Shown: one piece after another, positions 1 through 50,434 of the stretch
How the letters are laid out: the number at the start of each line of letters is the position of its first letter
How positions within the stretch are numbered: the first letter of the stretch is position 1
NCBI GenBank assembly: GCA_018262975.1
Contig: JADFDG010000021.1
Location: forward strand, 1 to 50,434
Reading direction: 5' to 3'
Origin: Gammaproteobacteria bacterium
Lineage (GTDB): Bacteria > Pseudomonadota > Gammaproteobacteria > Pseudomonadales > JADFDG01
DNA length: 50,434 nucleotides
Notes under the pieces: model-generated
What the model was told of the DNA's origin: nothing
The model's database searches: none
What the model saw: the letters and a program-made list of their open reading frames with translations, nothing else
Translations under genes and position numbers: made by a program

Positions 1-77
1 AACCCAGCGGCCCAGGGGGTCAATTTTCAATCGGCGTTTTAGACCCAAAGGGGGTCAGTTTTCAGTCGGCGTTGACA
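1..77 (-). mobile_element. Terminal end of an insertion sequence, IS21-like (partial)
   Basis: Read on the minus strand from position 77, the sequence starts TGTCAACGCC and contains two imperfect copies of one motif, GACTGAAAACTGACCCCC (about 50-67) and GATTGAAAATTGACCCCC (about 15-32), spaced 35 bp apart. Ends that begin with TG and carry tandem internal repeats are typical of the IS21 family. The element runs out of the window, so no transposase gene is visible and the family call is an inference. It interrupts the RCC1-repeat gene on its right. The junction is placed at 77/78 because codon 237 of that gene is the TGT at the element tip. Confidence 0.55.
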
Positions 78-785
78 CGTAAGGCAGGCGTCACGATCTG
101 CGGCGGTTTCCCGGCCCAGCGGTGCCACACAGCTTCCATATGTCCACAGCACGCCGCGCTTATCGATGGAGAAGCCGGGAACGCTGCGCACGATATCAAC
201 CAAGCCTGAAATCGGTGATGGCGCTTCATTTTCCCTGAGCTTGGTTGGTCCAAGTCCACCTGACTTACCCCAACCCCAACCGACAACAGTGCCGTCTTCA
301 AGCAACGCATGGACAGCGGCACCAGAGATAGCGACATCGACCGCCCCGGAGATCCCCGGCACGAGCTTTGGCTCAAGCTGGGAATCTCCTGCGACCGGAT
401 GTCCCAATGTCCCGTAGCGCGCTGGCCCCCATGTCCAGACGCTACCATCCCGCTTGAGAATGACCGCCACGTCAGCCGCCACTACAGACCTTGCCCCGTC
501 AAAGTCGGGAATCCGTGCCGGCAGCCACCCTTCTTCCTGCTTGGACACCTTTCGACCCAAGCTCCCTTTAACGGGGCTTGTCCCCCAACTCCAGACGCTG
601 CCATCCGGCTTGATGCCGACCGAGAAGCCGCTGCCTATCGCCAACACCCTCGGCCTCGTATTGATCGGCAGCGGCTTCTCCAGTGGCTCGTCCTTCATCT
701 GGACCGGCTTGGGGTCAGCACCGTCACACCCGGTTATCAGTAGCGACAGAAGCACCCCAACCATCACTCGACCAATCGCGCTCAT
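39..785 (-). pseudogene. RCC1-repeat lipoprotein, 3' end truncated by insertion sequence
   Basis: The frame starts at ATG 785 with a lipoprotein signal peptide: a hydrophobic stretch ending in the lipobox LITGC, so the mature protein would be lipid-anchored at the cell envelope. The body has RCC1-type blade motifs of the form GSVWSWG, GSVWTWG, GTVVGWG and GVLWTYG, spaced roughly 50 residues apart, which suggest part of a beta-propeller. About 236 native residues remain; the last 12 codons, ending KTDPLWV, are read from the insertion sequence end. Propellers of this family usually have seven blades, so about three are missing. Bacterial RCC1 proteins have no single known function. The remnant may still be expressed but is probably not functional. 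Confidence 0.7.
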
Positions 786-1063
786 GAGTTCTCGCCTTAT
801 TTGCCGGCGTGCGGCGGCGGGCACTTCCGCGTCACAAGGAGCGGACTGAAGGGAATGCGGCTGGCCTGGCAAATGTTGTCCGGCCGCCAGAGGAAATTCG
901 CGGAGGGAAAACGCAACGTGCAACATGGCTCGCCGATCCTTGTGAGCGCGTCAACGGCGCGGGCCCATCCATGAGCAAGGGCATCGTGCCGGCTGACGAA
1001 TCCTGATGGCTTACGCTAGCGCATATTTCCCTGCCAGCGGAAGGGAATAAAGCAAGGGGATAT
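786..1063. other. Intergenic stretch without a convincing gene
   Basis: With the REP pair at 1064-1131 this forms a gap of about 340 bases between the RCC1 gene start and the DUF2806 gene end. It must hold the promoter of the truncated RCC1 gene. A small stem (TTCCCT at 1027-1032 and AGGGAA at 1042-1047) lies near the REP pair. Short open frames here show no protein-family features. Confidence 0.4.
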
Positions 1064-1087
1064 GTAGAGAGGGGGCCATGCCCCCGA
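1064..1087 (+). repeat. REP-like palindrome, copy 1 (forward)
   Basis: Head GTAG, then AGA, then GGGGGC-CAT-GCCCCC and GA. It forms an inverted pair with the copy at 1108-1131; the linker between them carries AAGAGCG, the complement of the CGCTCTT linker seen at other copies. Confidence 0.85.
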
Positions 1088-1107
1088 TTACCGAAAAGCA
1101 AAGAGCG

Positions 1108-1131
1108 TCGGGGGCATGGCCCCCTCTCTAC
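1108..1131 (-). repeat. REP-like palindrome, copy 2 (inverted)
   Basis: Inverted partner of copy 1 with the same 24 bases. On the minus strand its GTAG head overlaps the end of the DUF2806 gene and supplies that gene's TAG stop codon (1128-1130). Confidence 0.85.
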
Positions 1132-2180
1132 AACTTCATTTTTTCGGCGAACAGGCCGCTGCCCTGCTCGCCCATCCAGTCGCCGATTTCCACGCGGAAG
1201 CCGCGCTTCTTCAACGCACCGCCCACCGCGAACAGGTAGGCGGAATCGGCGGTGCCGGAGAACAGCGCGAACACTTCGCGCCCCAGGCGGGTGAACGGCC
1301 GCGCCGGGATGGCCAGCTCCTGCCCCACGCCCTCGATCACCAGCGCCTTGCCATGGCAACGCAGCACGGCGCGGAAGCCACGCTCGGCCACCGTCTGCAG
1401 GGTCACCGAGGCGTCGGCGTCACTGGCCAGCAGGCCCATTTCCTCCAGCGCGGCGAACATCGGCTCGTGGATGTCGGCGTGGAAATAGCCGGCGGCATCG
1501 CGGCAGACGAACCCGCCCAGGTCCAGGCGCGACACGATGCGGATGGTTTCCACGTCGGCGCGCGACAAGGTCGCCAGCCAGGCCAGCGTGCGCAGGCTGT
1601 GGCTGCCCGGCTGGCGCACCTCGTCCACCAGCACACGCGCCCACAGGTCCTGGAAATCCGGACCCACGGCGCGCGCCGCCGATTCCTGCCAGCGCAATAG
1701 CCAGTCCGGATCCACCGGGCGCTCGGACTGGCCGGCAAATTCCAGCGTTTCGGCAATGGCCTCGGCGCGCAAACCGATGCGGCGCACGTTCAGCGAACGG
1801 CGCAGCGCACCGATGTCCGCGTCCAGGCGGATGCGGCGCAGCGCGGCGGCGGTGTCGGGCACCGCCAGTTCGGCGGCGGGGTCCTCGGGGGCCACCTCGA
1901 TGATGGCGTTCAGGCGGATGTGGCTGGCGGAGCGCCGGTCATCGGCCTCGACGATGTCCCCGGCGCGGTTGAACTCCTTGCGCCCGGCATGCAGGTCATC
2001 GAGCTCGCCCAGCATGGTGTGGATGGCCTTCAGCTCGGCCTCGCGCACCCGGGCACGGTCACCGGGACGGTCGCGCATGCGCCAGGGCGCCAGCAGGGCG
2101 GCGTCACCGCCACCGAACAGCGTCTGCCAGATGCGATCGACCAGTTTTGCGCGCCTTTCGGCGATGTCCGGACCCGCCAT
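1128..2180 (-). CDS. DUF2806 / TIGR03899-type protein
   Basis: A 350-residue protein of unknown function. The middle region, with RWQESAARAVGPDFQDLWAR and then PGSHSLRTLAWLATLS, matches the DUF2806 pattern, in which a helical segment precedes a region resembling other phage- and stress-associated DUFs. No signal peptide or membrane segment is seen. ATG 2180 is preferred over upstream in-frame starts because AGGAGG lies just before it. The gene ends inside a REP-like palindrome whose GTAG head gives the TAG stop. It lies back to back with the acyl-CoA dehydrogenase gene and no functional link is evident. The family call rests on recalled motif similarity. Confidence 0.7.
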   Translation of the reverse strand: MAGPDIAERRAKLVDRIWQTLFGGGDAALLAPWRMRDRPGDRARVREAELKAIHTMLGELDDLHAGRKEFNRAGDIVEADDRRSASHIRLNAIIEVAPEDPAAELAVPDTAAALRRIRLDADIGALRRSLNVRRIGLRAEAIAETLEFAGQSERPVDPDWLLRWQESAARAVGPDFQDLWARVLVDEVRQPGSHSLRTLAWLATLSRADVETIRIVSRLDLGGFVCRDAAGYFHADIHEPMFAALEEMGLLASDADASVTLQTVAERGFRAVLRCHGKALVIEGVGQELAIPARPFTRLGREVFALFSGTADSAYLFAVGGALKKRGFRVEIGDWMGEQGSGLFAEKMKL

Positions 2181-2328
2181 GCCGCTCCTCCTGCCTGCCA
2201 CCGAGCCTAGCATGCCACCCGCCGTGAGCACTCCGGCCAGCCATCGCCGCCCGCGCAGGTCATTTACATCTGCCCGGCCGCACCTAGACTACGCCGTCAC
2301 GTTACCCATCCCGTCCCGAGGACAGCCC

Positions 2329-3540
<1,212 letters not shown>

Positions 3541-3542
3541 AC

Positions 3543-3839
3543 ATGGCAACACGCAAGGACAAGAAGCAGGTCATCGGCGAGGAACTCACCGACGCGCAGG
3601 TACAGCGCTTCCTGGCAGCGGAACCGCCCGCCGGCGTCGACCGTGATTTCCATTGCCTGGAGCGGGCCTACCGTGGCCTGCGTGCGCACGACTTCGAGCG
3701 TTTCCTGGGCTTCTTCGTGGCCGCCGGCCGCAACGTCGACGCCACCGACCCGCGTGGCCACACGCTGGCGGCGGTCATCGCCGGGCATGAAGCCGGCGCC
3801 GACTACCGTGAGGCGCTCACGCGCGCCGGCGCCCGCTGA
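3543..3839 (+). CDS. PA4642-family small protein
   Basis: A 98-residue protein that begins MATRKDKKQVIGEELTD and ends in a segment like GRNVDATDPRGHTLAAVIAG. This matches the conserved gammaproteobacterial family named for Pseudomonas PA4642, whose function is unknown. It has no signal peptide or membrane segment. It starts two bases after the acyl-CoA dehydrogenase stop, suggesting one transcript. Its TGA ends at 3839, directly abutting the stop of the convergent diguanylate cyclase gene at 3840, so the two genes meet tail to tail with no spacer. Confidence 0.8.
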   Translation: MATRKDKKQVIGEELTDAQVQRFLAAEPPAGVDRDFHCLERAYRGLRAHDFERFLGFFVAAGRNVDATDPRGHTLAAVIAGHEAGADYREALTRAGAR

Positions 3840-5102
3840 TCAGGCGCCGGCATCGAAGCCGACCGGGGCAAGATCACCGGACCACGGAGACACTTCGACG
3901 CGGTTGCGGCCGTTGCGCTTGGCCGCATAGAGCGCACTGTCCGCGGCCATCAACAGGTCGCGTGGCGCGTGCAGCGGCGTCGGCACGATGCAGGCCACGC
4001 CGACACTGGCCGTGACCACGTCGGCGGCCGCCGACGCGCGGTGCGGGATGCGGTAGGCGGCGATGTCACGCACCACCCGCCAGCCGATTTCCCGGGCATC
4101 CTCGCCGCTGGTGGCCGGCAGGATCATCGCGAACTCCTCGCCACCGTAGCGCGCTGCGAGGTCCCCGGAACGCTGCGAGTGTGCGCGCAGCACCGAGCCC
4201 ATCACGATCAGGCAATCGTCGCCCGCCTGGTGCCCGTAGGTGTCGTTGTAGTTCTTGAAGAAATCCAGGTCGATCAGCAGCAGGCTGAGCGGATAGCCGC
4301 CGCGGCGCGCACGATTCCACTCGGCCGCCAGCTGCTCGTCGAAGTGGCGGCGGTTGGCGATGCCGGTGAGGCCATCCTGGTCCACCAGTTCCTGCAACTG
4401 GTGGTTGGCCATTTCCAGCTCGTTCTGCTTGAGCCACAACAGGCGGCGGTGCAGGAACTGGCGCCGGGCGGAGTGCTCGACCCGGTAACCCGCGTACAGG
4501 GCCATGAAGGCAGCGGTGACGTAGAAAATGCTGTAGGCGGCCACCAGTTCCGGGGCCTGCGGGCGCAACTCGCCGATGAACACCAGGTAACCACCACCGA
4601 TCAGCAGCAACAGCGTCAGCGCCAGCCAGAAGCGCAGGTGCAGGAGCATGCCGGTGAACATCGCCACCAGCAACACGCCGGGCGAATAGACCAGCACGAG
4701 CTGGGCGTCGCCCAGGCTCATCAAGCCGAACATCATCGCCGCGGTGACCAGCACGAACGCCGCCAGCACCGGCTGTTGGCGCGGCCCGAACCAGCGGCTG
4801 CGACTGAAAAGCACGATCAGTGCCGCCAGCGGGCTGACCACCGCGTAGCGCAGCACCATGGCCTGCGACTCGGCACCGTGCACGAACAGCATGTCGAGGA
4901 TGCCGGCGGCCAGCAGCACGAGGAACGCCACCAGCAACACGCGCCGGCGGTAGTTGATGTAACGGGCAGAGAAGTCGGCGACGAATTCGCCCTCGAGGTC
5001 GCGCGGAAAACGCAGGAAGCGATGCCCGGAGGCAACCAGGCCCTCCAGGCGATCGATTTCGCGGTCATGCGCCTGGATGGCTTCGGCCCGTGTGTTGGGC
5101 AT
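3840..5102 (-). CDS. Membrane-bound diguanylate cyclase (GGDEF)
   Basis: A 420-residue protein expected to make cyclic di-GMP from two GTP. The N-terminal half has about six hydrophobic segments (roughly residues 54-205), forming an integral-membrane sensor of MASE-like type. A linker helix follows (about 210-240), then a GGDEF domain starting DGLTGIANRRHF. The active-site motif is RYGGEEF (GGEEF at 320-324), so the enzyme should be active. An RSGD motif at 311-314 fits the RxxD inhibitory site for product feedback. There is no EAL domain. What the membrane part senses cannot be told. No other c-di-GMP gene is nearby. Confidence 0.92.
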   Translation of the reverse strand: MPNTRAEAIQAHDREIDRLEGLVASGHRFLRFPRDLEGEFVADFSARYINYRRRVLLVAFLVLLAAGILDMLFVHGAESQAMVLRYAVVSPLAALIVLFSRSRWFGPRQQPVLAAFVLVTAAMMFGLMSLGDAQLVLVYSPGVLLVAMFTGMLLHLRFWLALTLLLLIGGGYLVFIGELRPQAPELVAAYSIFYVTAAFMALYAGYRVEHSARRQFLHRRLLWLKQNELEMANHQLQELVDQDGLTGIANRRHFDEQLAAEWNRARRGGYPLSLLLIDLDFFKNYNDTYGHQAGDDCLIVMGSVLRAHSQRSGDLAARYGGEEFAMILPATSGEDAREIGWRVVRDIAAYRIPHRASAAADVVTASVGVACIVPTPLHAPRDLLMAADSALYAAKRNGRNRVEVSPWSGDLAPVGFDAGA

Positions 5103-5173
5103 GGAAACGAGTGACCCCCTTGGTCAACTGCGCCTGGCCGGAACCATCGGCTGATACTCGTGAAAGCCCTATA

Positions 5174-5186
5174 GTAGAGAGGGGGT
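5174..5186 (+). repeat. Decayed REP-like half-element
   Basis: GTAGAGAGGGGG is intact but the CAT-GCCCCC arm is lost. It lies in the leader of the methyltransferase gene. Confidence 0.5.
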
Positions 5187-5267
5187 CGCTGTATGGCTAC
5201 ACCACCCGTTCAAGGGGGGGTTGCGCAACGACCATCAGGCAATGACGAGAAGAATCACGCCGACACC

Positions 5268-5885
5268 ATGAGCCTTTACGAAGATCACGTATTCCCGGTA
5301 TTGCTCGATTTCGCCACCCGCCCGTTCCGTCGTGACCGCCAGGCCCTCGTGGCCCGGGCACGCGGGCGCGTGCTGGAGATCGGCATCGGCACCGGTGCCA
5401 ACCTGCCCTATTACACCGATGCCGCCACCGAGGTGGTGGGCCTGGAGCCGTCGCGCGCCATGCTGGAAGACGCCGCGCGGGTGGCTGCCGGACTGCATGG
5501 CAAGACCCGCTTCGAGTTCGTCGCCGGCGGCGCCGAGGCGCTGCCGTTTGCCGACCAGAGCTTCGATACGGTCATCGCCTGCCTGGTGTTCTGCACCATT
5601 CCCGAGAACGAAGCCGCGGCGCGCGAGGCATTCCGCGTGCTCAAGCCCGGCGGGCAGTTCCTGTTCTTCGAACACGTGGCGCACCCGCGCGCCAGCGTGC
5701 GCCGCTGGCAGGAGCGCCTCAATCCCGCCTGGAAGAAGGTGGCCTGCGGCTGCAACCTCAACCGCGACACCGCGGCCCTGTTCCGCCAGGCCGGCTTCCG
5801 CATGGACGAGTGCGACGCTTTCGAGCACCCCAAGGTCCCGGCACTGGCCGGCGCCATGATCCGCGGCCGCGCCACCCGCGACTGA
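5268..5885 (+). CDS. Class I SAM-dependent methyltransferase
   Basis: A 205-residue methyltransferase. Motif I, VLEIGIGTGAN, is at residues 35-45, followed by the acidic GLEPS of motif II, then SFDTVIACLVFCTIPEN and the RVLKPGGQFLFFEHVAHP segment. This pattern resembles the METTL7/phosphatidylethanolamine methyltransferase-like group, but the substrate is not clear. ATG 5268 (MSLYEDHVFPVLLDF) is chosen because the family N-terminus begins there and the upstream extension reads through a decayed REP element. The gene is followed by an inverted REP pair before the csoR-type operon. Confidence 0.85.
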   Translation: MSLYEDHVFPVLLDFATRPFRRDRQALVARARGRVLEIGIGTGANLPYYTDAATEVVGLEPSRAMLEDAARVAAGLHGKTRFEFVAGGAEALPFADQSFDTVIACLVFCTIPENEAAAREAFRVLKPGGQFLFFEHVAHPRASVRRWQERLNPAWKKVACGCNLNRDTAALFRQAGFRMDECDAFEHPKVPALAGAMIRGRATRD

Positions 5886-5898
5886 CCCCGCGCTTCCT

Positions 5899-5922
5899 GC
5901 AGAGAGGGGGCCATGCCCCCGA
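5899..5922 (+). repeat. REP-like palindrome, copy 3 (forward)
   Basis: Head GCAG instead of GTAG, then AGA and the GGGGGC-CAT-GCCCCC core. It is followed by the linker CGCTCTTGCC and paired with the inverted copy at 5948-5971. Confidence 0.85.
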
Positions 5923-5947
5923 CGCTCTTGCCCCTTGCGGGAACGAA

Positions 5948-5971
5948 TCGGGGGCATGGCCCCCTCTCTAC
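5948..5971 (-). repeat. REP-like palindrome, copy 4 (inverted)
   Basis: Inverted partner of copy 3 with the full GTAG head. The pair can fold into one long hairpin between the methyltransferase stop and the sulfide operon promoter, and may act as a terminator. Confidence 0.85.
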
Positions 5972-5986
5972 AAGGGCGGCGGCGCC

Positions 5987-6015
5987 TTGACCGGATACGG
6001 TAGGGGGTATAGTAT
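5987..6015 (+). promoter_or_regulatory. Promoter with G-tract operator for the CsoR-type operon
   Basis: A -35 box TTGACC (5987-5992) and a possible -10 box TAGTAT (6010-6015) are separated by 17 bp. The spacer contains GGTAGGGGGTATAGTAT, a run of G flanked by ATAC (5995-5998) and GTAT (6012-6015). This resembles the G-tract operators bound by the CsoR/RcnR family, so the first gene product probably represses its own operon here. Confidence 0.65.
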
Positions 6016-6048
6016 CTGCCCTGTCCATAGCAGCACCGGACAGCCCCC

Positions 6049-6321
6049 ATGCAAGGCCACGACAGCAAGACCAAGAGCGACGTCACCAACCGCCTGTCCC
6101 GTATCGAGGGCCAGATCCGCGGCATCCGTCGACTGATCGACGAGGACGCCGATTGCGACAAGATCGCCCAGCAGATGGCGGCGGCACGCAAGGCGCTCGA
6201 CAAGGCCTTCCACGAGATGCTCGCCTGCATGATCGAGAAGGACGTGCTGTGCAGCCGCGGCGACGAGAATCCCGAAGCCAACATGGCGCACATCCGCGAC
6301 CTGTTGAGCAAGTACGCCTGA
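6049..6321 (+). CDS. CsoR/FrmR-family transcriptional repressor, atypical cysteines
   Basis: A 90-residue all-helical repressor of the DUF156 family, with the signature NRLSRIEGQIRGIRR at 14-28. It probably binds the G-tract operator just upstream and controls the three following genes. Copper-sensing CsoR uses Cys-His-Cys at 0, +25 and +29. Here, counting from Cys36, positions +25 and +29 are Met61 and Asp65, and the second cysteine is Cys60 (+24), with another at Cys68. The copper site is therefore absent. Because the operon encodes sulfide:quinone oxidoreductase, a thiol or persulfide signal, as for CstR, is more likely than a metal; that is an inference. Confidence 0.85.
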   Translation: MQGHDSKTKSDVTNRLSRIEGQIRGIRRLIDEDADCDKIAQQMAAARKALDKAFHEMLACMIEKDVLCSRGDENPEANMAHIRDLLSKYA

Positions 6322-6349
6322 CACCACCGAACCCACTGGAGGCAATGCC

Positions 6350-6577
6350 ATGAAAATGACCATCAACCAGGGCCTGCGCCTGATGGCCGGCTTCTTCACC
6401 CTGCTGAGCCTCGCGCTGGGCTGGTACGTGCACCCCGGCTTCTTCCTGTTCACCGCCTTCGTTGGCCTGAACCAGTTGCAGAGCGCCTTCACCGGCTGGT
6501 GCCCGGCCATGTGGATGCTGGAAAAAGCCGGCTTCCGCAAGGAAGCACCGGTAGACGGCCCGGCCTGCTGCAACTGA
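6350..6577 (+). CDS. DUF2892 (YgaP-like) membrane protein
   Basis: A 75-residue protein with two close hydrophobic segments (about 8-26 and 28-48), of the DUF2892 type found as the membrane part of the rhodanese YgaP and as a stand-alone partner in sulfur-metabolism clusters. Cys51 lies in FTGWCPAM, a conserved spot of the family, and a CC pair sits at the C-terminus (PACCN). GGAGG lies 6-10 bases before the ATG. It is cotranscribed with the repressor (28-base gap) and the downstream haem protein. Its role in sulfide handling is inferred from context. Confidence 0.82.
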   Translation: MKMTINQGLRLMAGFFTLLSLALGWYVHPGFFLFTAFVGLNQLQSAFTGWCPAMWMLEKAGFRKEAPVDGPACCN

Positions 6578-6594
6578 ACCGGGAGTACATCGCC

Positions 6595-7191
6595 GTGGAA
6601 AAACGCATGATGCGTCGCCTCGCCGGCCTGGTGCTCGCCACCGGCACGGCGCTGGCCGGAACCGCCACGATGGCCGCCGACCCCGGCGGTGAAGCCGAGT
6701 GGGCTGCCCGCGCCGCGGTGGTGGCCGGTGACCTCGGTGCGCGCCTCAAAGCGGAGCTGCAGGCGGCCATGGCCGCCGGCGGCCCGCTGGCCGCCATCGA
6801 CACCTGCCACGGCAAGGCCATGGCAGTCGCCGTCGAGCAGAGTGAATCGAGCGGCTGGGACGTGGGTCGCACCAGCCTGCGCGTGCGCAATCCCGACAAC
6901 GCCCCCGACGCCTGGGAGCGCAGTGTGCTCGAATCGTTCGAACAACGCATCGCTGCCGGCGAAAGCCCGGCGACGCTCACCGCGCAGAAAACGGTGAAGG
7001 TCGGCGACCACCACTATTTCCGCTACATGAAAGCGATCCCCACCGCCGAGATGTGCACGATGTGCCACGGCAAGGCCATTGCCCCCGAGGTGGCGGCCAA
7101 GATCGGCGAGCTGTACCCGGACGACCGCGCCACCGGCTTTGCGCCGGGCGAACTGCGCGGCGCGTTCACGCTGACCCGGCAGGTGGACTGA
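6595..7191 (+). CDS. DUF3365 (Tll0287-like) periplasmic c-type haem protein
   Basis: A 198-residue protein if the GTG at 6595 is used; GGGAG lies 9 bases before it. An ATG at 6607 is an alternative start. The N-terminus is a signal peptide (MMRRLAGLVLATGTALAGT) with likely cleavage near TMAA-D. The rest fits DUF3365: DTCHGKAMAV near the middle, then WERSVLESFEQR, and a single c-type haem motif CTMCH followed by GKAI. Such proteins have a PAS-like fold with one haem. A role in redox sensing or electron transfer next to the sulfide:quinone oxidoreductase is likely but not shown. Confidence 0.82.
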   Translation: MEKRMMRRLAGLVLATGTALAGTATMAADPGGEAEWAARAAVVAGDLGARLKAELQAAMAAGGPLAAIDTCHGKAMAVAVEQSESSGWDVGRTSLRVRNPDNAPDAWERSVLESFEQRIAAGESPATLTAQKTVKVGDHHYFRYMKAIPTAEMCTMCHGKAIAPEVAAKIGELYPDDRATGFAPGELRGAFTLTRQVD

Positions 7192-7249
7192 TCGCGATAC
7201 CCCAAGGACAACAACCACCAGCGCGCAATGATGCGCAGGAGAGAGCACC

Positions 7250-8536
7250 ATGGCACACGTCGTGATTCTCGGAGCAGGCCTCGGCGGCATGGCCGGCGCC
7301 TACGAAATGCGCGCCGCGCTGGGCAAGGAACACAAGGTCACGGTGGTCAACGAACGCCCGGACTTCCAGTTCGTGCCGTCGAACCCCTGGATTGCCGTGG
7401 GCTGGCGCAAGCGCCCGCAGACCAGTTTCGCCATCGAACCCGCGCTGAAGAAAAAGGGCATCGATTTCGTCGGGAAGCGCGCCGAGCGCATCGACGCCGA
7501 CGCGAAGCAGATCGGCTTCGGCGACGGCAGTTCGCTGTCCTATGACTACCTGGTGATCGCCACCGGCCCGCGGCTGGCCTTCGAGGCCGTGCCCGGCGCC
7601 GGCCCGCACGGCGGCCACACGCAATCGGTGTGCACACTCGACCACGCCGAGAAGGCCTGGGAAGACGTGCAGAAACTGGTCGCCAACCCCGGCCCGGTGA
7701 TCATCGGTGCGCTGCCCGGTGCCAGCTGCTTCGGCCCGGCCTACGAGTACGCGCTGATCCTCGAGACCGAACTGCGCAAGCGCAAGATCCGCAACAAGGT
7801 ACCCATGCTCTACGTCACCGCCGAGCCCTACATCGGCCACCTGGGCCTGGGCGGCGTCGGCGACTCCAAGGGCATGCTGGAAAGCGAGTTCCGCTCGCGC
7901 CACATCCAGTGGATCACCAACGCGCGCACCACGAAGATCGAGGCCGGCAAGATGTTCGTCGAGGAACTCGACGACGCCGGCAACGTGAAGAAGAACCACG
8001 AGTTGCCGTTCGTGCACAGCATGATGCTGCCCTCCTTCACCGGCGTGGACGCGGTGGCGAAGGTGGAAGGCCTGTGCAACCCGAAGGGCTTCGTCATCAC
8101 CAACGAGTTCCAGCGCAGCCCGAAGTACCCGTCCATCTACTCGGCCGGCGTGTGCGTGGCGCTGCCGCCGCTGGAGGCCACCCCGGTGCCCTGCGGCATG
8201 CCCAAGACCGGTTACATGATCGAATCGATGATGACGGCGCTGGTGCACAACATCCGCGACGAACTGGCCGGCAAGCAGCCGTCGCACAAGGGTTCGCTGT
8301 CGGCGTTCTGCCTGGCCGACATGGGCGATACCGGCGGCGCCTTCGTGGCCATCCCGCAGATCCCGCCGCGCAATATCACCTGGTTCAAGAAGGGCAAGTG
8401 GGTGCACTGGGCCAAGGTGGGCTTCGAGAAGTACTTCCTGTTCAAGATGAAGACCGGTTCCAGCGAGCCGTTCTACGAGAAGACCATCCTCAAGCTGGTG
8501 GGCATCAAGCGCCTGGACGAGCCGCCGGCCGGCTGA
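7250..8536 (+). CDS. sqr: Sulfide:quinone oxidoreductase
   Basis: A 428-residue membrane-associated FAD enzyme that oxidises sulfide to persulfide or polysulfide and reduces the quinone pool. The N-terminus has the FAD loop VVILGAGLGGMAGAYEM; a second nucleotide-fold segment contains LVIATGPRLAF. The three catalytic cysteines of the Acidithiobacillus-type enzyme can be matched: Cys128 (QSVCTLDHA), Cys160 (GASCFGPAYEYA) and Cys354 (SAFCLADMGDTG). PVPCGMPKTGYMIESM is typical of type I enzymes. It is the last gene of the repressor-DUF2892-DUF3365 operon, after a 58-base gap with AGGAGAG before the ATG, and is followed by a strong terminator. Confidence 0.9.
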   Translation: MAHVVILGAGLGGMAGAYEMRAALGKEHKVTVVNERPDFQFVPSNPWIAVGWRKRPQTSFAIEPALKKKGIDFVGKRAERIDADAKQIGFGDGSSLSYDYLVIATGPRLAFEAVPGAGPHGGHTQSVCTLDHAEKAWEDVQKLVANPGPVIIGALPGASCFGPAYEYALILETELRKRKIRNKVPMLYVTAEPYIGHLGLGGVGDSKGMLESEFRSRHIQWITNARTTKIEAGKMFVEELDDAGNVKKNHELPFVHSMMLPSFTGVDAVAKVEGLCNPKGFVITNEFQRSPKYPSIYSAGVCVALPPLEATPVPCGMPKTGYMIESMMTALVHNIRDELAGKQPSHKGSLSAFCLADMGDTGGAFVAIPQIPPRNITWFKKGKWVHWAKVGFEKYFLFKMKTGSSEPFYEKTILKLVGIKRLDEPPAG

Positions 8537-8549
8537 AGCCCTCGCAACG

Positions 8550-8576
8550 AAAAGGCCGGCAGATGCCGGCCTTTTT
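8550..8576 (+). terminator. Rho-independent terminator after sqr
   Basis: AGGCCGGC, loop AGAT, GCCGGCCT, with four A before and five T after. The flanking A and T runs let it serve the convergent SDR gene as well. Confidence 0.88.
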
Positions 8577-8594
8577 CATGGCAGCGCCGCGCCG

Positions 8595-9359
8595 TTACAG
8601 GCCGGCAATGCGCTTGAGCAGGCCGCGGGTGAAGCCACCCGGCAGTGCCCGCGACAGCGGCCACGCGAGTTTCAGTTGCGCGGTGACTTCGCGGTGCACG
8701 GCCGGCGCCTGCACCAGTTTCCACACCTCCTCCGCCACGTCGGCCGGGCCGATGTTCACGCCCAGCCGTTCGACGATCTTCGAGCGGAACGGCTGCGACG
8801 ACACCATGTGCGTGTTCACGAACGGCGGCGCCAGGTCGCTCACGCGGATGCCGTGGCGCTCCCACTCGATGTCCAGCGCCTCGGTGATGGCGCGCACCGC
8901 GTGCTTGGTGGCCGAGTAGGTGGCGAAGGTGGGAATGCCGTAGGTCGCCGACGCCGAACTCATGTTCACCACGTGCGCGCCGGGCGTGGCCTTCAGGTAG
9001 GGAAACGCCGCGTGCAGGCAGGTGAGCACGCCCTTGAGGTTGATGTCCACCTGCAGGTGCTGGTCCTCGAGCGGCATCTCCTCGAAGTGACCGATGCGCA
9101 GCACGCCGGCGTTGTTGTGCAGCACGCGCAGCTGCCCACCGGTGCCGGCGGCAAACTCCGCGAACGCGCGGGCGACCGACGCCGGGTCGCTGACATCCAT
9201 CGGGTGCACCGAGGCGCTGCTGCCGATTTCCCCGGCAAGTTTCGCCAGCCCGGCTTCGTCGCGATCGCCCAGGCCCACGCGCCAACCCTCGCGGGCGAAC
9301 AACAGCGCCGTCTCGCGGCCGATGCCGGCGGCGGCGCCGGTGATGAAGATGGTGTTCAT
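8595..9359 (-). CDS. Short-chain dehydrogenase/reductase
   Basis: A 254-residue NAD(P)-dependent oxidoreductase of the classical SDR type. The cofactor loop TGAAAGIG is at 7-14, NNAG at 82-85, the catalytic Ser in VNMSSASATYG (about 134-135) and YSATK at 148-152. AREGWRVGLGDRDE, with an acidic residue after the second strand, hints at NAD preference. The substrate is unknown. AAGGAG precedes the ATG. The gene overlaps the preceding thioesterase gene by 4 bases (ATGA), so the two are translationally coupled and may act on the same acyl or fatty substrate. Confidence 0.88.
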   Translation of the reverse strand: MNTIFITGAAAGIGRETALLFAREGWRVGLGDRDEAGLAKLAGEIGSSASVHPMDVSDPASVARAFAEFAAGTGGQLRVLHNNAGVLRIGHFEEMPLEDQHLQVDINLKGVLTCLHAAFPYLKATPGAHVVNMSSASATYGIPTFATYSATKHAVRAITEALDIEWERHGIRVSDLAPPFVNTHMVSSQPFRSKIVERLGVNIGPADVAEEVWKLVQAPAVHREVTAQLKLAWPLSRALPGGFTRGLLKRIAGL

Positions 9360-9781
9360 GGGTTCTCCTTGCGGGCAGGCAATGCGTAGCTGCCGGTGAC
9401 GTGCGCGACCATGTCGCTGCCGCCTTCCGAGTAGATCTCCACCTCGAGGAAGGCGAGCCGTGAACCCAGGCGCAGCACGCGCGCTTCGGCCAGCAGGTCG
9501 GCCTGTCCCGGGCGGCTGAGGAAGTTGATGTTGAGGTTGCTGGTCACCGCCATCTCCACGCGGCCCAGCCGCGCCATGATGGCGGCGTACATGGCGGCAT
9601 CGGCCAGCCCCATCAGCGTGGGACCCGACACCGTGCCGCCGGGCCGGACCATGCTGGGGCGGAACGGGTAGCGTGCCACCACGTGGTCGCTGTCCACCCG
9701 GTCGATGCGCAGGTCGATCTCGTCGGCGGCCGGCACCCCGGTACGGATGATGTGCTGGATCTCGGCGGCGGTCAGCGTCAT
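9356..9781 (-). CDS. PaaI-family hotdog thioesterase
   Basis: A 141-residue hotdog-fold protein. [28 protein letters not shown] carries the conserved Gly-rich and Asp-containing helix of the PaaI/YdiI-type acyl-CoA thioesterases, and [28 protein letters not shown] is the following strand pair. It likely hydrolyses an acyl-CoA in the cytoplasm. ATG 9781 (MTLTAAEIQ) is preferred to an upstream start because GGAGA lies before it. The gene overlaps the downstream SDR gene by 4 bases. It is divergent from proS with 137 bases between them. Confidence 0.85.
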
Positions 9782-9875
9782 GCACGATTCTCCGGGCAAG
9801 CGGGCATCCTGTATACCAGCAAGGCACGGCGACCGGCAGTGGCCGCGCTGCCTGTACGCTCCCGGCCGCCCCGCC

Positions 9876-9881
9876 TACAAT
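9876..9881 (+). promoter_or_regulatory. Possible -10 box of proS
   Basis: TACAAT stands 38 bases before the proS ATG in the divergent intergenic region. No good -35 box is seen 16-18 bp upstream, so this is tentative. Confidence 0.35.
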
Positions 9882-9918
9882 CACGGTCCTTCCCTCTCCC
9901 GCCGGCCCAGTCCCCGCC

Positions 9919-11649
9919 ATGCGCACCAGCCAGTACCTGCTCGCCACCGTCCGCGAAACCCCCGCCGATGCCGTCGTCATCAGCCACCAGTTGATGATCC
10001 GTGCCGGGATGATCCGCAAGCTGTCCTCGGGCCTGTACAACTGGCTGCCGACCGGCCTGAAGGTGCTGCGCAAGGTCGAGCGCATCGTGCGCGAGGAAAT
10101 GGACCGCTCCGGCGCCCAGGAAGTGCTGATGCCGGTGGTGCAGCCACTGGAGCTGTGGCAGGAATCCGGCCGCGAACAGGGCTACGGCCCGGAGCTGCTG
10201 CGCTTCAAGGATCGCCACGGCAACCCGTTCGCGCTCGGCCCGACGCACGAGGAAGTGATCACCGACCTGGTGCGCAACGAACTGCAGAGCTACAAGCAGC
10301 TGCCGGCGAACTTCTACCAGATCCAGACCAAGTTCCGCGACGAGACGCGCCCGCGTTTCGGCGTGATGCGCGCGCGCGAGTTCATCATGAAGGACGCCTA
10401 TTCCTTCCATGCCGACCACGCCAGCCTGCAGAAGACCTACGACGTGATGCACGCGACCTACTGCCGCATCTTCGATCGCCTGGGCCTCGATTACCGCCCG
10501 GTGCTGGCCGACACCGGCTCCATCGGCGGCACCGGTTCGCACGAATTCCACGTGCTCGCCTCCTCCGGCGAGGACGCCATCGCCTTCTCCGACAGCAGTG
10601 ACTTCGCCGCCAACGTCGAACTGGCCGAGGCGGTGTCGCCGGCCGGCGCCCGCCCGGCCGCCACCCAGGCGCAGGCCAAGGTCGCCACCCCGGGCAAGCA
10701 CAGCATCGAGGACGTCTGCGAGTTCCTTAACGTCAGCGCCGACCGCGTCGCCAAGACGCTGATCGTCTACGGCAAGGCCGACGAGAAGGGCAAGCAGGGC
10801 CTGGTCGCGCTGGTGGTGCGCGGTGACCACGAACTGAACGCCATCAAGGCCGAGAAGCTGGCTGCCGTGCACGCGCCGCTGGCGTTTGCCTCCGACGCCG
10901 ACATCCGTGCCGTGGTCGGCGCCGGCGCCGGTTCGCTGGGCCCGGTCGGCCTGTCCATTCCCGTCTACGTCGACCGCAGCGCGGCGCACCTGGCCGACTT
11001 CGTGTGCGGCGCCAACGAGGACGGCTTCCACCTCACCGGCGTGAACTGGGATCGTGATGCCACGCCGACCGCGGTGGTGGACATCCGCAACGTCGTCGAG
11101 GGCGATCCGTCGCCGGACGGCAAGGGCTCCATCGTCATCAAGCGCGGCATCGAGGTCGGTCACATCTTCCAGCTGGGCGACAAGTATTCGTCGGCGCTGA
11201 AGGCCACCGTGCTGGGCGAAGACGGCCGTCCGCTGGTGATGACCATGGGCTGCTACGGCATCGGCGTGTCGCGCGTGGTGGCGGCCGCCATCGAGCAGAA
11301 CAACGACGCCAACGGCATCATCTGGCCGGACGCCATCGCGCCGTTCGAGATCTGCATCGTGCCCACCAACATCAAGAAGAGCGAGCGCGAGAAGGATGCA
11401 GCCGAGCGCCTGTACGCCGACCTGCTCGGCCTGGGCTATGACGTGCTGTTCGACGACCGCGAGAAGGAACGCGTGGGCGTGAAGTTCAGCGACATGGAAC
11501 TGATCGGCATCCCGCACCGCATCCTGGTGAGCGAGAAGGGCCTCGACGGCGGGACGCTGGAGTACAAGAACCGCCGCACCGGCGAAGTCAGCCACGTGCC
11601 GGTCAACGACGTGAGGGACTTCCTGGCGTCGGTGGTCCGTCGCGGCTGA
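9919..11649 (+). CDS. proS: Prolyl-tRNA synthetase
   Basis: A 576-residue class II aminoacyl-tRNA synthetase charging tRNA-Pro with proline. It begins [18 protein letters not shown], followed by the motif 1 region [18 protein letters not shown] and [11 protein letters not shown]. Motif 2 is in [27 protein letters not shown] and motif 3 in [20 protein letters not shown]. The segment between motifs 2 and 3 (about 225-400) is the INS editing domain of the bacterial-type enzyme, which clears Ala-tRNA-Pro. The C-terminal anticodon-binding domain begins at [11 protein letters not shown]. Length and order are as expected. A nested REP cluster lies just after the stop. Confidence 0.97.
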
Positions 11650-11661
11650 CGCCACGCGCAT

Positions 11662-11685
11662 GCAGGGAGGGGGCCATGCCCCCGA
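11662..11685 (+). repeat. REP-like palindrome, copy 5 (forward, outer)
   Basis: GCAGGGAGGGGGC-CAT-GCCCCCGA. It is the outer left arm of the nested cluster; its linker GCTCTTGCTCC is complementary to that of copy 8. Confidence 0.85.
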
Positions 11686-11701
11686 TGCTCTTGCTCCTCA
11701 T

Positions 11702-11725
11702 GTAGAGAGGGGGCCATGCCCCCGA
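11702..11725 (+). repeat. REP-like palindrome, copy 6 (forward, inner)
   Basis: Full GTAG-headed copy. With copy 7 it forms a perfect 27-bp inverted repeat (11702-11728 with 11739-11765) around a 10-base centre. Confidence 0.88.
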
Positions 11726-11741
11726 CCGCGTTGAAAAACGG

Positions 11742-11765
11742 TCGGGGGCATGGCCCCCTCTCTAC
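11742..11765 (-). repeat. REP-like palindrome, copy 7 (inverted, inner)
   Basis: Inverted partner of copy 6; identical in sequence on the minus strand. Confidence 0.88.
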
Positions 11766-11781
11766 GTCTGGAGCAAGAGCG

Positions 11782-11805
11782 TCGGGGGCATTGCCCCCTC
11801 ACTGC
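11782..11805 (-). repeat. REP-like palindrome, copy 8 (inverted, outer)
   Basis: GCAGTGAGGGGGC-AAT-GCCCCCGA on the minus strand. It is the outer right arm of the nested cluster, 18 bases before the end of the convergent DUF4062 gene. Confidence 0.85.
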
Positions 11806-11823
11806 ATCAGGGGAAGGAAGCGG

Positions 11824-12861
11824 TCAGGGCTGGCGGCGGACGGCGAGCAGACCAACCATGTACTGGTCGCCCTGCGGCGTGAGTTGCCAGGTGGGCTGGT
11901 TGCCCGGGCCCACGCCCAGGCCCTTGCGGATGTAGCCCATCGCGCGGAAGTGCATCTTGATGGTGTTGAACGACACCGGGCTCACCACGATGTCGCGCAC
12001 CGCGTGCGCCTGCTTGTGCTGGTCGGCCACGTCCTTGAGCGCACCGTCGCCGATGCGCGCGGCGAGCGCGGCACGCATCTGGTCCTCGTTGACCTCGTTC
12101 ATCATGGTCGGCGCGAGGGTGGCGAATACCGCGTCCCAGGTCATCTGCGTCTTCGCCTGCGTGACGATGCAGTTGCCCTTCACGTAGACGTTGCAGCTGT
12201 AGTTGATGTTGGTGAGGTCGGAGCCGCGCGCGAGGACTTCCGGCTTGACCGCGCGGCTGCCGTTGGTGAGCTGGTCGATCTCGCGGCGCAATTCGTCGAG
12301 CTGGCGACGCAACTCCTGGTTCTCGCGCACGGCATTGAGGTCGGCCACCTGCCCCGCCCGTACCCAGCCGCTCGCCGGGTGGGTCTTTACCAGCTGGCTC
12401 ACCACGCGCTGGATGCCGCTGCGCAGGTCGTCAGGCTGGCTCCACGGGCGCACCAGGGTGCCGCGTGCGACCAGTTCCTTGAAGTCGCGCAGGCGTGCCA
12501 CGCCCTCCGCGGTGCGCTCGCGCTTGTCGACCGGCAGGCCGTCCGGGTGCTCGTGCACCAGCGAGGCCATGGGCTTGCGCTTGGTCTGCGCGTAGATGAA
12601 TTCACGGTGCGTGTAACTGATGCCGGTGGGCGCCAGGCTGCCGTAACGACCACCGACCACGATGATGTAGTAGTCGCACTCGTCGATCAGCGCCTTGATG
12701 GTATTCCACTGCTCGGCACCGGGGTCGCGCGGGCACAGGTCGACGCCCACCGGGATGCAGCCGCAGCCCAGCAAGGCTTCGACCACGCGCTGGCGTTCAT
12801 CCCGCAGGTCATCGCAGGTCGCGCTGACGAAAACCTGGTACTTCTTGTTTTCGGTGCTCAC
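11824..12861 (-). CDS. DUF4062-domain protein
   Basis: A 345-residue protein. The N-terminal domain (about 8-100) has the DUF4062 motifs YQVFVSATCDDLRDER, CDYYIIVVGGRYGS and SYTHREFIYA; this family resembles TIR-like nucleotide folds and occurs in STAND and anti-phage proteins. A charged coiled coil follows (about 170-205, ENQELRRQLDELRREIDQL), then a C-terminal helical region that may be a winged helix (about 290-335). There is no NTPase domain. It starts with GTG and lacks a clear ribosome binding site. It stands alone between the REP cluster after proS and a divergent sensor kinase. The function is unknown; a defence or signalling role is only suggested by the family. Confidence 0.8.
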   Translation of the reverse strand: MSTENKKYQVFVSATCDDLRDERQRVVEALLGCGCIPVGVDLCPRDPGAEQWNTIKALIDECDYYIIVVGGRYGSLAPTGISYTHREFIYAQTKRKPMASLVHEHPDGLPVDKRERTAEGVARLRDFKELVARGTLVRPWSQPDDLRSGIQRVVSQLVKTHPASGWVRAGQVADLNAVRENQELRRQLDELRREIDQLTNGSRAVKPEVLARGSDLTNINYSCNVYVKGNCIVTQAKTQMTWDAVFATLAPTMMNEVNEDQMRAALAARIGDGALKDVADQHKQAHAVRDIVVSPVSFNTIKMHFRAMGYIRKGLGVGPGNQPTWQLTPQGDQYMVGLLAVRRQP

Positions 12862-12938
12862 GATCGACAGGAACCCGGGGAACGAGGGGATGGCAAAGGC
12901 CGGAGCGCCGCGGCTGGGCAGTCGCGGGACCGTCGGCG

Positions 12939-12944
12939 ATTATA
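12939..12944 (-). promoter_or_regulatory. Probable -10 box of the DUF4062 gene
   Basis: On the minus strand this reads TATAAT exactly, about 80 bases before the GTG start. No convincing -35 box is seen 16-18 bp upstream. Confidence 0.45.
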
Positions 12945-13064
12945 AACACAGCAGTAAAGGGTATCCCAGCACCGGTGGGCCTTGCCCCCCCTGAACGGGC
13001 GGTCGGCGATTGGCTGGCCCTGCCCGAAGGCGGTAGGCTGGGTCGTCGCCAGGGAACGGATGCG

Positions 13065-14936
<1,872 letters not shown>

Positions 14937-14943
14937 GCGTCAG

Positions 14944-17900
14944 TCAACCGCGACGGCGGCGCCGGGCGATCGCCAGCAGCAGCGGCGCCAGGAAATAGAC
15001 ACCGGTGCCGCCCAGGAAGTCGATACCGAGAATGTCGCTGAGGTCATCGTCGCCGAGGATCGCGCCGCCGTTGCCCGTCGGACGATCAATCGTCAGGGTG
15101 ACAGTGGCCGTGGTTTCGCGACGCAGCGACAGGCACTCCTGGTAGGCCGCATAGAGCGGGTCGGTGACCGGCACCTCTACACAACCGTTACGGTCCTTGA
15201 CCGAATAGGTAAAGGTCTCGCCGAACGGGTTAAAGGTGTTGTAGGGCGTCCAGCGCATGTCACCGGTCACACTGTCCAGTACCAGGCGCCCGAACTCGCA
15301 CTCGAAGGTACCGGGCTCGCCGTCAACCTCATCGCAACCAGTGACGGTGAGCGTGGACGGATCAAGGCCGTTGTTGGCCATGATGGTGGCATCGTAGTCC
15401 TCGTCGTTGTCGAGCACGTTGAACACTGCCACCTGCCCGACGCCGACCACCACCAGGTCGTTGCGCGCCACCGGCGGCACGTTGAGGACCGCGACCTCGA
15501 CATCGGTCTGGTTCGAGACTACGCCGCCTTCGGTGTATACCTCGTAATCAAGCGTGCGCAATCCACCGGATGTATCACCGCTGGCCAGCACGCCACCACT
15601 GTCGTAGCGAATCACGTAACCCGGCGCAAGCATCGCCGGCGTGACCGCGGTTACGCGGGCGAGCTCGGCGGCTTCGCTGTCGGTGCCGCTCCAGCCGGCG
15701 ACGAAGTCCTCCGGGAAATCTCCATTGAGATACGCGGCCGGTACCCGGTCGACGGTGATGTCGTCTTCGGCGGGAATATCGAGGATGACACGCAGGTCAT
15801 CCAGATCGTCCTTGCGCAGGAAATCGATGGTATCCGTGGGGGTGCCGGGGTAGACGACAACGCAGGGGTCGCCCGCGAGGTCGGTATAGCGAACCTGCGG
15901 TGCCGCCGACAGGTCGAGCAGCGTGCAGTCGCGCTTGATCGGGTCGATCGAGTCGAAAACGTCGTTGGCGAGCACATCGACCATCACCAGGCGATCACGA
16001 CGGTTCGTGTTGCTGGCGTTGTCGGACACCGCGGTGACCTGTACGTGCTCGAAGGCACCCTGGTCGCAGCGACCACCGGACTCCCTGCTGCCACCGCGCT
16101 GGTCGATCGTGGCGCAGGCATTGCTGGCGCGGGTCAGGGCATCCACCAGGACTGCCGGGTTGCCGCGATCGATGATGAAACCGGCGACGGCAAGCGCCTG
16201 CGGGTCATTGAAGCCGTGGGTCTGCGTGCTGCCGCCATTGTCGGCCAGCGGCGCCAGGTACGCAGCGGAAGTGCCGTCGTACACATCGGTGTCCAGCGCG
16301 TAGAGGTTGGCCGCGCCGACCGGCCCGATGGGACAGGTGGCATCCGCGAGCATCTCGCCATACAGGTTATAGGTCGCCGCGGCATTGCCGGCGCCGCAAT
16401 TCGCATCAAGCACGCCGGCGGCAGCACGGTTGGCCGCCACGATGCTGTTGGAGAGCGTGGTGGTGGCACCGCCAGCGCTGAACTCGATGGCGGCCCGCTG
16501 CACGGCGGGCGAGGCATAGGTATCGACGCCGGAGAGGTTGTCGACCACGGTGAGGTTGCGCAGCGTGGCGCCGCTGGTTGCACCGGACAGGTCCAGTGCT
16601 CCGGAACCGGCGGTACTCTCGTTGCCACTGAATGTCGAGTTGGCGATCACCACCTCGCTGGCAGTCTTGATCGCGAGCACGGCCGCCTGCGCCGCGGACC
16701 GGTTGTTGATGAAGGTGGAACCCGACACCCGCACGACGTGGCGGCCGGACGCGCTCATGGCCACCGCGCCACCACCGGAATCGTTGATGCCGGTACTGCT
16801 ATTGCCGTCAAAAAGGGAGTTGGTCACGACCAGGTTGCTGTTACTCCCCAGCAGGTAAATGGCCCCGCCAGCACGCGCGGAATTGTTGCGAAGCACCGAG
16901 TCACTGATGGACACGCCGCCGATGGAGTTGATGGCCCCGCCGTCATTGGTTCCGGCATCACCGTTCTCCAGCACCATGCGCTGGATGACGATACTGCCGC
17001 GGCTGTTGATCAACGGGAAAGCCGGGCCAGTTGCGCTTCGGCTGATCGTACAAGTGACCGGACTGTTCTCCGGGCAGCGGATGGTGACACCACCCCAGGC
17101 GTCGAGCGTGGCGTTGAGCGTCACCTGCGAAACCGGCACACCATCTTTATCGCGCGCGAACTCGATGATGTCAGGACCCTCGTTGCCATCGAGGCAGTCA
17201 CCCAGCGTCAGGTTGGCCTGGTCGTTGCGGGCCGTGGAGAGCGCTTCGCGCAACGTGCAAAAGCCATCACCGGGGTTCTCGACCGGGATACCGGACGCGT
17301 TGACCGGGTCGAGGCCGGAGTTCACGTAGATGATGTTCTCGACTGCTTGCGCCGGCAGCCCGGCCAGCAACAACAGGCCCGCGCACAGGGCTGGACGCAG
17401 GCGGCGTACACGGCCGCGCAGGCCGAGCAACGCCACGGCGAGCAGCCACCAAGGTCCCGCTGCGCCGCCGATGCTGCTGCTGGTGATGCCGCCGGCACTC
17501 TCGGTGTTGACGTGGGCAATGCCGCTCAGGGTGCCACGCACGGTAGTCCCGGTTGCGACCTCGTCCGTCTGCCAGCCGGCGGCGTAAGTGACGTTCGTTT
17601 CACCGCGGAACCCGGGCACCGGCGTGAACAGGATGGCCTCGTGCAAACCGGCGGCAGCGAGGTCGCGGCAGGTCTGCGGCAGCGCAGGGTCATTGATATC
17701 CACCACGTTTGCACCCGGGTGACGGTCGAGGTACTCAACAGGATCGGAACTGGCAATGACCACCTGCGTGCCGGCACGCTCGATGCGAACGATCTCCAGC
17801 GAGTAACGCGTGTACCAGGCGTCCCCGATATCGTTGGCGAGCACGTCCAGGCAGGCCGTCTCGTTGACGAGGATGGTCAGGCGATCGTCCTTGCGCCGGC

Positions 17901-19593
17901 CGATCTGGTATTCCATGGCACCGATATCGCAATCGCTGTCGATGGCGGACGCGCGCTCGCGGTTGGCCTGGTCCGTCGCAGCACAGGAAGCGGACTGCTG
18001 CGAACCCGCACCGCGATTGACCAGGCGGTTCTCGGTGAGGGACAGCACGTCCACGGGGTAGCGCGGAATGTACGCGCCCAGGTCGGCATCGAGGGTCTGC
18101 ACCAGCCAGGTCCAGACTGTCTGGCCGGCAGGCAACTCGAAGTTGGTATTCGCGGGCGCCAGCAGATCGTCGTAGCGCAGGCCGGGGCAGCCAGTGGCCG
18201 CCGTGGCGTAGTAGTTGTGCAGGAAGTTGGCGTCGTCGACCGTCACGGCAGTGAAATCACAGTCGGCGGTACCGGCGGGACCGCCACCGGTATTGCCGGC
18301 GAGCAGGCTGTTGTAGACCGTCGCGGCATCGGCGGCGACCAGTTGCAGGCCGCCGGTACCATTCGCCGCGGTATTGTCGATCATGGTGACGTTGTTGAGC
18401 GCCAACGTGCCCCCGCCCACATCGACCTGGACGGTGGCGCGGTCACCGGCAACGTTCTCGCCGAACGTCGCGTTGGTGATCGTCACGACGCTGCCATTGC
18501 CGAGCGCATGGACGGCCGACCCGGCAAGTGCCTGGTTGTCGACCACGCTTGCACGCAGGATCGTCAGCGCACCTCCGATATTGGCGGGCGTGAAACTGAC
18601 TGCGCCACCGGCAGTGCCGGCGACGTTGCCCTGACCACCGGATTTGCCCAGCACCACGTCGGTCAGCGAAACGGTACCGCCTGCCGATGCGATGGCACCT
18701 CCTGCCGCCGCAGCCGTATTGGCGGTGAAGCGGCCGCCTTCGACTGTCAGCGCGCCATTCACCTCGACGTATATAGCACCACCATGGGTTGCCAGGTTGC
18801 CCTCGAGGGACACCTTGGCCAACTGCCCGCTGCCGGACAGCAGCAGCGCGCCCCCGTTGCCGGCACCGGCATTGCCGCCGGACAACAACAACGACTTGAA
18901 CTCGACGGTATAGCCTTCAGTAACGCTGAACAGGCGACTGGCGCCACTCGTGGTCACGACCGAGCCGTCACCGACACCAACAATGGTGACGTTGACGGCC
19001 ACCGGCACTTCGCCGCGCAAGGCATCGAGGGTATGGACGCCCTCGCGCAGGATCACCGAGTCGAACGATGTGCCGTCATCACAGCCATCGACCTCGTTGT
19101 CGGCTGCGAGGCGGTCCAGTTCGCCCTGGTTGGCCACCAGCGTGCGCTCGATCAGGTCGATGGTTTGCTCGACATCGTCAAGATAGACCTTCTCGTCGGG
19201 CAGCGCCTCGATGTCAGCGACCTGCGCGGCCACGTCGGCGATCAGCACCGTGTCCTGGTCCAGCAGGTCATAGGATGCGAGTTCTTCGCCGAGCAGCTCC
19301 AGTATCTGCAGGACAGTGCCGCGCGGATAGTACTGATTGGGGAACTGCAGGCGCTCGATGTTCTCCGGATCGGCTATGTCGTCGAGGTAGGCCTCGATAC
19401 GATTGCGGCTGTTTTCGCGGGCATTCAGCCGCGCGGCCCGCTCGGAGGCGGCCACCGCCTCCCGGATGGAGCACAACCCGTCGCCGTCGACGGACTCGCC
19501 GAACGTCGTGACCTCGATGGACGCCGCGCCGGCAAATGGCACGACCGAACACAGTGCCACCAAGGCCAGGATACGAGCCCGCAACCGCTTCAT
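14944..19593 (-). CDS. Tandem CSLREA / beta-helix protein with two GlyGly-CTERM-like signals (fused)
   Basis: A 1549-residue secreted protein built from two similar halves. Half one has a signal peptide (1-24), a CSLREA-type box with Cys41 (LCSIREAV), beta-helix repeats of the GGAI type, a DIGAMEYQ choice-of-anchor Q motif, then a DRLTILVN..VLANDI domain. It ends in a GlyGly-CTERM-like tail: GG at 709-710, a hydrophobic helix (715-725) and basic GRVRR. Directly after, 734-750 looks like a new signal peptide ending PAQA. Half two has Cys779 (FCTLREAL), beta-helix repeats, DQGAFEH, a DRLVMVDVLANDV domain, another cadherin/Ig-like stretch and a final tail FLAPLLLAIARRRRRG. No stop separates the halves. 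GAGGA precedes ATG 19593. The function is unknown; surface display or release by rhombosortase is the family expectation. Confidence 0.82.
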   Translation of the reverse strand: MKRLRARILALVALCSVVPFAGAASIEVTTFGESVDGDGLCSIREAVAASERAARLNARENSRNRIEAYLDDIADPENIERLQFPNQYYPRGTVLQILELLGEELASYDLLDQDTVLIADVAAQVADIEALPDEKVYLDDVEQTIDLIERTLVANQGELDRLAADNEVDGCDDGTSFDSVILREGVHTLDALRGEVPVAVNVTIVGVGDGSVVTTSGASRLFSVTEGYTVEFKSLLLSGGNAGAGNGGALLLSGSGQLAKVSLEGNLATHGGAIYVEVNGALTVEGGRFTANTAAAAGGAIASAGGTVSLTDVVLGKSGGQGNVAGTAGGAVSFTPANIGGALTILRASVVDNQALAGSAVHALGNGSVVTITNATFGENVAGDRATVQVDVGGGTLALNNVTMIDNTAANGTGGLQLVAADAATVYNSLLAGNTGGGPAGTADCDFTAVTVDDANFLHNYYATAATGCPGLRYDDLLAPANTNFELPAGQTVWTWLVQTLDADLGAYIPRYPVDVLSLTENRLVNRGAGSQQSASCAATDQANRERASAIDSDCDIGAMEYQIGRRKDDRLTILVNETACLDVLANDIGDAWYTRYSLEIVRIERAGTQVVIASSDPVEYLDRHPGANVVDINDPALPQTCRDLAAAGLHEAILFTPVPGFRGETNVTYAAGWQTDEVATGTTVRGTLSGIAHVNTESAGGITSSSIGGAAGPWWLLAVALLGLRGRVRRLRPALCAGLLLLAGLPAQAVENIIYVNSGLDPVNASGIPVENPGDGFCTLREALSTARNDQANLTLGDCLDGNEGPDIIEFARDKDGVPVSQVTLNATLDAWGGVTIRCPENSPVTCTISRSATGPAFPLINSRGSIVIQRMVLENGDAGTNDGGAINSIGGVSISDSVLRNNSARAGGAIYLLGSNSNLVVTNSLFDGNSSTGINDSGGGAVAMSASGRHVVRVSGSTFINNRSAAQAAVLAIKTASEVVIANSTFSGNESTAGSGALDLSGATSGATLRNLTVVDNLSGVDTYASPAVQRAAIEFSAGGATTTLSNSIVAANRAAAGVLDANCGAGNAAATYNLYGEMLADATCPIGPVGAANLYALDTDVYDGTSAAYLAPLADNGGSTQTHGFNDPQALAVAGFIIDRGNPAVLVDALTRASNACATIDQRGGSRESGGRCDQGAFEHVQVTAVSDNASNTNRRDRLVMVDVLANDVFDSIDPIKRDCTLLDLSAAPQVRYTDLAGDPCVVVYPGTPTDTIDFLRKDDLDDLRVILDIPAEDDITVDRVPAAYLNGDFPEDFVAGWSGTDSEAAELARVTAVTPAMLAPGYVIRYDSGGVLASGDTSGGLRTLDYEVYTEGGVVSNQTDVEVAVLNVPPVARNDLVVVGVGQVAVFNVLDNDEDYDATIMANNGLDPSTLTVTGCDEVDGEPGTFECEFGRLVLDSVTGDMRWTPYNTFNPFGETFTYSVKDRNGCVEVPVTDPLYAAYQECLSLRRETTATVTLTIDRPTGNGGAILGDDDLSDILGIDFLGGTGVYFLAPLLLAIARRRRRG

Positions 19594-19803
19594 CAGGTGT
19601 TCCTCGAGAGTCACGGCTGGTCCCCGCGCGGGGGTGCCGCCTGCTTGTTGTTCTTCGTTGTTCTGCTTGTGGAGCCGGTGCCGCCCCAGTCGGGCAGCGG
19701 ACACCCGAAAACTGCGCACGATGGACGCAGGTTTCCCGCCGGGCAGTTTATCGTTCGCGCGGCGACGCCTAGTGTTGGACTTTTGTTAAGTCCCGGCAAG
19801 GAG

Positions 19804-20535
19804 TTACCGCTCGCCCCGCGACCACGCCGGCGGGTTGTCGGCAGCCAGCACCTGGCGCACGAATGGCAGCGTCAGCCGACGCTGGTGGACCAACGCCTCG
19901 CGGTCGAGTCGCGCCAGCAGTGCGACCAGGTCATCGAGGCGGCGGCTGGCCCTGGCCAGCAGGTAGCGCCCCGCATCGCCCGGCAGTTCGAGCCCGCGCC
20001 GTGCCGCACGGAACGTCAGGATGGCCAGCCGCTCGTCGTCGTCCGGCGTGCGCAGGCCTATGGCCAGGCCGGAACCCAGTCGCGAGCGCAGGTCGGCCAG
20101 GCGGATCGGCAATTGCGCGGGTGGCACCGCGGCGCTGACCGCCAGGCAGGCGCCACGTGCGCGCAGCTGGTTAAAAAGATGGAATATGGCCTCTTCCCAG
20201 CGGGCATCACCGGCGATCATGTCGACATCATCAAGACAAACGACACTCACCGCATCCCCCACCCCGTCCAGGGCCTCGAGCGGCGGCCGGCAGCCCGCCG
20301 CCAGCGGCATCCACAGCACCGGCGCACCGCGCCGGGCCGCGGCATCGGCGACCGCCTCGAGCAGGTGCGAGCGCCCGGAACCGGGCGCCCCCCACAGGTA
20401 GATGAACGATTCGCGCCCGTCGAGCAGGGCCTCGACCGCGGCCAGCGCTTCCGGGTTGCCGTCGGCCAGGAAGTTCTCGAGTGTGTTGCCGTCGCGCAGA
20501 CCGACCGGCAGCGGCAGCTGCCCGCTCATGGTCAT
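19804..20535 (-). CDS. hda: DnaA regulatory inactivator Hda
   Basis: A 243-residue AAA+ protein that, bound to the DNA polymerase clamp, stimulates ATP hydrolysis by DnaA and so limits re-initiation. The N-terminal clamp-binding motif QLPLPV (residues 6-11) is present. WGAPGSGRSHLLEA is the P-loop region and VVCLDDVDMI the Walker B. The DNA-binding domain IV of DnaA is missing, as expected. The start ATG at 20535 overlaps the stop of the upstream DUF2066 gene by 4 bases (ATGA); an internal ATG at 20529 is also possible. The pair DUF2066-hda divergent from purM matches the order in Pseudomonas. Confidence 0.93.
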   Translation of the reverse strand: MTMSGQLPLPVGLRDGNTLENFLADGNPEALAAVEALLDGRESFIYLWGAPGSGRSHLLEAVADAAARRGAPVLWMPLAAGCRPPLEALDGVGDAVSVVCLDDVDMIAGDARWEEAIFHLFNQLRARGACLAVSAAVPPAQLPIRLADLRSRLGSGLAIGLRTPDDDERLAILTFRAARRGLELPGDAGRYLLARASRRLDDLVALLARLDREALVHQRRLTLPFVRQVLAADNPPAWSRGER

Positions 20536-21584
20536 GGCGTGGCCGTGGTCCAGCCGGCCTCGATGACGGTCGTGGTGTCTTCCACCACCGGCTCGCCGCC
20601 CACCGTGAGCCGGCCGTCGGTGGCCATGGCCTGGCGGAAACGCTCGATGCTGCCGGCCAGCGTCAGCATGAAGACCCGTTCGCGCGGACCGACTTCGACC
20701 AGCACGAGGTCCTTGACCAGCGGCAGGCCCGCCAGCCAGCGCTCCAGCGCCGCGTGGTCCTCCAGCGAGCCGATGCCGGCCACGCGCAGGCGTACCGCCT
20801 GCAACTGGTCGGGGCGGGCCACCATCGCGTAGCGGGCACCCAGGCGATCGGCCGCCACCTGCACGAGCTCGCGCAGCGCGGCGCCTTCGTCTGCCCCGGC
20901 CGCCTCGATGCGCTCGGCCACGCCCTCGATGGACAGCACGCCCGCCGCACGATGGCGCCCGCCGTTACCCGTCACCGCGGCGGCCAGCACCGCGCGCGCG
21001 CCGGCCCGGGTCGCGGCATCCGCCACCGCCGGCGGCACCGTCGCCAGCGGCGCGTCTGTCACGGGCACTTCGCCGGCTGCCGGCAGCAACGCCGGCAGTC
21101 CGCGCGCGCCCGCAGCCTCGAGCAGGACGTCGGCGGCCGGCGTACCGAACCCGAGCAGGCTGCGTCCGCCGCCACCCTCGCGCACCACCCACAGATAGAC
21201 CGGCGGACGACTCGCGCCCCACACCGGCGCACCGGCCCGGTTGAGGATGGCGCGCACGCTGGCCGGGTGGAAGGACAGGCGCAGCAACAGCGGCGCGCTG
21301 CCGCCCGGCCGGGGCTGCGACTCGTACTTGAACGAGCCCAGCAAGGCGTCACCCTTGCCCAGTTCCGCCTGCAGCGCCGGCAACGCCAGCACCGAGCGCT
21401 GGCCACTGGCCTTCACCAGCACTTGCCGGAAACCTTCCTGCACGGCCCGCGCCCGCTCGCCCGCGCCCTGCCCGCTCACCGGCACCGCCGCATCGAAGAG
21501 GCCACCGACATCGGCCGCCCGTGCCGCCACCCCGGGCAGGCAAAGACAGAGCAGCAGGGGCGCCAGGCGCAGCAGGGCATTCAT
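20532..21584 (-). CDS. DUF2066 secreted protein
   Basis: A 350-residue protein of unknown function with a clear signal peptide ([21 protein letters not shown], cleavage near ARA-A), so it is periplasmic or envelope-associated. The body fits DUF2066: [16 protein letters not shown] near the N-terminus and [11 protein letters not shown] in the middle. ATG 21584 is chosen because the signal peptide starts there; the upstream open frame only reads through REP repeats. It is coupled to hda by a 4-base overlap and divergent from purM, an arrangement conserved in gammaproteobacteria. Confidence 0.87.
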
Positions 21585-21622
21585 CAGGTGGCCATCCGGC
21601 AACAAAAAAACAGGCGCGTACA

Positions 21623-21646
21623 GTAGCGAGGGGGCACGCCCCCCGA
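21623..21646 (+). repeat. REP-like palindrome, copy 9 (forward)
   Basis: GTAGCGAGGGGGC-ACG-CCCCCCGA variant in the DUF2066/purM divergent region. Confidence 0.8.
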
Positions 21647-21652
21647 CAAGCC

Positions 21653-21676
21653 GTGGCGAGGGCGCCATGCCCCCGA
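21653..21676 (+). repeat. REP-like palindrome, copy 10 (forward)
   Basis: GTGG-headed variant, GTGGCGAGGGCGC-CAT-GCCCCCGA, in direct orientation to copy 9 and separated from it by 6 bases. Confidence 0.78.
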
Positions 21677-21697
21677 CAAGAGACGCCCGTGACAGGC

Positions 21698-21703
21698 TAG
21701 AAT
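21698..21703 (+). promoter_or_regulatory. Possible -10 box of purM
   Basis: TAGAAT, 57 bases before the purM ATG. The only -35-like hexamer upstream is CCGACA at 21673-21678 (19-bp spacer), which overlaps the 3' end of REP copy 10. Confidence 0.4.
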
Positions 21704-21759
21704 ACGCGCCCTCCCGCCGAGCCCTGTCCCGCCGGCCCGACCCACCCGGAAGCCCCGCC

Positions 21760-22812
21760 ATGACCGATACGCGCAAGCCGTCCCTCAGCTACAAGGATGC
21801 CGGAGTCGACATCGATGCCGGCGACGCCCTCGTCGACCGCATCGGGCCGATCGCCAAGCGCACCCGTCGACCGGAAGTGATGGGCGGCCTCGGCGGCTTC
21901 GGCGCACTGTGCGCGATCCCGTCGAAATACCGCGAGCCGATCCTGGTCAGCGGCACCGACGGCGTGGGCACCAAGCTGAAACTGGCCATGGACCTGGCGC
22001 GCCATGACACCATCGGCATCGATCTCGTCGCCATGTGCGTGAATGACCTGCTGGTGTGCGGCGCCGAGCCGCTGTTCTTCCTCGACTACTACGCCACCGG
22101 CAAGCTGAACGTCGAAACCGCCGCCTCGGTGATCAGCGGCATCGGCAAGGGCTGCGAACTGTCGGGCGCCGCGCTGGTGGGCGGCGAGACCGCGGAAATG
22201 CCGGGCATGTACCACGGCGAGGACTATGACCTGGCCGGCTTCTGCGTGGGCGTGGTCGAGAAATCGCAGATCATCGACGGCAAGGACGTGGGCGCCGGCG
22301 ACGTGGTGCTGGGCCTCGCCTCCTCCGGCCCGCACTCCAACGGCTACTCGCTGATCCGCAAGATCATCGAGGTGTCGAAAGCCGATCTCACGCAGGAAGT
22401 CGACGGTCGCCCGCTGGCCGACGCGCTGATGGAACCGACGCGCATCTACGTGAAGCAGATCCTCAAGCTCGGCACCCAGGTGAAGATCCACGCCATGGCG
22501 CACATCACCGGCGGCGGCATCACCGAGAACCTGCCGCGGGTGCTGCCGCCGCACTACCGCGCGGTCATCGACACCAGTGCCTGGCGACGCCCGGGAGTGT
22601 TCAGCTGGCTGCAGGAAGCCGGCGGCGTGGACGCGCGCGAAATGTTCCGCACCTTCAACTGCGGCATCGGCATGTGCGTGGTGGTGGCCAAGGAAGACGC
22701 CGAACGCGCGAAGGCACTGCTGGAAGCGGAAGGCGAGACGGTGAGCGTGATCGGCCGAATCGAACCGGGCGACCTCGAGGAAGCGTACGTCGAGCTGACC
22801 GGGATCGCGTGA
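21760..22812 (+). CDS. purM: Phosphoribosylformylglycinamidine cyclo-ligase (AIR synthase)
   Basis: A 350-residue cytoplasmic enzyme of purine synthesis that closes the imidazole ring of FGAM with ATP to give AIR. Typical motifs are [19 protein letters not shown] at the start, [57 protein letters not shown] and [16 protein letters not shown]. Length is as in E. coli. ATG 21760 begins the conserved N-terminus. The purN start overlaps its TGA, so both are translated as a coupled pair. Confidence 0.97.
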
Positions 22813-23459
22813 TGGCGCAACCGTTCCGCCTGGTGGTGCTGATCTCCGGCAGCGGCAGCAACCTGCAGGCCTTCATCGACCGCGTCGCCGACGGCTCGCT
22901 GCCGGCCACGATCGCGGCGGTGATCAGCAACAAGGCGGACGCCTTCGGCCTGGAGCGCGCGCGTCGCGCCGGCATTCCCGTCGACGTGGTCAGCCACCGC
23001 GAGTACGCCAGCCGCGAGGACTTCGATCGCGCGCTGGCCGCGCGCATCGACGCGCACCGCCCGGATCTCGTGGTCCTGGCCGGCTTCATGCGTATCCTCA
23101 CGCCGGCGTTCGTGCACCACTACGCCGGCCGCCTGATCAACATCCACCCGTCGCTGCTGCCGAAATTCACCGGCATGGACACCCACGCGCGCGCCATCGC
23201 CGCCGGCGAGAAGGAGCACGGCTGCAGCGTGCACTTCGTCACCGAGGAACTGGACGGCGGGCCGGTGGTCGCACAGGCAAGGGTGCCGGTGTTGCCGGAT
23301 GACACGCCCGACTCGCTGCGCGAACGCGTGCAGCGCGCCGAGCACCGCCTGTACCCGGAGGTCGCCGGCTGGCTGGCCACCGGCCGACTGGTGCTCACCG
23401 CCGACGGTCCGCGGCTGGACGGACGCCCGGCACTGGCTGCGCACGACAACGTGCACTGA
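22812..23459 (+). CDS. purN: Phosphoribosylglycinamide formyltransferase
   Basis: A 215-residue enzyme that transfers the formyl group of 10-formyltetrahydrofolate to GAR in purine synthesis. LVVLISGSGSNLQAFID is the phosphate-binding N-terminus, AGFMRILTPAFV the folate region and NIHPSLLPKFTGMDTH contains the catalytic Asn-His pair. EELDGGPVVAQA supplies the catalytic Asp. Its ATG overlaps the purM stop by 1 base. The DUF3108 gene follows after 20 bases, as in other gammaproteobacteria. Confidence 0.96.
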   Translation: MAQPFRLVVLISGSGSNLQAFIDRVADGSLPATIAAVISNKADAFGLERARRAGIPVDVVSHREYASREDFDRALAARIDAHRPDLVVLAGFMRILTPAFVHHYAGRLINIHPSLLPKFTGMDTHARAIAAGEKEHGCSVHFVTEELDGGPVVAQARVPVLPDDTPDSLRERVQRAEHRLYPEVAGWLATGRLVLTADGPRLDGRPALAAHDNVH

Positions 23460-23479
23460 TGACGCACTGACGAGGCTCC

Positions 23480-24202
23480 ATGAAAAAGACTCTTGCCCTG
23501 CTTGCCGTCCTGTTGGCGCTACCGCTCGCCGCCGGCGCCGCCCAGCCGCTGGCGACGCTGACGCCGTTCAGCGCCAGTTACGAAGTGCGCCTGAACAACC
23601 TGCCGTTCAAGGCCGATGCCCGCCAGAGCCTCGCCGCACTGGGCAACGGCCGCTGGCGACTGGAGCTCAAGGTCGAGTCCTTCCTGCTCGATACCGTCGA
23701 GTGGGCAGAGTTCCGCTGGGACGGCAACAACTGCCGCACCATGCCCGAGCGCTACAGCTACGTGCGCAAGGGCATCGGCAAGAACCGCAAGCTGGACATG
23801 CGCTTCGACCCGGCCACGCGGCAGGTAACGCGCACGGACCTGAAGTCCACTTCCACCTTTGCCTACACCGCGGAGACCGAGGATCGCCTCAGCCACACGC
23901 TGGCACTGGCCTGCCGCATCGCGCGCGGCGCGCGCGGCACGGTCGGCATCGACGTGGCCTGGGACCGCGACGTGCGCCACTTCGACTACAAGGTGGCGAG
24001 CAGCGAGGAAAACGTGAAGACGCCCTACGGCACGTTCCGCGCCCTGCGCATGGAGCGCCTGCGCGCCGACAGCGATCGCGTGACCACCTCGTGGATCGCG
24101 CCGTCCGCCGGCTGGCAGTCGGTACAGATGCAGCACACCGAGGGCGACGGCCGCCTGTTCCAGCTGCGCCTGCTGGACATCGACAATGGTGCCGCGCGCT
24201 AG
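23480..24202 (+). CDS. DUF3108 periplasmic protein (first of two)
   Basis: A 240-residue protein with a signal peptide (MKKTLALLAVLLALPLAAGAA). The body fits DUF3108: FSASYEVRLNNLPFKADARQ near the start, RYSYVRKGIGKNRKLDMRFD in the middle and VKTPYGTFRALRMERLR near the end. The family is predicted to form a beta-rich fold in the periplasm and its function is unknown. A DUF3108 gene next to purN is conserved in gammaproteobacteria. Here it is followed by a second, diverged copy that overlaps it by 17 bases. Confidence 0.83.
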   Translation: MKKTLALLAVLLALPLAAGAAQPLATLTPFSASYEVRLNNLPFKADARQSLAALGNGRWRLELKVESFLLDTVEWAEFRWDGNNCRTMPERYSYVRKGIGKNRKLDMRFDPATRQVTRTDLKSTSTFAYTAETEDRLSHTLALACRIARGARGTVGIDVAWDRDVRHFDYKVASSEENVKTPYGTFRALRMERLRADSDRVTTSWIAPSAGWQSVQMQHTEGDGRLFQLRLLDIDNGAAR

Positions 24203-24941
24203 CAACCGGTTCTCAACGGCGCGCACCGTCCGCTGGTGCGCGGCACTCTGGCTGTTCGCCAGCGTGGCGGTGGCGGACGTGGCGCCGCGCCCCTACCAGG
24301 CAAGCTACGCGGCAACCCTCAACGGCATGCCGCTGGGCTTCGACGTGCACCTGACGCTGGCGGGCGCCGGACAGGACACCTGGGAGCTCGCGGTGGCGGC
24401 CGGCTCGAACATGCTGCACTACCGCGAGTCCAGCCGCTTCCGCTGGCAGGCCTGCCAGGCCACGCCGCTCGCCTATCGCTACGAGTTCCGCGGCTTCGGC
24501 ATCGACCGCAAGCTGTGGCTGGACTTCGACCACGCGCGCCGCGTCGCCAGCGGCGAATCGCGCCGCGGGGCTGTCAGTTACGCATTTCCCGCCGACGCCA
24601 CCGACGAAGTCAGCCTGTCGTATGCCGCGCGCTGCCAGCTGGTCGGCGGCCAGTCGCAGGTGGGTTTCAACGTGGCCACCACCACCGGCATGAAGCGCTT
24701 CGATTACCGCATCGACGGCCGTGAAACCATCAGGACGCCCTATGGCCGCCTGGATACGCTGCGCATCGTGCGCGTACGCGACAAGGGCGACAAGCGCCGC
24801 AGCGTGCTGTGGGTGGCGCCGGCACTGGACCACATCATGGTGAAGATGGAGCACGTCGAAAAACTCGGCGTGCGCGGCGGCATCAGCCTGAAGACCCTCA
24901 CCGGCATCACGCCGGCGACCGTGGCGCCGGCGATCCGCTGA
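24186..24941 (+). CDS. DUF3108 periplasmic protein (second of two)
   Basis: A 251-residue paralogue of the preceding gene. It has an N-terminal hydrophobic segment (about 16-30, WCAALWLFASVAVA) after a basic stretch, then YQASYAATLNGMPLGFDVH, YRYEFRGFGIDRKLWLDFD and IRTPYGRLDTLRIVRVR, each aligning with a motif in the first copy. The ATG lies inside the end of the first gene (17-base overlap), which suggests coupled translation after a tandem duplication. The function is unknown. Confidence 0.82.
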   Translation: MVPRASNRFSTARTVRWCAALWLFASVAVADVAPRPYQASYAATLNGMPLGFDVHLTLAGAGQDTWELAVAAGSNMLHYRESSRFRWQACQATPLAYRYEFRGFGIDRKLWLDFDHARRVASGESRRGAVSYAFPADATDEVSLSYAARCQLVGGQSQVGFNVATTTGMKRFDYRIDGRETIRTPYGRLDTLRIVRVRDKGDKRRSVLWVAPALDHIMVKMEHVEKLGVRGGISLKTLTGITPATVAPAIR

Positions 24942-24951
24942 ACGCGCGCGC

Positions 24952-25524
24952 TCAGGCGCGCGGCAGGGTGACGCCGCGCTGGCCCTGGTACTTGCCACCG
25001 CGATCGCGGTAGCTGGTGGCGCACACGTCGTCCGGGGTCGATTCCAGGAACAGCATCTGCGCCACGCCCTCGTTGGCGTAGATCTTGGCCGGCAGCGTGG
25101 TGGTGTTGGAGAACTCCAGCGTGACGTGGCCCTCCCATTCCGGTTCCAGCGGCGTCACGTTGACGATGATGCCGCAGCGCGCGTACGTGGACTTGCCCAG
25201 GCAGATGGTCAGCACGTTGCGCGGGATGCGGAAGTACTCGACGGTGCGCGCCAGCGCGAACGAGTTGGGCGGGATGATGCACACGTCGCCCTTGATGTCG
25301 ACGAAGCTGCGCGGATCGAAGTTCTTCGGGTCGACGGTGGCCGAGTAGGTGTTGGTGAACACCTTGAACTCGTCGGCGCAGCGCACGTCGTAGCCGTAAC
25401 TGGATACCCCGTACGAGATCAGCTTGTGGCCGTGCGAGTCACGCACCTGCTGCGCCTCGAACGGCTCGATCATGCCGTGTTCCTTCGCCATGCGGGTGAT
25501 CCAGCGATCCGACTTGATGGCCAT
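24952..25524 (-). CDS. dcd: dCTP deaminase
   Basis: A 190-residue homotrimeric enzyme converting dCTP to dUTP, the main dUMP source in gammaproteobacteria. MAIKSDRWI begins the protein. [68 protein letters not shown] (with the catalytic Glu) and [13 protein letters not shown] are all standard. Length is about that of E. coli Dcd. GGAGGA stands before ATG 25524. It is convergent with the DUF3108 gene and divergent from the UbiB-like gene. Confidence 0.97.
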
Positions 25525-25676
25525 TGCAGCGTGCTCCTCCTGGGTCCGGTCTGCCCCCCGGGTCCACCCGGGCAGGCAACAGCCGGCCATGATACACGCG
25601 CCGCTCAGGCCAGTCCCCCCGCCGGGGCCCGGTGCTATGCTCCGGCCGGATTGCGATACCAGCCCCGGAGCCCTCG

Positions 25677-27350
25677 ATGAGCCTGATGCACACCGGCAAG
25701 GACCTGCGCCGCCTGAACGAGATCGGCGGCGTCCTGTGGAAGTACGGTTTCCATGACCTGGTCGAGCGCATGGACCTGCATTCCTCGCCGGACAACCCGC
25801 GCCTGTTCCGCTTCCGCATACCGAAGGAAATCGCCGCCCTGTCGACCGCCGAGCGGCTGCGCCGGGCGCTGGAGGAAATGGGCCCGACCTTCGTCAAGCT
25901 GGGACAGATCCTCGCCACCCGCGTCGACCTGTTCCCCCAGGACATCATCCACGAACTGGAGAAACTGCAGGACCGCGTGCCGGCAGTGCCGTTCGCCGAC
26001 CTGAAACCGCAGATCGAGAAGGCGCTCGGCAAGCCGGTGGACCAGGTGTTCAGCAGCATCACCGAGGCGCCGCTGGGCTCGGCGTCGATGGCCCAGGTGC
26101 ACCGCGCACGCACGCGCCGCGGCGAGGAAGTGGTGCTGAAGGTGCAGCGCCCGGGCATCCGCGGCACCATCGAGACCGACCTGCGATTGATGGAGTATTT
26201 CGCCCGCCTGCTGCACAGCCAGGTGGTGGAGACGCGCCGCTACCGGCCGGTGGAACTGGTCGACGAGTTCCGCCGCTCGCTGCTGCGCGAACTGGACTTC
26301 ACCCAGGAAGCGAAGAACGCCGAGCGTATCGCGGACAACCTGAAGTCACTGGAGTTCGTGAAGATCCCGCGCGTGTACAAGGAGTACAGCAGCACCACGC
26401 TGAACGTGCAGGAATTCGTCGACGGCATTTCCGCCAAGGACCTCAAGGCGGTGGACCGCGCGGGCCTCAACCGCAAGCTGCTGGCCAGCCGCGGCTGCAA
26501 GGTGGTGTGGAAGTCGATCTTCGAGGACGGCTTTTTCCATGCCGATCCGCACCCGGGCAACATCATCCTGCTGCCGGGCAACCGCATCTGCCTGATCGAC
26601 TTCGGCATGGTGGGCCGGCTGTCGGCGCAGCGCCGCGAGCAGCTGGTGCGCATCATCAAGGGCACGGTGATGCAGGACGTCAACCTGGCGGTGGGCGTGC
26701 TCATCGAGTGGGCCGAGGGCGTCGAGATCAACGTGCCGCTGCTGGTGTCGGATTGCGAGGACCTGCTGGCCAACTACTACGGCCTGAAGATCTCCGAGAT
26801 CGACATCGGCCGCATGCTGCTCGACGTCATCGCCGTGGTGCAGCGCCACGACCTGCAGTTCCCCTCGGACATCGCCCTGATGTCCAAGGCGGTGCTGACG
26901 CTGGAAGGTTTTGGTCGCGGCCTCGACCCGGACATCGACCTGATCGCCGAGGCCGAGCCGCTGCTGCTCAAGGCCTTCCGCGACCGCTACAACCCGGTGA
27001 AGCTGGCGAAGAAACTCGGCAACACGGCGCTGCGGCTGGTGGACAAGGTCTACGAGGACCCGGGCGCCAGCGTGACGATGCCGCGTGGCGGACGCGCGCC
27101 GCAGGTAACGCCGCGACAGATGAGCGGTTACGTGACGCGCCTGGAGAAAGCGCAGCACCGCAACGTGATCGGCACCGTGATCGGCGGGCTGTCGATCAGC
27201 TCGGCGATCCTGCTGGTGACCGACGCCGGCCCGCAGATCTGGGGCATCAACCTGCTGCACGTGCTGGGTGTGTTCGGCCTGGTGGGCGTGTGGACCGGCA
27301 TCTGGTGGCTGTTCATGTCCATGTGGCAATCCGCCAAGGATCGCCTGTAG
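25677..27350 (+). CDS. UbiB/ABC1-family atypical kinase-like ATPase
   Basis: A 557-residue membrane-anchored protein of the UbiB family, which assists ubiquinone synthesis. It has the family KxGQ motif ([20 protein letters not shown]), the Ala-rich loop region [14 protein letters not shown] in place of a P-loop, an invariant Lys in VVLKVQRPG, the catalytic loop [11 protein letters not shown] and IDFGMVG. Two hydrophobic helices close the protein. It is not next to ubiE or ubiJ, so it may be a paralogue rather than the main UbiB. GGAG precedes ATG 25677. The gene ends DRL-stop, and that TAG is the head of a REP-like repeat. Confidence 0.88.
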
Positions 27351-27370
27351 CGAGGGGGCAATGCCCCCGA
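27347..27370 (+). repeat. REP-like palindrome, copy 11 (forward)
   Basis: GTAGCGAGGGGGC-AAT-GCCCCCGA. The TAG of its head is the stop codon of the UbiB-like gene (27348-27350). The linker CCGCTCTTTG follows. Confidence 0.87.
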
Positions 27371-27379
27371 CCGCTCTTT

Positions 27380-27403
27380 GCAGAGAGGGGGCCATGCCCC
27401 CGA
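27380..27403 (+). repeat. REP-like palindrome, copy 12 (forward)
   Basis: GCAG-headed copy in direct orientation to copy 11, ending 22 bases before the Na/Pi cotransporter ATG. Confidence 0.85.
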
Positions 27404-27425
27404 CTTGACCTCCAGGGAGCCCGCC

Positions 27426-28379
27426 ATGAGTGACTTCCAGATCCTGATCGCCGTGCTGGCCGCGGTAGTGCTTTTCCTCCACGCCCTGCAGAGTCTCAGC
27501 CACGAACTGCAGAAGCTCGGCCGCGACCGCCTGCGCGCGTGGCTGACCGGGCTGACCCGCCACCGCTGGCAAGGTCTGGCGGTCGGCACCGCGGCCACCG
27601 CGCTGGTGCAATCGAGCAGTGCCGTGACGGCGATGACAGTCGCACTGGTCGATGCCGGCGTGCTGACCTTCCGCGGCAGCCTCGCCATCATGCTCGGCGC
27701 CAACATCGGCACCACCGCCACGGCATGGCTGGTGTCATTCAAGCTGACCGGCATCGGCCCGCTGTTCATCGTGCTGGGCACGTTGATGACGCTGATGCCG
27801 CTGCGCATGCGGGTGATCGGCAAGAGCGTGTTCTATTTCGGCTTCATTTTCTTCGCGCTGGACCTCATCTCCGGCGCACTGGCGCCGCTGCGCGAAGATC
27901 CGCGGCTGGTCGACGCGCTGGCACTGGCCGGCGATCCGGTCGTTGCCGTGACCGCAGGCATCATCGCCACTGCACTGCTGCAGTCGAGCAGCGTGGTGAC
28001 CGGGCTGGCGATCCTGCTGGTGCAACAAGGTTCGCTGGAGATGCATGCGGCGGTGGGTATCGTGCTGGGCGCCAACGTCGGCACCACCGCGACGGCGCTG
28101 CTCGCCAGCCTGCCCATGCAGCCGGCGGCCAAGCGCGCGGCGATGGCCAACCTGCTGTTCAACGCCACCGGCGTTTTGCTTGCGCTGCCGTTTGTCACGT
28201 TGATCGGCGACTGGGTGGGCGCGCAGACCAGCAGTGCGGACATGGCTGTCGCGCTGGCACACCTGCTGTTCAACGTGGGCATCGCTGCGCTGTTCCTGCC
28301 GCTGCTGACGCCGGTGGCCCGCTGGCTGATACCGGCGTCGGCCAGCGAGCGGCACGGGAACAGCAGCGAACCGCTGTAG
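27426..28379 (+). CDS. Na/Pi-cotransporter-like membrane protein
   Basis: A 317-residue integral membrane protein of the PF02690 family. It has the family's inverted repeat: ALVQSSSAVTAMTVALVDAGVL in the first half and ALLQSSSVVTGLAILLVQQGSL in the second, each followed by a GANIGTTATA or GANVGTTATA motif. About eight to nine hydrophobic segments are present and there is no C-terminal PhoU domain, as in the short forms. It probably takes up phosphate with sodium, but the substrate is not certain. ATG 27426 is preferred since the upstream frame reads through a REP element. Its TAG stop comes from the next REP. Confidence 0.87.
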   Translation: MSDFQILIAVLAAVVLFLHALQSLSHELQKLGRDRLRAWLTGLTRHRWQGLAVGTAATALVQSSSAVTAMTVALVDAGVLTFRGSLAIMLGANIGTTATAWLVSFKLTGIGPLFIVLGTLMTLMPLRMRVIGKSVFYFGFIFFALDLISGALAPLREDPRLVDALALAGDPVVAVTAGIIATALLQSSSVVTGLAILLVQQGSLEMHAAVGIVLGANVGTTATALLASLPMQPAAKRAAMANLLFNATGVLLALPFVTLIGDWVGAQTSSADMAVALAHLLFNVGIAALFLPLLTPVARWLIPASASERHGNSSEPL

Positions 28380-28403
28380 CGAGGGGGCCAGCCCCCTCGC
28401 TAC
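28376..28403. repeat. REP-like palindrome, copy 13 (symmetric), likely bidirectional terminator
   Basis: Left arm GTAGCGAGGGGGC and right arm GCCCCCTCGCTAC pair over 13 bp around a 2-base centre, with a GTAG head on both strands. It lies between two convergent genes, and the left TAG is the stop codon of the Na/Pi gene (28377-28379). Confidence 0.88.
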
Positions 28404-28411
28404 ATGCCAGG

Positions 28412-29311
28412 TCAGCTCTCGCGGGTCATGGCGAGGGCAGTGTCGCGGTCGACGCGCTCCATGCCCAGTGGTTTCACCACCGCGGGATTCTTCGCCAGGT
28501 GCTTGTCCAGCCGCGCCAGCCACGCCTTGCGATAACGGTAGAACGGGATGGTCGGGTACAGGTGATGCATCAGGTGGTAGTTCTGGTACACCAGCAGCGG
28601 TGACAGCAGCCATTCCCAACCCTTGCGGATGGTGGTGGCCTGGTAGGGGTCCTGCTTGTCGGTGACTTCGTGCGGCCAGTGCGGCAGGTACATGAAGGTC
28701 GCGCAGATCATCCACGCCATGAAGCGCGCCGGGATGAACCACAGGAACAGCATTTCCCACGGGAAGTACCAGGCCAGCGCGACGATCGCCACCAGCGGCA
28801 CCCACAGGTCGTACTCGATGCGCGCGTAGTTGCTCTTCTGGATGTCGTCCTTGTGTGCGCGGTAGTAGGCGCTGTACGAAAAGTCCCACCAGAACCAGCT
28901 CCACAGCGCGCCCTTGATGCTGTGGCCGTGCGCATGGTCGGGATCCATCACCGGGTCGTTGAGGTGCTTGTGGTGCTGCATGTGCATCACGCGCAGCGCA
29001 TGGCCGGTGGACAGCGGCACCGCCGGCTGCACGGTAATGAACAGCAGCAGTTCATTCAACCAGCCGATGCGCGACATCGAGCGGTGCATGCCGTCGTGCG
29101 ACGGCGTGAACAAACCGTAGAAGGCGATGCAGTTGATCACGCAGCCGGCCCACATCGGCAGCTGGTCGGTGAGCACCCCGTACCACGAGAAACCGATGGC
29201 CGCGTGGCAGGCGAGCATCAGCAGGACGGTCGGCCAGGCCACCAGCGGCTTGGCGCGCAGCGTCTGGAAATAAGCCTCATTGTTGATGAGGCTTTCACGG
29301 TGCTTGGACAT
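28412..29311 (-). CDS. Fatty acid desaturase family protein
   Basis: A 299-residue membrane di-iron enzyme of the fatty acid desaturase/hydroxylase family. The three histidine boxes are present: SHDGMH (71-76), HMQHHKH (110-116) and HLMHHLYP in the last third. Hydrophobic segments lie at about 23-45, 52-70, 85-100 and 168-200. The substrate is unknown; phospholipid acyl chains or carotenoid-type substrates are both possible. The ATG is 38 bases after the Mrp gene stop, so it may be the second gene of a unit, although its ribosome binding site is weak. It is convergent with the Na/Pi gene across a REP palindrome. Confidence 0.88.
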   Translation of the reverse strand: MSKHRESLINNEAYFQTLRAKPLVAWPTVLLMLACHAAIGFSWYGVLTDQLPMWAGCVINCIAFYGLFTPSHDGMHRSMSRIGWLNELLLFITVQPAVPLSTGHALRVMHMQHHKHLNDPVMDPDHAHGHSIKGALWSWFWWDFSYSAYYRAHKDDIQKSNYARIEYDLWVPLVAIVALAWYFPWEMLFLWFIPARFMAWMICATFMYLPHWPHEVTDKQDPYQATTIRKGWEWLLSPLLVYQNYHLMHHLYPTIPFYRYRKAWLARLDKHLAKNPAVVKPLGMERVDRDTALAMTRES

Positions 29312-29349
29312 AGGCGTAATGACTCCCGGTTCAGGGCGCCATTACAGAC

Positions 29350-30495
29350 TCACCCGCGTGGCGGTGTATACAGGCCGGGACTGCCAGCGCCGGGGCTTTC
29401 CTCGCCAGCGGCCTGCACCACGCGCGGGAAGGCGCGCTTGCCGGCCACCGGCCGCGCGGCCAGGCGCGCCGCGAGGCGACGCGCGATGCGCCGGTACGCT
29501 TGCGCCAGCGGGCCGTCCGGCTCGGCGATCACCGACGGCCGGCCGCCGTCGGCCTGCTCGCGGATGCGCACGTCCAGCGGCAGGCTGCCGAGCAGTTCGC
29601 TCTGGTAGTCGCGCGCGATGCGTTCGCCGCCGCCGCTGCCGAAGATGTGCTCCACGTGCCCGCAGTTCGAGCACACGTGCATGGCCATGTTTTCCACCAC
29701 GCCCAGCACGGCGATGTCGACCTTGCGGAACATCTCGATGCCGCGGCGCGCGTCCATGGTGGCGACGTCCTGCGGGGTGGTGACGATCACCGCGCCGGCA
29801 ACGGGAATGCGTTGCGCCAGCGTCAACTGGATGTCACCGGTGCCCGGCGGCATGTCCACCACCAGGTAATCGAGTTCGTCCCACAGCGTGTCCATGGTCA
29901 GCTGGGTGAGCGCGCCGGCCAGCTTGGGGCCGCGCCAGACGATGGCGGTGACCTGGTCGGCGAGGTAGCCCATGGACATCGACTGCAACCCGTGCGCGAG
30001 CACCGGCACGAAGAATTTCTGGTCCTTGACCTGCGGGCGCCGGCCGTCGGGCACGCCCAGCATCATCTGCTGGCTGGGACCGGTGACGTCGGCATCGAGG
30101 ATGCCTACCCGGGCGCCCTCGGCGGCCAGCGCCAGCGCGAGGTTCACCGCGGTGGTGGACTTGCCCACCCCGCCCTTGCCGGAGGCCACGGCGATCACGT
30201 TCTTCACCGCGTCGAGGCTGGGGATTTCCTGCTGGGCCTGGTGCGGCTGGATGCGCACCTGCAGGGCGACCTCGGCGGACTCGGCCCCGGCCTCCACGGC
30301 CGCCGCCTTCACCGCGGCCACCAGGGCATCGCGCAGGCCGGCGCAGGGGAAGCCAGCCACCAGGGTGACCAGCGCCCGCTTGCCGGCCATCTTTACCTCC
30401 ACCGCGATGCCGGCGCCGGCCAGGTCGGTGGCCAGGTCGTCGATCCGCAGCGCGGACAGGGCTTTCTGTATACGTTTTTCCGTGGATCCGAACAT
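29350..30495 (-). CDS. apbC: Mrp/ApbC iron-sulfur cluster carrier P-loop ATPase
   Basis: A 381-residue protein that carries and delivers [4Fe-4S] clusters to apo-proteins. The N-terminal DUF59/MIP18-like domain (about 1-85) precedes the deviant Walker [11 protein letters not shown] at 105-114. Next come [35 protein letters not shown] and the cluster-binding pair Cys275/Cys278 in [16 protein letters not shown] 30495 is chosen; a TTG two codons upstream is possible but unlikely. It is divergent from metG, a common arrangement. A supply of Fe-S clusters fits the nearby Rnf, Nth and Nar genes. Confidence 0.93.
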
Positions 30496-30618
30496 CGGCA
30501 AAGGCTCCCCGCGTCAATCCCGACCATTTTACTCAACTTTGATCGGCAAAGCCCGGCAGCAGCCGGCAATTTCCACTATATTTGCCGCCTTCCCGGCCCC
30601 CAGCCCAGCGAATCCCGC

Positions 30619-32682
30619 ATGACCGTGCAACCACGCCGCATCCTCGTCACCAGCGCCCTGCCCTACGCCAACGGGCCGATCCACCTCGGCCACCTGCTGG
30701 AGTACATCCAGACCGACATCTGGGTGCGTTTCCAGAAAATGCGCGGGCACACCTGCCACTACGTGTGTGCCGACGACACCCACGGCACGGCCATCATGCT
30801 TAAGGCCGGCCAGCTGGGCATCACGCCGGAACAGCTGATCGCGCAGGTCAAGCAGGAGCACGAGGCGGACTTCGCCGATTTCCTGGTGGCCTTCGACAAC
30901 TACTACAGCACGCACTCGGACGAGAACCGCGAGTTCGCCAACTACATCTACCTGCAGAACCGCGACAAGGGCCACATCGTCTCGAAGACGATCACCCAGC
31001 TGTTCGACCCCGAGAAGCAGATGTTCCTCGCCGACCGCTTCGTGAAGGGCGACTGCCCGAAGTGCGGCGCCGCCGACCAGTACGGCGACAACTGCGAGTC
31101 CTGCGGCGCCACCTACGCGGCGCATGAACTGAAGAACCCGCGCTCGACCATTTCCGGCGCCACGCCGGTGATGAAGGAAGTCGAGCAGCTGTACTTCGAC
31201 CTGCCGCAGTTCCAGCAGATGCTGGAAACCTGGACGCGCTCCGGCACCCTGCAGGACGAGATCGCCAACAAGCTCGCCGAGTGGCTGAAGGCCGGTCTGC
31301 AGCCGTGGGACATCTCGCGCGAGGCGCCCTACTTCGGCTTCGAGATCCCGGACAAGCCCGGCAAGTATTTCTACGTGTGGCTGGACGCGCCGATCGGCTA
31401 CCTCGCCAGCTTCCGCAACCTGTGCGAGCGCGTGGGAGGCATCCGCTTCGACGACTACTGGGCGAAGGACGCCACCGCCGAGGTGTACCACTTCATCGGC
31501 AAGGACATCATCAACTTCCACGGCCTGTTCTGGCCGGCGCTGCTCACCGGCGCCGGCTTCCGCACGCCCACCGCCATCTACGCGCACGGCTTCGTGACGG
31601 TGAACGGCCAGAAGATGTCGAAGTCGCGCGGCACCTTCATCAAGGCGCGCACGTACCTGGACCACCTCGACCCGCAGGCGCTGCGCTATTACTTCGCCGC
31701 CAAGCTCAACGACCGCGTCGAGGACTTCGACATCAACCTCGAGGACTTCGCCCAGCGCGTCAATGCCGACCTGGTCGGCAAGCTGGTGAACCTCGCCTCG
31801 CGCACCGCCGGCTTCGTCAGCAAGCAGGGCGGCAAGCTGGCTGCACACGTGGGCAACAAGGCGCTGATGGACGAGGTGCAGGGCGCCGCCGACGGCATCG
31901 CCGCGCTGTACGAGGCGCGCGAGTTCGGCAAGGCCGTGCGCGAAGTCATGGCGCTGGCCGACAAGGCCAACCAGTACATTGCCGACGCCGCGCCCTGGGC
32001 GCTGGCCAGGCAGCCGGGCAACGAGGCGAAGGTGCTGGAAGTCTGCACCGACGGCCTCAACCTGTTCCGCCTGCTGATGATTTACCTCAAGCCGGTGCTG
32101 CCGGCACTGGCGCAGGATGCCGAGGAGTTCCTGGCAATCCCCGCCCTGCAATGGAGCGACGCGCGCCGCCTGCTGCTGGGCCACGACATCAACGCGTTCA
32201 AGCCGCTGATGCAGCGCATCGACCCGGTGCAGGTGCAGAAGATGGTGGAGGCCTCGAGGGAGGGCCTGGAGGCGGCGCCGGCAAAGGCTGAAAAAGCGAA
32301 GAGCGTCGGGGGCATGGCCCCCTCGCCACAGGAAGGTGGCGAGGCAATCGGGGCGGAGATCGGCATCGACGACTTCCTCAAGGTCGACCTGCGGGTGGCG
32401 CGCATTGCCGCCGCCGAGCACGTGCAGGGCGCCGACAAGCTGCTCAAGCTGACCCTCGACCTGGGCCACGAAACGCGCACGGTCTTCGCCGGCATCAAGA
32501 GCGCCTACGGCGATCCGGAGCAACTGGTCGGCCGGCTGACGGTGATGGTCGCCAACCTGGCGCCGCGCAAAATGAAGTTCGGCATGAGCGAAGGCATGGT
32601 GCTGGCCGCCGGCCCGGGCGGCAGCGACATTTTCCTGCTGTCCCCTGACGAGGGCGCGAAGCCGGGCATGAAGGTGAAGTGA
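30619..32682 (+). CDS. metG: Methionyl-tRNA synthetase, with REP-derived linker segment
   Basis: A 687-residue class I synthetase charging tRNA-Met. The HIGH-type motif HLGH is at 22-25, the zinc knuckle Cys146-Cys149 with Cys159-Cys162 lies in the connective domain, and KMSKS is at 332-336. The alpha-helical anticodon domain runs to about 550, and the C-terminal EMAP II-like tRNA-binding domain runs from about 580 ([14 protein letters not shown]). The join between these two domains contains an inverted REP-like repeat read in frame as SVGGMAPSP (562-570). The ATG at 30619 starts the conserved N-terminus. metG followed by rnfA is a conserved order. Confidence 0.96.
32306..32329 (-). repeat. 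REP-like palindrome, copy 14, inside metG
   Basis: GTGG-headed copy on the minus strand with an intact GGGGGC-CAT-GCCCCC core, preceded on the plus strand by the usual AAGAGCG linker. It lies within the metG reading frame and codes for V563 to P570 and part of Q571. Confidence 0.85.
32336..32352 (+). repeat. Decayed REP-like half inside metG
   Basis: GTGGCGAGG followed by CAATCGGG resembles a forward copy that lost part of its core, forming an inverted pair with copy 14. It is read in frame as part of the MetRS linker. Confidence 0.45.
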
Positions 32683-32704
32683 GCACAACGCGGGCGGAGG
32701 CGAC

Positions 32705-33289
32705 ATGGAGCAATATGCGCTGCTGCTGATCAGCACCGTGCTGGTCAACAACTTCGTGCTGGTGCAGTTCCTCGGGCTGTGCCCGTTCATGGGCGTGTCC
32801 GGCAAGCTGGAGTCGGCGGTGGGCATGTCCGCCGCCACCACCTTCGTGCTGACGCTGTCGTCGGCACTGACCTTCCTCGCCTACCAGTACGTGCTGGTGC
32901 CGCTGGACCTGGTGTACCTGCGCACCATCACCTTCATCCTGGTGATCGCCGTTACCGTGCAGTTCACCGAGATGTTCGTGAAGAAGTCGTCGCCGGTGCT
33001 GTACCGCACGCTGGGCGTGTTCCTGCCGCTGATCACGGTGAACTGCATCGTGCTGGGCGTGGCGCTCATCAACCTCAAGAAGCCGGACAACACCCTGCCC
33101 ACCGCTCTGCTCACCGGGCTGGGTGCCGGCCTGGGCTTCTCGCTGGTGCTCGTCCTGTTCGCCGCCATGCGCGAGCGCATCGCCGTGGCCGACGTGCCGG
33201 TGGCCTTCCGCGGCGCCGCCATCGCCATGGTCACCGCCGGACTGATGTCGCTGGCGTTCATGGGTTTCTCCGGCCTGATCAGGATCTGA
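32705..33289 (+). CDS. rnfA: Rnf electron-transport complex subunit A
   Basis: A 194-residue inner-membrane protein with six hydrophobic helices, paralogous to RnfE but of opposite topology. It starts [30 protein letters not shown] and contains [13 protein letters not shown], with the conserved cysteines that hold a shared membrane [2Fe-2S] cluster. With RnfB-E and G it couples electron flow between ferredoxin and NADH to ion transport, or, in the Rsx role, reduces SoxR. GGAGG stands before the ATG, 22 bases after metG. It is the first gene of a complete ABCDGE operon. Confidence 0.96.
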
Positions 33290-33293
33290 CGCC

Positions 33294-33884
33294 GTGGACA
33301 TGGTTCTCATCGCGATACTCGCCCTGGTGGCCCTCGCGCTGGTGTTCGGCGCAGTGCTCGGCTTTGCCTCCGTGAAATTCCACGTCGAGGGCGACCCCAT
33401 CGTCGAGCGCATCGACGCGCTGTTGCCGCAGACGCAGTGCGGCCAGTGCGGCTACCCCGGCTGCCGCCCCTACGCCGAGGCGGTGGCCAACGGCGACGTG
33501 CACAACAAGTGCGTGCCCGGCGGCGCCGAGACGGTGGTGAAACTCTCCGAACTTCTCGGCCGCGAGGTGCTGGCGCTGGACGCCGACGAGGCCGACCAGG
33601 TGCCGGTGAAGAAGGTCGCGTACATCCGCGAGGCCGAGTGCATCGGTTGCACCAAGTGCATCCAGGCCTGCCCGGTGGACGCCATCCTCGGCGCCGCGCA
33701 GAAGATGCACACCGTGCTGGTGGACGAGTGCACCGGCTGCGACCTGTGCGTGGAGCCCTGCCCGGTGGACTGCATCGAGATGCGCCCGGTGGCCGTGACC
33801 GTGCAGACCTGGACCTGGCAGAAGCCGGACGGCATCGGCAACGCGCCGGCGCGACGGATCCCGGTCACGAACGAGGCGGCGTGA
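33294..33884 (+). CDS. rnfB: Rnf complex ferredoxin-like subunit B
   Basis: A 196-residue subunit with one N-terminal membrane helix (about 1-25), a [4Fe-4S] domain with [15 protein letters not shown] and a later cysteine in NKCVPGG, then two ferredoxin clusters, [16 protein letters not shown] and [16 protein letters not shown]. It feeds electrons into the membrane complex. A GTG start at 33294 with AGGA before it is used; an ATG two codons later (33300) is equally possible. It lies 4 bases after rnfA and 1 base before rnfC. Confidence 0.95.
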
Positions 33885-33885
33885 C

Positions 33886-36123
33886 ATGGGCAGCCTGATC
33901 ATCGGCGGCAACAGCCGTCCCGTTTTCGGATTCCCGGGCGGCGTGCATCCGCCGGAGCACAAGACCGATTCCAGCGAAGCACCGATCCGCGTGGCGCCGC
34001 TGCCGCCGCGCCTGGTGCTGCCGCTCAGCCAGCATGCCGGCGCGCCGGCCGAGCCGGTGGTAGCGGTCGGCGAGCGCGTGCTGAAGGGCCAGCTGGTCGC
34101 GAAGGCGAAGGGCGTGGTCAGCGCCAACGTGCACGCACCCTCCTCGGGCACCGTCACCGCCATCGAACTGCGCCCTGTGCAGCATCCCTCGGGACTCGAA
34201 CAGCCCTGCATCGTCATCGACACCGATGGCCGCGACGAATGGATCGCGCACGCCGGCATCAGCGACTGGCAGTCACGCGACCCCGCCGAACTGGTGGCGC
34301 TGTTCCGCGAGGCCGGCATCGCCGGCATGGGTGGCGCCGGCTTCCCCACCGCGGTGAAAGTGGCGCCGCGCAAGCCCATCGACCAGCTGATCCTCAACGC
34401 GGTCGAATGCGAACCCTATATCACCGCCGACGACCGCCTGATGCGCGAACGCGCGCGCGATGTCGTCGAGGGCCTGAAGATCCTCCGCCACATCCTCAAG
34501 CCGCGCGAAGTGCTGGTCGGCATCGAGGACAACAAGCCGCAGGCCATCGCCGCCATGCGCCAGGCCATGGACGGCACCGGCATGGAAGTGGTGGTGGTAC
34601 CGACCAAGTACCCGTCGGGCGGCGAGAAGCAACTGATCGAGAACCTCACCGGCAAGGAAGTGCCCTCGGGTGGCCTGCCGGCCGACGTGGGCGTGGTGTG
34701 CTGCAACACCGGCACGGCGCACGCGGTATTCCGAGCGATTGAACACGGCGAACCGGTGATCTCGCGCATCACCACGCTGACCGGCGACGCGCTGGCGCGC
34801 CGCGGCAACGTGGAGGCGCTGATCGGCACGCCGGTGATCGACCTGCTGCGCGATGCCGGCATCGACGAACGCAAACTGCACCGCCTGGTGATGGGTGGCC
34901 CGATGATGGGCTTCACCCTGCAGTCGCCGGCGGTACCGGTGGTCAAGACCACCAACTGCCTGATCGCCGCCAGCGCCGCCGAGCTGCCCGATCCCGCACC
35001 CGAGCAGCCCTGCATCCGCTGCGGCGCCTGTGCCGAGGCGTGCCCGGCGTCGCTGCTGCCGCAACAGTTGTACTGGTTCAGCAAGGCCGGCGAGTTCGAC
35101 AAGGCGCAGGACCAGCACCTGATGGACTGCATCGAGTGCGGCGCCTGCGCGTACGTGTGCCCGAGCAGCATCCCGCTGGTGCAGTACTACCGTTACGCCA
35201 AGGGCGAGATCCGCAAGAAGCAGGCCGAGGAGCGCAAGGCCGAGCGCGCCAAGCAACGCTTCGAGGCACGCAAGGCGCGACTGGAAGCCGAACACGCCGA
35301 GCGCGAGGCGAAGCGCAAGGCGCGCGCCGAGGCCGCGAAGAAGCGCGCCGAGGCACCGGCTGCCACCGCGGTGTCGGCACCGGCCGTGGATGAAGCCGTG
35401 CTGGCGCGCCTGAAATCGGCGTCACTCAGCGCGTCCTCCGAGTACAAGGCCGCCGTCAAGGCGCTCAAGGATGCCGAGGCCAACGGTGGCGCCGACATTG
35501 ATGCGCTCACCCGCCATGTCGAGGAACTGAAGGCGCGCGCCGATGCCGCCAAGGCCGCGGTGCGTGCCGCGCAGCAGGGGGAGGCACCGGCCGCCGCACC
35601 CGCTGCACCGGCGATCGACCTCGAAAAGCTGAAGCACGAAGTGGGCGAAGCCTCCAGCGCCTACAAGGCGGCGGTGCGCGCGGCGAAGGAAGCCGAGGAT
35701 GCTGGCGCCGCGAATGCCGGCGAACTGCGGGCGCACGCCGAGCAGATGAAGCAGCGCGCCGATGAACTGAAGGCAAAGCTGCGCGATGCCAAGGCGGAAG
35801 CGCCGGCTGCAGCAGCGGTGGCACCGGCCGTGGCGGACACCGCGGCGACCGCGCCAGCCGCTGCGGAGGTGTCGGCGCCGCCGGCCGCGCCAGCCATCGG
35901 CCCCGAGCAGATGAAACAACTGAAGGCCGCCGTGGCCACTTCCACCAGACAGTACAAGGAAGCGGTTGCCGCGCTGGAAACCGCCGAACGCGCCGGCGCC
36001 GACAACCTCGACGCACTGCAGGCGCGCGTCGATGGCCTGAAACAGAAGGCCGACGACGCGAAGGCCGCGCTGGAAGCCGTGGTCGCGCAGATGAAGGCTG
36101 CGGCCGGCAACAAGGAATCCTGA
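33886..36123 (+). CDS. rnfC: Rnf complex subunit C with long repeat-bearing C-terminal extension
   Basis: A 745-residue peripheral subunit that binds FMN and NADH. The N-terminal part holds the barrel-sandwich domain and MGGAGFPTAVKV, then LILNAVECEPYITADDRL. Two [4Fe-4S] sites are CIRCGACAEACP (Cys376-386) and CIECGACAYVCP (Cys415-425). After about residue 440 comes a charged helix rich in Lys, Glu and Ala, then three copies of a roughly 50-residue unit of the type SSxYKAAVKALKDAE...LKARADAAKAA (starting near 516, 588 and 684). Such tails occur in other gammaproteobacterial RnfC/RsxC and vary in length; their role is unclear. Confidence 0.94.
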   Translation: MGSLIIGGNSRPVFGFPGGVHPPEHKTDSSEAPIRVAPLPPRLVLPLSQHAGAPAEPVVAVGERVLKGQLVAKAKGVVSANVHAPSSGTVTAIELRPVQHPSGLEQPCIVIDTDGRDEWIAHAGISDWQSRDPAELVALFREAGIAGMGGAGFPTAVKVAPRKPIDQLILNAVECEPYITADDRLMRERARDVVEGLKILRHILKPREVLVGIEDNKPQAIAAMRQAMDGTGMEVVVVPTKYPSGGEKQLIENLTGKEVPSGGLPADVGVVCCNTGTAHAVFRAIEHGEPVISRITTLTGDALARRGNVEALIGTPVIDLLRDAGIDERKLHRLVMGGPMMGFTLQSPAVPVVKTTNCLIAASAAELPDPAPEQPCIRCGACAEACPASLLPQQLYWFSKAGEFDKAQDQHLMDCIECGACAYVCPSSIPLVQYYRYAKGEIRKKQAEERKAERAKQRFEARKARLEAEHAEREAKRKARAEAAKKRAEAPAATAVSAPAVDEAVLARLKSASLSASSEYKAAVKALKDAEANGGADIDALTRHVEELKARADAAKAAVRAAQQGEAPAAAPAAPAIDLEKLKHEVGEASSAYKAAVRAAKEAEDAGAANAGELRAHAEQMKQRADELKAKLRDAKAEAPAAAAVAPAVADTAATAPAAAEVSAPPAAPAIGPEQMKQLKAAVATSTRQYKEAVAALETAERAGADNLDALQARVDGLKQKADDAKAALEAVVAQMKAAAGNKES

Positions 36124-36126
36124 GCG

Positions 36127-37170
36127 ATGTCGCTGATCACCGTCACCTCGCCGCACGCCCACGGTCCCGCCAGCACGCAGCGCGTGATGCGCGATGTCGT
36201 GCTCGGCACCTTGCCGGGCGTCGCCGCCCTCACCTGGTTCTTCGGCTGGGGCACACTGGTGAACCTCGCCATCGCCATCGCCGTCGCGCTGGCCTGCGAG
36301 GCACTGGTGCTGAAGGCACGCGGCAAGCCGCTCGCTTTCTACCTCGGCGACCTCAGCGCGCTGGTCACCGCCGTGCTGCTGGCCTGCGCGCTGCCGCCGG
36401 CGGCGCCCTGGTGGCTGGTGGTGGTCGCCACGTCGTTTGCCATCGTGTTCGGCAAGCAGTTGTACGGCGGCCTCGGCATGAACCCGTTCAACCCCGCCAT
36501 GCTCGGCTACGCACTGGCGCTGGTGTCCTTCCCGGTCGAAATGACCACCTGGAACCTGCCGCGCGACGTGGCCGGCAACGTGCTGCCGCTGGCCGAAACG
36601 CTGGCGCACAAGTTCGGCAGCGGCGCAGTGCTCGACGGCTACACCGGCGCCACGCCGCTCGACGCCTTCCGCCAGTTCCATGACCAGCCCGAGCGCCTGG
36701 CTGCCCTGCCCTTCATGCACGGCGCCTTCGCGGGCGCCGGCTGGGAGTGGGTGAACATCGCCTTCCTCGCCGGCGGCCTGTTCCTGCTGGCGCGCCGCGT
36801 GATCACCTGGCATATCCCGGTGGCGTTCCTCAGCGCGCTGGCGCTGGTGTCGGGGATGGCGTGGGTGGTGGACGATGCGCGCTTCGCCAGCCCGTTGTTC
36901 CACCTGCTGTCCGGCGGCACCATGCTCGGCGCGTTCTTCATCGCCACCGACCCGGTCAGCGCCGCCACCAGCCGCACCGGCCGGCTGGTGTTCGCCGCCG
37001 GCATCGGCGTGCTGGTGTGGGTGATCCGCAGCTTCGGCGGCTACCCGGATGCGATTGCCTTCTCGGTGCTGCTGATGAACCTGGCCGCGCCGACCATCGA
37101 CTACTACACGCAACCGCGCACCTACGGACACGCGCGGCGCGGCGGCGGCATCGGGGGGCAGAAGAAATGA
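36127..37170 (+). CDS. rnfD: Rnf complex subunit D
   Basis: A 347-residue integral membrane subunit with about nine to ten helices, related to NqrB. It carries covalently bound FMN; the expected threonine region is GYTGATPLDAF, with the modified Thr in the S/TGATP motif. GGLGMNPFNPAMLGYALALVSFP is a typical motif. It forms the likely ion path with RnfA and RnfE. The ATG is 4 bases after rnfC, and the end overlaps rnfG by 4 bases (ATGA). Confidence 0.95.
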   Translation: MSLITVTSPHAHGPASTQRVMRDVVLGTLPGVAALTWFFGWGTLVNLAIAIAVALACEALVLKARGKPLAFYLGDLSALVTAVLLACALPPAAPWWLVVVATSFAIVFGKQLYGGLGMNPFNPAMLGYALALVSFPVEMTTWNLPRDVAGNVLPLAETLAHKFGSGAVLDGYTGATPLDAFRQFHDQPERLAALPFMHGAFAGAGWEWVNIAFLAGGLFLLARRVITWHIPVAFLSALALVSGMAWVVDDARFASPLFHLLSGGTMLGAFFIATDPVSAATSRTGRLVFAAGIGVLVWVIRSFGGYPDAIAFSVLLMNLAAPTIDYYTQPRTYGHARRGGGIGGQKK

Positions 37171-37793
37171 CCATCACCCGCGCAATGCTGCGTAACGGCG
37201 TCATCCTGGCCGTGTTCGCCGCGCTCACCACCGCCGCCGTCGCGCTGCTGGTGTGGGCGACCAGCGAACGGGTGGCCGACAACCAGCGCAGCGCACAGGT
37301 ACAGGCGCTCAACGCCGTGATGCCGGCCAGCCGCTACGACAACGACCTGCTGGCCGACACTGCCACCTTCACCGACCCGCGCCTGGGCGACAGCAAGCCG
37401 CGCACCGTGTACCGCGCGCGCCAGGGCGGCGCACCGGCCGGCGTGGTGATGGACATCCTCGCCCCCGAGGGCTACGGTGGATCGATCCGCCTGTTGGTGG
37501 GCGTGGACGCCGCGGGCACCGTCACCGGCGTGCGCATGGTGCCGCCGCACCCGGAAACGCCGGGCCTCGGCGACAGGATCGACATCAAGAAGTCCGACTG
37601 GATCCTGTCCTTCGACGGCAAGTCGCTGGCCGCGCCCGACGACGCACGCTGGGCGGTGAAGAAGGACGGCGGCGACTTCGACCAGTTCACCGGCGCCACC
37701 ATCACGCCGCGCGCGGTGGTGACCGCCGTGCGTGACAGCCTGCACTGGTACCGTGACAACCGCGACGCGGTGTATGCCGCGCCGGCCCCGTGA
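37167..37793 (+). CDS. rnfG: Rnf complex FMN-binding subunit G
   Basis: A 208-residue protein anchored by one N-terminal helix (about 11-31), with a periplasmic FMN-binding domain. [15 protein letters not shown] holds the Thr to which FMN is attached; [18 protein letters not shown] is also characteristic. It overlaps rnfD by 4 bases and precedes rnfE by 22 bases. Confidence 0.95.
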
Positions 37794-37815
37794 GGCCCCC
37801 GAGGGAGGAAGCCTT

Positions 37816-38535
37816 GTGAGCAGCGATTCCCCGGCGATCAGTTATCGCCAGATCATCGTCGACGGCCTGTGGGCCAAGAACGCCATCACCGTGCAGCTGC
37901 TCGGCCTGTGCCCGATCCTCGCGGTGAGCGGGTCGGTGGTGAACGGCCTGGGCATGGGCCTGGCCACCGTGTTCGTACTGGCGCTGTCCAATGCCACCGT
38001 GTCACTGGCGCGCGCGCAGGTGCCGGCGGAGATCCGCCTGCCGGTCTTCGTGATGATCATCGCCTCGGCCACCACCTGCATCGAGTTCATCATGCAGGCC
38101 TACGCCTTCGAGATGTACCAGGTGCTGGGCATCTTCATCCCGCTGATCACCACCAACTGCAACGTGCTCGGCCGCGCCGAGTCGTTCGCCTCGAAGAACC
38201 CGCTGCTGCCGTCGATGGTGGACGGCGCCATGATGGGCCTGGGATTCCTCGCCGTGCTGGTGCTGCTGGGCGGCATGCGCGAGCTGCTGGGGGCCGGCAC
38301 GCTGTTTGCCAACATGGACCTGCTGTTCGGCCCGGCCGCCAAGGACTGGGTGGTGCATCCGTTCGGCGATGGCTACCCGGGTTTCCTGTTCGCCATCCTG
38401 CCGCCGGGCGCGTTCTTCTTCCTGGGCCTGATCATCGCCGGCAAGAACCTGGTCGATCACCACCAGAAGGAGCGCGAGAAGGCACGCGCCACCCCGGCGG
38501 TGAAAACCTCGCGCCGCGTGCGCACCACGGGCTGA
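37816..38535 (+). CDS. rnfE: Rnf complex subunit E
   Basis: A 239-residue membrane protein with six helices, the paralogue of Rnf[23 protein letters not shown] and [15 protein letters not shown] carry the cysteines of the shared membrane iron-sulfur site. The GTG start at 37816 is preceded by GAGGGAGGAA, an exceptionally strong ribosome binding site. It closes the rnf operon. The usual last gene, nth, is not here but about 5 kb downstream. Confidence 0.95.
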
Positions 38536-38539
38536 GCAC

Positions 38540-39772
38540 TTGAACCCGGCGCGGCAGTGGCGATGGCTGGCCGGCGCCGCCCTGGTACTGGCAGTACTGC
38601 TGGCGGTGTTGCGGCCGGGCATGGAGCGCTCGCCGTGGGCGATGTTGCGCCTGTTCCACGCCGACGTGCGGGTGGAGAATTTCCGGCACCTGGAGCGCGT
38701 GTTCCCCGCCGTGCCTCTGGCGGCCAGCAGCCAGCCGCGGCCGTTCGCGCAGGCACCGGCAGCGATCAGCACACAATACGTTTTCGCCGGCCAGCAACGC
38801 GCGGTCGATGATTTCCTCGCGCGCACGTACACCACCGGCCTGCTGGTCGTGCGGGACGGCGTGGTCATCCACGAGCAGTACCGCCTGGGCGCCGACGCGG
38901 ACTCGCGTTTCACCTCCTTCTCCGTGGCCAAGAGCGTGGTGGCCGCGCTGGTCGGCATCGCCCTCAAGGACGGTGCCATCCGCTCGCTGGACGACACCGT
39001 GGAAACCTACGTGCCGGACTACGCCCGCAGCGCCTGGGCGAAGGTGACCGTGCGCGACCTGCTGCGCATGGCCAGCGGCATCGCCTTCGACGAGCGCTAC
39101 GACGCGCAGTTCTCCGATATCCAGAAAGTGTTCCAGCGTGCCTACCTGCTGGGCATCCCGCTCGACGAGACCGTGCGCGGCTACCCGGCGGCGGGCGGCG
39201 AGCAGCCGCCCGGCACGCGCTTCCACTACATCTCGGTGAACACGCAGGTGCTGGCCAACGTGCTGCGCCACGCCACCGGCCAGCGGCTGGTCGACTATGC
39301 GCACGACAAGCTGTGGGAACCGCTGGGCATGGAGGACGACGCCCTGTGGGCGGTGGACGGCGAGGACGGCACCGAGGTCGCCTACTGTTGCCTGAACACC
39401 ACCCTGCGCGACTACGCCAAGCTCGGCCAGCTTTACCTGCAACAGGGCCGCGCGGGCGACCGCCAGCTGCTGCCGGCCGACTGGGTACACGAGAGCACCC
39501 GCCGCGCCGAGTCCTGGCTGGCCGCCGGGGTGGCGCAGCCGGAGCGTGGCTACGGCTACCACTGGTGGGTACCACCGGCCGCCGACGGCGAGTACTTCGC
39601 CAACGGCATCTGGGGCCAGTCGGTGTGGGTGGACGAGCGCACCCGCACGGTCATCGTCAAGACCAGCGCGGACCCGGCCTTCGAGGCCAACATGGGCGAA
39701 CTCATCGCCGTGATGCGGGCCATCGCCCGCCCTGGCGGGACGGTCCCGCCGCCGGCGACTACGCCCCCCTGA
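38540..39772 (+). CDS. Beta-lactamase-fold serine hydrolase (NylB-like)
   Basis: A 410-residue protein of the class C beta-lactamase/esterase fold. An N-terminal hydrophobic helix (about 8-25) anchors or exports it. The catalytic SxxK motif is S128-V-A-K131 ([19 protein letters not shown]) and the tyrosine motif is Y230-[11 protein letters not shown] and [14 protein letters not shown] resemble 6-aminohexanoate-dimer hydrolases more than true beta-lactamases. The substrate is unknown. The start is a TTG four bases after rnfE with only a weak ribosome binding site, so the exact start is uncertain. A hairpin of six C and six G around the stop may end the rnf transcript. Confidence 0.85.
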
Positions 39773-39860
39773 CCGGGGGGTCACCGGCAACCGCCCATCG
39801 GCACCCGCGCTACCCCGCCTGCCCATACCTGCACACCGGTCAAAAAAACCAAGAAATTGG

Positions 39861-39889
39861 TGGTCAAGGTCCCGGTTTAGAGGTATTAA
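39861..39889 (+). promoter_or_regulatory. Possible promoter of the cold-shock gene
   Basis: TGGTCA (39861-39866) and TATTAA (39884-39889) are spaced 17 bp apart, giving a leader of about 80 bases. Each box matches the consensus at four of six positions. Confidence 0.4.
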
Positions 39890-39929
39890 GGGCATCGGGT
39901 TTTCTGCCTTTCAGGCGGGCCCACGCAAT

Positions 39930-39947
39930 GCCAGCCACCTGGCTGGC
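39930..39947 (+). promoter_or_regulatory. Hairpin in the cold-shock gene leader
   Basis: GCCAGCC, loop ACCT, GGCTGGC, a perfect 7-bp stem 13 bases before the GAGG ribosome binding site (39961-39964). It could affect translation with temperature, as structured leaders do for other cold-shock genes. Confidence 0.4.
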
Positions 39948-39975
39948 GATTTCATGTTTTGAGGAAAGCAAGGTC

Positions 39976-40188
39976 ATGGCAGGTCAGGTCAACGGCGTCG
40001 TCAAATGGTTCAACGACGAGAAAGGTTACGGTTTCATTTCGCGTGAAGGCGGTCCGGATGTGTTCGTACACTTCCGCGCCATCAACGGCTCCGGCCGTCG
40101 CACGCTGAAGGAAGGCCAGAAGGTCACGTTCGACGTCACGCAGGGCCAGAAAGGTCCGCAGGCTGAAAACGTCACCGTTCTCGGCTGA
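39976..40188 (+). CDS. Cold-shock protein (CspA family)
   Basis: A 70-residue single cold-shock domain that binds single-stranded RNA or DNA and melts RNA structure. The RNP1-type motif [10 protein letters not shown] follows GVVKWFNDE, and RNP2 is DVFVHFRAI. Length and motifs are standard. A long leader of about 200 bases separates it from the preceding gene, and a rho-independent terminator follows. Which paralogue it is, and whether cold induces it, cannot be told. Confidence 0.95.
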
Positions 40189-40208
40189 GACGCGTAGCGT
40201 TTGGAAGC

Positions 40209-40244
40209 GCCCCGCCCGGGTAACCCGGCGGGGCGTTTTCTTTT
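40209..40244 (+). terminator. Rho-independent terminator after the cold-shock gene
   Basis: A GC stem (CGCCCCGCC then CGGG, loop TAA, CCCGGCGGGGCG, with one bulged base) followed by TTTTCTTTT. Confidence 0.88.
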
Positions 40245-40304
40245 GGGGGCCGCGGCGACTGCCGTAGAATGCCGGGCCAGACCGCACCGGAATCGCCCTG
40301 CCGC

Positions 40305-41954
40305 ATGCTTCGCCTTACCGAGCTCAAGCTCCCGCTCGACCATACCGACGCCGACCTGCGTGCCGCCCTGCTGGCACGCCTGGGGCTGGCCGCGGCAGAC
40401 CTGCGCGGCTTTTCCGTTTTCCGCCGCGGCTACGACGCCCGCAAGCGCGGCCACATCCAGCTGGTCTACACGCTGGACGTCGACACCCCGCGCGAAACCG
40501 AACTGCTGGCGCGCTTCGCCGCCGACCACCACGTGGGCAGCACCCCGGACACCACCTACAAGGCGGTCGGCCACGCGCCGGCCGGCGGCCTGCCGGAACG
40601 CCCGCTGGTCATCGGCTTCGGCCCCTGCGGCCTGTTCGCCGCGCTGATCCTGGCCGAGGCCGGCCTGCGCCCGATCGTGCTCGAGCGCGGCAAGGCGGTG
40701 CGCGAGCGCACCAAGGACACCTGGGACCTGTGGCGCAAGCGCAACCTGCACCCGGAGTCGAACGTGCAGTTCGGCGAGGGCGGCGCCGGCACCTTCTCCG
40801 ACGGCAAGCTGTACAGCCAGGTGAAGGACCCGAAGCACTACGGACGCAAGGTGCTCACCGAGTTCGTGGCCGCCGGCGCCCCGGAAGAAATCATCTACGT
40901 CAGCAAGCCGCACATCGGCACCTTCCGCCTGGTGACCATGATCCAGCAGATGCGCGAGAAGATCATCGCGCTGGGCGGCGAGATCCGTTTCTCGCAGCAC
41001 GTCACCGACCTGCTGCGCGAGAACGGCGCGGTGACCGGCGTGGTGCTGGAAAACGGCGAGCGGCTGGCCAGCCGCCACGTGGTGCTGGCGGTGGGCCACA
41101 GCGCGCGCGACACCTTCGAGATGCTGCACGCACGCGGCGTGTACATCGAGGCCAAGCCGTTCTCGATCGGCTTCCGCATCGAGCACCCGCAATCGCTGAT
41201 CGACCAGTGCCGCTTCGGTCCGCAGGCCGGCCACCCGGTGCTGGGCGCCGCCGATTACAAGCTGGTGCACCATTGCCGCAACGGCCGCTCGGTCTACTCG
41301 TTCTGCATGTGCCCGGGCGGCACCGTGGTGGCCGCCACCAGCGAGCCAGGTCGCGTGGTCACCAACGGCATGAGCCAGTACTCGCGCAACGAACGCAACG
41401 CCAACGCCGCCATCGTGGTGGGCATCACGTCGGCGGATTTCCCCGGCGACGCGCAGGCGAACCCGCTGGCAGGCATCGCCCTGCAGCGCGAACTGGAGTC
41501 GCGCGCGTTCGAACTGGGTGGCGGCAACTACGACGCACCGGGGCAACTGGTGGGTGATTTCCTCGCCGGCAAGCCGTCCACGGCTTTCGGCAACGTGCAG
41601 CCGTCCTACAAGCCCGGCGTGCACCTCACCGACCTCGCGTCGGCGTTGCCGGACTACGCCATCGAGGCGATCCGCGAGGCGCTGCCGGCCTTCGACAAGC
41701 AGATCCGCGGCTTCGCCATGAAGGACGCGGTGCTCACCGGAGTGGAAACGCGCACCTCGTCACCGATCCGCATCAAGCGCGATGACAGCAGTTACCAGAG
41801 CCTGAACACCCGCGGCCTCTATCCGGCCGGCGAAGGCGCCGGTTACGCCGGCGGCATCCTTTCCGCCGCCATCGACGGCATCGAAGTGGCGGAAGCCGTC
41901 ATCCTCGACATGCTGGCCGCGCCCCGCGCGACCACCCACGCACAGGAGGCCTGA
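40305..41954 (+). CDS. FAD-dependent oxidoreductase (COG2509-type)
   Basis: A 549-residue flavoprotein. The N-terminal domain (MLRLTELKLPLDH to about 95) precedes the FAD-binding PLVIGFGPCGLFAALILAEAGL; VQFGEGGAGTFSDGKLYS and SFCMCPGGTVVAATSE are typical of this family of uncharacterised dehydrogenases, and GLYPAGEGAGYAGGILSAAIDG is the C-terminal FAD contact. The substrate is unknown. A TAGAAT box about 40 bases upstream of the ATG may be its promoter. It starts a tight run of six genes and precedes the DUF2058 gene by 2 bases. Confidence 0.87.
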   Translation: MLRLTELKLPLDHTDADLRAALLARLGLAAADLRGFSVFRRGYDARKRGHIQLVYTLDVDTPRETELLARFAADHHVGSTPDTTYKAVGHAPAGGLPERPLVIGFGPCGLFAALILAEAGLRPIVLERGKAVRERTKDTWDLWRKRNLHPESNVQFGEGGAGTFSDGKLYSQVKDPKHYGRKVLTEFVAAGAPEEIIYVSKPHIGTFRLVTMIQQMREKIIALGGEIRFSQHVTDLLRENGAVTGVVLENGERLASRHVVLAVGHSARDTFEMLHARGVYIEAKPFSIGFRIEHPQSLIDQCRFGPQAGHPVLGAADYKLVHHCRNGRSVYSFCMCPGGTVVAATSEPGRVVTNGMSQYSRNERNANAAIVVGITSADFPGDAQANPLAGIALQRELESRAFELGGGNYDAPGQLVGDFLAGKPSTAFGNVQPSYKPGVHLTDLASALPDYAIEAIREALPAFDKQIRGFAMKDAVLTGVETRTSSPIRIKRDDSSYQSLNTRGLYPAGEGAGYAGGILSAAIDGIEVAEAVILDMLAAPRATTHAQEA

Positions 41955-41956
41955 CC

Positions 41957-42532
41957 ATGGCCGGTTCACTGCGCGACCAGTTGCTGAAGTCCGGCCTGGT
42001 CGACGAGAAGAAGGCAAAGCAGATCGCCAAGGAGAAGCGCGACGAGCACCGCCAGCACAAGCAGGAAACGAAGCACAACGGCAAGCAGGCCGCGCAACAG
42101 GCCGCTTCCGCCGCGCAGCAACGCGCCCGCGAGCAGCAGGCGGCGCGCAGCGAGAAGGACCGCGAGGCGAATCGCCGCAAGGAAGAGGCGCTGCGCCGCA
42201 AGGCCCTGCGCGCCGAGGTGCGCCAGCTGGTGGACGCCAACCGCATCGAGCGCAAGGACGGCGACCTGTCGTATCGCTTCAAGGACGGCACCCGCCTGGA
42301 AAAGATCTACGTGAATGCCGCGCTGCAGCAGCGACTGGCGCGCGGCGAGCTGGCGATCGTGCGCGTGGTGCGCCGCTACGACCTGGTGCCGCTGGAGGTC
42401 GCCGACCGCATCCGCGCGCGCGACCCCGAGGGCACGGCCGCCGCGGTGGTGACCATCAGCGCGGACAACGACACGCCGGCGGCCGACGATCCGTACGCGC
42501 AGTACCAGATTCCCGACGACCTGACCTGGTGA
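41957..42532 (+). CDS. DUF2058 (YaiL-like) protein
   Basis: A 191-residue, highly charged protein. It begins MAGSLRDQLLKSGLVDEKKAKQIAKE, has a Gln/Ala/Lys-rich helix to about 85, and ends with a compact domain (DLSYRFKDGTRLEKIYVN, RYDLVPLEVADRI). It matches the YaiL/DUF2058 family described as a nucleoprotein or polynucleotide-associated protein. Its role is unknown. It starts 2 bases after the FAD oxidoreductase and ends 7 bases before the S1-domain gene. Confidence 0.87.
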   Translation: MAGSLRDQLLKSGLVDEKKAKQIAKEKRDEHRQHKQETKHNGKQAAQQAASAAQQRAREQQAARSEKDREANRRKEEALRRKALRAEVRQLVDANRIERKDGDLSYRFKDGTRLEKIYVNAALQQRLARGELAIVRVVRRYDLVPLEVADRIRARDPEGTAAAVVTISADNDTPAADDPYAQYQIPDDLTW

Positions 42533-42539
42533 CGAACCC

Positions 42540-43232
42540 ATGAGCGAGCAACGCCGCGAGAACGGCGGTATTGGCACCGTTGGCGAAGTCGCGTGGCTGA
42601 AGGTGGTCACCGTCAACAACACCGGCGCCTTCCTCGACTGGGGCCGCCCCAAGGACCTGCTGCTGCCCTACGGCGAGCAGGGCGGGCGCGTGGTGGTCGG
42701 CCAGCACGTGCTGGTGTTCATCGCCGAGGACGAGGACGACCGCCCGTTCGCCTCGATGAAACTCGACGATTTCATCCGCGACACCGTCGACCCGCGCGAT
42801 GCCGGCTACGGCACCGGCGACGTGGTGGTGCTGACCGTGCACGGCCCCACCGACCTGGGCGTGAAGGTGGTGGTGGACCACCGTTACTGGGGCCTGCTCT
42901 ACCGCGAGGAGATCTTCCGCACGCTGCGCACTGGCCAGGTGCTGCGCGGCTTCATCAAGAAGCAACGCGACGACGGCAAGCTCGACGTCACCATCAACCC
43001 GCCGGCGCACGTGGCGGCGTCGGCCCTGACCGACCGCATCCTGGCCGCCATCGATGCCGCCGGCGGCAAGCTCGCGCTCACCGACAAGAGCTCGCCGGAG
43101 GACATCCAGCGCGCCTTCCAGGTGAGCAAGGGCGTGTTCAAGCAGGCCGTGGGCGCGCTGTACAAGGAGCGCCTGATCGTCATCGAACCGGGTTGCCTGC
43201 GCCGCGCCGCGCGCCCCGGCAGCGGAGGCTGA
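42540..43232 (+). CDS. S1-domain RNA-binding protein (CvfB-like)
   Basis: A 230-residue protein. The N-terminal S1-like domain is seen in GTVGEVAWLKVVTVNNTGAFLDWG followed by PKDLLLPYGEQ, with a second S1-type segment in VVVDHRYWGLLYREEIF. The C-terminal winged helix is in SSPEDIQRAFQVSKGVFKQAVGALYKERLI. This layout fits CvfB/YitL, which usually has about 280 residues; here one S1 repeat seems reduced. It probably binds RNA and influences virulence or ribosome-linked functions in other bacteria; its role here is inferred from the family. It lies in the run leading to arfB. Confidence 0.83.
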   Translation: MSEQRRENGGIGTVGEVAWLKVVTVNNTGAFLDWGRPKDLLLPYGEQGGRVVVGQHVLVFIAEDEDDRPFASMKLDDFIRDTVDPRDAGYGTGDVVVLTVHGPTDLGVKVVVDHRYWGLLYREEIFRTLRTGQVLRGFIKKQRDDGKLDVTINPPAHVAASALTDRILAAIDAAGGKLALTDKSSPEDIQRAFQVSKGVFKQAVGALYKERLIVIEPGCLRRAARPGSGG

Positions 43233-43236
43233 TGCC

Positions 43237-43653
43237 ATGGTGGTGACCGTCAACGACCACATCGCCATTCCCGACCACGAACTGGAGTGGCAGGCCATCC
43301 GCGCCCAGGGCTCCGGCGGCCAGAACGTCAACAAGGTGTCCACCGCCGTGCACCTGCGCTTCGACATCCGCGCCTCGTCGCTGCCGGAGGAATGCAAGGC
43401 ACGCCTGCTGGCGATGAACGACCAGCGCATCACCGAGGAAGGCGTGGTGGTGATCAAGGCGCAATCCTTCAACAGCCAGATCAAGAACCGCGACGACGCC
43501 GTGGCGCGGCTGATCGAGCTGGTGCGCGCGGCACTGGTGGTGAAGAAGAAACGCCGGCCGACCAAACCGTCGAAGAGCTCGCAGGTCAAGCGCATGGACA
43601 GCAAGACGAAGCACGGTCGCGCCAAGGCGCTGCGCGGCAGGGTGCGCGACTGA
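43237..43653 (+). CDS. arfB: Alternative ribosome-rescue peptidyl-tRNA hydrolase ArfB
   Basis: A 138-residue release-factor-like protein that frees stalled ribosomes. The GGQ motif lies in RAQGSGGQNVNKVSTAVHLRFD (G27-Q29). A long basic C-terminal tail (VVKKKRRPTKPSKSSQVKRMD) is typical and inserts into the mRNA entry channel. There is no stop-codon recognition domain, which separates it from RF1 and RF2. It starts 4 bases after the S1-domain gene. Confidence 0.93.
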   Translation: MVVTVNDHIAIPDHELEWQAIRAQGSGGQNVNKVSTAVHLRFDIRASSLPEECKARLLAMNDQRITEEGVVVIKAQSFNSQIKNRDDAVARLIELVRAALVVKKKRRPTKPSKSSQVKRMDSKTKHGRAKALRGRVRD

Positions 43654-43663
43654 AAACGCCGCC

Positions 43664-44299
43664 ATGAATCCTGCCAAGCGACGCGCCATCCTCGAGCGGC
43701 TGCGCGCGGAGAATCCCGCGCCCACCACCGAGCTGAACTACAGCACGCCGTTCGAGTTGCTGGTGGCGGTGATCCTGTCGGCGCAGGCCACCGACAAGGG
43801 CGTCAACAAGGCCACCGACAGGCTGTTCCCGGTGGCCAACACCCCGCAGGCCATCCTCGACCTCGGTCTCGATGGCCTCAAGGACTACGTGAAGACCATC
43901 GGCCTGTTCAACACCAAGGCCGCCAACGTCATCAAGACCTGCCGCCTCCTGCTCGACGAGCACGCCGGCGAGGTACCGCAGGACCGCGAGGCGCTGGAAA
44001 AGCTGCCCGGCGTGGGGCGCAAGACCGCCAACGTGGTGCTCAACACCGCCTTCGGCCACCACACCATCGCCGTGGACACGCACATCTTCCGGGTGTCCAA
44101 CCGCACCGGCTTCGCACCCGGCAAGACCGTACTGGCGGTGGAGAAAAAACTGGAGAAGTTCACGCCGGAGGAGTTCAAGCGCGACGTGCACCACTGGCTG
44201 ATCCTGCACGGCCGCTACGTGTGTACCGCGCGCAAGCCGCGCTGCGGCGCCTGCACCATCCACGACCTGTGCGAGTACCGGAAGAAGACCGATGAATGA
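43664..44299 (+). CDS. nth: Endonuclease III
   Basis: A 211-residue DNA glycosylase/AP lyase that removes oxidised pyrimidines. The helix-hairpin-helix LPGVGRKTANVVL holds the catalytic Lys120, and Asp138 lies in VDTHIFRVSNR; both match E. coli numbering. The [4Fe-4S] loop C-x6-C-x2-C-x5-C (CTARKPRCGACTIHDLC) is intact. In many relatives nth directly follows rnfE; here it lies in the next gene run. Its 3' end overlaps chrA by 8 bases. Confidence 0.97.
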   Translation: MNPAKRRAILERLRAENPAPTTELNYSTPFELLVAVILSAQATDKGVNKATDRLFPVANTPQAILDLGLDGLKDYVKTIGLFNTKAANVIKTCRLLLDEHAGEVPQDREALEKLPGVGRKTANVVLNTAFGHHTIAVDTHIFRVSNRTGFAPGKTVLAVEKKLEKFTPEEFKRDVHHWLILHGRYVCTARKPRCGACTIHDLCEYRKKTDE

Positions 44300-45629
44300 G
44301 CGGCCCGCCAGCGTGCCGTTCGGCGAGGCGCTGCGCTGGTGGTTCCGGCTGGGCTGCATCAGCTTCGGCGGGCCGGCCGGGCAGATCGCCATCATGCACC
44401 GCGAACTGGTGGAGCAGCGGCGCTGGATCAGCGAGCGGCGCTTCCTGCACGCGCTCAACTACTGCATGGTGCTGCCCGGACCGGAAGCGCAGCAGCTGGC
44501 CACCTACATCGGCTACCTGATGCACGGCACGCGCGGGGCAATCGCCGCCGGTGCGCTGTTCGTGTTGCCGTCGCTGTTGCTGATCGTGGCACTGGCCTGG
44601 CTGTACATGGCGTTCGGCCACCTGCCGGCCCTGCAATCGGTGCTGTGGGCCATCAAGCCGGCGGTGGCGGCGATCGTGGCGCACGCGGCCTGGCGAATCG
44701 GCTCGCGCACCCTGAAGCACCCGCTGCTGTGGGCACTGGCGGCCGGCGCCTTCGTGGCGCTGCTGTTCGCGGTGCCCTTCCCGCTGGTGATAGGCATGGC
44801 GGCCGTGGCGGGCATTGTCGCGGCGCGCACGCTGCCGGGTGCCTTCGCGGCCGGGCACGGACACGCCGCGGCGAACAGCCAGCCGCACGCGCCGGCGCTG
44901 ATCGACGACGACACGCCGGTGCCGGCGCACGCGCGCTGGTCGCGTGCACGTTTCCTGCTCATCACCGGCTTCTTCCTCGGCCTGTGGATGCTGGTGCTCG
45001 GCGCACTGGCATTGCTGCTTGGCTGGGGGTCAACGCTCACCGACATGGCGCTGTTCTTCAGCAAGGCCGCGCTGCTGACCTTCGGCGGCGCCTACGCCGT
45101 GCTGCCGTACGTGACCGACGCCGCCGTCAACGTGTACGGCTGGGCGACGCTGCCGCAGGTCATGGACGGCCTGGCGCTGGGCGAGTCCACGCCGGGCCCG
45201 CTGATCATGTTCGTGAGCTTCGTGGGCTTCGTCGGCGGCTGGACGCAGGATGCCCTCGCGCCGCTCACCGGCACGGGCCTCGCCTGGGCCGGCGGGATCG
45301 CCGGCGCGCTGGTGGCCACGCTGTTCACCTTCCTGCCGTCCTTCCTGTTCATCCTCGCCGGCGCGCCGCTGGTGGAGGCCACGCGCACCGACCTGCGCAT
45401 CGGTGCACCGCTGACCGCCATCACCGCCGCGGTGGTGGGCGTGATCGCCAGCCTGGCGGTGTTCTTCGGCCTGCACGTGCTGTGGCCGGCCGGCACGGAC
45501 GGCGGCCCCGACATACCGGCGCTGCTCATCGCGCTGCTCGCCTTCGTCGCCCTGTGGCGCTTCAACCTGTCGGTGCCGCGCCTGGTGGCAGCCTGCGCGC
45601 TGGTGGGGCTGCTGCGCGCCCTGCTGTAG
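44292..45629 (+). CDS. chrA: Chromate transporter ChrA (long form)
   Basis: A 445-residue membrane protein of the CHR family that expels chromate. It has two homologous halves with the signatures FGGPAGQIAIMH (N half) and FGGAYAVLPYV (C half), and PGPEAQQLATYIGYL and STPGPLIMFVSFVGF after them, so it is the long bidomain form. About ten to twelve helices are predicted. It overlaps nth by 8 bases, so it may be coupled to DNA repair genes or only cotranscribed. It ends with TAG, but no REP element follows. Confidence 0.92.
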   Translation: MNERPASVPFGEALRWWFRLGCISFGGPAGQIAIMHRELVEQRRWISERRFLHALNYCMVLPGPEAQQLATYIGYLMHGTRGAIAAGALFVLPSLLLIVALAWLYMAFGHLPALQSVLWAIKPAVAAIVAHAAWRIGSRTLKHPLLWALAAGAFVALLFAVPFPLVIGMAAVAGIVAARTLPGAFAAGHGHAAANSQPHAPALIDDDTPVPAHARWSRARFLLITGFFLGLWMLVLGALALLLGWGSTLTDMALFFSKAALLTFGGAYAVLPYVTDAAVNVYGWATLPQVMDGLALGESTPGPLIMFVSFVGFVGGWTQDALAPLTGTGLAWAGGIAGALVATLFTFLPSFLFILAGAPLVEATRTDLRIGAPLTAITAAVVGVIASLAVFFGLHVLWPAGTDGGPDIPALLIALLAFVALWRFNLSVPRLVAACALVGLLRALL

Positions 45630-45722
45630 CCCGCGGCCGCTCGCCGTGGCCCACCTGCTGTGCTAAAAAACCCTTGAGGCAGGGCCGCCAAGGGCCTCCG
45701 CCGCCAGCAAGGGAGATGCCGC

Positions 45723-46157
45723 ATGAGGACCGTCGCCGACATCCTGCTCACCAAGGGCAACGCCCCGACCTGGACCATCGCGCCCGGGCGCACCGTGCTC
45801 GAAGCCATCACGCTGATGGCGGAAAAAGGCATCGGTGCCCTGGTGGTTGCCGATGACGACCAGGTGGTGGGCATCGTCAGCGAGCGCGACTACGCGCGGA
45901 AGATCGTGCTGATGGAGCGTTCGTCGTACAACACCGAGGTGCGCGAGATCATGTCGCCGCACGTGATCACCGTGCAGCCTTCGGACCGCGTGGCACACTG
46001 CATGGAACTGATGACGGAGAAGCGCCTGCGCCACCTGCCGGTCATCGATGGCGGGAAGCTCGCCGGCATGGTGTCCATCGGCGACCTGGTGAAGGACATC
46101 ATATCGGACCAGCAGTCGCTGATCCGCCAGCTCGAGTCCTATATCCGCGGCGAATGA
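45723..46157 (+). CDS. CBS-domain pair protein
   Basis: A 144-residue stand-alone Bateman module. Two CBS motifs are seen: a first with TVLEAITLMAEKGIGALVVADDDQVVGIVSERDYARKIV and a second with VREIMSPHVITVQPSDRVAHCMELMTEKRLRHLPVIDGGKLAGMVSIGDLVKDII. Such proteins usually bind adenine nucleotides and act as energy sensors. The ATG follows GGGAGA. It lies between chrA and the convergent fnr gene. A possible hairpin (CCCTTG at 45671, CAAGGG at 45689) upstream may end the chrA transcript. Confidence 0.88.
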   Translation: MRTVADILLTKGNAPTWTIAPGRTVLEAITLMAEKGIGALVVADDDQVVGIVSERDYARKIVLMERSSYNTEVREIMSPHVITVQPSDRVAHCMELMTEKRLRHLPVIDGGKLAGMVSIGDLVKDIISDQQSLIRQLESYIRGE

Positions 46158-46175
46158 AGCCCGCCCGGGCGCCGG

Positions 46176-46925
46176 TCACTCCGGCGTCGGGCGGCAGCCG
46201 TGCAGGCCACAGCGCGCCAGCGCGCGCATCGCCTGCTCGTCCACGATACGCACCTCGCGCGCATGGATGGCAATCATTCCGTCCTGCTGCAGGCGCGCAA
46301 TCACCCGGCTGACCGTTTCCTGGGTCAGCCCCAGGTAGCTGGCAATCTCGCCGCGACTCATCGGCAACATGAAGCAGCGGGTTTCCAGTCCGCGCCGCTG
46401 CAGCCGGTCGGAGAGATCGAGCAGGAAGCCGGCAAAAGTCGCCGGGGCGCCGGCATGACGGGCGTCGGCGAGGCGCTCCTGCGCATCGTTGAGCTCCCGG
46501 CTCATCACCCGCACCAGTTGCCGGCGCATGGTCGGGATGCGCACGCTCAGCGCATCGAACTGATCGAGCGGAATGCGACATACCAGCGAGGTGTCGAGGG
46601 CCACGGCGGTGTGGGTATGCGCACCGTTGGCCAGCGACTCCAGGCCGACCACCTCACCGGGCAGGAAGAACCCGGTGACGTGCTCGGCGCCTTCCGGCGT
46701 GACGCGGAACGACTTCAGCGACCCGGTGCGCAGGGCGAACACGCTGTCCGCGCGGTCACCCGCGCGGAACAGGCAGGCACCCTTGCGCACCGGCCGCGCC
46801 CGCTGGACGATCTGGTTGAGCGCCGCGCGGTCGGCGTCGCTCAACTCACCCGGCAGGCACAACGCACTGATCGAGCAGCGGTCACAGGAAACTTCCTGGA
46901 CCTCGTTGATGATGAGTCGCTCCAT
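46176..46925 (-). CDS. fnr: FNR/Anr-type oxygen-sensing regulator
   Basis: A 249-residue Crp/Fnr-family protein that senses oxygen through a [4Fe-4S] cluster. The four ligands are present: Cys14, Cys17, Cys23 in SCDRCSISALC and Cys116 in LVCRIPL. The DNA-binding helix MSRGEIASYLGLTQETVSRVIARLQQDG has the E-SR recognition residues of FNR, so it should bind TTGAT-N4-ATCAA. ATG 46925 is chosen; the upstream extension is non-homologous. The gene follows narI by 26 bases on the same strand, so it is probably transcribed with narGHJI and controls that operon. Confidence 0.93.
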   Translation of the reverse strand: MERLIINEVQEVSCDRCSISALCLPGELSDADRAALNQIVQRARPVRKGACLFRAGDRADSVFALRTGSLKSFRVTPEGAEHVTGFFLPGEVVGLESLANGAHTHTAVALDTSLVCRIPLDQFDALSVRIPTMRRQLVRVMSRELNDAQERLADARHAGAPATFAGFLLDLSDRLQRRGLETRCFMLPMSRGEIASYLGLTQETVSRVIARLQQDGMIAIHAREVRIVDEQAMRALARCGLHGCRPTPE

Positions 46926-46951
46926 CACTGCCTCCCCGGCGGGCCGCGCGC

Positions 46952-47644
46952 TCAGGCGCGCTTGCGCACGATCTGGTAACCGCTGCGCCACAGGTACTTG
47001 AACGGTACCACCACGCCGCTGAACACGTGCACCAGGCGAGTGAACGGGAACAGCACCAGCAGGGTCAGGCCCGTGAGGATGTGCAGCTTGAAGATCAGCG
47101 GCTCATGCAGCACGTGTTCGGCCGCACCCGGCTGCAGCGTGACGATGTACTGCGCCCAGTGCGACAGCGCCAGCATGCTCGAGCCGTCCAGGTGCTGTGC
47201 CGACACCGGGATGGTGAGCAGGCCCAGGCACAGCTGCACGAACAGCAGCAGCAACACCAGGATGTCCGCCGTGCTGCTGGTGGCGCGGATGCGCGGGTTG
47301 AACAGCCGGCGGCGGATCAGGATCACCATGCCGATGAAGCAGATCACGCCGAACACGCCACCGGCAGCCATCGCCAGCAATTGCTTGGTCTGGACCGAGA
47401 TGAACTGCGTGTAGATCGCGGTGGGCGTGAGCAGGCCCACCGCGTGCCCGACGAGGATCAGCAGCACGCCGATGTGGAACAGGTTGTTTCCCCAGCGCAT
47501 GCCGTCATCGGCCAGCAGCTGGCTGGAGCTGGTCTTCCAGGTGTACTGGTCACGGTCGTAGCGCAGGATGCTGCCGATGACCATGATGCCGATGGCCACA
47601 TAGGGGTAAACGCCGAACAGCAGGTGGTTGATGTAGTCAGCCAT
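46952..47644 (-). CDS. narI: Respiratory nitrate reductase gamma subunit
   Basis: A 230-residue membrane cytochrome b that takes electrons from quinol for NarGH. It starts MADYINHLLFGVYPYVAIGIMVIGSILRYDRDQYTWKTSSSQLL and has about five hydrophobic segments. The haem b ligands are the conserved histidines in NNLFHIGVLLILVGH and in LIFKLHILTGLTLLVLFPFTRLVH. Length is typical. It is the last structural gene of narGHJI here, followed by fnr. Confidence 0.95.
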   Translation of the reverse strand: MADYINHLLFGVYPYVAIGIMVIGSILRYDRDQYTWKTSSSQLLADDGMRWGNNLFHIGVLLILVGHAVGLLTPTAIYTQFISVQTKQLLAMAAGGVFGVICFIGMVILIRRRLFNPRIRATSSTADILVLLLLFVQLCLGLLTIPVSAQHLDGSSMLALSHWAQYIVTLQPGAAEHVLHEPLIFKLHILTGLTLLVLFPFTRLVHVFSGVVVPFKYLWRSGYQIVRKRA

Positions 47645-47657
47645 GTTCGATCACTCC

Positions 47658-48347
47658 TTACGGGTGTGCGGCCGGTGCGGCGCCCTGGCGCGGCATCGAC
47701 GAGCAACTGTTGCAGTCGGCCTCGGTCTGGCCGGGCCCGAAGATCACCTCGGTGTCCTGCCAGGCCTTGTCCAGTTCGATGCCGGTTTCCGGCTGCAGCG
47801 GCACGTTGGCGCTGGCCCTGGCGACCGCGTCCTCGTCGGGGCGCACCCCGGCCAGTTCCTCCAGTGCGCCGAAAATCGCGGCGTAGGGCGAGCCGCGCTG
47901 CAGCAGGCGCCGGCCGAGCACGGCGACGATGGTCACCGGATCTGCCAGCATGCCCCTGGCCTCGTCGGCCGGCAGCGTGGACAGGAACTCGAGGTACAGC
48001 GGCAGGTAATCCGGCAACTCGCGCGCGCGAAGTTGCATGCCGTGCTGCGCGTAATGCTCCAGCAGGTCCACCATGGCCTGGCCACGGTCGCGGCTCTCGC
48101 CGTGCACGTGCTCGAACAGGTGCAGGCTGAGCGCGCGGGTGCGGTCGAACAGCGACACGTACTCTTCCTGCAGGTGGTAGAGGTCCGCCTGCGCGAGATA
48201 CTCGCGCAGGCTGTCGAGCGCCTCTAGCGCGGCGGGCGAAACCGCGCCCTCCTCCGCCACAACCTGCACGATTTCACCGGCTGCCTGCACCATTTCCTCG
48301 GAAGGATACTGGAGCAGGATGGACAGGGCTTTCAGGGTCTTGTCCAT
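47658..48347 (-). CDS. narJ: Nitrate reductase molybdenum cofactor assembly chaperone
   Basis: A 229-residue all-helical TorD/NarJ-family chaperone that holds apo-NarG while the Mo-bisMGD cofactor and Fe-S clusters are inserted and the complex meets NarI. The family signature is LKALSILLQYPSEEMVQ at the start and EEYVSLFDRTRALSLHLFEHVHGESRDRGQAMVDLL in the middle. It does not stay in the final enzyme. It lies between narH (3-base gap) and narI (13-base gap). Confidence 0.94.
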   Translation of the reverse strand: MDKTLKALSILLQYPSEEMVQAAGEIVQVVAEEGAVSPAALEALDSLREYLAQADLYHLQEEYVSLFDRTRALSLHLFEHVHGESRDRGQAMVDLLEHYAQHGMQLRARELPDYLPLYLEFLSTLPADEARGMLADPVTIVAVLGRRLLQRGSPYAAIFGALEELAGVRPDEDAVARASANVPLQPETGIELDKAWQDTEVIFGPGQTEADCNSCSSMPRQGAAPAAHP

Positions 48348-48350
48348 GGA

Positions 48351-49880
48351 TCACCTCCCGCTCATGGTGTTCTTGTGGGTGTTCACCCCGAAGAACTTCA
48401 CGGTGCTGGTCTCTCCCTCGCTGCAACCGTTGCCGAAGCTGAAGCCGCAGGAGGCGCGCGTGTCGAACGCGTCGTAGGCCTTGCCGGCGTACTCGCGGTG
48501 CGACGTCGGGATGACGAAGCGGTCCTCGTAGTTGGCGATGGCCATGATCTGGTACATGTCCTCGACCATGGCTTTCGTCATGCCGACTTGCTGCAACACG
48601 CTCTCGTTGACCTGCTTGTGCACGGTCTTGTCGCGCATGTAGGCACGCATGGCGAGCATGCGGTTGAGGGCGTGCTCCACCGGCGCCTCGTTGCCGCCGG
48701 TCAGCAGGTTGGCGAGGTAGCGCACCGGGATGCGCAGGTCCTTCACGTCCGGCAGGATGCCGTTCCTGCTGATGGCGCCGGCCTCGGCGGCCGACTGGAT
48801 CGGCGACAGGGGCGGGATGTACCAGACCATCGGCAAGGTGCGGTATTCCGGGTGCAGCGGGAAGGCGACCTTCCACTCCATCGCCATCTTGTAGACCGGC
48901 GAGCGCTTGGCCGCTTCCAGCCAGCTGTCGGGGATGCCTTCGAGGCGCGCCAGTTCCTGGACCTTCGGATCGTTCGGATCCAGGAAGATGTCGCACTGCG
49001 CCTGGTACAACTGCTTCTCGTCCTGGATGGACGCCGCTTCGGCGATGCGGTCGGCGTCATAGAGCAGCACGCCGAGATAGCGGATGCGGCCCACGCAGGT
49101 TTCCGAGCACACGGTCGGCTCGCCGGCCTCGATGCGCGGGTAGCAGAAGATGCACTTCTCGGACTTGCCGCTCTGCCAGTTGAAGTAGATCTTCTTGTAC
49201 GGGCAACCGGACACGCACATGCGCCAGCCGCGGCACTTGTCCTGGTCGATCAGGACGATACCGTCCTCCTCGCGCTTGTAGATCGCGCCAGACGGGCACG
49301 ACGCCAGGCACGCCGGGTTCAGGCAGTGCTCGCACAGGCGCGGCAGGTACATCATGAAGGTCTTTTCGAACTGACCGTAGATGTCGCGCTGGATGCCCTC
49401 GAAGTTGTAGTCCTTCTTGCGGCGCTCGAACTCGGTGCCGAGGATCTCCTCCCAGTTCGGGCCCTTCTCCGGCTTGTTCATGTACTCGCCAGTGATCACC
49501 GAGTACGGGCGCGCGGTCGGCGGCGTCGGGGCTTCACCCGACTGCTGCAGCTGGCTGTACTCGTAGTTCCACGGCTCGTAGTAGTCGTCGATCTTCGGCA
49601 GGTTGGGGTTGGCGAAGATACGCGACAGGATGGTCAGCTTGCCGCCCTGTTTGGGCGACAGCGAGCCGTCGCTGTTGCGCTGGAAGCCGCCCTGCCAGCG
49701 CGCCTGGTTCTCCCAGTCGTCGGGGTAGCCGATGCCCGGCTTGGTCTCGACGTTGTTGAACCACGCGTACTCCATGCCCTGGCGGCTGGTCCACACGTTC
49801 TTGCAGGTGACGGAGCAGGTGTGGCACCCGATGCACTTGTCGAGATTCAACACCATGCCGATCTGTGCACGGATTTTCAT
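48351..49880 (-). CDS. narH: Respiratory nitrate reductase beta subunit
   Basis: A 509-residue subunit that carries electrons from the NarI haems to the NarG molybdenum site through one [3Fe-4S] and three [4Fe-4S] clusters. The cysteine groups are CIGCHTCSVTCKNVW near the start, CEHCLNPACLASCPSG, then CRGWRMCVSGCPYKKI, where Trp replaces a cysteine to give the [3Fe-4S] cluster, and CIFCYPRIEAGEPTVC. Length and order match NarH. Its ATG overlaps the narG stop by 4 bases. Confidence 0.96.
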   Translation of the reverse strand: MKIRAQIGMVLNLDKCIGCHTCSVTCKNVWTSRQGMEYAWFNNVETKPGIGYPDDWENQARWQGGFQRNSDGSLSPKQGGKLTILSRIFANPNLPKIDDYYEPWNYEYSQLQQSGEAPTPPTARPYSVITGEYMNKPEKGPNWEEILGTEFERRKKDYNFEGIQRDIYGQFEKTFMMYLPRLCEHCLNPACLASCPSGAIYKREEDGIVLIDQDKCRGWRMCVSGCPYKKIYFNWQSGKSEKCIFCYPRIEAGEPTVCSETCVGRIRYLGVLLYDADRIAEAASIQDEKQLYQAQCDIFLDPNDPKVQELARLEGIPDSWLEAAKRSPVYKMAMEWKVAFPLHPEYRTLPMVWYIPPLSPIQSAAEAGAISRNGILPDVKDLRIPVRYLANLLTGGNEAPVEHALNRMLAMRAYMRDKTVHKQVNESVLQQVGMTKAMVEDMYQIMAIANYEDRFVIPTSHREYAGKAYDAFDTRASCGFSFGNGCSEGETSTVKFFGVNTHKNTMSGR

Positions 49881-50434
49881 TGCTGTACCCCCGCGTCGAG
49901 ATTGGTGGTCTGGGGAACCAGCGCCCAGTCGATGTCCTTGTCATCGACCTTGCGGACGATGATGAACTCGTCGCGGTTGCTGCCGACCGTACCGTAATAA
50001 TTGAAGCCGTAGGACAGTTGCGCGTAACCGCCGACCATGTGCGTGGGCTTGGTGCAGGCACGCGTGACCGAGTTGTGGATGCCGCCGCGGAACCCGGACG
50101 CCTTGGCCACCGGGGTGGTGGTGAGCTTCTCCTGGGCGTGGTACATCAGCGACATGCCTTCCGGTACGCGCTGCGAGACCACCGCGCGCGCCATGATGGT
50201 GCCGTTGACGTTGTAGGCCTCGATCCAGTCGTTGTCGGCGACGCCGATCTTCTTCGCGTCGACCTCCGAGATCCAGATGATCGGGCCGCCACGGGACAGC
50301 GTCAGCATCAGCAGGTTGTCCGTGTACGTGGAGTGGATACCCCACTTCTGGTGCGGCGTGATGAAGTTCAGCGCCACCTGCGGCTTGCCGTGCGCGTGCT
50401 TCTCGAACACCGGCTTGACGGTCTTGGTGTTGAT
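49877..50434 (-). CDS. narG: Respiratory nitrate reductase alpha subunit (C-terminal part)
   Basis: Only the last 185 residues are in the window; the gene continues beyond 50434. The segment has the cofactor-capping C-terminal domain: HQKWGIHSTYTDNLLMLTLSRGGP, then WIEAYNVNGTIMARAVVSQRVPEGMSLMYHAQEK and TRACTKPTHMVGGYAQLSYGFNYYGTVGSNRDEFIIVRK. It encodes the Mo-bisMGD subunit that reduces nitrate to nitrite on the cytoplasmic side. The narGHJI promoter, with any FNR site, lies outside the window. Confidence 0.95.
   Translation of the reverse strand: MNTKTVKPVFEKHAHGKPQVALNFITPHQKWGIHSTYTDNLLMLTLSRGGPIIWISEVDAKKIGVADNDWIEAYNVNGTIMARAVVSQRVPEGMSLMYHAQEKLTTTPVAKASGFRGGIHNSVTRACTKPTHMVGGYAQLSYGFNYYGTVGSNRDEFIIVRKVDDKDIDWALVPQTTNLDAGVQQ

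Follow-up and report, generated by a model that had tools for sequence, protein, structure and literature searches.

The window, that is, the whole stretch of 50,434 nucleotides that was analysed, contains on its minus strand a gene in which two related passengers, A and B, are read as a single frame of 1549 codons with zero internal stops, as judged from the open reading frame and its translation. The open frame extends from 14944 to 19719, and its likely start is the ATG at 19593 (Table 1). Each half contains a signal peptide, a CSLREA-type box (CSIREA, CTLREA), a beta-helix, a D-x-G-A-x-E motif, and a VLAND stretch; this common order of elements, noticed in an earlier sequence-only reading of the DNA, is seen again in the sequence and in the family matches. 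NCBIfam models match the CSLREA box, choice-of-anchor Q and, below threshold, rhombotarget A, and Pfam models match a right-handed beta helix and a bacterial Ig domain. At the inner junction, GG occupies residues 709–710 within SIGGAAG (from residue 707), a hydrophobic run begins at P714, and GRVRR spans residues 727–731. The position first given for GG stands, but the second signal peptide begins nearer residue 732 than 734; mature B is predicted to begin at V751. In a hydropathy scan of the protein, the N-terminal signal peptide and the C-terminal helix (at 1524) stand out, as do runs at 708 and 732 and an extra run of similar score at 1378, within the Ig-like part of B; with a hydropathy of 1.54 versus 1.58 for this extra run, the inner helix is no more hydrophobic than a segment inside B. 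Residues ∼43–165 of the A half (19100–19470) form a mostly helical insert that is absent from most of nine aligned relatives. An open frame of 2064 residues on the plus strand (14638–20832) runs antisense across the entire joined gene and is probably a by-product of high G+C content.

Table 1. Features of the joined gene and its upstream neighbour (window coordinates).
Feature	Position	Strand	Details and basis
Whole joined gene	14944..19593	-	1549 aa + stop; joined state in 31 further genomes
First signal peptide, residues 1-23	19525..19593	-	AGA/AS site placed by eye; sequence, hydropathy
First passenger A, residues 24-700	17494..19524	-	Rhombotarget-A-like beta-helix and VLAND stretch; TIGR04212 match below cut-off, profile and fold matches to 9cdu
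Internal rhombosortase-type tail, residues 701-731	17401..17493	-	ITSSSIGG, membrane helix, GRVRR; sequence, hydropathy; pattern in 32/32 joined genes
Internal signal peptide LRPALCAGLLLLAGLPAQA, residues 732-750	17344..17400	-	Signal peptidase I-type site AQA/VEN; sequence, -1 conservation
Second passenger B, residues 751-1520	15034..17343	-	Paralogue of A; hhalign of A against B, fold match to 9cdu
Final GlyGly-CTERM-like tail, residues 1521-1549	14947..15033	-	GG, helix, RRRRR; sequence; TIGR03501 8.6 bits, below cut-off
hda, upstream neighbour	19804..20535	-	Synteny only, outside the product; TIGR03420 245 bits

The joined gene occurs in 32 genomes: the study genome, 28 of 46 genomes of Alcanivoracaceae (family f43), and three genomes of genus g146 in family f35. 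Carriers include Alcanivorax jadensis T9 and A. hongdengensis, and three of them are single-contig assemblies (G385, G391, and G398). The observation of two GlyGly-CTERM-type proteins joined in frame, with an internal tail and signal peptide, is therefore confirmed, the inner arrangement recurring in 31 other genomes. Within the 46 Alcanivoracaceae, A and B share one frame in 28 genomes (in one of these, G415, the frame breaks off behind the junction), the gene is in pieces in one, and 17 are without it; these 17 include all 13 genomes of genus g43, and two of those have weak partial matches only. The fragmented case (locus L165, genome G408) has its pieces in different frames in a draft of 150 contigs, which reflects either decay or assembly error, and it was excluded from the counts as broken. 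The search for relatives covered 56 genomes, all from families other than that of the study genome. With the joined profile, 390 genomes of the order (E up to 1e-8, two candidates scored per genome) yielded no full-length matches outside the study genome and Alcanivoracaceae, and a class-wide search of 369 genomes (E up to 1e-15, two candidates scored per genome) yielded full-length matches in the study genome and Alcanivoracaceae only.

In family f35 the same two parts are adjacent genes with a stop between them, and both frames were recovered for 29 pairs from 29 genomes; one further split locus, L220, was dropped when its A frame was not recovered by the filter. The family is taken to be Moraxellaceae because high-scoring Rhombotarget A genes, known from Acinetobacter, occur in it. 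Comparison with relatives, which the sequence-only reading had proposed as a check, thus does find the halves as separate genes. A stop or frameshift between the halves in all relatives, which that reading had named as a sign of misassembly, is not what is found: the stop is present in the split pairs of f35, and none occurs in the 31 other joined genomes. The best-supported B start touches or overlaps the A stop in 13 of 28 split pairs. A relative of Hda adjoins A in all 19 named joined loci and in 30 of 34 f35 loci, so that this looks like one locus seen either split or joined; since the same locus occurs in both states, the effect of joining is directly testable. At two joined loci, L149 (genome G352) and L073, the junction loop has nearly 40 residues and contains an inner ATG, possibly representing an intermediate between the joined and split states.

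The relation between the halves was assessed with profiles of 20 A and 20 B halves, comprising the study gene and 19 joined loci among 77 loci. The two profiles align (hhalign) with an E-value of 2.5e-45 over 401 columns at 22% identity, and because the identity is this low the halves are considered old paralogues rather than products of a fresh duplication. In a tree of 122 rows, 61 for each half, one change separates A from B; the divergence of A from B therefore predates joining, and a fresh tandem duplication is rejected. The tandem duplication first proposed does not hold as a recent event, and what is seen are two old paralogues that came to share a single frame. By sequence, the A profile finds the solved structure of Rhombotarget A, 9cdu, with an E-value of 1.6e-32, and the B profile does not reach 9cdu, its sole strong match being 7w5z, a long chain of another kind. 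The AlphaFold models of both halves have 9cdu as their best PDB match (E-values 2.5e-6 for A and 5.4e-6 for B), with TM-scores by target of 0.50 and 0.55, respectively; these AF2 models are of moderate quality, with mean pLDDT of 64 for A and 60 for B and high values in the beta-helix only. The lack of structural similarity between the halves that the sequence-only reading had named as an argument against the arrangement is accordingly not observed, as judged from the hhalign result and from the common best fold match.

Rhombotarget A (RbtA) of Acinetobacter baumannii is known from structures 9CDU and 9CDV (PMC12643943). Its beta-helix, besides being the best fold match of A and B, is the fold predicted by the models for both halves; it also has a GlyGly-type tail, the A profile matches it by sequence, and the f35 genes that score above the cut-off of the RbtA family model TIGR04212 adjoin hda, as does the joined gene. 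The study protein scores 50.9 bits with this model, below the curated cut-off of 295, and is therefore filed as a relative of RbtA and not as a member. RbtA is moreover one separate protein with a C-terminal tail, whereas here the RbtA relative is followed in frame by its paralogue.

On a concatenated tree of the 61 A/B pairs, two changes are required to account for the joined state, the first for the study gene together with Alcanivoracaceae and the other for genus g146, which lies among split genera; the study protein itself sits on a long branch. An AU test, performed on 30 chosen rows of the 61 and with a simpler model, rejects a single joined clade (p-AU 1e-52), so that the state must have changed at least twice. 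Two independent joinings are the simplest account. The trees are unrooted, and an early joining with later splits may instead have occurred. We infer nevertheless that the direction of change was joining rather than splitting, and the most likely origin of the joined gene is the joining of an old, translation-coupled gene pair.

The joined gene probably encodes a polyprotein that rhombosortase and signal peptidase I would cut to give two surface proteins in equal number. In the proposed mechanism, SecYEG would export A under the direction of the first signal peptide; transfer would be halted by the inner GlyGly tail, leaving an arginine-rich loop of ∼9 residues in the cytoplasm, and the inner signal peptide would restart export, now of B, which ends in a tail of its own. 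Signal peptidase I cleavage after AQA (residue 750) would free the N-terminus of B, and rhombosortase cleavage of both the inner and the final tail would take A and B off the inner membrane. Type II secretion would probably then carry them to the cell surface, the ratio of A to B being fixed at 1:1. The topology, the two cuts, the surface location, and the ratio are predicted, and the separation of the products by proteolysis is suggested by the conserved signal peptidase-type site in particular. The earlier proposal that one translation product would yield two exported proteins if a rhombosortase recognises the inner site is strengthened in that 31 other genomes share the joined state, the halves are separate genes in another family, start signals are lost while processing signals are kept, and the study genome encodes a rhombosortase; the inner cut itself is a prediction. 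Separate proteins corresponding to the parts occur in relatives, as the 29 split pairs demonstrate. The joined gene probably works like a polyprotein and is not a standard GlyGly-CTERM protein, because its inner tail lacks the C-terminal position and, in the study gene, the curated score.

The signals that would free B are well kept. With the start of mature B placed in the 32 joined genes by a motif derived from the junctions, on which the counts depend, the inner −1 residue is A in 30, S in one, and G in one, and the −3 residue is A, V, T, L, S or G in all 32. Over 36 columns and 28 rows (four near-duplicates dropped; the anchor residues, I at +2 and V at +4, are each present in 24 of the 28), the entropy is lowest at −1 (0.44 bit), and −3 (1.68) is next lowest among positions −24 to −1. 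The loop between the two helices carries a net charge of at least +3 in all 32 joined genes and of +5 in the study gene. Because the study protein is only 26–28% identical to the nine first-aligned relatives, retention of these inner signals is not mere recency. Pooled pN/pS over 10 author-chosen pairs is 0.29 for the tail, 0.40 for the signal peptide, and 0.17 elsewhere, values that are rough since pS exceeds 0.5 in most pairs and synonymous sites are near saturation; on this measure the junction shows purifying selection, weaker than in the rest of the gene.

In all 32 joined genes the inner tail shows, in this order, one or more G, a helix, and a basic loop (SIGG in the study gene). A GG dipeptide is present in 21 of 32 inner tails, compared with 21 of 29 tails of split A relatives and 20 of 31 final tails, and is thus absent from 11, eight, and 11, respectively. 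With the curated TIGR03501 cut-off of 15.5 bits, the inner and final tails of the study gene (10.9 and 8.6 bits) both fall below, and neither was among the matches of a whole-genome search with this model at E up to 1. Two of the 10 inner tails tested (of 32) exceed the cut-off, at 18.1 and 17.4 bits, and none of 10 final tails does. Some inner and final tails exceed the cut-offs of the MYXO-CTERM or LPXTG models, so the short tail models do not settle which protease acts.

The rhombosortase that the sequence-only reading suggested looking for elsewhere in the genome is present, with 134 bits against a cut-off of 84, a GISG motif, and a later His. Rhombosortase is found in 29 of the 32 joined genomes (the study genome, 27 of 28 Alcanivoracaceae, and one of three g146) and was not found in the drafts G395, G441, and G431, of 70–220 contigs. 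As 16 of 17 Alcanivoracaceae without the joined gene also have a rhombosortase, its co-occurrence in this family says little; G390, G397, and the 13 genomes of g43 are Alcanivoracaceae that keep rhombosortase without the joined gene. In f35 rhombosortase is present in 30 of 33 genomes with the pair versus one of six without (Fisher p 5e-4), the six having been hand-picked from 89 genomes without a match. The study genome has four other TIGR03501 matches above the cut-off (such a match occurs also in one of 14 control genomes), and it encodes a type II secretin scoring 548 bits against a cut-off of 351.

The inner tail therefore has the order of motif, helix, and basic residues of a GlyGly-CTERM signal and a rhombosortase in the same genome; we infer that it would be cut by this enzyme. 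It is not at the extreme C-terminus, however, as 818 residues follow R731. Haft and Varghese (2011) suggest that an extreme C-terminal place may help distinguish rhombosortase substrates from those of other rhomboids (PMC3237569), a suggestion that counts against processing of an internal tail. According to a 2026 study of Vibrio, the GlyGly-CTERM tag works when moved to the end of another protein, and grafting it onto HapA gives RssP-dependent partial retention in the cell (PMC13393428). It is conceivable that only signal peptidase I cuts, the inner tail being no rhombosortase substrate and A staying anchored in the inner membrane, and this half-processed state would fit with −1 and −3 being the best conserved inner signal, with the inner tails that have no GG, with the sub-cut-off score of the study tail, and with the three joined genomes in which rhombosortase was not detected. 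It is nevertheless unlikely, because the inner tails match genuine C-terminal ones in their charge, in their hydrophobicity, and in how often they have GG, two of those tested pass the curated cut-off, and split A relatives carry the same tail type at a true C-terminus; the conservation of an inner tail so close to these speaks for release of A as well.

Even less probable is a single uncut chain of A and B held in the inner membrane by a hairpin of the two inner helices. The loop in the study gene is short enough for the helices to pair, and the cuts are deduced from sequence motifs. Such a hairpin would need no A-x-A site, however, yet −1 is A, G or S throughout these diverged proteins, a conservation that argues against it, and in f35 the parts are separate proteins with their own signal peptides and tails.

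Separate production of B by initiation inside the joined frame, which would make joining without consequence, is highly improbable. Before B, 26 of 28 split pairs have a start codon in frame that is backed by a Shine-Dalgarno match of at least 4, but only three of the 32 joined genes do (Fisher p 2.5e-11), the zones searched being −6 to +40 bases from the A stop in split pairs and 45 to 16 residues before mature B in joined genes. Those three genes could in principle initiate B internally, and the inner ATG in the long loop of G352 may also be cited, although it has no Shine-Dalgarno match; the study gene, which has no such start by a consensus scan, and 28 others are without these signals, which rules out internal initiation as a general route. 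That the joined frame is an assembly artefact or a stop lost in one strain can practically be discounted: the source is a draft of 29 contigs, but the 32 carriers, three of them single-contig, belong to two lineages, and an assembly error is thereby refuted.

With the polyprotein as the preferred reading, the arrangement can be compared with known systems. Bradyrhizobium fbcH, the cytochrome b/c1 precursor, is likewise one bacterial frame with an internal signal sequence, which signal peptidase cuts to give two proteins; it differs in having no sorting tail and no rhomboid protease, and its products are respiratory subunits of the inner membrane. Viral envelope polyproteins share the order of elements, with an internal signal peptide coming after a stop-transfer helix, whereas here the protein is bacterial and the first cut would be made by an intramembrane rhomboid. 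Position at the protein end is what defines C-terminal sorting tags (GlyGly-, PEP-, MYXO-CTERM, and LPXTG). The inner tail resembles those of GlyGly-CTERM/rhombosortase substrates (TIGR03501/TIGR03902; VesB) in motif, helix, basic residues, and the presence of a rhombosortase gene, but the described tails are at the extreme C-terminus and this one lies inside the chain, ahead of a signal peptide. An internal GlyGly-CTERM-type tail with a following signal peptide was not found in the literature searched. For the internal signal peptide fbcH is a precedent, so that the earlier statement that no bacterial polyprotein of this design is known holds only for the internal sorting tail.

On the whole we favour the fuller account, in which a "C-terminal" tag lying inside the chain is processed by an intramembrane sorting protease and the signal peptide behind it by signal peptidase, so that one translation gives two surface proteins at 1:1; this arrangement would have evolved twice by joining a coupled gene pair, and GlyGly tails would therefore not need to sit at the protein end. 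If this is true, rhombosortase can act on a tail even when a long chain follows it, and the gene is a natural bacterial two-protein polyprotein for which an equal dose of two paired surface proteins is a testable reason.

Three further frames were noted during the searches. One, 1464 residues long and from another genome of the class, has two B-like matches, and L256 (G899:C9:9655-12822), which covers part of it, shows no inner helix pair by hydropathy. In the study genome, the B part of the joined profile matches C26:137144-137632 within a frame of 975 residues, and a GlyGly-CTERM match lies at C10:8352-8408 in a frame of 1503 residues.
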